This document shows, one piece after another, positions 1-64,000 of a stretch of 64,000 nucleotides of DNA. How positions within the stretch are numbered: the stretch's first letter is position 1; each line of letters opens with the position of its first letter. This DNA comes from Branchiostoma floridae (Eukaryota > Chordata > Leptocardii > Amphioxiformes > Branchiostomatidae), in the NCBI RefSeq assembly GCF_000003815.2, contig NC_049980.1, forward strand, positions 10,937,422-11,001,421. The letters are read 5' to 3'. The position numbers and the translations under genes were made by a program. The notes under the pieces are model-generated. The model saw only the letters and a list, made by a program, of their open reading frames with translations. It was not told the DNA's origin and did no database searches.

Positions 1-263
1 TCAATGTATCAGGTTACTTAGTGGCACTGACAGTGTGCCAGATGACGAGAGTGTACAAGATTATATATCTGTTGGTCAGGTATAATTGGAGTTTGCTTAT
101 TACTCTTTGTGGTGTTTCTAGAGCTGTATAGTACTGAGTTTTAAGTTCCGGTACAAGTTCCTTTACCCTGTTGGCAATCATGGTTGAACTTGAACTTAAA
201 CAGAAGAAGATGCAATTTTCTAATGTGGAGGAGAACTGTATAGAGTGTGGGCATAAGAGAAAG
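1..263 (+). CDS. Possible 3' exons of an unrecognised gene (partial)
   Basis: Two short coding-looking stretches end in good splice donors. Bases 1-79 read as an open frame (…SGTDSVPDDESVQDYISVGQ) followed by gtataatt. A second open frame ends at 263 in …NVEENCIECGHKRK, followed by gtatgtg, and carries a CxxC pair. Neither is long enough to assign a family, and the two do not join in an obvious phase. They may be exons of a gene entering from the left edge, or remnants of a transposase. No function is proposed. Confidence 0.25.
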
Positions 264-1548
264 GTATGTGTATGATTTGTCCTGTGTTTCTTTTTGTTTC
301 TTTGGTAATGCCATTTCCATACTGTATACAGGTAATTTGTTGTTTTGGGCTAGTCATATTCGCTTGGTTTTTGGGCCTGCTTAATCTATAGTACAGGCAG
401 GGTTAAGTGGTGGAGGCTTAGCTTTGTTCTGTTTTAAATTCAGTATCGTTTGTTGCATTTTGTCGCGGCAAATATATGATGAAATTCCCCTTCTAAGCTA
501 CTGCTCATTGGTTTGCGGGGATGTTTGCTGGGTGTTTGCTTTGACTACAACAGCTTCTGAACTTTTCAAAGCTTCCATTGCCAGCAGCTTGCCATCTATA
601 AATGGGATTGACAAGGACATTTTTCATAGTAAATTATGCTGTTAAATTTGGCTTAGATACTACAGGAGATTTAGGTTTGGGTGGGATGGATTGAATGAAA
701 ATATCATACCACCCTGGGGACTAACTGTTGCTGCTGCATGGGGGCTACCACTATTCATGTTGTCTAATGTCTATGGAACTACAGATAAAAGTATCATTGG
801 TCAAATTATGCGAGTAACATTCCGATGTCAAGTGAATAACACCCCAGAAATAAATCTTTAATGAATATCATTGGAAGAACACAAACCAAGGAGACTTAGC
901 AGCTGCATTAGGTCAGTACATTGAAATAGGAAGATATTAGTATATCATGTGACAGAGTAACTACATGTGCATGGGCCATCTGAGACAAAAAAAGGTAGCG
1001 TCTCAACAACTTCAAAGTACTGTGGTTGGTTACATACTTAAGAAATCCAAAATAAGTAATGTTCATCCCTGTCCAAACTTACAAATTCAGAAAATGGAAT
1101 TTCAGAGTCAGACTTTTGCATGGTGCACAACCAACACGGTAAAAAGCTAATTTTTCCAACCACGTACCACAGACAAAAAGGCAAAAATACACAATAGGTC
1201 TACAGAAACCCAATACATTTCATGCAGGCCTGAGGTCTACGAACTCTTGTTGATGTGGTGTTACTGCTGGTTTGCACAAGCAGGGCCAGCTTTTAGACAT
1301 TTTTTTCCTTCCTTGAAGAAATATCACTTCGATTCTACCAAGCATAGATGTCTGTAACGCATATTGTTGCATTTTTGTTGCAAGTGTTTAGTAAAATCAA
1401 ATATCAAGTACAAATATTTATCGTTACAGCTATATTTTACAATTTATAAAATCTGAATCGAAGTCTGACGTGAACTGAAACCTTTAAAACAGAGAATTCT
1501 ATGCCAAGTTATCACCTGGAGCGCACATCAAATAAATCAAATAAAGTC
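264..1548. other. Intronic or intergenic DNA, no gene recognised
   Basis: AT-rich sequence. Short open frames at 424-645 and 965-1150 have no recognisable motif and no convincing splice context. Nothing else is supported here. Confidence 0.5.
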
Positions 1549-1992
1549 GTGGAAATTTCACACCGCCACACCCATCCCCCGCGCCCCAGCCAGGTGGTGG
1601 AGGGATAAGGAGAGCGGAAAGTCCCCATCCCTGACCAGAGCGAGGCGAGTACTTTTCCCGAGCAATAAGAAAGCGGTTGGGAAGGGTAAAAATACTATCC
1701 TCCTCTTCCTTACTCTATCCAAGGACATTCTATCCCAACCACTTCATTTCCTTCCTACTACATGTATCCCCCCTTTTTTGCCCAACTTTTCGTCAGTTTC
1801 TCCCAACCACCTTGAAGCTTGCTTTTCTTCCCCAAGGTCAAACTACGCGCTCAAGTTCTGTGCTCGTAATATCTCCCCCTGTCGTGTCATACGTGTACAT
1901 TTGCATAACGCCTCTGATTGGTTATCCTCCAAAATTGAGTTGTTTGACCACCTGTCTGTGGCGCGCGGGAACAGGTGTAGCGCTGTGAATAG
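1549..1992 (+). repeat. Dispersed repeat, copy 1 of a ~440-bp block
   Basis: This stretch matches 7656-8092 in the same orientation along nearly its whole length. Shared landmarks are a CCACACCCAT/CCCCGCG start, GAGGGATAAGGAG, GCGAGGCGAGTACTTTTCCC, an inverted CCAAT box in CTCTGATTGGTTA, and the end ACCACCTGTCTGTGGCGCGC followed by ACAGGTGT. The second copy lies directly upstream of a candidate Homer first exon, so the block may be a duplicated promoter region or a mobile element. Divergence is roughly 15-20% by eye. Confidence 0.7.
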
Positions 1993-2085
1993 TTACGCTG
2001 CAGCCCACAAGCATCTAACGTTACAAACGTTAACGTTAACTCTTGTTTTGTTCCATAAAAGTCGGCAATCCAGTCAGTGTACCTG

Positions 2086-2185
2086 NNNNNNNNNNNNNNN
2101 NNNNNNNNNNNNNNNNNNNNNNNNNNNNNNNNNNNNNNNNNNNNNNNNNNNNNNNNNNNNNNNNNNNNNNNNNNNNNNNNNNNNN
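2086..2185. other. Assembly gap (100 N)
   Basis: Exactly 100 N, the usual placeholder for a gap of unknown size. Confidence 0.99.
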
Positions 2186-3039
2186 ATGCATTTGGCGCGT
2201 TTAACACAGATTTTTATTACAGCCAAGACATATATCAAACATACAGTATTTTTGACAAGAGACTCAAGCGACATACACGATCACTTATTTCATTAACGAC
2301 AGCTATAATTTCGGCACAAATCGACCACCGCGTACCGCCCATAATGACACTCAACCCACAAGCGTCCTTCCCGCCTTCCTCGTACCCTGCTAGTCTACAA
2401 ACAGACGTGTCAGCTGGATGAAAAAGAGAAGAATTTGGCCAAATAGGGACAAATAATAAGTTGCCATGGGATTTCAATCTTTTGCAATCAGTTCGCTCCC
2501 GGACCAATTAACTCTCACTATTGTACTAGGCTTTTATTCCTAACCTGGACAAAGTCCCCTATTACTAGTACTCTTCGACCAGGCTGGAGTCTGGTCGAGT
2601 CTATCCGGGACCCGCACTTGCCTTGGTTCAGCTTGTTGAGCGAGGTGCCTGCCGTGAAGGCTATAGTCAACTTTCAGCACTTATTTCACTCGCCGCTAGA
2701 GAGCGCTTTTGAATAACCAACGTTCAGGCGTGTGGACGATACCATCATAATGCTGTTCTGTTTCAATCCGCCTGATAACGCTCTTAACAGGAAGCTGAAT
2801 TGTATTGGGTATTTTGAACCCGATACGGGTTTAAATCTTCGGCAAGAAGGTTATGTTTTTGGTGCCGTTTGTGTGTTTATCTTTGGCCTCCTTCACAGAC
2901 CTTCTAGGTGTTCATTTGTGATTTTCAACAAGCAAGGCATTCTAAGAAAAGTCATTAATAAGTTCTTCATCGTTATAATTAAAGACTTTGCATAAACGAT
3001 CTTAGCATTCAAAGGAACATCGCAAGATTAATGTTGACG

Positions 3040-3370
3040 TTACATCTAAGTTTCAAAATGTTTAACGTTGACGTTACATCTAAGTTTCAAAATGTATATA
3101 AATTTGGCAAAAAAAGTTTAGAAAACTAACTTTTGTTGATCATATTCCCGTTGTTTCTGCATCAATTTTAATGTATTATATGTCAACAGAATGCTTGTGT
3201 AGTTTTCTTTCCTATGATATCCAACGTATCACGATTACAAATTCATGAAATGAGTATTAGGACTACTAACGTGAGGGGGTCAACAAAATATTTCCCTGCT
3301 GGTGCCCAACGCTGTGTCGTCCTGATGATATGGGCGCGGATGTAAATGATCCAATCAATCGTTTCTGCAG
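3040..3370 (+). repeat. Dispersed AT-rich repeat, copy 1
   Basis: It shares a long stretch with 3942-4225 in the same orientation, including GCTTGTGTAGTTTTCTTTCC, TATGATATCCAACGTAT and TGTGTCGTCCTGATGATAT. The two copies flank the Tc1-like remnant, so the arrangement may be one element inserted into or captured between a duplicated sequence. No terminal repeats were resolved. Confidence 0.6.
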
Positions 3371-3445
3371 CTGCAGGTTATTTTTAGTACACGGAAGATT
3401 CAATGTTATTTTTAGCACAGCTGGCGTCCAATGCTATAAATAGCA

Positions 3446-3830
3446 TATCAAACACCTGCGTCCTGGAAGTGTGAACCCGAAGATGAACACCTGTGGATAA
3501 CGGTGCCGTACCGCCATCCACAGGTGTTCATCTTTGTTGTTGTACAACACAAAAGCATTGCCATGCCGCGTTTTACCTTCCGTGGATAAGTTCCGTGCGA
3601 TGTAAGGCAGGTTAAAACTGGCTGGCGCCAGTCAGAGAGATGTTGCAACGTTCCTTAGAGTGAGCCAATATCCCATCTCAAAACTGGTAGCAAATTAAAG
3701 TTCCGTGAAATCGATGATATTAAAGACTGGCAACGCAACGGACGTCCCAGGACACCGCAGCAAGATCGTTTTCTTACCATCTCATATCGTACAGAAGTCA
3801 ATACCGTAATAATAATGTTCTACGTAATCT
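3446..3830 (+). mobile_element. Decayed Tc1/mariner-like DNA transposon, 5' part
   Basis: On the plus strand, from about 3563, the translation gives a MPRFTFRG start. After a frame break it resembles the N-terminal paired-like helix-turn-helix region of Tc1 transposases: VATFLRVSQYPISKLVAN, then KFREIDDIKDWQRNGRPRTP, where the GRPR hook is typical of the family. The frame holds a stop and a shift, and the catalytic DDE part is not seen. A hairpin at 3483-3534 (AACACCTGTGGATAACGG paired with CCATCCACAGGTGTT) lies just upstream. Non-functional fragment. Confidence 0.6.
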
Positions 3831-3941
3831 CGGCATTTTTAGGGGCCTCCTCACGTAAGCAGGCCTGGTGTTCAATTGATGAATTTACAAAATTGGATAA
3901 CATAGGGAAAAAATTACACAAGCTTTGTAATGCTTTATAAC

Positions 3942-4225
3942 GCTGAGTTTCAAAATATACAAAATTGTCACAAAAAGTTTAAAATACTAACTTAAGTTGA
4001 TCATAATTCCGTTGTTTCAGTATCAATCCTAATGAGTAATATGTAAATAGAATGCTTGTGTAGTTTTCTTTCCTATGATATCCAACGTATAATAATTACA
4101 AATTAGTGAAATGAGCCTACTACATAGGGAGGTCACAAAAGGTGCCAAAATTTCCCACCTTGCCCAGCTCTGTGTCGTCCTGATGATATAAGTGCGGGTG
4201 TAAATGATCCGATCCCTACTTTCAG
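3942..4225 (+). repeat. Dispersed AT-rich repeat, copy 2
   Basis: Second copy of the sequence at 3040-3370, same orientation, with small indels. It ends just before the telomere-like satellite. Confidence 0.6.
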
Positions 4226-4289
4226 GTCTCATTGAAGTATTACTCCGAATGGTTTTTAGATTACATTAAGGTACCAAGAGCCCTTTTCA

Positions 4290-5425
4290 ACAATACCAAG
4301 TCTGAACGACTAGAACACACTCTTAGCTATGTTGCCTCTAAGCACTACGCAAACCGTAACCCTTACCCTATCGTTAAGGGTAAGGGTAGTTTTCAGAATA
4401 TATTAAGGTACCAAGACCCCTTTTTAATGATACCAAGTTTGACCGACTAGAATACACTCTTAGCCATGTTGCCTCTAAGCACTACCCTAACCCTAACCCG
4501 ACCCTAGCGGTTAGTGCTGAAGTCATATCTCGGGAAGTAAGCACCCGATTTAAAAACGGTTTGCAGATTACAACTCTGTACCAAGATACCTTTTCAGCCA
4601 TACAAAGTTTGACTGACTAGAATACATTCCTAGCCATGTTGCCTCTAAGCACTACCCTAACCCTAACCGTAACCCTAACCCTAGCGGTTAATGCTGAAGT
4701 CATATCTCGGGAAGTAAGCACACGATTTCAAAACAGTTTGCAGATTACAACTCTGTATCAAGATACCTTTTCAATCATACCAAGTTGGCCGACTAGAATA
4801 CACTCTTAGCCATGTTGCCTCTAAGCACTACCCTAACCCTAACCCTAACCCTAACCCTAACCCTAACCCTAACCCTAACCCTAACCCTAGCGGTTAATGC
4901 TGAAGTAATATCTCGGGAAGTAAGCACCCGATTTAAAAACTGTTTGAAGGTTACAACTCTGTACCAAGATACTTTTTCAATCATACCAAGTTTGACCGAC
5001 TAGAATACACTCTTAGCCATGTTGCCTCTAAGCACTACCCTAACCCTAACCGTAACCCTAACCCTAACCCTAGCGGTTAATGCTGAAGTAATATCTCGGG
5101 AAGTAAGCACACGATTTCAAAACGGTTTGCAGATTACAACTCTGTACCAAGATACCTTTTCAATCATACCAAGTTTGACCGACTAGAATACACTCTTAGC
5201 CATGTTGCCTCTAAGCACTACCCTAACCCTAACCCTAACCCTAACCCTAACCCTAGCGGTTAGTGCTTAAGTCATATCTCGGCAAGTAAGCACCCGATTT
5301 CAAAACGGTTTGCAGATTACAAATCTGTACCAACATACCTTTGTAATGATACCAAGTTTGGCCGCCTAGAATACACTCTTAGCAATGTTGCCTCTAAGCA
5401 CTACCCTAACCCTAACCCTAACGAG
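4290..5425 (+). repeat. Composite satellite with embedded CCCTAA (telomere-type) arrays
   Basis: The anchor GTTGCCTCTAAGCACTA recurs at about 4331, 4468, 4638, 4813, 5021, 5203 and 5386. Each copy has a unique ~130-bp part (CTAGCGGTTAATGCTGAAGT, ATCTCGGGAAGTAAGCACC, GTTTGCAGATTACAACTCTG, CCAAGTTTGACCGACTAG) plus a run of CCCTAA hexamers of varying length. The longest run, about ten hexamers, is at 4830-4888. Differing hexamer counts explain the unequal spacing (137-208 bp). Part of one more copy appears at 20653-20725 next to an assembly gap, so the family is dispersed. The open frames across the hexamers are not genes. Confidence 0.9.
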
Positions 5426-6262
5426 GTATATCCAAGGACCGTGGATTGATGAACTCCACTATGTTGATGAAATCCACAGCTGTGGATTTCATCGGTAGAA
5501 GGATGATGAACTCCACAGCTGTGGATTTCATCGATATGTAGTGATGAAATCCACGGGCATTCCGCCGCTAATACTGACATTTGGCTGTGGACTTCATCAG
5601 TATGTAGTGATGAAATCCACGGGCATTCCGTCGCTAATACTGACATTTGGCTGTGGACTTCATCAGTATGTAGTGATGAAATCCACGGGCATTCCGTCGC
5701 TAATACTGACATTTGGCTGTGGACTTCATCAGTATGTAGTGATGAAATCCACGGGCATTCCGTCGCTAATACTGACATTTGGCTGTGGACTTCATCAGTA
5801 TGTAGTGATGAAATCCACGGGCATTCCGTCGCTAATGCTAACATTTAGCTGTAGACTTCATCAGTATGTAGTGATGAAATCCACGGGCATTCCGTCGCTA
5901 ATGCTAACATTTAGCTGTAGACTTCATCAGTATGTAGTGATGAAATCCACGGGCATTCTGTCGCTAATACTGACATTTGGTTGTGGACTTCATCAGTATG
6001 TAGTGATGAAATCCACGGGCATTCTGTCGCTAATACTGACATTTGGTTGTGGACTTCATCAGTATGTAGTGATGAAATCCACGGGCATTCTGTCGCTAAT
6101 ACTGACATTTGGTTGTGGACTTCATCTGTATGTAGTGATGAAATCCACGGGCATTCTGCCGCTAATATTGACATTTGGTTGGCTGTGGATTTCATCAATA
6201 TGTACGTAGGGGTGAAATCCACGGGCATTCCGTCGCTAATACTGACATTTGGCTGTGGATAG
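5426..6262 (+). repeat. 66-bp minisatellite with self-complementary unit
   Basis: From about 5541 a 66-bp unit repeats roughly eleven times: GATGAAATCCACGGGCATTC, CGTCGCTAATACTGACATTT, GGCTGTGGACTTCATCAGTA, TGTAGT. A degenerate lead-in begins at 5450. The unit length is a multiple of three and stop-free, so both strands show long open frames (22-residue repeats). These are artefacts of the repeat. Within each unit GATGAAATCCAC can pair with GTGGACTTCATC, so single strands can form hairpins. Sub-variants (TTTAGCTGTAGAC in two adjacent units, TTTGGTTGTGGAC in later ones) cluster, which suggests local spread by unequal exchange or slippage. Confidence 0.92.
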
Positions 6263-7655
6263 TAAAACGCCCTTTCACTAATACTTTTACACAGAGTAAT
6301 CTATTCTAGCTGATTTATGTCAATCGATTGTGTGATACAATATTAATACAGATACCATTTGTAACAATTTGAATTGATTGACTATACAGAGCTAGAAGTA
6401 CGAAAATGTTACTTTGAAAGTGATTTGCACAAAGCTAGAATGGCTTTATTGGATCGTGGAGTATATTATTGACAATACTAGTAAACACAACAGACAGAGC
6501 CTCCAACAGACTCTAACCAGAACAACACAATATCGACGTCATGTAAAATATTTCTGGTACATTTCTAAGTTAAGCTGGATTCAAAAGACAAACACCTTTA
6601 CTTTGTGCATCATATATTTTAGTCGCATGTTTGTGACTAGTGACCTTCTGTTTAATGATCGACGTGCAGTCTAATAACTGTTATCAGACTGCACGTCGAT
6701 TAGCAAATGAAATGCAACCCCTTTATACTCTTGTAGACAATTAGAACCTGGGCCAAAATACAATTGTAAGTCATAATCGTAAACCCTTACCACCCAAGCC
6801 ACAAAGCACAACATTGGGAAGCAGTGCAGTTCTGATGTATACAGTCTGTTGGTTTAGTATTGTTTGTGATTGATTGAAGAACAAAAGAGCATAATAAGCA
6901 ATTGGCCTTCTCTGGCTGGGAAAGTTGTCTTGCTAAGCCAGAAGCTTTTATCAATCTTGATAAAAGCTCCTTATGCTAAGGGACCAAGAACCCGATTTCC
7001 CGATACAAGGCACACATTCGTAACTTCTTTTCATTTGTAGATGAAACACAATTAGAACAAACAAGTAGCGTAAGAGGAAAGTTACATGGCTGGAATAAAT
7101 GTGTAAACATTACAAAGTTTGAACATGACTTTACAGGCGGTCTCACAGCGCCACCTATCTACACTGGTTGGTATTGCAACATGTCCTTCAAGTCGTACAC
7201 AGTGTGATACTGTGCTGGCCGGATGTTTGCGGGTATTTTTAGCATCTTTCTTGAGAGAGTCAATACACTCCAAGCAACTCTGATTTGCAGGGAGTAAGTG
7301 CGTCTTTATTCATTAGAATATTTCTTTTATATGTCTTTCTTTTATTTTGTATTCAAAGACGAATTTTGTACATAAAGATGTATTTCTTGTTTGGACAAGC
7401 CTTTTTGTCGCAAGAATGAGGATCTAGGAACAAGAAGGTTTTGTGTATCCTTTAGGCTGGTGTATCTTAAGAAGAAAAGCGCCGTTAAACGGCTGAAATC
7501 ATCATTGCAGGTAAACCCGCACCCACAGGAAGGTTTTCTTTGTAACAGGGTAAATAACTAACCTCAAGAAGGTTTTCAACCTCCTTGCTAACCTTAAGTT
7601 TAATTGGACATCAAACGCTGGTCAACTATAATTATGCCATGGTTAGATTGATATA
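6263..7655. other. Intergenic DNA with two perfect hairpins
   Basis: No gene recognised. There is a 15-bp perfect stem at 6658-6672/6686-6700 (ATCGACGTGCAGTCT) and an 11-bp stem at 6943-6953/6958-6968 (AGCTTTTATCA, loop ATCT). Bases 7471-7528 are a reverse-complement match to 8491-8544 (shared AAAAGCGCCG, AAAT and ATCATTGCAGG blocks), so a dispersed repeat occurs in both orientations around the Homer 5' region. Confidence 0.5.
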
Positions 7656-8092
7656 GTGGAAGATTCATACCACCACACCCATACCCCGCGTCCCAGACAG
7701 GTGATGGAGGGATAAGGAGTGCGGAAAGTCTCCATCCCTGAGCAGAGAGCGAGGCGAGTACTTTTCCCAAGCCATAAGAAATTAGAGAGGATGGTTGGGT
7801 GTTTAGGGTAAAGATACCTTCTTCTTTATATCTCAACACCCTCATACCCTTCCTACTGTCCCTAATTGACCCGACTTTAATTTTCGCCTGTTTCTGCCAA
7901 CCACCTTTTTATCTTCCTCCCCAAAGTCAAACTGTGCGCCTTTTTTGTGATAATATCTTTCCCTTTTATACCCCTGCACTCATTAGCATACGTGTACATA
8001 TGCATAACTCCTCTGATTGGTTACCCTCCAAAATTGAGTTAACTGACCACCTGTCTGTGGCGCGCGGGGACAGGTGTGACGCTGTGAATAGT
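7656..8092 (+). repeat. Dispersed repeat / possible promoter block, copy 2
   Basis: Counterpart of 1549-1992. It contains an inverted CCAAT box (CTCTGATTGG near 8012). The candidate Homer start codon lies about 140 bp further on, so this copy may act as or overlap a promoter. Promoter use is an inference. Confidence 0.55.
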
Positions 8093-8230
8093 ACACAAAG
8101 ATTATTCTGTCTCTTTGCATGCAGTTCTGGTCACCACTGGCTGAGCTTGTCCAGGTAGACCCACGGGCCAGAGCTGACACATCGTCTTGTTGGGAGACTC
8201 GTGCAGTAGTTTCTAACACCACAGCTTATG

Positions 8231-8300
8231 ATGGGCACCAACCTCTTCTTTACTGCTGTTCACGGGACATGGAAATACAATGTCAACAAGGCCACGGCAG
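8231..8300 (+). CDS. Candidate first coding exon of Homer (EVH1 N-terminus)
   Basis: The ATG at 8231 opens MGTNLFFTAVHGTWKYNVNK followed by ATA, then a strong donor (GGCAG|gtaagt) leaving phase 1. Homer proteins start MGxxPIFSTRAHVFQIDPNT, so MG, an F at position 7 and an alternating aromatic strand before an N/D turn line up, but identity is low. Position and strand fit, since the clear Homer exons follow downstream. The exon that would carry the middle of the EVH1 domain (…VSYFYDS…YRIIS…) was not found and may lie in the gap at 12864. An unrelated short exon is the main alternative. Confidence 0.35.
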
Positions 8301-8889
8301 GTAAGTTTTATGGATGACGACATCATTAATTTTAAACATGTAGCCATGACCGTAGTTGTAGAAGGGAAACTAGTTCGATGTACATGTAGTAGTCAACTTG
8401 GTGAATGATACCAGTCTTCCAGACTTTGTGCATCGATCTTGTATAGCCTGTTTGATGTGATACCATCCAAGTTAGTTTTGACCATGACGGATGCGGGTTT
8501 TCCTGCAATGATAATTTTAACCGTTGGGCGGCGCTTTTCTTGTCTTTGCCATAGGATGCACTCCCTTGGCGAAGCAATCTTGATGCTGTTTCACGGTCCA
8601 CTCTGCAATGACGAGAAGACATATCCAAACCAGGTAACATCGTTATTGTCTGAAGAGTCAAATTAACCTGATGATATCCCTACTAACTGCTATAATCCAA
8701 GTTTATTTTTAGTTGAAAATACGCCCTCTTTAGAGTATCAATCTATTCATGTAAAACTACAATCCATATGTTAACAGTTGCTGAAGCTTTATTCTTTGAA
8801 TCAACGTTTGAACCTCATTAATAAGATAGAACCATAGACATTATTAACAAAGGGGCACAACCTTAGAAGATGAGCAACACGTATAATAA

Positions 8890-9506
8890 TAAGAAGTTTA
8901 TTTGCAAGTTCGTGCCCGAGGGCTAATTGCAAGTACATGTACATGGTATACACATAGTGACAATGGACAGCCATAAATAATATTCTAATCTAATACTAGT
9001 GTTGGCTATTTCTAAACAGGTTGGGTTTGACTTCTTTTTTGGAAGCAGAGGGAGACGAAAAGTCCCACATTTTCTAGAATTTGTGGGTTCTGCGATTTCA
9101 AGAGAAAAGTAGCTTTCTGTTCGTCTGTCAATGTGGGGAAGTTGGGATAATAATTTGTGACTTCTCTAAACAGAGTGATTCTTTCGGTTTCGTTGAATGA
9201 ACATTTGGAAATGAAGTGTGTCTCGTCTCCCACTGCTTTAGATGTACAATATTTACAAATTCTTTCACACACTGGTAATCTCTTATATCTCCCTCTTTCC
9301 ACTTCAAGAGGATGAGCGCTAATTCTGACTTTGCTTATTGCGGAGCGCAGCTCGAAATCAACTAGTTCTAAGTACTTCTCTCTAGCGTATACAGATTTAC
9401 AAGTTTTGTAGAATCTAAGCTTACCGGTACCTATACTTATATATATTATGTAGAGACGTCTGGATATACATATTGGTATACGTATAGACAGCGGAAGTTG
9501 TAACAT
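8890..9506 (-). mobile_element. 3' end of a LINE-type (non-LTR) retrotransposon
   Basis: On the minus strand the open frame 9506-9012 ends with a pattern common at the C-terminus of CR1/L2/jockey-like reverse transcriptase proteins: ISAHPLEVERGRYKRLP, then a zinc-knuckle-like C-x2-C-x7-H-x4-C (CKYCTSKAVGDETHFISKC). The 3' untranslated part (minus strand of 8890-9011, with TTATTTGCAAGTTCGTGCCC on the plus strand) looks like a LINE tail. No reverse transcriptase core remains upstream, so this is a 5'-truncated copy lying in an apparent Homer intron. Confidence 0.6.
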
Positions 9507-9659
9507 TCTATTACAATCTGGGTTCGTATGATTATCTTAGAGACGTAGAAATGACGGCCCAGAATTGCATGGAATGGCGCAGGATGGTCCACAAGAGACG
9601 TTGCCTTGATGCAAACCACTTGACACAACGATGAAGAGACCTTATCAAGTATCAAGTAA

Positions 9660-11855
9660 GTCAGTATGATTATCTTACGGTTATCTGACGTTTTTTTTTC
9701 GAGTTACTGTGTGAAGGAAAGACAAAGTTATGTTTTAGATAATTGATGTGACGTGTCATAAAAGCGCGACTTGAGCCCCTAACGTTTTTCTGCATCAAAA
9801 ACCAGGATCATCCCCAGTCCGTTCTACTCCACAGCTGCATAACAATCGAGCCTAACGATTTTCTCATCGCATCAATGTGCGCAGTTACAATAAACCTGCT
9901 TCCATCAAACATAAATCATGTGTTGAGCTATAACTTGTTATGCTACGTGTTATTCAACCATATTTTATCCAATGTGATATCCTAGTCTGTTTTATCAAGC
10001 CCCATCCTATGGAATTCCAGTCTTGTGCCTCACGCTAATGTGCCTAGTGCCTCATGCTAATTTTTGCCACCGGAATCACAGCATATAGCCCTCTTCACCG
10101 CATGGATGCCACACACTTAGTCTTCTAGCGAAGTGGCATCATGACTCGCCACATTGTTCCCGAATTTTCCAATAGCATTGATACATTACATCCTTTACAA
10201 ACATTATGTGTCATAGAAAGAAAGATTGTTACTTCCATATTGACGCACTAGCTGCAATTAGGTTGGAATTTGATCTCCCATTTTTTAGTTGTTACTGCGT
10301 TTAAGTTGTGGACCTGGAAGATGTATGTCAATACACAGCTGTAAACCCTTTCAAATCCTTCTATGACTGCAAATCCTTTTGACAGTTAGGTATCTATAGA
10401 TTACATCAAATAGCTGGGTGATTTCGGGCGTAAATGACGTTATAAAGCCATCTTGAGATAGGATGTCCCCATTGACGTACTTGGGTGTTTATCTCTTGCG
10501 CTGTATAATGGGGAATCTTGGTCTTTATTGCGCTGCATTGTCTAGACCTAAGTCGCATTGGCTTTAAGAGAGATGGCTGAAAGCACCTCATTTGAGCATG
10601 CAGATTATGGCCATTGGTCATAAAGTAAGAAACAAGGACCCTCATCACTAATGAGTTGTCGTGGCTGGTTAAGACTATATTTCCCTAAAACAAAACACGA
10701 ACATATTTCAATATATACTATGTACAATATGATATGTACTATGTACATACAGTAATATATGTATAGATCTGGTATCTACAAGGCTGTCCTGATGAACCCG
10801 TATATATACGGGATGCACATATATGATTCCTGTAGGTGGGTCCAGTAAATACAGGTTTGTGGCATTTCTTACCACAGGAAACCGCATTGATCTGGAAGTC
10901 TGCAGCAGCAGCACAGAATAGGTCACGTTTTACTGATCAGATTAAACAACCAGCTTCGGAGGGTTAAATTGACAAAAAAAGTCTGAGCAGGACAAAGGAT
11001 CACAAAGGTCATAAACTTAGAACATGCGAGGGCAAGAGAAGTAGTATGGGGATTACGACCCCTATATCCACCTACCAAATATCATCAGGATCAATCAAAG
11101 GCGCTTTTCGAGTGATGCTGTTCACAGACAGACAGAAAGACAGACAGACAGACAGACATACGTACAAGCCTAAAACATAACCTTGCCATTCTGGCAAAGG
11201 TAATAAATATATCTACCTTCGAAACGCTCCAGGCGCGTAGGAAAACGGCAGGTCAAGGTTTCGGGTCAAAGTTCAAATCTGACCGGATATCTGTAATCCG
11301 CACTGAAGGCCTCGTTCCGGTATTACTCCGCGGGTGGGCACTCAGAAGTATTCCCTCCGAAATATGAATGGGGCCCCAAAATCGTGTGTTTATGTAGACG
11401 ATAAATTGCCTTTTATCGCTCCCATGTCATATCGAAGGATTTGAGATGAAAGGTTGTGTATTTCTGACAGGATCGGGTGGAAAAGTTTCGGCATTCGGGC
11501 GATTCTAGGACGTGTACGTTTGTTTGTCCTGAGCAATGTGGTCAGCGGGTCACTGAAGGAAAGCCCCACTTTCTGGATAGTATTTATGTGCAGTTATAGA
11601 TGTTATAAAGATCGATCCAGCGGTCAGATTTTGGGGAATTTTTTTTATTGAGTACTGGACAAGTGCTTTTTCAATAGAAATTATAACATCTCCAGTAGAG
11701 CTGTTTCTTTATTGGATTTTCGCCCATTAAAGTTGCATATTTAAGCACTATTGTACATGAGGCAACAAAAGTCCTAAATGAGGCCTTAAGATTCCGGTTC
11801 GAATTGCGAAGTAATCCGTGAATATAAGACGCAAATCATAGTAAAACCCGAAAAA
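9660..11855. other. Intronic DNA with minor repeats
   Basis: No exon recognised. There is a 16-bp perfect palindrome CCCGTATATATACGGG at 10797-10812. A (CAGA)n tract at about 11125-11160 sits in a sequence (ACCAAATATCATCAGGATCA…) that resembles a widespread invertebrate short repeat; it is related in style to 53700-53830. Confidence 0.45.
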
Positions 11856-11859
11856 AACA

Positions 11860-12863
11860 ATGAAGGCTCACCTGGGGGATAACCGCTAACCGCTAAGCGA
11901 ACCCTTCGGTAACCGCAAAAAAAGCGACCCCTTACGATCGGACTTCCGAAATTTCAAACAAAATGTGCGTTACTTTCAACACTTGAGTATCATAGTAAAA
12001 CCCGTGGGCAAAAGATAAAAAGTGATTTGAGTACCCAAAATTACTTTGTAACTTTTCTACATACGAATGAAGGCTCACCTGGGGATAACCGCTAACCGCT
12101 AAGTGAACCCTTCGGTAACCGCAAAAAAGCGACCCCTTACGATCGGACTTCCGAAATTTCAAACAAAATGTGCGTTACTTTCAATACTTGAATATCAAAG
12201 TAAAACCCGTGGGCAAAAGGTAAAAAGTGATTTGAGTACCCAAAATTACTTTGTAACTTTTCTACATACGAATGAAGGCTCACCTGGGGATAACCGCTAA
12301 CCGCTAAGCGAACCCTTCGGTAACCGCAAAAAAGCGACCCCTTACGATCGGACTTCCGAAATTTCAAACAAAATGTGCGTTACTTTCAACACTTGAGTAT
12401 CATAGTAAAACCCGTGGGCAAAAGATAAAAAGTGATTTGAGTACCCAAAATTACTTTGTAACTTTTCTACATACGAATGAAGGCTCACCTGGGGATAACC
12501 GCTAACCGCTAAGTGAACCCTTCGGTAACCGCAAAAAAGCGACCCCTTACGATCGGACTTCCGAAATTTCAAACAAAATGTGCGTTACTTTCAATACTTG
12601 AATATCAAAGTAAAACCCGTGGGCAAAAGGTAAAAAGTGATTTGAGTACCCAAAATTACTTTGTAACTTTTCTACATACCAATGAAGGCTCACCTGGGGA
12701 TAACCGCTAACCGCTAAGCGAACCCTTCGGTAACCGCAAAAAAGCGACCCCTTACGATCGGACTTCCGAAATTTCAAACAAAATGTGCGTTTCTTCAACA
12801 CTTGAGTATCATAGTAAAACCGCGTGGCCACACCTGAGAATCACTTCCACGGGGAGTCTAGTA
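11860..12863 (+). repeat. 205-bp satellite with 410-bp higher-order structure
   Basis: The anchor ATGAAGGCTCACCTGGGG/GATA recurs at 11860, 12067, 12272, 12477 and 12682, a 205-bp period (207 for the first). Copies alternate between two types. Type A has AACACTTGAGTATCATAG and AAAAGATAAAA. Type B has AATACTTGAATATCAAAG and AAAAGGTAAAA. The true repeat is therefore a 410-bp dimer, which is why identical small open frames sit 410 bp apart (12103 and 12513). The array runs up to an assembly gap and is probably longer in the genome. Confidence 0.93.
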
Positions 12864-12963
12864 NNNNNNNNNNNNNNNNNNNNNNNNNNNNNNNNNNNNN
12901 NNNNNNNNNNNNNNNNNNNNNNNNNNNNNNNNNNNNNNNNNNNNNNNNNNNNNNNNNNNNNNN
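12864..12963. other. Assembly gap (100 N)
   Basis: 100-N placeholder next to the 205-bp satellite. A missing Homer EVH1 exon could lie here. Confidence 0.99.
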
Positions 12964-14505
12964 ACTTATACTGTACTTTGGAAACATGCATTGCACATGA
13001 TGTGAGTAGACCACCTGCTCTTAGACGAGGAAAGAAATTACACAACAATGCAAGCAATAAACCTAGCTAATTGCTATCCTTGTTAGCTTTGCATGTAGTT
13101 CCAAGTTTCATATTCTTGGGAACGTGTATCAGAACAACAAAACCTAGCCAAATTTGTATGGTACATTTTTCAAGGAATTGTTGATTCATGATACTCTGAT
13201 CATTTGATTTAAACCTAAACTTCTGTTTACATACATCAAACAGCTCTATTTATAGAACATTTGCATGTCCAAATACTCTTCATATTGTAGTATGATATTC
13301 TAAATCATTGGATTATCCTTTTGCATGCATAATAAAGAAGTCCCTGTGTACTCGATAATCTAGTGGCTCCATTTGAAAGAAAATCTCTTCATATAAGAGC
13401 ATTATGCATCAATAATTCAGCACCCCTTTATTTTGCTCTCCTGGGCAGATGTCATATATTCCCTGTGGATGAGTAATTGGGAATAAAGTTGAAAAAATCA
13501 ATGATTGGGAATCTAGCCAAGAGGAAATGTTAATGCATGATGTAACTCTAGGTGTTACATGTACATTGTGCAATGATTCATCAATGTTTGAAGAGCTGAG
13601 GTGCCTAAGCATTTGCAGGAATTTGAGATTCGTACAAATTTTATGAAAAATGTACAAATTTTTTGGAAAACGCACAAATCACTGCAAAAAACGTACTGTA
13701 CAAGTTTCATAAAATTTGTGCAAATATTTACTAATAGGCCCCCCTTTAATAGAAAGCAACTTTTCATGATGCATTGCCTTACTACCTAACTTACAGTACA
13801 GGTACAGACAGCCTTAGAAACAGATTAAAGACAGGGTTCACCAGCACATACATGTACAATGTATGTCATCTAAATCACAACAAATAAAACATTACAACAA
13901 CCAGTGGAATGTATAACACTCTGAGCTGCTAAAGTAGCCATATTTTTTAATTAAAAATGAGGCACATTGGAAATTAAGTTGACAGCACGACAGACCACCA
14001 CCTGCTTTAATCTGTGTAATGGGGATTCCTATGACTTAGCTTAGAGAGTTTCCACTGGTGGCTGCAATTTTTCAGATGTTGTGATTCGGGTGAACTAGGT
14101 AGCGATTTGTCGGGTTAACCTGCCGATTCTAAGGGCCAGCAGGGTGCCGGAGAAATGTTCGCCTGCACTGAGGAATGTACCAATATTTCTGAGGAATGTA
14201 TGCTTACAAATTGAGGAACATCTGCTTTCCAAGAGGAGTGAATGCTTGAAAGAAGACGAATGTCGGCTTTCCTAGACCTACTAGCCATAATTTGCATAAA
14301 TGACCAGATTCGATTGGTCAGGATGATAATGTGAGGGCCAGCAAGTTTAGCAAGTACTTGTGCCTCTTACTCTAGTGTTGCAGATGCATATTCATATATT
14401 ACAGATGTTGTATCATGCAACCATTTCTCTGAGTGAAAACTATAGGAACACAGTACAGCCACAATACTACACATGTTACAAAGTTCTTTGCCCTGTCTTT
14501 TCCAG
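12964..14505. other. Homer intron, no exon recognised
   Basis: AT-rich. Near 13625-13730 ACAAATTTTATGAAAAATGT and similar runs recur in both orientations (…CATAAAATTTGTGCAAAT), a small imperfect foldback. Nothing else is supported. Confidence 0.4.
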
Positions 14506-17500
14506 GCCATTATCAACAGCACCATCACCCCCAACATGACATACACCAAAACGTCACAGAAGTTTGTACAGTGGGCAGACATCAGGGCCAACACAGTCTA
14601 TGGTCTGGGATCTTCTGAAGAGTCAGAGCTGGCTAAGGTAGTGATGCACCCTCTTTTATTATTACTTTTAGGATCATACATCTTAATCATTTGACTGCAT
14701 GCTGAAGAAAGGTCATGACTCTTAAGGAAGGTTAGGCCACCTCTTTGAGTGTTTCTTGGGTCTCAAGTAGCTCTGTAAATAAAGAAAGCAATGTGTCAAT
14801 GGAACTTTCTCATGTGAATGTTCATCAAAATCCTCCCAGCAGATTTCTTTTCATCCTATTTTGTTTGCTCTACATAACCATTTATCTGGCTTAATGGCAG
14901 GTGCAGAAGTAGAGTGCTAATGGCATTAGATCACAAGTCATTAGTGTGCCCTCAGGGAAGACAAAGTGGCCATTTTTCCGAATCATTAAAAACTAGTACA
15001 CGTACATTGTATTTCCTTTAAAGTAAACATTAAATGTACCGTACAGATTGGTATCTGTCACTAGAAAAATTATGTCATTTTTGCTTATTATGTATCTGCA
15101 CTATCTACAATGTATAAGATAATGTTTAAAAAGCCTCACATAATCTATCAGGTCTAGTCCCACAAGGTTTCCTTCTGAGTCCTATATACAACATACATTC
15201 TCATAATTCCACCAGGTGCCACCTAAAAAAACATTGTTATAGAGGCCTTCTCAAGATTGTCTTCAACACCTAAATATCTTAATTGTATTCTATTTAATAT
15301 ATTTAACATTCGGTGTTCAAGACAATCTGATTGTATTCCATTTGATATATTTAACATTCGGTGTTCAAGACAATCTTGGGAAGACCTCTATAACGGGGGC
15401 CGCCCTAAGACGGTCCCCGTCGTAAGACGGTACGGATTTTTTGCTGATCTTATTATCCATAAGTACACCGTGTTTGTTGCCACTGACTATGCTGATTACA
15501 AAGGTAAATAAACCAAGTCCACGCACACAGCTTTAATTTGCATTCCAAGTATACTTTAACATATTTACTTCATGTTTTTTTAAGAGCAGAATTCTAACAG
15601 TAATGTTGACAGTGCTGAATCACTGCGGTCACCGGCCTCTGCGTATTGGCGGCTCGTGTTGCTAACTATACGAACTCATCCAAGCAGTCATACAACTGCC
15701 ATGATACACATAGATAAAGCTCCATAAAACACTATGAATATGGGTCTTCAAATGTTTGTTGAGTAGAAAAGCAACCAAAAGGAAGCAACATAAACATTGC
15801 CACCATTGTACTCCCAAGGGAGTGTGGCCGTGAAGGTGGCAGACTAGAGAACGCTCCAAAGATTTATTTGACTGTAACAAATGATTCGTGCTGTCTATGA
15901 AAATAAGACTTGACAGAGAGATGTAGATGATATTTTCATATAATCAGACGGAGTTTTGTTGATGTTGGCGGTGTCGTTTTTTCGTAATGTTTTTTTTAGT
16001 CGGGCATTCACAATCAGTGCATTCAGCCCATTGCCCGTAAAACATCAGCTGGATTGTTCTAGGTACAGCCTTCCTCATGTGAGACAAGAAGTACATACAG
16101 TCACGATTTTACTGTCAAAAGAAAGCTAAAATATCATACTATTAATTTTTTTCTGTGTACTTAAATTTACCACTTACTTCTGAAGAGAGCAAAATATAAA
16201 AAAAAGCGTACCGAGTTAGGCACACTGTCCAGCGTAGCACAAAATTGGAAGGTTACATACACGAAATTGTCTCTCAGTGTTTGCCGCTTGTAACACGCAG
16301 CGCGAAAGGTTCATGAACCACATGAATGCATTTCTTATTCAAGTATGTTGTTCAAATCTATGAGTAAAAAATTCAGTCATCAAAATTTGACCACTCTCAG
16401 GCAACTAGCGATGGAGCACCATGAGTTTGAGCGCAAGAAAAAGCGTACCGTGTTGGGGCACCTCCCGTTACTAACGTTTTTTGAAGTGGCGGTATAATGA
16501 CACCAGGTGGAATTATGAGACTGTATGTTATATATATGTATATAGAAAGAGAGAGGGAAAGAGAGGAAGAAGGATAAGGAGAGACTGCTATTTTTTCAGT
16601 GTTCCATTCTTCATTATCAACATAACTCTCTCTGTGGTATGTCTGACAACTGTCAAGGTGACCTTCCTCACAGATCTGGAATGCACGTCCCTACAGCCAG
16701 ACAGTTGAGCCCTGGGATGAACGTGCTTGTCTTCTAACAACTTTCTCTGTCATATATACAGCCTTGCTGGGCTTACATACACATAAACATATTCATCACT
16801 TTATAGTCCTTGACTGACAGGGATAGGCCAAGGGCATATAACAAAGGGATTGATGAAAAATGTATCTTTTAGTTTTAGGTTGACAGACCCAGTACAAGTT
16901 TTTGCATATTTGTGAGCTAACTGTTATTTTTGAAAATGTATTTTACTGTTGTTTTACAGCGAGTGAGTAAATTAGGTCTCACTTGTTTGTTTCTGTTACA
17001 TGTTTCAAACCTCACTTCAGGGTTTCTCCACAGTTCCTAACAAAGGAGGGTGGTTTCACCTGTGTTTCCCTCACAGGACAAGATGGAGGTCTCACTTCAA
17101 TCTTAACAGTTTAAAGCAGGGAGAAAGTTGCACTTCTTTGTCTCTTGAGCTCCTTGCCAAAATTAGGTCTAGCTACCCACTTCTATCAAGTTTGCAGTCA
17201 TGAAAGGTCTACATTTTTCTACAGTTCCAAGCCATGGCGTCCTCTCTATGTCTTTTCACACTTCCACCTGGGAGAGATGTCTTGCCTCTGCTTCTTCTGT
17301 AGCTCCAAATGTCATCTAAGGAAAAGTGTCACCCTGTATGTGTGTTTCTTATCAGTTTCTAGCCAAGTTCCAGGAAGCCAAAGAGTCAGCCAAGCAAGAG
17401 GTTGATCGCATCCGTGCCAGGAATAGCCCAGGCACGCCTAGATCATCCCGACAGAGCCTGCAGCAGAAGGGAGAGAAGTCTAACGGTATCTCACCACCAG

Positions 17501-19416
17501 TGCAGCATGGTAGCACTGTGCCCAAGACTCCAGGGACACCTCAAGAGACATGCAAGGCAAAGGAAAAGCAGCAGAGTGACATCACATCTGTTCAGTCAGA
17601 CGAAATCACTACAGAGCATTCCAAACCTAAGGAATCCAATCAGGAAGAAGAGGTTGATAACTAGTACATTGACTAAGACCAGTACTACATTGTAGATATT
17701 CCTGAACTACTCACAACAGCAACTCTCGTGCTGAGTTAATATAATGGTTAAACTGTTCTTCAATAATATGAACCTTTGTAGTTGTAGTCTTTTCCTGTTA
17801 CCAATAAGGTTACCCTGTACTTTCATTTGTATGGTCACAAATTAAGACTAAATTTCTGAATAGATATTCAATACACACATACAGTACATTTGTACATGTG
17901 AATGAAGAAACTTTGTACAATCAGATGAATATACAGGGTGGCCTTATAACTAGACTAACATATCTGACTTTCCCATCTTCTGAGCTTTAGGTCTCATGTT
18001 GCAGTTCACTGCAGACACTGTGGTGATGGTGGTCTCTTTTTGCTCTGACTCAAACATACTCCTAATAGATTATTCAAAGTAGCTATGGCAGTTGCACTAA
18101 CATTATTGATGAAATCACAGAAGTGTGGGCATATTTTCTAGTTACTATGATTACCATGCAATGTGCTGACACTGTTACAATGTTTTGTTGCAGATAGTTA
18201 GTTCTTCCTTACATAGAAAGTGTCAGAGTTGATTAAAGAAACTCTATATCACATTAACATGTGGGACTGTTCTCTCCAGTTCATTGAGAAGTTCCAGGAT
18301 GCTAAGCAGTCTGCACGACAGGAGGTGGAGAGAATCCGCGCCCAGTCGGGAGGCAGTACACCACAGACACCTCACACACCGCAGAAAATACCAACTGTCA
18401 ACGGTACAGCTACCTCACTGGGCTCAGGTAAGGGATCCTGCAGCTGGACTGAGTTTTGTTGTGTGTAGAGGTGTTAAATTCATAAAGTCTGGGGGCAATT
18501 TAGCTAATTTTGCTTATAGCAGCCCGTGCAACATCCGCCGCCTTCGGCAGGGAGGGGCCAGTTACAACCCGGACAGCAGTGTTTGTTTCACACAGACTAG
18601 GGGGCACTGCACAACAGACAAAAAATTAGTACTGTTAGCAATAATGAGAGTTTACTTTGAAAATTGAGATCATAAAACCACTGCATTTATTAATTTACTG
18701 TGCTATAATGGATGTCATGATTACTGTTGCACTGTCAACAGATATGTTGTAATTTTAGTGAAAGGAGTCTTAAGGTTAGTCAATTTCCCTGGACAGGTAC
18801 ATTTCCCCGTGACCATCGGAGTTCCCAGTCCCTCAACCTGCCTCCAGAGAACCCAGAGTCCTTCCAGGATAGATCAGACGCGAAGAGCGACAATGGGCCA
18901 CTGACTGCCGACTCCCAGCTGAAGTATGAGAATGATAGACTCAAGATAGCCCTGGCACAGAGGTACATGTAACACAGCACTGTCGTTGTGTTGTTTTTCG
19001 TGTTGTTAAACCATTTAAGTTTACACCAATCACATGTGTAGTCTGCTGTGTGGTTCGGGGGCATGCGCTCAAACACACACATATACACAGTGTACATACA
19101 AGTACATACCGTCACTCACTTTAAAAAGCCCTTGCCCAGGCTCTAGGCCATGTACGTACTCCATACACATTTCAACCTCCTTGCCCCTACATAACATGAT
19201 CCCTCCTGTTTCTACCCTATTTTTCAGCAATAACACATTTCCATTGTGATTTGCTGTAGCTCTGCCAATGCAAAGAAGTGGGAGGTGGAACTGCAGACCC
19301 TGAAGAACAACAATACCCGCCTGACCACGGCCCTGCAGGAAAGTACCGCTAATGTCGAGGAGTGGAAGAAACAGCTGGCTGCGTACAAGGAAGAGAATGA
19401 GAGTATGAAGAAAAAG
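14506..19416 (+). CDS. HOMER: Homer scaffold protein, long form (EVH1 + start of coiled coil), incomplete
   Basis: Homer proteins use an N-terminal EVH1 domain to bind PPxxF ligands (group I mGluR, IP3/ryanodine receptors, Shank) and a C-terminal coiled coil to multimerise at synapses and calcium-signalling sites. Long-form exons: 14506-14637 (EVH1 core, [20 protein letters not shown]…RANTVYGLG), 18280-18427 ([20 protein letters not shown], a Thr/Pro linker), 18797-18962 (Ser-rich linker) and 19260-19416 ([14 protein letters not shown]…[20 protein letters not shown], the conserved coiled-coil start). Phases join cleanly (0, 1, 2, 0). Against vertebrate Homer1, G76 is V and F90 is S, while the GLG (G89) is kept. 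The remaining ~150 residues of coiled coil are not seen and may lie in the gap at 20553. The middle EVH1 exon is also missing upstream. The exon at 17356 is an alternative to 18280. Confidence 0.93.
15236..15394. mobile_element. Short foldback/MITE-like element
   Basis: Near-perfect 35-bp terminal inverted repeats: GTTATAGAGGCCTTCTCAAG… at 15236-15270 and its complement at 15360-15394, with three mismatches. The 89-bp interior contains a partial second copy of the right arm (GGTGTTCAAGACAATCT at 15313-15329) and a duplicated GATATATTTAACATTCGG-type segment. No clear target duplication. It lies in a Homer intron. Confidence 0.7.
17356..17664 (+). CDS. HOMER: Alternative terminal exon of Homer giving a short, coiled-coil-free form
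   Basis: After a TTTCTTATCAG acceptor the frame reads [20 protein letters not shown], then a Ser/Pro/Lys-rich tail ending …SNQEEEVDN and TAG at 17662-17664 (103 codons). Its start is clearly homologous to the exon at 18280 ([20 protein letters not shown]), in the same phase 0 after exon 14506-14637. Splicing to this exon would finish the EVH1 C-terminal helix and stop before the coiled coil, as mammalian Homer1a and Ania-3 do by a different route (intronic termination). No canonical AATAAA was seen close downstream; weak variants such as AATATA occur near 17926. Whether both forms are made is not shown by the sequence. Confidence 0.85.
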   Translation, partial: FLAKFQEAKESAKQEVDRIRARNSPGTPRSSRQSLQQKGEKSNGISPPVQHGSTVPKTPGTPQETCKAKEKQQSDITSVQSDEITTEHSKPKESNQEEEVDN

Positions 19417-20552
19417 GTATGGTCACTCTATGTGTCTGCATTCTGAATAACTTTCATACTGAAAGAAGTGCCAAGATTGGTTCGTTTAGTACCATTTTGT
19501 GCTATATTCCTGAGCTAGCCTAAACTACTTGGATATAGCATAAATCAGCAGGAATGATGTCAGGAAAAAGCCTTCGTATTATAAAGTAAAACTTTTGAAT
19601 ATAGAATGTTATGTAATGTGCAACATTGCTAGTTATAGCTAGACAGAAATATTAGCACCATACTGGGAATCACAGAGAAGCACACTCAAAGACAAACATA
19701 TAGACACACATAGGCAAAGAGACAAGCCAAAGACAATACCTCACCCTCACGACCGGGCAGAGTAATGAGATTGTTTGTATAGCTGGAGAGATTGAGTGCA
19801 TGTCTGAAAATCACTGTTGCCTTTCATGCATGCATTGTTGTAACTAATATTAGTCTCTCACTCTTGAAGCAAAAGGCCATATGAAATTTGTCTGACGCCC
19901 ACCCAGGGCAAACATTGTGCCACAAGGACTTGTACTTGAAGAACAAACATAAAAAAACATCGCTCAGTTACTAGTCTGTCAGATCTGTTACTCCCCATCT
20001 TGTGAAGTTTGGATGACATGTGGTTGACAGCTATTAGTACTTCTGTCTTGTGGGTCCACACTACTGTGAATTGTGAAACATTAGTGGTACATGTAGTTTT
20101 AGTTTTAGCACTTCACAGCATATTCATCCCGAGTATGTGTTTTGATAAATTACTACAGAATTTTACAACTGGAAATATCACGAACAAAACCACTGCAAAA
20201 GTAAACAGATTTGCAGTATGAAGGTTGAGGTACCAAATGTCTACTATGATGTAGTCATCATATAGTTTGGCATCAGACAACCTAAGCCTCTTATGGCCCA
20301 TTCTGTATTGACATACGTCAGTTTTTTATAGTTACAAGGAAGCTAGCAATACCATGCTAGTCCAGGGTACAGTTCCTGTAACAATACATGATATTAAAGC
20401 ACTCATGCTGAGTGAAAAATGCCCCTTCTTGAATGGACATAGATTTTTATCCATATGAAGTGCAATGTACTTACATTTTCATGGGGTCTAGTGATTTTTC
20501 CCTTCAGTGCTGTAGGAAAATCTCTATTCCTTGAATATTCAGTGACTATCCA
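19417..20552. other. Homer intron/3' region, no exon recognised
   Basis: No coiled-coil-like exon was found before the gap. Short open frames here have no motif. Confidence 0.45.
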
Positions 20553-20652
20553 NNNNNNNNNNNNNNNNNNNNNNNNNNNNNNNNNNNNNNNNNNNNNNNN
20601 NNNNNNNNNNNNNNNNNNNNNNNNNNNNNNNNNNNNNNNNNNNNNNNNNNNN
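20553..20652. other. Assembly gap (100 N)
   Basis: 100-N placeholder followed directly by telomere-like satellite sequence. The last Homer exons may lie here. Confidence 0.99.
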
Positions 20653-20725
20653 CCGTAACCGTAACCCTAGCGGTTAGTGCTGAAGTCATATCTCGGGAAG
20701 TAAGCACCCAACGGTTTGCAGATTA
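20653..20725 (+). repeat. Fragment of the telomere-like composite satellite
   Basis: CCGTAACCGTAACCCTAGCG, GTTAGTGCTGAAGTCATATC and TCGGGAAGTAAGCACCC match the satellite at 4290-5425, ending in AACGGTTTGCAGATTAG. The array probably extends into the gap. Confidence 0.88.
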
Positions 20726-21923
20726 GAATGAGCACAATGACCCAATATTTTGAAAATGTGTCATAATGTTTAATTAATCATTGTTTTAACTTTTGCATAT
20801 GGTGAAAATATTTGCTGTTTTGGGCAAACACTTTTGTTACATACCAGAAATATGGTGTACAATGTAAACAAGGGACTAACATGGTTTAAAATTTTACGCA
20901 AAGATATGGCTCAGCTCCAGAATTTTACAAAATAAAGTTTTTTCTTCAGTCAATGTTAGCTGCACTTGAGGCAATAGAGTGGTACCTTTACTACAATTTT
21001 TTTTTCTACAATTATAGTACTGTAACAATAATCTAACATGTAATGCAGTACATGAATAATTTACAATAATTTACTTGAATACTTCATATAACTGTTGAGT
21101 GTTAGAAAAATAATGCTAATCTCTAAAATAACCATTGATGGTTTACAACACCACACAGTTCTACAGTAATGTTGGCTTCATACTGAGTATTAGTACATGT
21201 TGTATGTAAAATGTTCTCCTTACAAATAGCAACTGTCATTGGGATTATGTCTACGCTCATTACTTATTATAAATTGCTGACAACAATGTTTCCTAGTAAA
21301 AACCCTGAATACATATATACATCAGCATTGCATTATGGAATAACGTAAATGTGTTTTTTTAACTTACTATTATCAGTTGCTCTCTATCTTCATGGCTACC
21401 TTGTCCCCCCCAACAACCTGGAGGTCAAGGGACTAGGTAGGTAGGTGCAATAAATACTACAGCTATCAAGGTTACAATTCATAATAAAATCTTGAACTGT
21501 ATATGTACTATTTGGACTCTATTCTATATCTTCCGCAAAAAATGAAAACTTACATGATTTGCAATGTTGGTTAATTACCTTTCCATGATTGCTCATTTCA
21601 TCATAATCATTATAACAGCATGGTAGTCTACTATAAGTAACATCAGCTTTGACATTAGTTTGAGTGTGCTTCGTTCTTTATCATAAAATCATCCTATAAT
21701 AAAAGTCATTGACCTTAAGGTCAAAAATACTTGAGGGTCACACTTATTCGTTGATTGGATCAGCATGGCAAGGCTACTGGCATTGTTGACCTATGACCTC
21801 CAGTGCCCAGACTCTTGATCACCTGATGACCTTGCTGGAGATATGTCAGCCATAATAAGGATGGTGGTATGTGTTCATTGGTGACCTATGACCCACATAT
21901 ATAAATGGTGGCCCGACCATTTG

Positions 21924-24900
21924 TTAGGACCTCTCCGGTGTGGTGATGACCTCAATTATGGTGGCAAGAGTCCGGCAGATTTCAGTCGCTTGGTCCTACA
22001 GAGAAAAGAGAATGGAAGGTGAATAAGAAAGAAGCATGTAGCTGATACATTTTGTACATTTAAAAAAAAGCACATTTTATTTTTGTGGAAATGGTCAAAG
22101 AAAAAAGCTTCTTGCCAAAAATAAAGAAATGCATCCATGGTACCAGTACTCAGTCCTAAGTAAGACAATGTTATTTTTTGGACAGAAAAGGGAGTATTAT
22201 CCGGAGACTATGTGATGAAAATTAAGTAAAATTCAATGGACAGTGAACAAGTAGGGCATGGTACATTGAATAAGGCAGCTGCTTGGATCCCAGGATGCCT
22301 ACTCAGTATCCCTACACATTCACATTTCCCAATATTCACATTACCCCTGGTAGTGAAGCTCACTACCAAGAGTGGTCAATTCTTCCTAACCAGATACAGT
22401 ATAAGACTGTTAAGTAGTCTCTCCATCTCAACGACTGGTCCCACCTGACTGTTACACTGGAAGGCCAGCAGGCCGTACTTGGTTTTCCTGGGTTGTCCCA
22501 CCTTTATGGCCACAACCTGTTTCCCCAGTCCGTCATCATAACAAACCACTCTCTGGATACTGTACAGGGGATGTCTGTATAGTACCTACAACAAATACAG
22601 GTACACGGTTGTCAGTTTATACTGATCAAGCCTTACATGGCCAACTAAGGCCATCATTCACATATCATAACTATCTCATATCTGTTACCAGCTTCTTTTA
22701 TTTCATGAAAATGCATGCAAACAGCCACCATTCCATCCTCATAATGTCATATTCATAGTGATTCTTTCTCTTCATATCAGGGGTATAGCCAGCGTCCGTT
22801 TTTCCGAAAAATTTTAAAACCAATCCGTCAACCTTGACAGACAAAAATCCTTGGTGGAAGCTACAGGCGGCTTGGGGACGCCGTCCACGGCCGTAAAAAC
22901 CACACACTGTTTGTTTTGCTATTGTTATGATTGTTGACAATGTGTGTCGGCGCCCTTTCGCATACGATAATCTCATTAAAACCCGTTTTTCAAGGTCTCA
23001 GTTCAGTCCTTCTAATTAATTTTCGCGGTTTTCGCGACGATTGTAATTGGCTGACGGAAAAAAATTTCGAGCTGGCTAAAGCCCTGCTTCATATAAAAGT
23101 GGCTCACTCCTCTGGCCTGGGAACTATCTTCTTTAGTGACTGCTGGCTCAATTTTTTAGCTGGTTGCAGTGCACATTGGTGACAGACAATTTAGTACAGA
23201 CCCATAATGTCTGTTGTATAGAATGAGGCAATAATTCCCCAGTCTGCAGGGATTTCGGACAGGTAAAAGATCCAAATGTCATTATCCAAGGAAAAGATTG
23301 AGCCAGTGGCCACCATGGAAGATAGTACCCAGACTATCACTACTCACATCATTAATTTCCACCCAGGATTGAGATGTTCAAAATTTTTTTAGCATAGAGC
23401 TATTGTAGAGTGGAATTCATTGGCAGCAAGTACTGTAGGGGTATCCTCACTAGATATGCAAAGCTTAGGTGTGACAGGTCCTTCAGTGTGATATAACCAG
23501 TTGCTGCCATGCTGCACTCCTGTGTGCCGCAAGGAAGTCTCAACTATATAAAACACAATGCAACTTACTAGTAAAGCAGTCAGTAACTAAGAAACAAAGA
23601 CTAAAACCACTCACCACAGGTGAGTTGACCTCCATGACCTTTATCCCATACTTGAACAATACCAGGATGACTTGACTTTCATCCTTGGCAATGAAGGGTA
23701 TCCTTCGGTATTGCTGTAAAAGGCATGGATTTAATTATAGTCTACTATCAATACAACAAAGTAACCAAGTCTGTTATTCAAGATTTTGACAACAAAATTT
23801 ACTTTCCTAAATGTTTCCAACAGCAAGGAATATCCCTCTTAACAAAAGAAAATAAAGGTATGCTAATAACCGTTGTTAGGCTTATGCATGGTTTTCTCAA
23901 TTTCTGATGCATTTCACATAGAAATCTGTGTTTTCTCTGGTGAGTATGACATATTTGATATACATTTGTAACAGAGTAATGCTGGGACCTTGTGTGATAT
24001 GGAATCTCTATGTACATAGTGTAGCCACCAGTCTGACCTGGTTGAGGTCGATGGTGTTGATCATGCCGATGGCTCCCTGGTTGTCCACATCCTCCAGGCT
24101 GTCCAGCACGGCCAGAAGTTTCACCTTGAACTCTGCGACCCCGCCCAGCACTGCTGACACACCTGAGGGAGGGGAGTAGCCATGTATGCAGATACCCTTC
24201 AAATTGATCATCAACAATATAAATGCATTTAGAGCTACATGGGCAGTGTTTTCGTTTCTTCTTCTTCTAAATATTGCAATGATAAGTTTTATCTTCACTC
24301 ATGAGGAACATGTCTTTGCAAGTATACATTTCATATGCAGGATTTAGCCAGGCATGCATCCAGGCATCAACTGGACGCACTAGATGACCGTACACCTAGA
24401 TGTCACTGGGTAGCAGATCCCCTGATAAGCATGAAATTCTCGTTGACCAGGGATGCCATTATGTCACTTGTGGTGACAGTCTTCTACTGTGACCTCTCTG
24501 ACAGTGATTTTGCCCCTCAAGATACAAGAAAATGTACTTTAGAATGCACCATTTTAACTTCTTTTTGAAATTCAACTAAAATTCACAAAACCTCTGATCC
24601 ATGGAAGGTGGATGCTTACAACAGTTGCGCCTATATCACGTACCACGACTTACCAAGCCTTATAATAAAATCCTAGCTAAAAGCCTGTTCATATGTCCTT
24701 TTAATGAGTAAAAACATACATCCCAGTCTCTTACCTGAGCTTCTCTGGGACTCTGAGCTGGGTTCAAACCCTGTACCACTGGATCGGGACCACTGGCCAC
24801 TGCTGCTTGAGGATGCCTGGAAGTGTGACAGATATAACAACTTATTCTTTGAACAAAAATGGAAGTCCTTTTTTTTTCTTATACCTTGAGAATACCTTTA

Positions 24901-25507
24901 GGATGATTAGGTGAAGAAGGCTAACTGCCTTTAGTGTCACTCTTGTCTCAAAGTTCATACTTCTTCTTCTTTAGTACACTACTTATACACTCTTGACTTG
25001 AAACAGTTCTGCACTACATGTACTTTATCTGGCAGATTGTTACACTGATAGAGAGTTCTTCTTAATACACTGAAAGACTGGGGACAGAATGTTACCCTGG
25101 CCAAGTGAACATTGAGTTTGTAACAGTGACTTTGCATTGTCTACACAGAAGAAGACGTGAGTGTTTAAACCTCTCTTTCCCTGTTAGGAACTTGTATACC
25201 TGAATCATCTAGATGATGATGTTCAGGCACAATTATTCATAGCAACTAGCATTGACCAAGAAGTGTTACTTGCTGGTAGTGTTCATGCAATAAATAAATA
25301 GATAACAAGTACTTCATGAAACAATATCTATAACTACTAGTATACAGACACTGTAAGAACTTAATTCTCCTAGCAATTGCTGGTGTTTACATAATTTTCA
25401 GAAGATATAAGAAACAAAGATAAACTGACCTTTCCACTGGAGCTGTTTTTACTGCTGAGTGAGTTGTCACCCTCTTTCTTGCTCTTTTTCTTCTTGTTAC
25501 GAAACAT
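21924..25507 (-). CDS. ITGB1BP1: Integrin beta-1-binding protein 1 (ICAP-1), complete, six exons
   Basis: ICAP-1 is a small PTB-domain adaptor. It binds the NPxY motif in the integrin beta-1 tail, competes with talin/kindlin, and partners KRIT1. Coding exons on the minus strand: 25507-25430, 24816-24735, 24162-24038, 23713-23615, 22585-22445, 21995-21924, with phases 0, 1, 0, 0, 0. The product is 198 residues (human 200). It starts MFRNKKKKSKKEGDN, a basic nuclear-localisation-like patch as in vertebrates, then a Ser-rich linker. The PTB fold follows, with FKVKLLAVLDSLEDV, LFKYGIKVMEV, HPLYSIQRVVCYDDGLGKQV and AFQCNSQDQATEICRTLATI. CYDDGLG and the QCNS…A..IC ending are diagnostic. The gene lies tail to tail with Homer and about 1.5 kb from the TDH promoter region, head to head. 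A MITE sits in the intron between exons 4 and 5. Confidence 0.96.
22778..23086. mobile_element. hAT-like MITE with 8-bp target duplication
   Basis: The ends CAGGGGTATAGCCAGC and (complement of the right end) CAGGGCTTTAGCCAGC form terminal inverted repeats. The 309-bp element is flanked by the perfect direct repeat CTTCATAT at 22770-22777 and 23087-23094. 8-bp duplications and CAGGG ends fit the hAT superfamily. It lies in an ITGB1BP1 intron. There is no transposase frame, so it is non-autonomous. Confidence 0.85.
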
Positions 25508-25589
25508 GTTGATTCCCACGCATTAAATCACTAGGAACAATTTTACCAAAATGAGACGTAAATAGATAACAATAATTTGTTATACATAG

Positions 25590-25624
25590 ATCAAGATGTA
25601 CATATATCATATGTACATCTTGAT
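25590..25624. repeat. Perfect 16-bp-stem hairpin
   Basis: ATCAAGATGTACATAT, loop ATC, then the exact complement, about 85 bp upstream of the ITGB1BP1 start codon. It may be intronic or 5' UTR. Confidence 0.7.
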
Positions 25625-26019
25625 ATAATGTACTGGCGTTATATCACAAAAGTTACAGTCCCTACAAAGGTAACAATTGAGTGAAGGGGACTGGTTGCCT
25701 AAAATCTTCAGATATGCTTAGCACGATTCTCTAATACTGAAGTAATACTAGACATAGTTAGTTAATTGGGGAAGTCTCCAAAAATAATGGTGGGATTTCC
25801 AAAGAAACACTATACGACATACAATTGTTGGACACCTATGATCGTTGCACATAACAAGCCCTTTCACAGAGAACATAACGCATGTGCGATGACAGGAATT
25901 CTAGGTAATATGTCGAAGGAAAAGGCATCGAAAATGAAAACAGTCCTTGTTTCGACCAGTTTCAATTAACATAACAACGTCCAGGCTGGTTTTGTTGACT
26001 TTTTGTGGGCTTTAACCTT

Positions 26020-26027
26020 TGACGTCA
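26020..26027. promoter_or_regulatory. Palindromic CRE-type site
   Basis: TGACGTCA within CTTTGACGTCAAATAA, about 0.5 kb upstream of the ITGB1BP1 start codon. A CREB/ATF-type site; use is unproven. Confidence 0.35.
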
Positions 26028-26989
26028 AATAATACCTAGACTTCCTTTAACATCTTTGTGAAAGGGCTTATTGTTGCACCCCCAATTTTTGTTGCATAAT
26101 TTGTTAAGTGTGTGATTTGCATTATAATTAGTGCACCAAGCCACCAACACAGAAGTTTAAACCTCACTTGGTTCTATACAAACAATACTTTTAAAGACAA
26201 CATTTAACCAAGAAGGTTATAACCTCGTTGATTTAACAATGCACCTCAATGATGTCTAGAGCATGCACAAATACCATCAACGTTTATACTGCAGCTGTTT
26301 TGTAGAACGATTCATATTCATGCCCAAAGCTAGCAGATAACATAAACACAAAGCGAACCTGCGTATGAGACGTCCCCACGCCTTTAGTTTCCAACCAAAT
26401 ATCACAGGTAATCCTTAGGTTATCATCTTATATCGGAGGGAAAATTAAAATACCAACAATCAGCAGTAAACTGGTAAGAATTTGGCAACACCCCAATATT
26501 TTCATCTGACGGCAGCCATGATGGATTTCCCAAAATCTAGACGCTACCATTCTATAGAAAAGGGGCATTCGCGGTGTAAACTTTACGTCAAATATTAAAA
26601 CAAAAGAAGAATAAAACTGGCTTCTTTTTTAAAAATAAAATAACACATGGTATGAAATTATCTATCTATGTTACATTATCTACTATCTTGTCTTTAGGTC
26701 TATGATTATCACTTGTTGACATCCTCCCCCTCGAAGTTAATGTAATAGTTCAGCAAATAGTAAGACGTCGTAAAATGAAAACAAAGGAATGTGCCCTGAA
26801 AACTAACAGTCTTGAAACAAATACTTGACATTCGGCCCTTAAATCTATTTCCGTTAGTGTACAAGAAGTGTGTTATGTATAATGATATAGCCAAATAAAT
26901 CGCTAATTCGAGAATTTGTGTTTTTTATCATTTCGTAGCAAATAATCTGCTAGTTTCTGCTTTACCTGTGACCAATTTTGGGTCGGAAG

Positions 26990-27177
26990 TTACCTGGTCT
27001 GTGATTGGTCAGATCCTGGGGGCTCGCCATGACGTCAGAAGAATCGTCACATGGTGGAAAGGGATCACTTTCCACACACAGGGCGATCGTCAGCAGGGGG
27101 AAATAAAAATTAGGTCAGATTCTCCGGACACAGACACCTCAGCAGCATCTATTTGAAGAGAATACGTTACACCTGAG
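26990..27177 (+). promoter_or_regulatory. TDH: Promoter and non-coding first exon of TDH (inferred)
   Basis: An inverted CCAAT box (TGATTGGTC near 27002) and a perfect palindromic CRE (TGACGTCA, 27030-27037) precede a stretch ending in ACACCTGAG|gtaagcc at 27177, a strong donor. The next acceptor on this strand that leads into clear TDH coding sequence is at 30898, with the start codon 14 bases into that exon. This block is therefore proposed as the TDH 5' UTR exon. The transcription start was not determined. Confidence 0.55.
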
Positions 27178-30100
27178 GTAAGCCTGGTTTATGTGCGAAA
27201 TTTTTATGTGCTGATCGTTCAGAAAACTGCTAGAGGCTGCAGCCCGGCTTTCACACATGGCCCCACCAGTACTGAACTAGCAGTTCGACCTGTCACATTT
27301 TGCCGCCATTCAAGGGCGTTTTGAAATTAGATTGTACTGTAGTGTGTCTTCCCTCAAATCCTACGTTAAGGTTACATAATCAAACGATTCCGCTGTGAAC
27401 TGCAGCAAGCAGAGAAGAGTTTATACCGGGAAAGGCCCTTACAGTAACGCTGCCAGCGCACAGCCCCAAGAGCCAGCCATGTGGCATAAATTAATTTGTA
27501 GGCGTTATTTATGGTGCAACAACGTGACTGAAAACGAACGATTCTCTCTCACCGGTGCCATAATGTCTATGTGTATTTCCCCGTACCATAGAGACCACAT
27601 GTGTGTGTAACACCAAGGAGGTTATATCAGATATAACCTTCTTGGTAACACCATGATGATCAACACTGCCCATAGACTGTGATCATGCGTCCCGTACTTT
27701 GTCGTTGAGTATGCCTTGTAAAGAGGCATGTGGAAAATTCCGAATCATTACGGTTACGCGTGTGTGTGCGGTGACCTGACCTACTAATCATGTTATGGTT
27801 CAATCAGTGGCTCACCCCTGAATCTTCTTAAATCAGTGTTTATCAACAGGTTTTAGTTCAGCAATAAATTTATCAATTTGAATCATCACTATAAATGATT
27901 GAGAGGCTGGGGTGTATAGCATGGTGAGATATCTACACACGAATAATTGGGGAGGGGTGAAACGTTACTAGTACTGTTTATAGGGTAATCAAGCTTGTCA
28001 AAGACTGAAATATTATGTTTTTGTACCGTTGGAATCAGTGAAAACTTTTTTTCCTCAGATTTGACACCTTTCCCTATAGTCATGATCAGAATAGCCCCTT
28101 TCCAGGTGATACAACCATCATATAGCGATGAAAGTGAGAGTATAAAGTAAGGAGCTTGTCTCTGAGGTCACTTTGCCCTTAGGGCCAAGAAACTGTTACT
28201 GGGAAATTGAAGCATGGATGTGTATTGTTGGAAAGGCAGGTTGATGAATGGCCACTTAAGAACAGAAATCACCACCTGCAGAAGTCTTACCACCTGCAAA
28301 AGTCTTGGCTTAAAACTCGTGTTTGAAAACATGTCTTCCTTTCCCAAACAAGTTAAACTAATAATATATATAGAAAGAACTTAATGATGATGATTAGATA
28401 TTACATTTTGAATCCCATATTTCATACTAAAGTAGAGTATGTTCAGTTGGCAATTTGTTATGTCAACTTATGACCCCAATTAACCCTTATACACAAATGT
28501 CAGTTATCTTGTAGACACAGATACCATATGTAAAACTTTGATATTGAATATTATATTGGAATGCAAAAGTATTGATGGGTATCTTACTCACACACATGTA
28601 ACAATATTTCTGCCAGGACATTAAAGAAATATAACGTACTTCTGTCAGGTTCTGTGTCAAGAGCCTTGAAAAGGGATAAAGAGCACTCTCCTTGTTTGAG
28701 ACACACATACAGTGTACAGTGTAGAGGATTGGTGCAATCCTGGTATTAGGTTATGAAAAGCCTACTGTAGATGTAGCCTGGATATACCAGACTGTTTCCT
28801 TGACCACACAGACCTCCTTAGCTCAAGTAGAATGCCACTCTGGTGTGCTGTATGTGATAACTGTCACACGGTGTGTTTAACTTTAAGCCCTGGAAACAAT
28901 CTGACATCCAGTCTACTGTCTACAGTAGTACTGTAGAAGTGGAAATATGCTAACCTGTATATGACACGTCACATGGGCTAAATACTAAAATAGAGCACAG
29001 GATTCCAACCTATCAAGCCACATGTGTATGTAATCAATCATTCTACCAAAGCTTGGTATGCACATTAGCTGTGATTGGCAATGAAAAAAAACCCAGACCC
29101 CTCGTGTAATGATATGACATTAAACAGAGCTTTCAAGTTCAAGAGTGCACAGCTCAGCTTTCTTTACTACAGTAAAAGCCGCTTAATTGCACGGCCTATT
29201 TTCCAGTGAATTTCGTGCAATTATCCGGCTGGTGCAATAATGCGAAGTTATCTACCTGGACCGCACTGTTTTGGGATTTGAGGATTCCGTGCAGTTAACA
29301 GAAGTGTGCGTTAATCCGATGTGCAATTAACTGGCTTCCACTGTACTGATTTTACCACATTTGTAACTGGGATTCCAGTTGTACACACAATTCCCCAGAG
29401 ACCCTTATTGACTGAAGGCATGTTGGATGTGCTACTGTGGACCTTTGACCCTCTAAGTACCCCATGAGTACAAAGTTGAAAGTGCAAACATTTGGCTCCT
29501 ATACACACAATCATTTCCTCATGGAGGCATACAGTACCTGATTAGACCTCTTTGATTAGACCAAGGGGTTTGTATGTTTCACATACAAATGTATATATGC
29601 TGATAACACAATGTTTTTCTACTGGCTGTTTGTGATCACAAGAAAACAAAGAAACTCTAAGAGTCTAACACAGTGTTTTGACTAGGATGTACATCAAAGT
29701 GGATACATGAAGGTGTAGTGTAGATGATAGAGAAAACAGATGTAGATTAGCATACAATGATATGTATTTTGATTCCTTGTGTTATGGTCATTTGTTTGTT
29801 GGTCTATAGGATAACAAAACAATGTTATCATTGCAATCAGAAAGTGATTGAGACTCAGATTCTATGATTGTTGTTGGACTTGTTCAAATGAAATGTGACT
29901 TTCTCATGTCATTGTTAGTGTTACTCAACAGAGATTTGTGCAATGCAGGAATGAGTCAGCAATTGAGTGTCTTGACAGTACAGTGTTGCATGGAGACAAA
30001 TGTTCCTCTTAGTCTTACAAGGTCTTACTTTAACCTGTTTGTTTGTGCCCCCTGCATCGAAGGTGTGTAAATTCTGGTAGACATGTTCCTTTTGTGAATA

Positions 30101-30532
30101 ACTAAACTGCTGGGCTGCCTGGCGCCACTTGTTTGGCTCTTTTTACAGTACTCTTTTGGAACATGGATACAGTGTACATTATGGCTGTTCCTTTTTTTTT
30201 CAGTGCAGATTAGCAAAGCAACTCGTATAAATATTTTCCAACTTTCACCTTAAACAAATAGAATGGAATTACATCTAGATAAACTTCTATTCATTTATTT
30301 TTGCAGGGATTTAATTTCATGTTGCTAAATAATTTGTCAGGGGGGTAGAATTTTTCCATGGTGATTTAAGCACTAGAAACAATTTTGTAGTGCAGTACAT
30401 GTAACGTTGTACAGTAGTAGTACATTGTAATACAATGAAAACACTGTCACATATTCGTGGTCTCAAGCATTGCCAGTCGAGAGGTCATTGCAAAAATAAG
30501 ACCACCAGAAACATTTGAAGGTTTACCCTAGT
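27178..30532. other. TDH first intron, no exon recognised
   Basis: It contains a short foldback at 27614-27648 (ACCAAGGAGGTTATATC with a near-complement) related to AACCAAGAAGGTTATAACCT near 26208, plus the MITE at 29170-29343. Otherwise no gene. Confidence 0.5.
29170..29343. mobile_element. Short TA-flanked MITE (pogo/Tigger-like ends)
   Basis: The ends CAGTAAAAGCCGCTTAATTG and, in complement, CAGTGGAAGCCAGTTAATTG form terminal inverted repeats, flanked by TA on both sides. 174 bp. CAGTnnAA…TTAATTnG ends with TA duplication resemble pogo-class Tc1/mariner relatives. Family assignment is tentative. Confidence 0.7.
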
Positions 30533-30538
30533 GTATAC

Positions 30539-30860
30539 CAGGGATAAACAAGTCCACTAGCCCTATTGTCCAGGGCAAGTGAAAGTGCTGTTCGGGCAAG
30601 TGCATGTCCTACCCCACTTGTCCGATCGGGCAAGTAAGATTTTTCCATTGATTATAGTGCAATTTTGATATACTTGTTACTTTTTACAGTCATGACATCA
30701 AGCAATTGTCATTCCATTGCTGGAAGTGAAAATGCATATACATGTACTAGTAACAGTGACATTTGAATTTTGGGCAAGTGAAAAATTGGTTCGGGCAAGT
30801 ACATTTTTTATGTGCTTGCCCGATAGGACAAGTGGATTTTAGAAAATTTGTTCAACCCTG
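30539..30860. mobile_element. MITE with GGGCAAGTG internal repeats
   Basis: CAGGGATAAACAAGTCCACT at the left and CAGGGTTGAACAAATTTTCT in complement at the right form imperfect inverted ends. The element is flanked by GTATAC on both sides (30533-30538, 30861-30866). The motif GGGCAAGT recurs inside in both orientations. It ends just 38 bp before the exon holding the TDH start codon. Confidence 0.7.
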
Positions 30861-30912
30861 GTATACAGTAAACACTGATGTCTTCTGTGTGCCTACAGGT
30901 CTCAGTGCAGGA

Positions 30913-38308
<7,396 letters not shown>

Positions 38309-40095
38309 GAGTTGGGGGGAAAAAGCTGATGCTGCTTCCAAATCCAGGAAGAAACTTCCACAACCAAACCTGTCACACATGCTGTGCCATGTGCACATGG
38401 CAGACTGAAGAAAAATGATAGCAGATATAGGATAAGCAGATTTCATGTAGTTACATAATGGTTATCCTGAGGCACAGTCGTGCAATAACAACATTCTCGG
38501 GTGATAGGCAAATGTATAAATGAGCATGATTTGAGTATAGTAAGCTGGTTCATGGTTTCAAGTGTGCATACCCAGTGTGGTACATTGTAGGTAGTATGTC
38601 AAAGTTGAAAATCCTCTTACAAAACACTTCTGGACGCAGTATCAAGCACAAAACTGTTTACACCTTAGGAGCCTTCTCCTTTGACCTCAGGCATATGCAG
38701 TTCAAACCATCAACCAGCTTATTGTGTCTCTCTACCAATTCTGCATGTACTTAAGGACAGGATGGTAGTAAGCTACTTAGAATAACTTATTATGGTTCAT
38801 CACAGTAACATGGAGCTTAAAAGAACAAGAAGATCCCACCTCCGTGTCAACAATTTAGAAGACGAAAATGATCTCGCTCCTTGACATGGTTAAGAGGAGT
38901 ATACACGGTACAATCAATTGTATTCTCTGTAGCACTGCTAAAACTCTGTGTCTTAGTCATATTTGGCCTGAAGTACTTAATGCAAGAGACAAAGTCATAT
39001 TTTACTAGGGAGGAAAGAAATATTTTTATCCATATCAAAATAGTATGCCATATTAGTTGTGATTTGTGATGTTTTACTCATGTTGAAAAGGGAGACACTT
39101 GCACTTGAGCTTATATATTGCAGAAAATCAGGTATAAAAATGCATGGACAAAGGTGAGGAAATCGTACTTAAAATGTTACCTATGTACAGTACACTTCCG
39201 ATGGATATCATAAAAAAGGGGTTCAATGAATACTGGATTTTAATATTATAGGGAAATGTGTTAAGCATTTGATTTTCATTGCATGTCTGCTCTATATTTA
39301 TATGAAATATCAGATTTGTGCACACCACAAACTCCATTCTTTATTATATGTTGTGTTTTAGAATATGATCATGCTGTGAAAATATTTTGTACAGATACTG
39401 TTATGTAGCTCTACTATCATGTTCAATGTGGGAAAATACAAGGCTGCATAGACTAGATAGAGTTGTAGACAGAAGTGTATTTTGCCATGTTTGTAAATTT
39501 AATTTTTCTTCTGTGTCACACTTTACCAAAGAGCCACTACTTTTACTGCATTTTATTCAGTATTTTCCACATGACATTTTTATTTTTCCAGCACCATAAT
39601 TGTTTTATAACCTAAGTGTATGTTTTGTCAAAAGCAACATGGTGACTTTGTGAACTTGACAATGTGCACAATGTAACCGTAAGCTATAAATGGTAAGGAC
39701 TTAACTGCCAAGTATCAGTCAATGATCAGCCAGCCAGTGTTAATGGATAATATGCTGTTTTAAGTGTCATCTCTTTTTGTCTTGAAGTCATAACGACAAT
39801 GCATATGTTGGAAAGCAATCCAAAGAAGATCATGTGTTCTCGATATGTAACAAATCTTGTGTGCATAAATGATGCAACTGTGACAGAAGAGAAATATGGT
39901 TAGATTTTAATGTCATTCAGTTATCATATATTTTCAACAATTGTACTTTCAAGAAATATATTTGCGTGAACTTCAATCAATGTGTTCAAGTACATTTATC
40001 AGTGAAACAGATGTCAGGCATGCATTGGCATTAAATGTATGGGAAAAAGTTATGCTTGTTAACTTTCTTGCTTCACCATAATTAGTTCATGTCCA
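38309..40095. other. TDH 3' UTR and downstream region
   Basis: No further gene. The likely 3' UTR is AT-rich; the cleavage site was not fixed. Confidence 0.45.
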
Positions 40096-40103
40096 TCCAT
40101 GAC

Positions 40104-40549
40104 TAGGGCTGGGTACCGGTACAGAAAATTCAGGTCCAGGTCCGGTTCAGGTCCAGAGGATCAGGTCCAGGTCCGGACCTGAACCTGGACCTGATGCAGT
40201 ATGACTCATACCAATGGTCCATTTCACTACAAAGAGATCTATTTGGTGGAGTATTAGACTTACACTAGCGTTTTAAAATCCTTCAACGCTTACTGCACCT
40301 GTACGATTGGCCGTAAAACGTGGTAGAAATTTACTATAAACTCTATTCTACTTCACTCTTGTTATTTTCTTGCACCTGCAAGCGCCAAAACGTGTGAATG
40401 CCTGATAGAATAATCTGTAAATTTTCTAATCGGTCCAACATCCGGTCCAACATCTAGTCCACCTAATTTTTTCAGGTCCGCTTTTTCTGGACCGGTCCAA
40501 TAAGAAAAACCGGTTTTGTACCGGTACACTGTACCGATACCCAGCCCTA
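40104..40549. mobile_element. hAT-like MITE with perfect 8-bp target duplication
   Basis: The ends TAGGGCTGGGTACCGGTAC and GTACCGATACCCAGCCCTA are inverted repeats. The perfect direct repeat TCCATGAC flanks the element (40096-40103, 40550-40557). The interior is rich in CAGGTCCAGGTCC in both orientations. 446 bp, no transposase. TAGGGCTGGG ends with 8-bp duplications are typical of hAT elements. The intact duplication suggests a fairly young insertion. Confidence 0.9.
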
Positions 40550-40912
40550 TCCATGACCATCCAATAAGAAAATTACCGCAAGAAGAAAATCAAAAGATGC
40601 TTTACAAAATTAATATGTTACAACAGCCCGACTGGAGACATTTTGATCTCTACCCAACTTATTGGTAAGAATGAAAGACATGCAGAACATGCCAACCAGT
40701 CTTTACAGTACAATGGGAGGAGTTTGTATCTTAACTTGTCTACTGTCTATAGTAGTGTTAGCCATATGTCGATGTTGGTGTTACTACTAGTAGTAATGAG
40801 GTAGACTCAACGTTAACTATTCAAATTCATCGCTTTGTTACCCTTTTGTAGACCTCAATTGCCTGAATATAACCTAATGGGATATTAAGGCTGGCACATG
40901 GAGGCTTCCATT

Positions 40913-43304
40913 TTACATACTGCTTTCTGATGCGTCTATGACATTGGTGTTGTCCTCTTCTGTAGCCCTCCAGCGATACGCGAAGCCCAGACTGAGGACA
41001 TGTCGTTTATGACCCGGAACCGTTGCATTTCCCATCTGTCGAATATCCTCAATGCAGGGGGTTTTGGTCGCCTGCTCTTCCTGGTCAAGTCCGTCTTGAA
41101 TATCCACATGCAGTGACGACCCCTGACGTTTTGCTTCAGCACTGCACGGTGGCACGTATAACGGAATATCTTTGGGGTGACAGAGCAAGTAGTACATGAC
41201 CATGAAGCCAATTCCTCCCAGAAACCCAAACATGACCCAAAGTAGGACCAATTCGGCATAGAAAGATCCAACTTCTAAAATAATTTTCCAGTACCACAAG
41301 CCGACAAATGTGACGTTTTCCGCGTAGACTACCAAGTAGTAGAACAGGGCCCTGTATCGGGATCGACTTTCTTTCATGTTCAACCAACAGAATATATACA
41401 AAAACGCGATGATGAAGTCAAAACCAACTTCTTCGGCCCTTCTCTCTCCACCATAGAACTTTGTCTTCTGAAATATCAGCCAGACGAACATGAGAAGAAA
41501 ATGCGACCCCAGGCCGACAAATGTCCACCACGTGAACTGGTGCGCGAAAACGGCGATGGCAAGAATACGCGCGGAGACCGTCAGGAGTCGCCATAGAAAC
41601 CAGAGGGTGACGCCTGTATAGTTCATGACCTTCGCGTTTGGGAGCGCATCACGTAAAGACCTGTGGTATGAGATGAGCGACGAGGCCAGGGAAGTGATGG
41701 AGATACAGCAGGATATCACTGAAAACAAAACAGGGTACTACATGTACTTCCTTCAAATGTAACTTTTTGGGTTGAGATTAATAAGTATATTACAGGTACA
41801 TGTAGTTTAGATATGCTACATTGTGTTTGAACATTTTCCATGTTTACATCTTTGAAAACGGTACCTGTTTGTCTGTCGGCTTCTCCCTTGACTTGCATGA
41901 TGTAGAGCTGTAGTACCAACTGTGGCGCTGATTCCAGGAAAGCCTCAAACATCCTGAGCAGACAGATGTCTGTCCACTCCGCTATCCAGGCCAGGTAATA
42001 CCAGGACCGTAGGGCGTGGTCTCGACTGGTCCTGCTTCTGTGGCCGATCCTCATGGCTTCCAGACATCTACACGTTAAGAAGTTGTAAGAGGGTTACCGC
42101 AAATATGTTAATTGAATGAGGATTTAAAAAAGTATTATCGGTATGAAGGGTTATTACGCTAACGCAAAGCTTCTCCAGTCCTGTGGCGTATGAAGTAGTA
42201 GACGATTATTTGATTGTATGAAAGTAGGTTTAATTATCTGCTGGGCTGGTAATATATAGAGACGACGCCCACAAAATTGGAAACTCCGATTTAGCAAATA
42301 AGCGGATAACAACTTCATCACACCCTCCATTGTCATCGTATATGGAGAATCCTAATAAATAAATCACCACACCAGGGCACTGTGTTCGATGATATTAACT
42401 GTGAACATGTTAAAGCCTGCCCGAATGAACGTAAAGCCGAATGACTTACCATTTGTAAATATGTCACAGATTGGTCATCTATTATGTCGACTTTAGACCG
42501 ACGACGGCTTTTTCCTACCGTCATTATCGATGTGACAGAAGCATATTGCATCAACTTACAGTACCAGTTTACCTATACGACTTTGCAAAACGGCTCCCTG
42601 GAGCTCCTGTTTGTTGAATATGTCAACCCTGTTCTGGAAATCCGTAGTCACAAGAACTAGAACAGGTAGAAACTACAAACCGTTCTTTCTTCAAAGCAGC
42701 TGTATGCAGTGCACAAACATGCTCCACAAACACGCCACAGGTTCCGTTGTGGAAACAACAGAAAGTATTACTTGAATTTAACGGAACTTTAGATTTGCTA
42801 ACGTTACACGTTGATTGTGTTGTGAAAGCTTAAGGACTAAAAGCATGACTGAGTATGAATGGAGTTGATTTTGGGCGCTGCTTACCTCACAACCGTTCCT
42901 AGCTGAAGAAAATGAAGCGTACATCTTGCTATCCAACTAAGCCATGTCTGCCTTTTCTTCGCTGTTGGTTTCCTATCTTGACACAACCACCGCAGGCTGA
43001 AGAGTTGGAGAACCAAGGACGGCAGAAGTATGAAGGACAGCGTCAAGGCAAACCACCAGTACTCCGCTTCGGTGAAATACGTCAAGGCAAGGCCGAGGTC
43101 TGTGCCGATGTCAGCAATAAAAGTTGCCACGGCAAAAAGGACGAACAGCACGTCCAAATCGCTGAATTCCTGAGCGTACAACTGGTCCTTGAACTGCTTA
43201 TAATGACGCTTGAAGTTGCAACAGCATATGCATGTATCTTGGTCATCGGTGGTGGATGTCGGGCCTTTCCCTTGTAACGGTGATGCTACCCCTTCTGAAG
43301 CCAT
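40913..43304 (-). CDS. XK-related protein A (candidate phospholipid scramblase), three exons
   Basis: XK-related (XKR) proteins are multi-pass membrane proteins. XKR8, XKR4 and XKR9 expose phosphatidylserine after caspase cleavage. Exons (minus): 43304-42886, 42067-41865, 41718-40913; phases 2 and 1; 475 residues. The ATG at 43304 (MASEG) is the first true ATG of this frame. Upstream open sequence has only TTG. Family marks: LDVLFVLFAVATFIADIGTD (first membrane segment), LLPSLVLQLFSLRW, then the signature FEAFLESAPQLVLQLYIMQ at the end of exon 2, SLISYHRSLRDALP, and about four more hydrophobic segments in exon 3, ending …YYLLCHPKDIPL. The cytosolic tail contains DIQD-G (residues 413-416). Exon structure and sequence match XKR B, which lies in the opposite orientation ~3 kb away, so the two are an inverted duplicate pair. 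Which vertebrate XKR is closest was not resolved. Confidence 0.93.
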
Positions 43305-44060
43305 TACACGTAAGTACAAAGGTCTTATTGATAACTGCTGGAATGCTCGCTTGTGTGCAGATTGTACCAATGGTTCTTACGGGGGAGAGGGGTGATATAT
43401 AATGTGGCATATTAAGAATTCCTTTGTGCTGTGGCTTTTTCATCTAAAGACATGATTTACCACTACATGACCACAATTTCAGATAGCAGAGTGATTCGAA
43501 GTGTTCTCTTCCCAATAGATAATGATACCTTCGTGACACCCCCATGCATGCATGCCTCTCGGTCAATGAACTTCTGAGTACAGGTGACCCTTGGTCTCCC
43601 AGTGGGTTGACACATCGACTAAGACGTACAGCACTGTATTGTTCTGCAGAACTGTGTATTGTGTAAATGAGATGCACAAATTGTGAGAGAATGAGAAGCC
43701 ATCGTAAGTTTTACACGTGGAGGCAGCCAGCAAGCTAAAGGAACAGACATTATATTCACAACGGTACAACTCAATGTCAACAGCATGGTATTGGACAGTT
43801 TGATCTGTCAAATTTATTATTAATTGGAATGACATGCAAATAAGGCTGTTCGCGTATTCAAAGGCTATTCTCAGTATTAGTACGATTCTACTAGATACTG
43901 CTGGAGATTATCAAGCTAACAAGACATTTCTATGTTGTAAGACATGTAGAGTTCTTGAGATCATACTTAGCAATATATATTGAAGCTTGTGCATTGGAAA
44001 CTGCGTCATTGACGACAAAGGACGTCAGCATGTCATATTGATGACAATATTCATGCCTGT

Positions 44061-45487
44061 TTATCCCATCCACCCGAAGTAGCGTACTATTTTTTTCGTT
44101 GTCCTGACGGTATAACAAGAAAGCCTGTACACAAAGCGCCCTTTTAGGCCTGTGTTTGTCTGAACAGCGCCGTCTTGGAGAGAGAAACAGACTCCTTCGG
44201 GCCGTCCTCTGACGGTTGCTTTTGACGACATTTCGTCGTCTTGACAGCAGTCGATGTTTTCTATATTAAGTTCTTCTTTGCGCAAAATCTTCTGTTTTTT
44301 AATGTCGTCAGAAATTGGCCGTGCGAGGCCTTTTTGGACTGTTTCCAAATCGTTTTGAACTGACAGTTTTTGAGAGGAATTGTTGCCGATTGCGGACGAC
44401 TGACTTCCGACGTCAACCACTTGTTGGCCGAACGTTTCCGATCGCATGTCGAGCACAGACGCACACTTTTGTAACACATAGGATCGCCTGTTCGTCTTTA
44501 ATAAATTTTCGTAGATTACTTCTGGGGGTGGGAGAGACAGGTACATAGGATTGACGATGGATGAATGATAGCCTGTCCGTGTCGGTGCAGCATTCTTGCG
44601 TCTGCTACGTTCTTTGATGTTGGCGTCCAAATCATCGCCTTCCTCTTCGGCGTATGTGGCGAAGTAGTTGTCCCATTCCAGCTCGCTTTCACTTCCTGTT
44701 TCATTGACATTTTCTGATTTAAAAGAGAAAATAAAAAAATAAACATAAGATAAAAGATATTGATATTTTGGAATCGGTATTTCTCACTGTTGTGCACGCC
44801 AAGCACTAGTAAAGCACAGTTCCCATAGAACCGTCACTAGTATACATGCAGAACTTACTAATGAAGCACTCATCTCCACCAAACATCCTCCTTGCGGTGT
44901 CGTTTTTTTCTCCGTCCGTGTGGGTCAATCTGTACAGGGTTGGCGGTGGCAGTGATGATTCCGGGACGTGGAACGCTCGCTGTGTGGTCGCAATTTCAAC
45001 ATCTTGACCTGACCCGTGATGATCACCAATTATCAAGCAGCTTTCGCAAGATGTCTTGGGTGTTTGAGAATTTTCAGAGGTCAAGTCTTCTACTTGGGAA
45101 AGAACTGAATAAAAAGAAAGGTACGTGTGTATTTCGTTTCCATTGGCGTAACAAATGTAAAAAAAAGCTATTTAACGAATTTAAAAAATACTACTGAAAA
45201 GAAGAAAAAACTTTTACCGTATACGATGACTCGTGATCGTTAATATGGATTTTCTCAAGTTGCTCCTTTTTCACAAATTACAGTCGTATGAGAATGAGTA
45301 AAAACGCTACACTTCTGAAGTCATAAACTGTCGGACAGTGTAATATAAATCCCCACTGCATATCAGTTACATGAATTTCTGTATTCACCTCTGTAACGTA
45401 ACAGAGAATTATATCTTGGGAGTCTCCGCCAGACGTTTCGTCGTCAGACAATATTGTGGACTCGTCGACGCTTGTACAATCGGCCAT
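44061..45487 (-). CDS. Unrecognised acidic/serine-rich protein, at least three exons
   Basis: Two exons join cleanly on the minus strand. 45104-44859 (…SENSQTPKTSCESCLIIGD…ARRMFGGDECFI) ends in a gtaagt donor, phase 1. 44715-44061 begins KNVNETGSESELEWDNYFAT and runs to a TAA at 44061-44063. A likely first exon begins at ATG 45487 (MADCTSVDESTILSDDETSG), but its best donor (GAG|gtgaat at 45389) is phase 0 and does not match the phase 1 needed, so a small exon or another donor is missing. The C-terminal part holds NPMYLSLPPPEVIYENLL, with SH2/PTB-like tyrosine contexts (YENL), and a basic end. No signal peptide or membrane segment. I do not recognise the family. It sits between the two XKR genes, its start facing XKR B about 0.9 kb away. 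Confidence 0.6.
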
Positions 45488-45548
45488 TCTTACAAGTCAG
45501 TATTTGCACCTAGATACATATTATTAGAGTAATCGTTAAGATAAGGTC

Positions 45549-45607
45549 ATAAGGGTTAGAATTAGGATTGTGGTTGAGGATAGTTAAGGTTAGAGCTAGG
45601 GTTAAGC
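45549..45607 (+). repeat. Degenerate telomere-like GGTTAG tract
   Basis: Runs such as GGGTTAGAATTAGGATTGTGG and GGTTAGAGCTAGGGTTAAG look like decayed TTAGGG repeats in the divergent promoter region between the unknown gene and XKR B. Confidence 0.4.
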
Positions 45608-46383
45608 GTTCTTTTGACGGCGAAACGGCTAGAAACGAAATTGCATATTAAGCCAATTGGTGGCCATACTTACATGACTGTTGGAAAGTAGCCACTTGGG
45701 ACGTTTCGGTCATGATCGTTCTGTCACAGGCTGTTAGATAACAAACTAGCTAGTATGTATATCCCGGCAAGCAATAAGGTACTTGTAATGGATAGACTGG
45801 TAGCTTTCGCCGTCACCAACAACTTGAACGATAACGTTGGTTTGTAACATTTAACGTTGTTCTATAGTTAGAATGTTTGGCAGCTGAAACGTTCCAAGAG
45901 AACTGTACTGTTCAGAAAATAACAATGTAACATCTATTCTTTACTTCACAGTCGATAAACATTTTTGAAAAGTAATTTCACACACACAACAAAATGATTA
46001 CATCATACCATAGTGTGTGCTACGGTTTGACTAACACAGAAAAGGGAGAAAAAGACAAGAACAGCTGGACGAAAGTTGGAAGTAATTTGAACGTTACCAA
46101 TCGGCCAATGAAAGTAACATTTTTTAAAGCGTAGCATTACGCTGGGGCATAAGCGTTGTTTACAACCGTGTCTAAAACTGGTCCCTTGCTACTAGTATGC
46201 CCACGTCAGTTGGAAAAGCAGATTGTTGATTAAAGCACCAAGCAACCCTGCACTTTCAACCTTTTTCTATCATTATATTTTGGCTCGCACAGGGAAAGAC
46301 GACCCTGATATGGGTCAGTGACGATGCTGCTTCTCCCCTCCAATGCAGACCGAAATGGTATGTTCCAGCACACCTGTGAGAAC

Positions 46384-49300
46384 ATGGCGTCAGGGCGGGC
46401 AAATGCGAACACTATGTCCTCATCCAACCGTCAACAAACGCCCGAACCCCACTGCTGTGGTGATTTAAAAACTCGCTACGACCGCTTCCTAGTCTGGTTG
46501 TACGAGGAAGAGTTCACCTACATTGACGCCTTGTTCGTTTTTGTTGGGATAGTCACTTTCCTGGCCGACATTGTCTCTGATGTGGTTCTAGCGGTGAGGA
46601 ACTACTTTCTTGAAGGCTACTACGGTTGGTTTGCGATGACAATAACATTCGTTTTGCTGCCTTCCATCGTCCTTCAGTTGTGCAGCATACGGTGGTACCT
46701 ACAGGACAGGAGCAAGGTTCCCGAGTCCGAGAGGGCAGGGGTTCTCTCGTGTTTGTGGAGGGGACTGCTGCATTTTCTACAGTTGGGCACAATGTGGAGG
46801 TAAGGCGCGAGTAACAGGAATAACGAATAGATTACTAGATCTCTTCAGAGAGGGAGCGCCTTATGAAATCAAAACGTTATGAAGTTAGATATGCGGGCTA
46901 TGAAACATAGAATATATGTTTAGCATTTATACAAGTCAAAAAGGTTTATTTCGCATCTGGCTGAAAACAAGTCCTTGCTTGTTGTTAGCTCCATTGTCCC
47001 CATCGAAACCTGATATGGCCAATTACGGCATTGTAAACACCTGTCCATATTTCAGGTCCAACCGTCCTAGGTCACGTCAGGTGATAGTACCAGCTGTCCC
47101 CTGGATCCATTAGAAACAGTAGTGCTTGTGTATTAGTGTGTTGACTGTGGAAACGGTTTCTCGTGGTGGTTTAGATGTCAATGTTAGCTGCGTCAACAGT
47201 CGTCGGGAGTGCATTTGGACTGCCAGAAACCGAGGACATTATGCAATGTACTTTCAGAAACCGGCGCGTTTTATTATTAATGCTGGCGAGCTTTCAAGCA
47301 AAAGAGTTAATAAATTTGCATTGGTGTTTGTCTTATAAGCATTCAAACATGATACGTCACGGTTGACGCAAGTTGAGTGCTCTTGCAATAACGTTAAGTG
47401 CCTTTGCCCTGCATATAGGCCACCAAATGCATAATGTGCCTTGGTGAGAGAACTATTTTGCACGACACTCGAATGCTGGTTGTGCACTCGTAATGTTTAG
47501 TTTTATTTTTTGTTGGTAAATTTACAAACATACTTCTGTCGTGTTTGGTGCCTTACGCGTGTTTCCAACAATAACAATAACAGAGGATGAGTCATTACAT
47601 GCATGTCACGCTACATGCCCCCGAGACACAAAGCATGTACATCACGTGACAGGGAAGTCCCATAAATCGTCATCAGCATGGATTGTCATGTCGTAATTGC
47701 AACGTTTCGTCTTTGACGCAGTAGGGTTTAGAGGTAACGAAGTGGGACAATCATTAGATTAGTGTGCACAGGAGACGTTTTCGTCGATTTTCATTTGCTA
47801 AACCTACTTAACGTTGGTATTAGTTTCAAACAAATCATAATCCATCTCTGGCCCTCAGAATGGCGCACTACACGTTCAAAGTCATGAAAACTTGAGTTCG
47901 CTGCAGCAAGACCTTCATGCACATGTGCAAATTATGTCAAGTCGACAGTCTGTTAAGCATAACTACAGCCCTACCTAACAACAAGCATGACTGGAAAAGT
48001 TCCCGAGAGACAAAAAGACTTTTATCACAGTACGACATTAATCATCATTGTCTGCTATATATGTTGCCAATGTCTCGAAACAGCAAATCTGCCTATCTGC
48101 ATCTAGAAGTTTACCTATCGCCATGGCTAATCTATCCGTCCACTCGGGCGCATATGTTAGATGAACTAACTTTGTGTGCTAAATTAATGTGAAACTGTGA
48201 CAGAAATTAGTTGAAAATTGTTAGAAAATATCAATCAAGAACTGTTTTTGCCATTTAGAATGTTTATTAAACATATTGTCTTCAACATGTTACATAATGC
48301 TGCTTATAATCAACTTGTTATATCTACCTATCGCCAATGTCTGCAGCCGACGGACGAACCAGTTTATCACAGTTTTCGTTCGTGAGTGTTGCATGAACGG
48401 CTGGCAAGTCTTTTTCTACACACAGTATCTGTAAATCACGAGGAGACTTTGTTTCTTCACAGACTAAAATGTATAACTACAATAATGTTTCAGATGTGTC
48501 CAGGCACTGATCTACGGGTTCAGGAGCAGAAGAGACCACCAGAAGTGGTACCGGAAGTGGCTGGCAGAGTGGACAGACGTGTGTCTGCTAAGGATGTTCG
48601 AAGCCTTCCTGGAGTCTGCTCCTCAGCTGGTGCTGCAGCTGTACATCATGCAGGTCAAGGGTCAGAGTGATCCTATCACAGGTGTGATATGGTTCATGTA
48701 TGCTCTATAGTGTGCTCTTCAGTTTGTAAACACCATGTAATAACGATCAAGTATTTGTCTTTTGGCTGATGAAAGCGAAACAGTGAACATCAGATTACGA
48801 ATAAAGGGCTAAACTTTACAGAACCATCATTGGAATGAACTTGGATTCCGCTGAAAAATTGGGTTATGGTTAATTCACTACAGTGTCGTTTTCGGTGAAA
48901 GTTTAGTCCTTTGTTCTCATTGTCATATACCATTATACCAGTAGATGAACTTTCGTGCTATGAACGTCAGATTGTTCTGCAGTGCAATTATGCCAAGGAC
49001 GATAAGATATGTATACACATCTGAACATTAAAATCTAACGAATATAAAATTTTCCATCATATGACTTTCCTCCTTTTACCACAGTGCTAGCCGTTGGCAC
49101 ATCTCTTGCGTCCCTGTCCGTTGCTCTGGTGTCCTACCACAAGTCCCTACGTGAAGCCCTCCCCGACGCCGACAGGATCACATACACGGGAGTTGTGCTC
49201 TGGGTGCTGTGGCGCCTCTGTACCGTCACCGCACGAGTCGTCGCCATCTCTCTCTTCGCCTCCCAGTTCCACTGGTACACGTTCGCCATCCTGGGCGGAC

Positions 49301-49986
49301 ACTTCATCATCATGTTCGTCTGGCGGTCGTGTCAGGACATCAGGTTTTACGAAAACCGTGTGGAACAGACAGGCTTCAACATCGTCATCGCGTTTGTCAA
49401 CATCTTCTCCTGGCTGAGCATGGTGCAAGAGTCCCGGTCCCGGTACCGGGCTACTGCGTTCTACGCTCTAGTGTACGTGGAAAACGCGACCATGGCTGGT
49501 CTATGGTACTGGAAGATGCAACAAGCGGGACTGCGACCTGTCTACCTGAAACCGGCCCTGCTACTGGTCTACGTTGGGTTCTTTGTTGGCATCATCTTCA
49601 TGTCGCTCCATTACCTATTCTGTCATCCAAAGCAAATACCGATTTGCATCCGTCCATTTGACGACGTGGATGGACCAAACATAGATGAAGTTGATGGATA
49701 TGACAGCAATAACAAGGCGGACGGAACAGAAGTGAATGACCGCTGCCAAGCAAAGGTCCCAACCATGAACTTCGGCTTCACGTGTCGCTGGAAGGTGACA
49801 GAAGATGACGTGAAGAACTTCGAGCGTCGGTTGAGTAGGAGCAGCACGGGTCGGTGCAGCACCGATGGCAAGAGAAAGAGCTGCGGCGAAAAGCCGCCGC
49901 CAGACGAAACGATTGGACGTGCTGTGTCTGTGGACTGTGGCAATCTCAGAGAAAACTTCTACCAAGAGTGCGAATCATGCGTTTAA
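46384..49986 (+). CDS. XK-related protein B with DEVD-G in its tail, three exons
   Basis: Exons 46384-46799, 48494-48681, 49085-49986; phases 2 and 1, the same as XKR A; 501 residues. The ATG at 46384 (AACATGG, good context, MASG like MASE in XKR A) is preferred. In-frame ATGs at 46324 and 46360 could add up to 20 residues. Marks: YIDALFVFVGIVTFLADIVS, LLPSIVLQLCSIRWYLQD, RMFEAFLESAPQLVLQLYIM, SLASLSVALVSYHKSLREAL, then several membrane segments to …LHYLFCHPKQIPI. Right after the last segment come DDVD-G (residues 394-397) and DEVD-G (402-405, bases 49684-49695). The latter is the standard executioner-caspase target, so the protein may be a caspase-switched phosphatidylserine scramblase like XKR8. 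The rest of the tail is charged and Ser/Arg-rich. An AATAAA at about 50220 is a likely polyadenylation signal. Confidence 0.93.
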
Positions 49987-51720
49987 TGCAATAGATGCAA
50001 ATTCAAGAACATTCAGCATAAACGTAGATAATCAATGATAGTAATGTAGTTATTCCACTGGAATCAATATCAAGATTCCGATCATCTAATTACATGTATA
50101 TAGTTTTGGAAAGGAGACGCCGTTCAAGGCCGTAAAAATGCTTAGATAAATCTTCTCAACTGGTCACAGCGTAGTCTGTACTGTCGGGGTAATGACATGT
50201 ATCTAGCTTTTAAGAAGTTAATAAAGAGATATGATATCATACATTATTGTCATTATTGTCATTATTTGTACCAGAGTTGTCTCACATTGATTGTCCATAA
50301 GTGAGCCGAATTGAAGGGACCTGCGTCCATTCGTAGTGAGGTCAAAGCAAGTAGTATTTAGATCTGGGTAGACGGATAGACGTTGAACTGATATCTTGCA
50401 TTGTTTTTCCTCGCACGCCACCCTGCTTTTAAAGGGTTTACAGAGAATGCCACCCATTAAACTCATTGACTGTGGCTCAGCTGGTTTTAAAATTCTAGGA
50501 TAGATTCACTCTACAACTAGTCTGAGCTGAGCAAGGAAACGAAGGGCTGCCAAGATTATGCTTTATACCTATAATCAAACAATTAGTGACATCTCTTCAG
50601 AACTGAAACGTACAAACTTTAATGCACACTAAAGAATCCATGATGTTTTCTCATGACTTTAGCACCCAGGGGTTTTACATGCTGTGATGTATATAGTCGG
50701 GGGAAAGGCCTATGTCGATGCACTGTGCAGGGACAGGTGTGTTTACTGGTGTTGGTGTTCAGCACCAAGGACAGGTATGATCGCTTATGAGTGAATCGTG
50801 TTTGGCGCCTGGACAAGTTTTATTACTTGTGTGTGGATGGTGTTCAGCACCAAGGACAGGTGTATTTGTCTTATAAATATGTAGACAATGAATGAATGCA
50901 GGAATTACTTAAAAAAACCTAGACGTGGCAATCATAAGCAAGAAAAGTCTGCAGCAGTCAACACGGTAATCTAACATGGTTCATAAGAGAAAAAGTCGGA
51001 ACAGGAGGGTTTTTTTTTAGAACAACACAAAAAGCCGTTTTCACGGCACCGTTTCAGTCGGATAACAGTCTAACAGCGACCCCTAGTGATCAGAAAGCAA
51101 AATGCATATCTTTAGTTGAGGCAGGAAAGAGAAAACTTTAATTTCTGCATCACCCCATACACAACACTCCCTCTCGATGCGTTCATACTCTTCACACACA
51201 CAGTGAAACACCAATACAAGTGTTATGATTTATTACGGTACTTTGTAACATAAGTAACGTTAGACATAATAATCACACTATGCTGAGATAGTAGAACAAA
51301 TGCTACCCTTATAATGGCTGCAGCTGTGAAGTGCTTGGATGTATGACTGACACCCTTTGTTTTTGAGGAACTGCTACAAGACTGCTTTCAGCATATTCTC
51401 TGTTAAACCAGGCTTCCATGCCGTATCATTTGACATCATTACTGACATCAAAATCAATTCAACAGTATGAGTGTTATAGCAACATTACATGTATGCATTC
51501 ACAACAATCACATAAGGCAGGCCGATAACTTGATATACTCATTTATTGCAGCAAAATTATCAATAAACATTTTTTTAAGAGGAAGAGGTTTGACCTGTTG
51601 CACATAGTTTACAATTGTTGCACAATACAATGGCACAGTATCTGGTACCTGTGCTCATAGATTTAAGCTCAGGTCAAAACATGATCACATGTACAACTAG
51701 AAACTTCTTAATGACACCAG
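49987..51720. other. Region between convergent XKR B and OSTM1
   Basis: Two convergent 3' UTRs, with AATAAA signals at about 50220 (+) and, on the minus strand, at 51546-51541. GTGTTCAGCACCAAGGACAG occurs twice (near 50754 and 50840) as a small direct repeat. No other gene is supported. Confidence 0.5.
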
Positions 51721-52785
51721 TCACTGGAACAAACCGGCCGAATCAAGAGGACGGAACCTCTTTTGTTTCAGCAGCTTCTTTTCAATTTTCTCCACATTGA
51801 TCTTACTGCCTATGTAGAAAAATACAGGCAGAATGCACAACCCGACCGCAATGGCCGCCACTGCCACTGTGTCCTGCTCCTGTTTTAGACACTTAAACCG
51901 GTGGCTCCAGGTGTATCGTGTAGAGTTCATAGAGTCGACTATATCCACACATAGCTTAGCCGTCTCCTTCAGTGAGTTGTACAAGTTATTCAGGTCATCA
52001 TACGGTTTCTTACAGGCCTTGCAGACATCGGGAAGATTACTTGTATCATTGTTATGCTGAGCAAAGCAGAGCAGGGTCTTATTGGCCATCTCCTGGAAGT
52101 GCAGCGTATTGTTGGACAGGCTGTAGTTCAACGTGCCGTTCACTTCAGGCCCGATGTCGAAACACTGTTCACACGTCGAAGCCTCCCACAGCGACTGGAT
52201 GAACTGATGAGTCTTCACTACTATCTGAGTCATGTCTGATGCCAGGAGTACCTCTTCACAGCTCTTTCCTTCTGTAGGGTCTTTTTCCTTAATGATGGCC
52301 TCAAAAACCTTCATGAAGTCCGTGTATTCATACATGCAGCCGCTACAAAGCCCGAGTGGTCTGGCGTGAAGTATTGAGCAGTGGGTAAAACGTGAGGCCG
52401 ATTCTCCCAACTTTCTTAACAGTCTCTCACAGTGGCTATGGATGAATGGACTCGGGACTATAGTCGTTGATGCGTAAATCGTGCTGTCATAGGTGCTCTG
52501 AGTCGTTGTTAGGTTGCTGTGGTCAACTTGGAACCCTTTGGATGACCAAACCGTTTGTTCTTCTCGGCCAGGTGTTGTCACATGTGTTGTTTCTTCCATC
52601 TCCTGTGAAGTAACTTCAGCTTCATCACCCGGAAGTATGTCGAACCCACGGTCGCCTTCCTCACTACTGCCGAGCTTGTCGCTTGTTCTGTCGAACTCCT
52701 CGGCAAAGCCATACTTACAGGCTGATATAATCAACACGGTGACACAGAGGACATGTAGTATCTTTACTCTAAACGTTACATTCAT
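51721..52785 (-). CDS. OSTM1: Osteopetrosis-associated transmembrane protein 1, intronless
   Basis: OSTM1 is the beta subunit of the lysosomal chloride/proton exchanger ClC-7, needed for its stability and lysosomal acid balance. This single uninterrupted frame codes for 354 residues (human 334). Order: signal peptide (MNVTFRVKILHVLCVTVLII, about 1-28); an acidic Thr/Ser-rich stretch; the Cys-rich lumenal domain with CSGCMYEYTDF, CEQCFDIGPEVNGTLNYS and CKACKKPYDDLNNLYNSL; seven or so N-glycosylation sequons; WSHRFKCLKQEQDTVAVAAI entering one membrane helix (about 308-330, AVGLCILPVFFYIGS); and a short basic cytosolic tail. WS..FxC…D and the helix match the family end. Vertebrate OSTM1 has several introns, so the lack of any here suggests intron loss or a retrocopy. 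It starts about 0.4 kb from EFR3, head to head. A minus-strand AATAAA lies ~175 bp past the stop. Confidence 0.92.
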   Translation of the reverse strand: MNVTFRVKILHVLCVTVLIISACKYGFAEEFDRTSDKLGSSEEGDRGFDILPGDEAEVTSQEMEETTHVTTPGREEQTVWSSKGFQVDHSNLTTTQSTYDSTIYASTTIVPSPFIHSHCERLLRKLGESASRFTHCSILHARPLGLCSGCMYEYTDFMKVFEAIIKEKDPTEGKSCEEVLLASDMTQIVVKTHQFIQSLWEASTCEQCFDIGPEVNGTLNYSLSNNTLHFQEMANKTLLCFAQHNNDTSNLPDVCKACKKPYDDLNNLYNSLKETAKLCVDIVDSMNSTRYTWSHRFKCLKQEQDTVAVAAIAVGLCILPVFFYIGSKINVEKIEKKLLKQKRFRPLDSAGLFQ

Positions 52786-53194
52786 GATAAATGCAGTTCA
52801 GAGGTAAGAAATTGCACAAAGTTTCCCCTCAAAATATCATGACGAGCGGTCACGAGCTGCCCCTGCTAGAATCTAGCATCACATCCTCTGCCTCGGATTC
52901 GACAAGACATTTTCGATTTTTGACACCAAACGCATGTTAGATGTATTGCCCTGATTGTTTGCTGATTGTCTTGTACTCAAAGACTGTGAAATGTTATGCA
53001 CATACTAACATTAGATGACCATTTGTACTTAAACAAAAAGGAAAATATTTAGTTCTTTAAAAAAAGCTAGCTATTTATTTGGCGATATTTATTCGACGAT
53101 ATATGTTCACCTTTGACCTACCTGGTTCAGGAAGAGACAGCGGAAGGGAGCCTGGTAGGATTTGGGATGTTTTGTTGCTGAACAGATCGTGAAA
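52786..53194. promoter_or_regulatory. Likely bidirectional promoter of OSTM1 and EFR3
   Basis: Only 409 bp separate the OSTM1 start codon (minus) from the EFR3 first start codon (plus). This space must hold both 5' UTRs and promoters unless upstream exons exist. No TATA box stands out. Confidence 0.5.
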
Positions 53195-56100
53195 ATGTCA
53201 GGTATGGCTGCAGATTAGTATTTTGAACACGCTTCACAGTCCAATGCATCGATAGAAGCCGTTCTAGTACGATGATCACTTGTTACAGCTAAGGAAAGTG
53301 TGGGTTTGTGCTGACCGTTACAAACACCCAGATGGGGAGGGGGGGATGGCGGAGGAATGTTTTGGGAAAGACAGGATCAAGGTTCCCAAGCTAACTGTTA
53401 CAAACCACTGCATCAAGTGGAGCTGCTTAAGTGGACTAATAGAGGGTATAGAACACAATTAAGCAAGAAACACGTTAACAATTACCATGGGATGTGGTGG
53501 GCTTTTGTTATGAATCAGACATCAGTTGAATGAATCAGTTGTATTTGTACGTTTTGCCGACTGCACAAGGTAGAGAACTTATGAGCACTATTTATCACTA
53601 GCAAAAGTGAAAATGATAAAATGTTCCTGTTACATTATAAAGCCAGTACGGACATTTCTATAGACATAGTAGCCATCAAATTATTATAAAACTAGAGATA
53701 TCAAACCCGGAAGTTTCACTGCAGTACCATAACAAGCCACTAGGGATCCCAAAATCTAATAATTTACAAGTCTGATCAAGATCTACATACATACAGAATA
53801 TCAACACAATCCACCTGAGCGTTCTCGAGTTAGGCAATAAGACTTATTACTCAGACTCAGAGTGTTGAAGTAAATTGAAATAGCTTCAGTCACTAGTTAT
53901 TCATCTCATAGATAGTCTACTGATGTTTGTGCTGTTGAAAGCAAGAAGACTTTGAAAGGTTATTTGTTTGAAGTCTGTCATAAGTGCCTTGACAATCAAC
54001 ACTTTCCCTCTTGTATTGTAATCTCCCAAGTTTTCATTGATCCTTTTTGTTGTCTTTGCTTCCCCCTTGCTCTGTTATTGTGTTAACTGATCGCAGACAC
54101 GTTGAAGATAGCAACCCCTGAGGATGAAACCCCTCGGCTTGACTTGTCACCTGGGATGTCTGACGGTGGCCGGTGGATTGACATCCGTAAATGTTCTCAT
54201 TATCTGCACCCAGAGATCTGCACCCATCTTTGCACCAAACATATAGAAGCACATTGATGTTGATATATACCTAAAGGTTCATTGGAACAACACAGATGTT
54301 TCTAAAGGCTGTCATTTAACATTTATATTGCCTGAATGCTGTTTGTTGAAAACATTGATGGTTATTCCTCAATTTTGACTGCTTTATATTCACGAGGATT
54401 ATGAGTAACCACACAGATTTCCACATTAAAACTGTATATATGATCTAGCCCCACCATCTAGCATTGCACAATGTTGACATTCTGCTTCCGATTGTTATGA
54501 ATTAAGTCATTTTTAACACAGTTTCCAATTTTTTCCAAATGGACACAAGGACTTTTTTTATTACTTTTAGTTTTACCCACATGGCTTGCAGTGAATAAAG
54601 TAATCTAACATGCAAAACATGCACAGTTTCTACAAAAACACGTCTATTTTTTCTGCTCTCACCTGGCATAAATAAATCACTAGATGGCAATCTCAGACAA
54701 TCTAATAGATGAGATCGCAATTTGCATGTTGATAATACACTGCAGTGCATACAGTTTCATTGATCCTACTTACAGCATGGTTAATACTTGGTATAAATGT
54801 GTACGAATTAGGTTTATATAGTTTTATATTCTGTACTAGTATGTCAAGAACATGATATCAATGTTTTCAATTGATGGGGCCCTATTCCTACTTTATAGTA
54901 GCCCTACTTCATGCAGATGGAACATAATTAATGTTCACACATTTCACACTCACAGTTTGATGTTGTACATATGTTCCATACATGTACTTCTTGGTTGCTG
55001 ATGTCGATAGTCATAAATGATGATAAGTTATTGTACTGTCAGATATGGAAAATGGCATGCATGTATGATCAATGTATGGACATAAACATACATGTACTAG
55101 TAGGGCATGCTTTGAGTTTTATATGCTTTTTCATGCTTATGATCATTTCAGATGGCACACCCATACCATGTATGAAGGCCACTCTTTCACTTCATTTTTT
55201 TAAAAGTTTAAATGCTACTTCACTATAAGGGTAGATCAACATTTATTGTAGTTTTCATGTACTACAATCAATTGAATATTAGTTGATCTTAACGTTTAGG
55301 TACAATTACATTTTTAGTATACTTTGTTCCCCATCTGTTTTGTTTCCCCATTTCATTTCTTCCATAAGTCATCCCTGTCCCTTTCTAAGTTCTGTTTAGT
55401 CGCTCAATGTTTCAACTGTAGGTTTTCAGTATGCCTAAAGACCACAAATGACTGCAAACTAGCACAAACAGGTGAAGCAATGGCCTTGTGTGACGCAATT
55501 ATAAATCAAAATATGATGCAGCATTTACCATTTTTTATGTCAAGTTACTCTGCTCGTTTCAAGATAGAAGGAATTTCTGGCCGCCATGCAGTGTGTTTTG
55601 CTTGACAGATGATAGGATGCTCAAGTGGTGGTTGCTGTTGGAGTTAATTACTAGTAATTGTTTGAGCACTAACAATCCAACATGGTGGCTAGAAATTCCT
55701 TCAATCGTGGAATGAGCAGAAAAACTAAAAAACTAAAAACTAGAAAGAAAAAAAAGATAAATCATTAGGTCATGCTGCATATTGTTAATTTGTTATCATA
55801 TATATATATGTATCCAGAGCATCAAACAAGGTCATGTGCATTGTTTATTAGACCTGTTTATGGTCATTTGTGGTGTTTAGGCAGACCATAGGTTTTGAGT
55901 AGAAGTAACAGATATCATGACATGTGATGCTATCATTGCTGCAGGTATGTGTGGATGTTGTGGGGCCCTGCGGCCTCGCTACAAGAAACTGGTAGATGCC
56001 ATCTTTCCTGAGGATCCACAGGTGAGGGTTCATCCATTCCTCCTGGGAACCCATCTATGCGGTGTTTATCTTTTACATTTCCCCCATTGTTTAAGATATA

Positions 56101-59100
56101 TGATGTGATTGAAGTTGATAGTTCCCAGCTGTGCAAAACAAAAATATCAGATATACTTTGTTGATGAAGGTTAGACATCCAGGTAGAATATTACGATTAT
56201 ACAAAATAAACAAGCAGTCGGATAGATTCTCCAAGGAGTGAGACATTTCAGATAGCATCCACTGTCTTTGATCAAGATCAGTCAGTAATTAATGATAGTG
56301 GATGCTATCTGACTTATCTGACAGTTGCTTGATCTACTTGTAGATAGACATATATCAGATATGCTGGTCGCTAAACGTACCTTTTGTCATGTATATCGTG
56401 CATATATGTTCTCCAATAGTTTTTCCTTAAATAAGTTATAGAAAACTATGCTTGCTGAAGAAAGTCTGTATTTTCAGTGTTTCAAATCAAATAATAAGAA
56501 ATATATCTTGACCGGTCTACTAGACTAAGTATAGTACATGTATAAGCACTCTTAAATGCTATCATGCCATAATGGTAATTAACATTTTATGTCAGGTAAA
56601 ACACTAAGGCAAAGACAGAGTATCTTCTCCACCATTACCTGATTATATCTAGTAAATCTTATGTAATTATTAAGTGCCTGCTGTTTCTTTAACCACTAGT
56701 GACATGTGATCCACTCCGACAGCTGAAACAGGCCCAGCTGGCAATTAGTCCTTATCTCCATCAGGTCACCTTCTGCGTATTTAGGCAGAGAGTTAACGTC
56801 TTTTCTGTGGTTGGTCAATAGGCAGATGATTGGGATGGATGATGGTTTGGTAAGCCACCCGCCCTATTGCTGCAGTAGTATTGGAAAGAGGTCATTCAGG
56901 ACGGTGTAAAAATCAATACCTGGCTGTAGGTTTATGGTCAAGAGTGGGGCTGGGAGAGGGTTACAGAATAGCTGGAGAGGACGTATCATTCCCTGCTCTC
57001 AGGCATATCAAGTCATTAATGTTCCTATAGACCAGAGGGTTGTCCGTTCTGTCCAGAGCTAATGTAAGAGGAATATCAGTTTTTAATTGTATGCCCCAAA
57101 ATATTCTTTGTATACGTAATTTACTGTACACAAGGCTATCGTCTTACATACTAGTACCGGGATTTACTTCAATGAACTTAAATAGTAGATTTGAATACAT
57201 TATGACATTTGACAACCCCTGCATGGTATACATTGGAAAATAATTTAAAGAATGTCTAGATGCTAGAAATCTCTCCAGTGATGTAAAAGTTAGACCATTT
57301 TTATCCCATACTTTGTACCTTTGTACTATGTACATGTAGGTTAGCCTTTTAGAACTGTAGATACCAATTGTTTTGTACCTTGTGCAATTATATTGTTGCA
57401 CAATAAAGTTACACTGTACTACAGTAGATTTATTTCTGAAGGGACTTGATATCACTGTAACTGAGGACAAAAGATTTTTGCAGTATTTGATTTTGAAGTT
57501 CCTTGTTGGAACAATTTTGTAGTACATAAAAAAACAAAACTTGGTGTCATTATCTTGCAGTAAATGGTAATGATAAAGTCACCAAGAAAGCAAACCTGAA
57601 ATTATTTCAAGATATACAGTACTTTACAAATGTATTTGACTCATATTTTTTAGCATAGTCTAAGACAAGCCAAAAGAATATGCCTCCAATGACAAAAATA
57701 ACAACCAGTCATGGTCAGACTGTGTTCTATAGCCATTGGCAGAACCAGTTATTTTGTAGTCACAACAAATTGGATTAAATCTGTCTACATTCCCACAGCT
57801 TCATCCAGCCTGTCTGCTGTAGTATAATAGGGACTAACAAGGTTGTGAGGCCAGTACACCGGCGGAATTCTAACCACATCTTAATTGAATCAGAAGCAAT
57901 TTGTCTGGGAGTATACCAGGCCTGTCTCCAAGATGGAAATCTGTGGCCTAGAACAGAAATTTGCTTGTGGGACCAAACAAAATTACACCATCCATCCCAT
58001 AAAGGTTGAAAAATTAATGTATTTTCCTAAGCTTAACTGACATACAACAAGGAAAATCAACAGCATCCCCAACAACAACATCAACAGCATCCCCAACAAC
58101 AACATCAACAGCATCCCCAACAACAACAAAATTGAAATGAAAAGCTGGAGACAGCCCTGGAGTATACATTGATGTGGATGTTGTTTACGACTAACCCTTG
58201 TCATAGAGTGGCAGATGTTTTGTGACTGAGCACACACAAAATCAGTCCCATCAAAGGTAGATTTTGTAAGATAAATTACCTTTCAAATGCCTTTCAGCAC
58301 ATTTTGGGGGTATTTTTTGTACAATTTGATAAGGTTGTGTCGTTCTCTGCAGTGTCCTATCAGTATGATCAAGGAGATATAAAAGCTCATTGGTATGATG
58401 AAATCACCTATGAACCTAATCAGCACATTAACATTTTGATGAGTCAAAACTAGAAAATGTCCATGTCAAGTAACATTACGGAGACTTTGTCACAAAGCGT
58501 ACATTAAACGTGTTTAATTCCCAGGATCATAATTACAAGTGGTACCACGTGTCGCGTACATTATGCTCCATCGTAAAAGTCCTCACAAAGATCTACATGT
58601 TTTGAATTTAAGTAAAATAGGCAGGAGGGCGATCCGATCCGTGGGAGGGCAATTCTTAAGTCAGAGTCAGATATTGAATTTTTGACCTAACCACTGTTGG
58701 CGTGCTCTGACTGAGTACGTCCCATTACTTGATGATAGAAGCTCGTGTGATACAAGTAGAACCCCAGATGATATGGCAAGTTATCCTTATCATCCAGTCT
58801 GGAACACCTGTATTGAATGTTATCGTGGCCCAGGTGTGACATAAATGTTTTTGTTTGTAATTTGTTTTCTTCCGTTCCACCCAGGATGGCCTGGTGAAGA
58901 CCAACATGGACAAGTTGACCTTCTACACCATCCGTGCGCCAGAGAAGCTGGACCGTGTGGGGGAGTACCTGGCACAGAGGCTCAGTAGGGACGTGTCACG
59001 CAACAGGAAAGGGTAAGGCATGCATGTACCCCAGGATGATTCAGTTCTAGATAGCTGTTCAAGATTGAGATCCTTATTCTTTGAGGCTACCAACTTCAGC

Positions 59101-62100
59101 ATGCTGAAGACTTCTGTAGCCTTTACTGACTGTAAGGTTTTCACTATGGCACACCAGGGCATGCCCCAACTCTTTTTTGACAAGTATGGTGAGTTCTTTA
59201 AAATGCGTGGAGTGTGCCAAACCCCAAAACGGGACCGCCATTTAACGTCCTATCTTAGGGACAGAACTAACCAAAGCAAGTCATTCATGTTCACCTGAGT
59301 GAAGTGAGGAAAGTCGTGTTAAGTGCCTTTCCCAAGGGCACAAAATTGGCGCCGAGGCAGGATTCGAACTCAAGACCTCTTGTTTGGATGCATCCCATTC
59401 TGTGACATCCAACATAGTACATAACTGTGAATTTCTGTTTGTTGTTAGCACACAATTACTAGTACTAGTAGTAGGGCACAATTTTAAAGGTGCAAGATAT
59501 AATGCATGTACAAATGTACATGTTATCATCTCCTCAGCTACTTCAGTCATTTTCAATCAAGTACATGTATGACTTCAAATAAAGATGTTGATATGATTGC
59601 TGATGTAGTAAAAATTCATCAATGAAAAAAATATAAATCTATCAATATGTGTAAAGAGAATTTTTGAGCCGTGACATTAAAAGCAATAAAACTGTCTATT
59701 GGCAATTGGAAGAGAACGCTTTAATGATATAATTGAAAAATCAGGATAATCTTTTTAAGGGAACATGAATGGATCTAAAAACAGATATTTCTAGTTGTTT
59801 GTCAAGTTTGTATTGATATTGAACGCCATGTTTAAAAAACATTACATGTAATTTTGCTTAAAGCTTTATATTTGGGATACTTACTTTATTTTTAGGAACA
59901 TTAAAATCAATCATTTCCATTTTGGGCGTTTGACTGGGGTATAGATGAATATTTTATGGGTTTCCATAAGTCATGTCTATGGGTTGACATTCATTTAACA
60001 CATTGTCAAATGCGATTCATTTTGTAACGTATTTCTAGCTTACATCCACATAACAACCATAGAAAAAGAGACATTCATATGATTTTCGATTTTTTTAATG
60101 GCATGAATTCAAAGTCATGTTTATCCACAGTCTGATAGTGTAGTCTATAGGGGTTCCATCTTGCACTACGTCAAAGCAGAACGTGTCTACATTTTGCACT
60201 GTGCATTTTTCATCTGTCTTACCTCTTATGTGCTAAAGAGCTTTTACTCAATGAAGGATTTGGACTCTGAGATCAAACTGACCTTGAAGCAGAAAGGTTC
60301 AATAACTCTGTAGCTTTACGTCTAGTCCATACAAATAGGGCCCTGATGTTATATACTACTTCTGTTAGCCATCACATATTCCTTCTTAGTCAGTTCCACA
60401 GTGGGGTATCCTTCACTGTGGATTAACCAAATTGAATGGAGTTGAACTGGAAAAATGTCTCTCCGCGTGGCGTCGTTTCCGAAATTGATACGAATCGTAG
60501 ATTGATTCTCCTCTAGATTGATACTGCAAGCCCGTTTATGATACAATGCAGAGGAAACATATCACTCCTGAAAAGGTCATCCTTCCCTTTGTTGCTGCTC
60601 GCTGTAGCGAGGCAAGACTTAATCATGTTAGTACCAGTCCATGTGTGTCCCTCACATATGGGAAAGCCACGGCCAGCGAGCTCTTGGCTGGTAATAGCCT
60701 GGTAGGAAATTGAGAATTATAGTCATGGTTTTCTGGATTTTCCATTTGGAGTCCAGCTTGTGGTACAGTGTGGTCAATTTGCACTTAACATTATAGCTCA
60801 AGGCCCATCTGTGTACCTGTAACCCTTTATTGCTTAACTAGGGACTTTTCAAGAATATTTGAGGTCACCTTTAAACCATGGATATAGCATTATGTTCATT
60901 TTTTTACATTTTATTAGTGTTTTGACTAGAAAGGAGAAAATTGAGCATCTAGCAAAAGACATTGCAGACTAATATCAATATTTAGTTGTAAAAGTACGAA
61001 GGGATGACTTTTAAATGTGTTATATTTGAATGTTACTCGGTCATCAATCATGATGTAATGTTCTTTTTCTTGCACGTCACACCGCGTACGTTGCCATAGA
61101 GACGGGGATTTGATTGATGAGCACATACGCATTGTGTATTACCATGCTAGGTCAAATAACTGCGCTCCGTACAGGGCAGGGACAAAACAAATGTTCCCAT
61201 GACAGTAATCGACTTTTGGACTGAACCAATCAGCATACGGGGGTGATCACAACATGTCAGCTAAAAGACAAGCGTAGCTGTGTAAACGAGAGTTTGAGCA
61301 CACCAGGGTTTAGAGGGTATGATCTGGCTGGTGTCTTGGTGAAGTTGGTTGCTTCTGATTGGATGATTGAAAAAAGGATTTAAGGACAGTACGCCAGGCG
61401 CTCAGAGACAGACATGGAGCTGCCAGACCTAGTGTTTGACGATCGTTGGGGGATGGACAAGTGAGTTGCACATACATGCATAGATGGTGCCATGTAATCA
61501 AAATTGTGTGTATTGTTTCCATAGTTAGATTAGATATGATTTTCAGATTAACCAGGGCTAACCATGTGCCCTTTGAGTGATATTCAAATGAAGTATTTTG
61601 AATCCTTCTGTATAACCGTCCTCTTAAACAATTTTTTGTTGTAGTGGCGTATGGCTAGCTCCTGGTGGAATTATGAGAGTTGACCTTGATTACAATATGT
61701 TCTTAAAAACAGCAGCTAGTCTTAAGAGAGCAATTTGGAGATGAAAATTAACAATTGGTTATACAATATAACGGTTATGGGGAAGATTGGCAGTTGTTTT
61801 TCTCGAAAGATTTTGTGAAGGCCAGTGTTCCTAGATACTTCTAGTGGATATCATGAGTCAGGACACCTTATATGAAACTTCATCAATCTAGACATGTAAT
61901 ATTACATGATGTAGGTTTAATTAAACACTTAAGTAACAAGTATGAAGTCATTGGCCCAAAGATAAATGAAACTGTGAAACACTGTTATCTTGAAATGATG
62001 CAGAGCATGTAGTAGATTTGATCTGTATACCTGTCTGAGAGTAAGAAATGTAGGTACAGGGCTCAAAAGGAGTTTTGTTAAATCAAAGATACATATGCAT

Positions 62101-64000
62101 GTATCTTACAAACATGTTTATAATATATCAATAGATCTAACGATCATAAGCATGAAAACATGTATATGGTATAGAATATCTACCCTTTATGTTATCATTT
62201 CTCTAACTGTTGTTATATTCTCAGGTATGTGGTGATAGCGATGGAGGCACTAGACCAACTGCTGCTGGCCTGCCATGCACAAAGTATCAACCTGTTTGTA
62301 GAGAGCTTCCTGAAGATGGTGTCCAAACTGCTGGAATCCCGGGATCCTGACCTACAGATTCTTGGCTCTACTTCTGTAAGCCTTCAAATTATTTGAAGAA
62401 GTCATACGAACAGCCATGTGGGAAAAATAAGATATTGTTAGACGTCAACTTTTACAGAGTTAAAAAATGCTATACAGAATCTTCCTGAGCTGTTATAACT
62501 ATAGTTGTTAGTATGACATGTCCTTGGTGCTGAAGAGCCATCCAAGGCTTGGTTTCTTGAACTATCCCCTCACTTTTACTTGTATATTGCAGTGCTAACC
62601 ATCTACAGATGTGGTCTGAGCAGACAATATAAATAGCTAAGTACTTGAACCTGGAAGAATGGATGGGCTTTCTTGAGCAGCACTTATTTTGTTTGGAAAG
62701 TGAAAAAGGTACAATGATCTAATTATGCCCAAGACCAACCAAGTCCAAAAAAATGATAGAAGCAATAATAAGCTAACCAGTTCTCCCCTTGTCATCATAT
62801 ACCTATTCTCCCTTTGTCATCATATATTACTATCATGAAATTCATATTAGAGTCAGCATTTAATAACCCAGTGGCAGTGAAGTCATGGGTTCAATCTATT
62901 ATTGAAATTTTGAATAGATGCCGTCATGGGAGACCTATTCACTCCTGGATGGTAGGCACTGTAGGTCTGGTTATAGGTCTGGTGCCCTTGAGTTTATCCT
63001 TGTCACTGGCACTCCCTCTGTGGGATGAATATTTCAGGCTGTGGCAGGGTGTACAAATGCTCCGCAATCTTGGCAATCAATCAATGTATGGAGATATTGT
63101 AACCACCTTTTGGTTTGGGCAGGCATGTGCTTGTATGTACATTTCTGAGAAAATAATAGTGATGTTATAGTACTGTTTCAGTCATTTTTGTTTTGAAAAA
63201 AAAAAGAGGAATATTTTGATCATGGGGAAATTCTTATATTTAGGTGCTGAAATGCCTTCCGATGACACGCTGATCTCTGTTTATGAAGTGTTCATATATA
63301 AGGAATGCTACAACAGATTAAAGAGGAACACATAGTTGTGCTTCAGATATGACGAATTTGAAGTAGAATTTTTCAGAAACCTTAATGTTTTCTCTTTTCT
63401 ACTTTGTGATAATTGTCAATGATTATGTATGTTACAGCTTTACCCAGCTAGCAACAATATTTTTACGATCCTGAGTGTGTGCGTTTCTCTAACCAAGTCT
63501 TGTTTTAGTTGTGTTGTATTCAGCATTCCAGCCAGCTTGAAATTTTTTTCCGTCCCCTGTATTTTGAATGGAATTTCCTGTTGAATATGCGGCAACACTA
63601 GGGGGTCCCGGGGCATGGTCCCTGGGAAAATGTTAAAATCTAGACTATATGAAAGGCTCATTCCTTTATTTTGAGGGGCAAATTTTGCTGGTAGACTCAG
63701 CTTGGATAAATCAATATCTTTACATGCCGATTTTTGTAATTCATAGAGGATCTGATGGGTAAAACTTTTGTCCATCCTCAGTGGCAAAATTCCACAAAGA
63801 ACGGAAGGATGGATGGTGGCTAGAAACTTGGTTATTTTTGTAATTTCAGCCCAAGATCTTGCAGTCTAGCATCTGCACAACATTGTGTGAATTTAAAGAA
63901 TGATTTGCACTTTTCACTGTGTAGTGGTTACCGTGTCTTCTATTTGTCCTTTCCAGTTTGTGAAGTTCACCAATATAGAGGAGGACACACCATCATACCA
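53195..64000 (+). CDS. EFR3: EFR3 homologue (PI4-kinase membrane anchor), 5' part, runs off the window
   Basis: EFR3 is a palmitoylated peripheral membrane protein. It recruits the PI4KA-TTC7-FAM126 complex to the plasma membrane to make PI4P. Exons seen: 53195-53201, 55945-56021, 58885-59012, 62225-62375, 63957-64000 (edge); phases 1, 0, 2, 0. Together they read MSGMCGCCGALRPRYKKLVD AIFPEDPQ, then DGLVKTNMDKLTFYTIRAPE, LAQRLSRDVSRNRKG, YVVIAMEALDQLLLACHAQS and FVKFTNIEEDTPSYH-type sequence. It follows vertebrate EFR3A/B closely (EFR3B starts MYGVCGCCGALRPRYKRLVD). The Cys cluster C5, C7, C8 is the expected acylation site. The exon 1 split after M-S-G mirrors the vertebrate M-Y-G. A head-to-head neighbour is OSTM1. 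About 135 of the usual ~820 residues lie in this window. An alternative first exon at 61414 could replace exons 1-3. Confidence 0.95.
53202..55944. other. EFR3 intron 1
   Basis: No exon recognised. Bases 53700-53830 (GATATCAAACCCGGAAGTTT … ATATCAACACAATCCACCTG) look like a dispersed short repeat seen in many invertebrates; this is a judgement from memory. A stretch at 54092-54160 is rather GC-rich for the intron but has no coherent frame. Confidence 0.4.
56022..58884. other. EFR3 intron 2 with a 24-bp tandem repeat
   Basis: TCAACAGCATCCCCAACAAC plus AACA is repeated three times at 58057-58128. The rest shows no exon. Confidence 0.7.
59215..59400 (-). mobile_element. tRNA-derived SINE fragment
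   Basis: On the minus strand GAGTTCGAATCCTGCCTCGG is a pol III B-box-like sequence. It is followed by a body (CCCTTGGGAAAGGCACTTAA, CACGACTTTCCTCACTTCAC, AGGTGAACATG) seen in SINEs of many marine invertebrates. The plus strand of the far end carries AAACGGGACCGCCATTTAAC. The A box is not clear and the tail was not resolved. Lies in EFR3 intron 3. Confidence 0.65.
59410..61200. other. EFR3 intron 3, no exon recognised
   Basis: AT-rich sequence with only short unconvincing frames. Confidence 0.45.
61210..61460 (+). CDS. EFR3: Candidate alternative promoter and first exon of EFR3
   Basis: The ATG at 61414 (GACATGG, good context) opens MELPDLVFDDRWGMDK and ends in a strong donor AA|gtgagt at 61460, phase 2. 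The exon at 62225 accepts exactly phase 2, giving …GMDKYVVIAMEALDQLL. Upstream there are CCAAT boxes in both orientations (CCAATCAG near 61226, GATTGG near 61358), suggesting a promoter. The resulting protein would lack the Cys-rich membrane anchor and residues encoded by exons 1-3. No transcript evidence is available here; chance open sequence of 16 codons remains possible. Confidence 0.5.
61461..63956. other. EFR3 introns around exon 62225-62375
   Basis: Apart from the exon at 62225-62375 no coding sequence was recognised. Open frames at 62814-63170 (+) and 63440-63787 (-) show no motif and no splice support. Confidence 0.45.

Follow-up and report, generated by a model that had tools for sequence, protein, structure and literature searches.

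A tandem duplicate of the post-EVH1 exon in the Homer gene of Branchiostoma floridae and a predicted Homer form without the coiled coil

Short Homer forms and tandem terminal exons in described systems

Homer1a (Vesl-1S) is a well-studied, activity-induced synaptic regulator. It is a short mammalian Homer without the coiled coil, and its transcript terminates within the EVH1-coding exons or directly behind them. According to the description of the mouse gene in PMC7656758, the terminal exon of Homer1a is an exon extended in the 3′ direction, and Ania-3, a short Homer1 form from an alternative terminal exon, elongates the next exon (exon 7 in the numbering of that paper). Mammalian Homer forms without the coiled coil are characterised as dominant negatives in passages of PMC5672496 and PMC3332115, and PMC11237882 presents such forms as monomers competing with tetrameric Homer. 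Drosophila has a single Homer gene with a cross-linking Homer, and PMC3332115 reports that a Homer1a homologue is absent from it. In Drosophila pip, homologous tandem exons lie at the 3′ end of the gene and are chosen one at a time, and the copies covered by the description in PMC9013439 are all terminal.

In the Homer gene of Branchiostoma floridae, exons 5a and 5b are a tandem duplicate of the exon following EVH1. The short Homer predicted from 5a would resemble Homer1a in lacking the coiled coil and in where its transcript ends, and Ania-3 in its use of an alternative terminal exon. Whereas the mouse elongates one exon for Homer1a, the lancelet has a separate tandem copy with its own 3′ extension and stop; Ania-3 differs from the lancelet form in that its exon is not a post-EVH1 duplicate. 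As in Drosophila, a single gene with a predicted cross-linking Homer is present in lancelet; the proposed short form would set it apart from Drosophila, where a Homer1a homologue is reported to be absent. The exon pair is similar to the tandem exons of pip; unlike in pip, one lancelet copy is internal and the other is proposed to be terminal, so that the choice between them would decide the presence of the oligomerisation domain. Literature searches for a Homer protein in lancelet and for a Homer EVH1 in amphioxus returned no report.

The Homer fragment in the window and the fuller gene

The window, the whole 64-kb stretch analysed here, carries a Homer piece on an assembly fragment (12964..20552, no strand assigned) that is bounded directly on either side by a run of 100 N (12864-12963 and 20553-20652). 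All Homer exons in it are on the + strand. Exon 4 (14506..14637) encodes the second half of EVH1 and ends in phase 0 at 14637 (...SELAK|gtagtg), and exon 7 (19260..19416) encodes the first part of the coiled coil (...ENESMKKK). With a mammalian Homer1 query, tblastn gave 80% identity over 45 aa for exon 4 (E 4e-17) and 63% identity over 57 aa for exon 7 (E 7e-17). Exon 4 joined to 5b matched PDB 1i2h (Homer-1c; E 2.7e-24), and exon 4 joined to 5a matched Pfam WH1 (2e-12). The first half of EVH1 and the remainder of the coiled coil were not found in the 64-kb window by tblastn with mammalian Homer1 or by a scan for coil-like stretches, and a tRNA scan of the window found none.

A fuller Homer gene, containing both 5a and 5b, lies at C2:19,545,282-19,556,901 on the same scaffold of the same assembly, 8.6 Mb away. 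Blocks 12964-14205, 14205-14678, 14768-15392, and 16958-20552 of the window align to C2:19,546,003-19,553,956 with about 98.6% identity where aligned (about 1.4% difference, indels counted), and the match stops exactly at both gaps. Positions 14679-14767 are absent from these blocks, among which those under 120 bases were left out, and 15393-16957 faces 1877 N in the fuller copy. The fuller gene gives a long model of 390 residues, open from EQPVF onward and with a predicted coiled coil; its short model is open too. The long and short models match WH1 with E values of 4e-29 and 1e-29, respectively, over profile positions 9-110 of 111, compared with only the second half of EVH1 in the window fragment. 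Three more exons, picked out by eye in the frames, connect in phase as far as a stop at C2:19,556,901; of these, only the last matches Homer1, weakly (E 0.11). A PDB search returned no Homer coiled coil among its matches. The fuller gene has the motif GLGF, and the window copy has GLGS through one base at 14612, which is either a variant or an assembly error.

The original prediction treated the window piece as the Homer gene itself, but the piece is a fragment and most likely an unmerged haplotype contig. As described in a paper on a Florida lancelet assembly (PMC7269912), its two haplotypes were assembled apart and later merged, and that assembly is presumably the one used here. It is very improbable that the piece is instead a true second, truncated Homer locus from a recent segmental duplication, a matter that concerns the piece and not the use of 5a. 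Its distance from the fuller gene on one scaffold and the difference in the aligned blocks would fit such a locus, whereas the breaks in similarity at the assembly gaps on both sides, the single match obtained in a genome search with the first EVH1 exon, and the separate assembly of haplotypes argue against it.

Duplication and constraint of exons 5a and 5b

Exon 5a (17356..17664) encodes a helix copy followed by a tail rich in P, S, T, E, and Q. Exon 5b (18280..18427) encodes the other helix copy and a P-motif-like TPQTPHTP, and ends at a strong donor, CAG|GTAAGG. The acceptors immediately before 17356 (...gtgtttcttatcag) and 18280 (...ctgttctctccag) are both good by eye. Because exon 4 ends in phase 0, the joins from 14637 to 5a and to 5b are both in frame, which bears out the prediction of two adjacent exons encoding the same post-EVH1 helix in the same phase. 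Exon 5b was also correctly predicted to lead into the coiled coil, with in-frame joins to exon 6, which encodes the linker (18797..18962), and on to exon 7. The predicted stop of 5a is present (TAG, 17662..17664), and its position, given as after 103 codons, is corrected to 102 sense codons, 103 being the count with the TAG included.

The alignment of 5a with 5b scored 94, against a maximum of 50 in 1000 shuffles. Over the 22 aligned codons, 22 of 66 bases differ, with 5, 3, and 14 differences at first, second, and third positions, respectively. The codon-model dS for the pair was saturated, and site counts were used instead: pS was 0.89 (saturated) and pN was 0.18 (not saturated), with a Fisher p of 8e-6 on rounded counts. 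When the same 22 changes were placed at random, seven or fewer amino-acid changes resulted in 2 of 20000 runs. Since synonymous sites are saturated and replacement sites are not, both helix copies have long been maintained as protein. An assembly duplicate was rejected as the origin of the pair, given the 22 differing bases of the helix copies and the fact that a single gap-free stretch holds both exons, which recur together in the other copy of the gene.

The open frame of 5a alone is modest evidence of coding. When this stretch was shuffled 4000 times with its dinucleotides kept, 63 shuffles left the frame open, although none of 3583 windows of that length (103 codons) taken from introns did so. 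Openness is weak as proof that 5a codes, because of these shuffles and of a second open frame over the exon (17363-17695).

The 5a tail showed no resemblance beyond chance to the mammalian tail, with 488 of 1000 shuffles as good. Separately, the tail may match 5b together with exon 6, with 7 of 1000 shuffles scoring as well.

Exon 5a as a candidate terminal exon

Taken from the DNA, the probable reading is that 5a is an alternative terminal exon yielding a Homer without the coiled coil and that 5b is the internal exon leading to the coiled coil. The composition of 17356-18279 shifts at 17653 (support 17644-17685), where the gain is 22.0 compared with 9.2 for a boundary at 17485 and a maximum of 11.6 in 200 shuffles; on control exons, the true end fell inside the support interval for three of four, 5b being missed, and the best points were off by 79 bases for exon 4 and 105 for exon 6. 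The T content of 17486-17664 is 0.16, below every one of 3898 overlapping windows in the introns of the gene, and rises to 0.34 directly after the 5a stop; T was as low in 1.0% of 62,709 windows across the whole 64 kb. The exon-like composition thus reaches the stop and not just 17485, which favours a terminal 5a. It argues against 5a being an internal exon that ends at 17485 or 17509, is mutually exclusive with 5b, and is spliced to exon 6, in which case both isoforms would retain the coiled coil and differ only in helix and linker, with what remains of the open frame being intron. We consider such an internal exon unlikely. A match in 5a to the P-motif of 5b also falls 3′ of 17485 (score 47, equalled by 1 of 1000 shuffles), although the sequence there is of low complexity and, when gaps are disallowed, another stretch of 5a aligns with that motif. 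The candidate donors of 5a are all weak, and 5b has a usable acceptor and donor. The two best, at 17485 (ACG|GTATCT; 17486..17491, + strand) and 17509 (ATGGTAGCA), are in the right phase, as both leave phase 1 like 5b and join exon 6 in frame. On a vertebrate donor matrix, the site at 17485 reaches 3.3, which is lower than any of the five used donors that were scored (4.55, 4.96, 8.53, 10.71, and 11.67) and is equalled by about 1 in 10 of the 172 GT sites of the upstream intron, whose 90th percentile is 3.29. Mutually exclusive exons often break the frame when included jointly, and inclusion of 5a (to 17485) together with 5b does so. The weak donor at 17485 keeps an internal 5a alive.

Comparison of the two assembled copies bears on the tail. 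Exon 5a differs between them at four sites, all amino-acid changes at or after 17479, whereas in exons 4, 5b, 6, and 7 taken together 8 of the changes are silent and 2 are replacements (Fisher p 0.015). Since all four differences are replacements, the tail gives no indication of purifying selection; the three past 17485 look as if unconstrained, as expected of an internal exon ending there. The same four changes would also fit a 5a that is a relic or a rarely used exon without a functional protein, or one that lowers Homer output via nonsense-mediated decay. Signals for polyadenylation point the same way, as neither AATAAA nor ATTAAA occurs within the first 560 bases 3′ of the 5a stop (13 hexamers scanned). 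In 17665-18279 (+ strand), the proposed 3′ UTR followed by the intron ahead of 5b, there is no AATAAA and one ATTAAA, at 18232, 48 bases ahead of 5b; weaker variants follow the stop, among them those at 17738 and 17928 (AATATA), 17859 (AATAGA), and 17870 (AATACA). A relic or decay exon is nevertheless quite improbable, because the helix amino acids have been kept while synonymous sites became saturated, a decay exon would need no conserved helix, and the acceptor is intact and the frame open in both copies, with no indel in the 5a of the fuller gene.

In the lancelet Homer gene, the exon after EVH1 was duplicated in tandem long ago. Splicing of 5b as an internal exon would lead to the multimerising coiled coil, and, if 5a is a terminal exon, splicing of 14637 to 17356 with cleavage of the transcript after 17664 would give the short Homer. 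From the use of 5a and of a poly(A) site, both of which we infer, a protein would result that combines EVH1 and the conserved helix with P-motif-like sites and a presumably disordered acidic tail, without the coiled coil. It would be expected to bind PPxxF-type ligands singly and compete with tetrameric Homer, like Homer1a; any tie to neuronal activity is a guess.

By its place in the gene, the 5a/5b pair looks like the same exon as the elongated exon of mouse Homer1a. The original prediction called the lancelet arrangement a separate evolutionary route to a short Homer. The tandem duplication is borne out, and its separateness is perhaps too simple, since the mouse terminal exon described in PMC7656758 seemingly lies at the same place. 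The lancelet may thus have divided one double-duty exon in two: an ancestral post-EVH1 exon would have served either as an internal exon or, when elongated, as a terminal one, as it still does in Homer1a, and the lancelet copies would then have specialised. Only tentatively do we suggest that an invertebrate chordate has a short dominant-negative Homer made by a duplicated post-EVH1 exon whose copies split internal and terminal duty. A dedicated, long-conserved terminal copy in lancelet would place short Homers outside vertebrates. If so, the Homer1a-type synaptic switch predates vertebrates or arose twice at the same exon, and exon 5a would make the choice between a switch ancestral to chordates and one that arose twice testable.

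Duplicated helix exons of Homer

The original prediction had placed two tandem copies of the exon encoding the post-EVH1 helix of Homer at neighbouring positions, and its coordinates were borne out. Exon 5a (17356–17664) comprises 102 sense codons followed by TAG, and exon 5b (18280–18427) ends in a strong donor. The upstream EVH1 exon (exon 4, 14506–14637) joins to either one in phase 0. The similarity of 5a to 5b was far above chance, with an alignment score of 94 compared with at most 50 in 1000 shuffles. The EVH1 exon joined with 5b matched Homer structures in PDB (seven distinct sequences; best match 1i2h, E 2.7e-24).

Over the first 22 codons, 22 of the 66 bases differ between 5a and 5b, at 5 first, 3 second, and 14 third codon positions. 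Nei-Gojobori counting gave a pS of 0.89 and a pN of 0.18; with the counts rounded, the Fisher p is 8e-6. Random placement of 22 changes on the helix yielded seven or fewer amino-acid changes in only 2 of 20,000 placements. Judged from these patterns of change, the helix is kept as protein in both 5a and 5b, and the exon duplication is real and, since synonymous sites are saturated, old.

Two assembled copies of the Homer stretch

The Homer piece in the window (12964–20552) fills exactly the interval between two successive 100-N gaps. Searches of the 64-kb window found neither the first EVH1 half nor the remainder of the coiled coil. A second copy of the stretch lies 8.6 Mb off on the same scaffold, and the match extends to both gap edges. 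The four printed alignment blocks were 96.2–99.8% identical (98.6% over 5951 aligned columns) and leave out 14679–14767 and 15393–16957, the latter facing a stretch of N in its counterpart. The fuller gene at this second place (C2:19,545,282–19,556,901) has the first EVH1 exon, which matched Homer1 with 65% identity (E 3e-19), and three further downstream exons, picked by eye from reading frames, with consistent AG/GT borders; of these three, only the last matched Homer1, and weakly (E 0.11). In the fuller gene, the long model (EVH1, 5b, and coiled coil) has an open frame of 390 residues that starts at EQPVF and ends at a stop, and the short model, in which EVH1 is followed by 5a to its stop, was likewise open.

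A search of the 513-Mb, 431-contig assembly, whose size and gene content fit the Florida lancelet (Branchiostoma floridae), gave 13 matches with E values of 1 or below, among them one for the first EVH1 exon and two for each of the other searched exons. According to PMC7269912, the two haplotypes of a Florida lancelet assembly, presumably the one analyzed here, were assembled separately and merged afterwards. Because of the gap-bounded match, the single first-EVH1-exon match, and the separately assembled haplotypes, the window piece is likeliest an unmerged haplotype contig. An assembly artefact was ruled out for the 5a/5b pair, since both exons are present in both assembled copies. Within EVH1, the window piece has GLGS where the fuller gene has the GLGF motif, a one-base difference at 14612 that is either a variant or an assembly error.

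The minus strand carries, at 22376–23734, exons of a gene resembling that for integrin beta-1-binding protein 1 (ICAP-1), with matches to Pfam ICAP-1_inte_bdg (E 2e-17) and PDB 4dx8 (E 1.5e-14); its closeness to Homer is probably only apparent because the Homer piece looks misplaced. ACCCTA (telomere-type) runs occur within larger repeat units of about 137, 177, and 183 bases at 4252–5422, with similar sequence at 20650–20680, right of the gap at 20653. Two tandem arrays were found: one at 5518–6259, with 11.1 copies of a 66-base unit, and one at 11859–12827, with 4.7 copies of a 205-base unit, which stops shortly before the gap that starts at 12864. A precursor of mir-2060, a microRNA family of lancelets, was detected at 50779–50871 (Rfam RF03662, 66.1 bits; gathering score, 54.5).

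Exon 5a as a candidate terminal exon

If 5a were internal, it would require a donor, and the best candidate, at 17485, would stay in frame with exon 6 (linker, 18797–18962). However, with a vertebrate donor matrix, this site scored 3.3, the 90th percentile among the 172 GT sites of the upstream intron and below all five scored used donors (4.55 to 11.67). The composition within 17356–18279 changed at 17653 (support 17644–17685), near the stop codon of 5a, with a gain of 22.0; a boundary at 17485 gave 9.2, and the highest gain among 200 shuffles was 11.6. Of four control exons, three (4, 6, and 7, the last, 19260–19416, encoding the first coiled-coil part) had their true end inside the support interval, and 5b did not; the best point was exact for exon 7 and 79 and 105 bases off for exons 4 and 6, respectively. 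The T content of 17486–17664 (0.16) was under that of all 3898 overlapping intron windows of the Homer gene and was as low in 1.0% of 62,709 windows across the whole 64 kb, and its G+C content (0.475) was attained by 0.7% of the Homer intron windows. Past 17485, a P-motif-like match lies in low-complexity sequence (KTPGTPQ in 5a; QTPHTPQ in 5b). The weak donor, the composition to the stop, the low T content, and this match favour a terminal rather than an internal 5a.

Several observations point the other way. No AATAAA was found between 5a and 5b, where ATTAAA first occurs at 18232. Between the assembled copies, exons 4, 5b, 6, and 7 carry 8 silent and 2 replacement changes, whereas 5a carries 0 silent and 4 replacement changes, every one at or past 17479 (Fisher p 0.015), so that no purifying selection on the tail was visible between these two copies. 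The differences are in excess in the tail (4 in the 243 bases of 17422–17664, compared with 1 in the 612 bases of 17668–18279), and 8 of its 82 residues are large hydrophobic ones. The open frame of 5a is weak evidence alone; another frame is open there too. The tail may be loosely constrained and disordered, noncoding, or partly sequence error.

A possible switch to short Homer

Mammalian Homer forms with EVH1 and without the coiled coil are described as dominant negatives (PMC5672496, PMC3332115), and early termination is reported to give short forms in all three mammalian Homer genes (PMC5672496). In mouse Homer1a, an exon lengthened at its 3′ end serves as the terminal exon, and in Ania-3 the next exon does so (PMC7656758). 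By its place in the gene, the lancelet duplicate seems to be of the exon that gives Homer1a. A Homer1a homologue is reported absent from Drosophila (PMC3332115), and the part of the literature searched yielded no account of a Homer isoform from a lancelet. From the gene structure, a short-Homer switch through the candidate terminal exon 5a is plausible. Choice of 5b would give a coiled-coil Homer that cross-links its ligands, and choice of 5a with termination of the transcript would give EVH1, helix, and tail, a form predicted to bind one ligand at a time and to make the scaffold looser.
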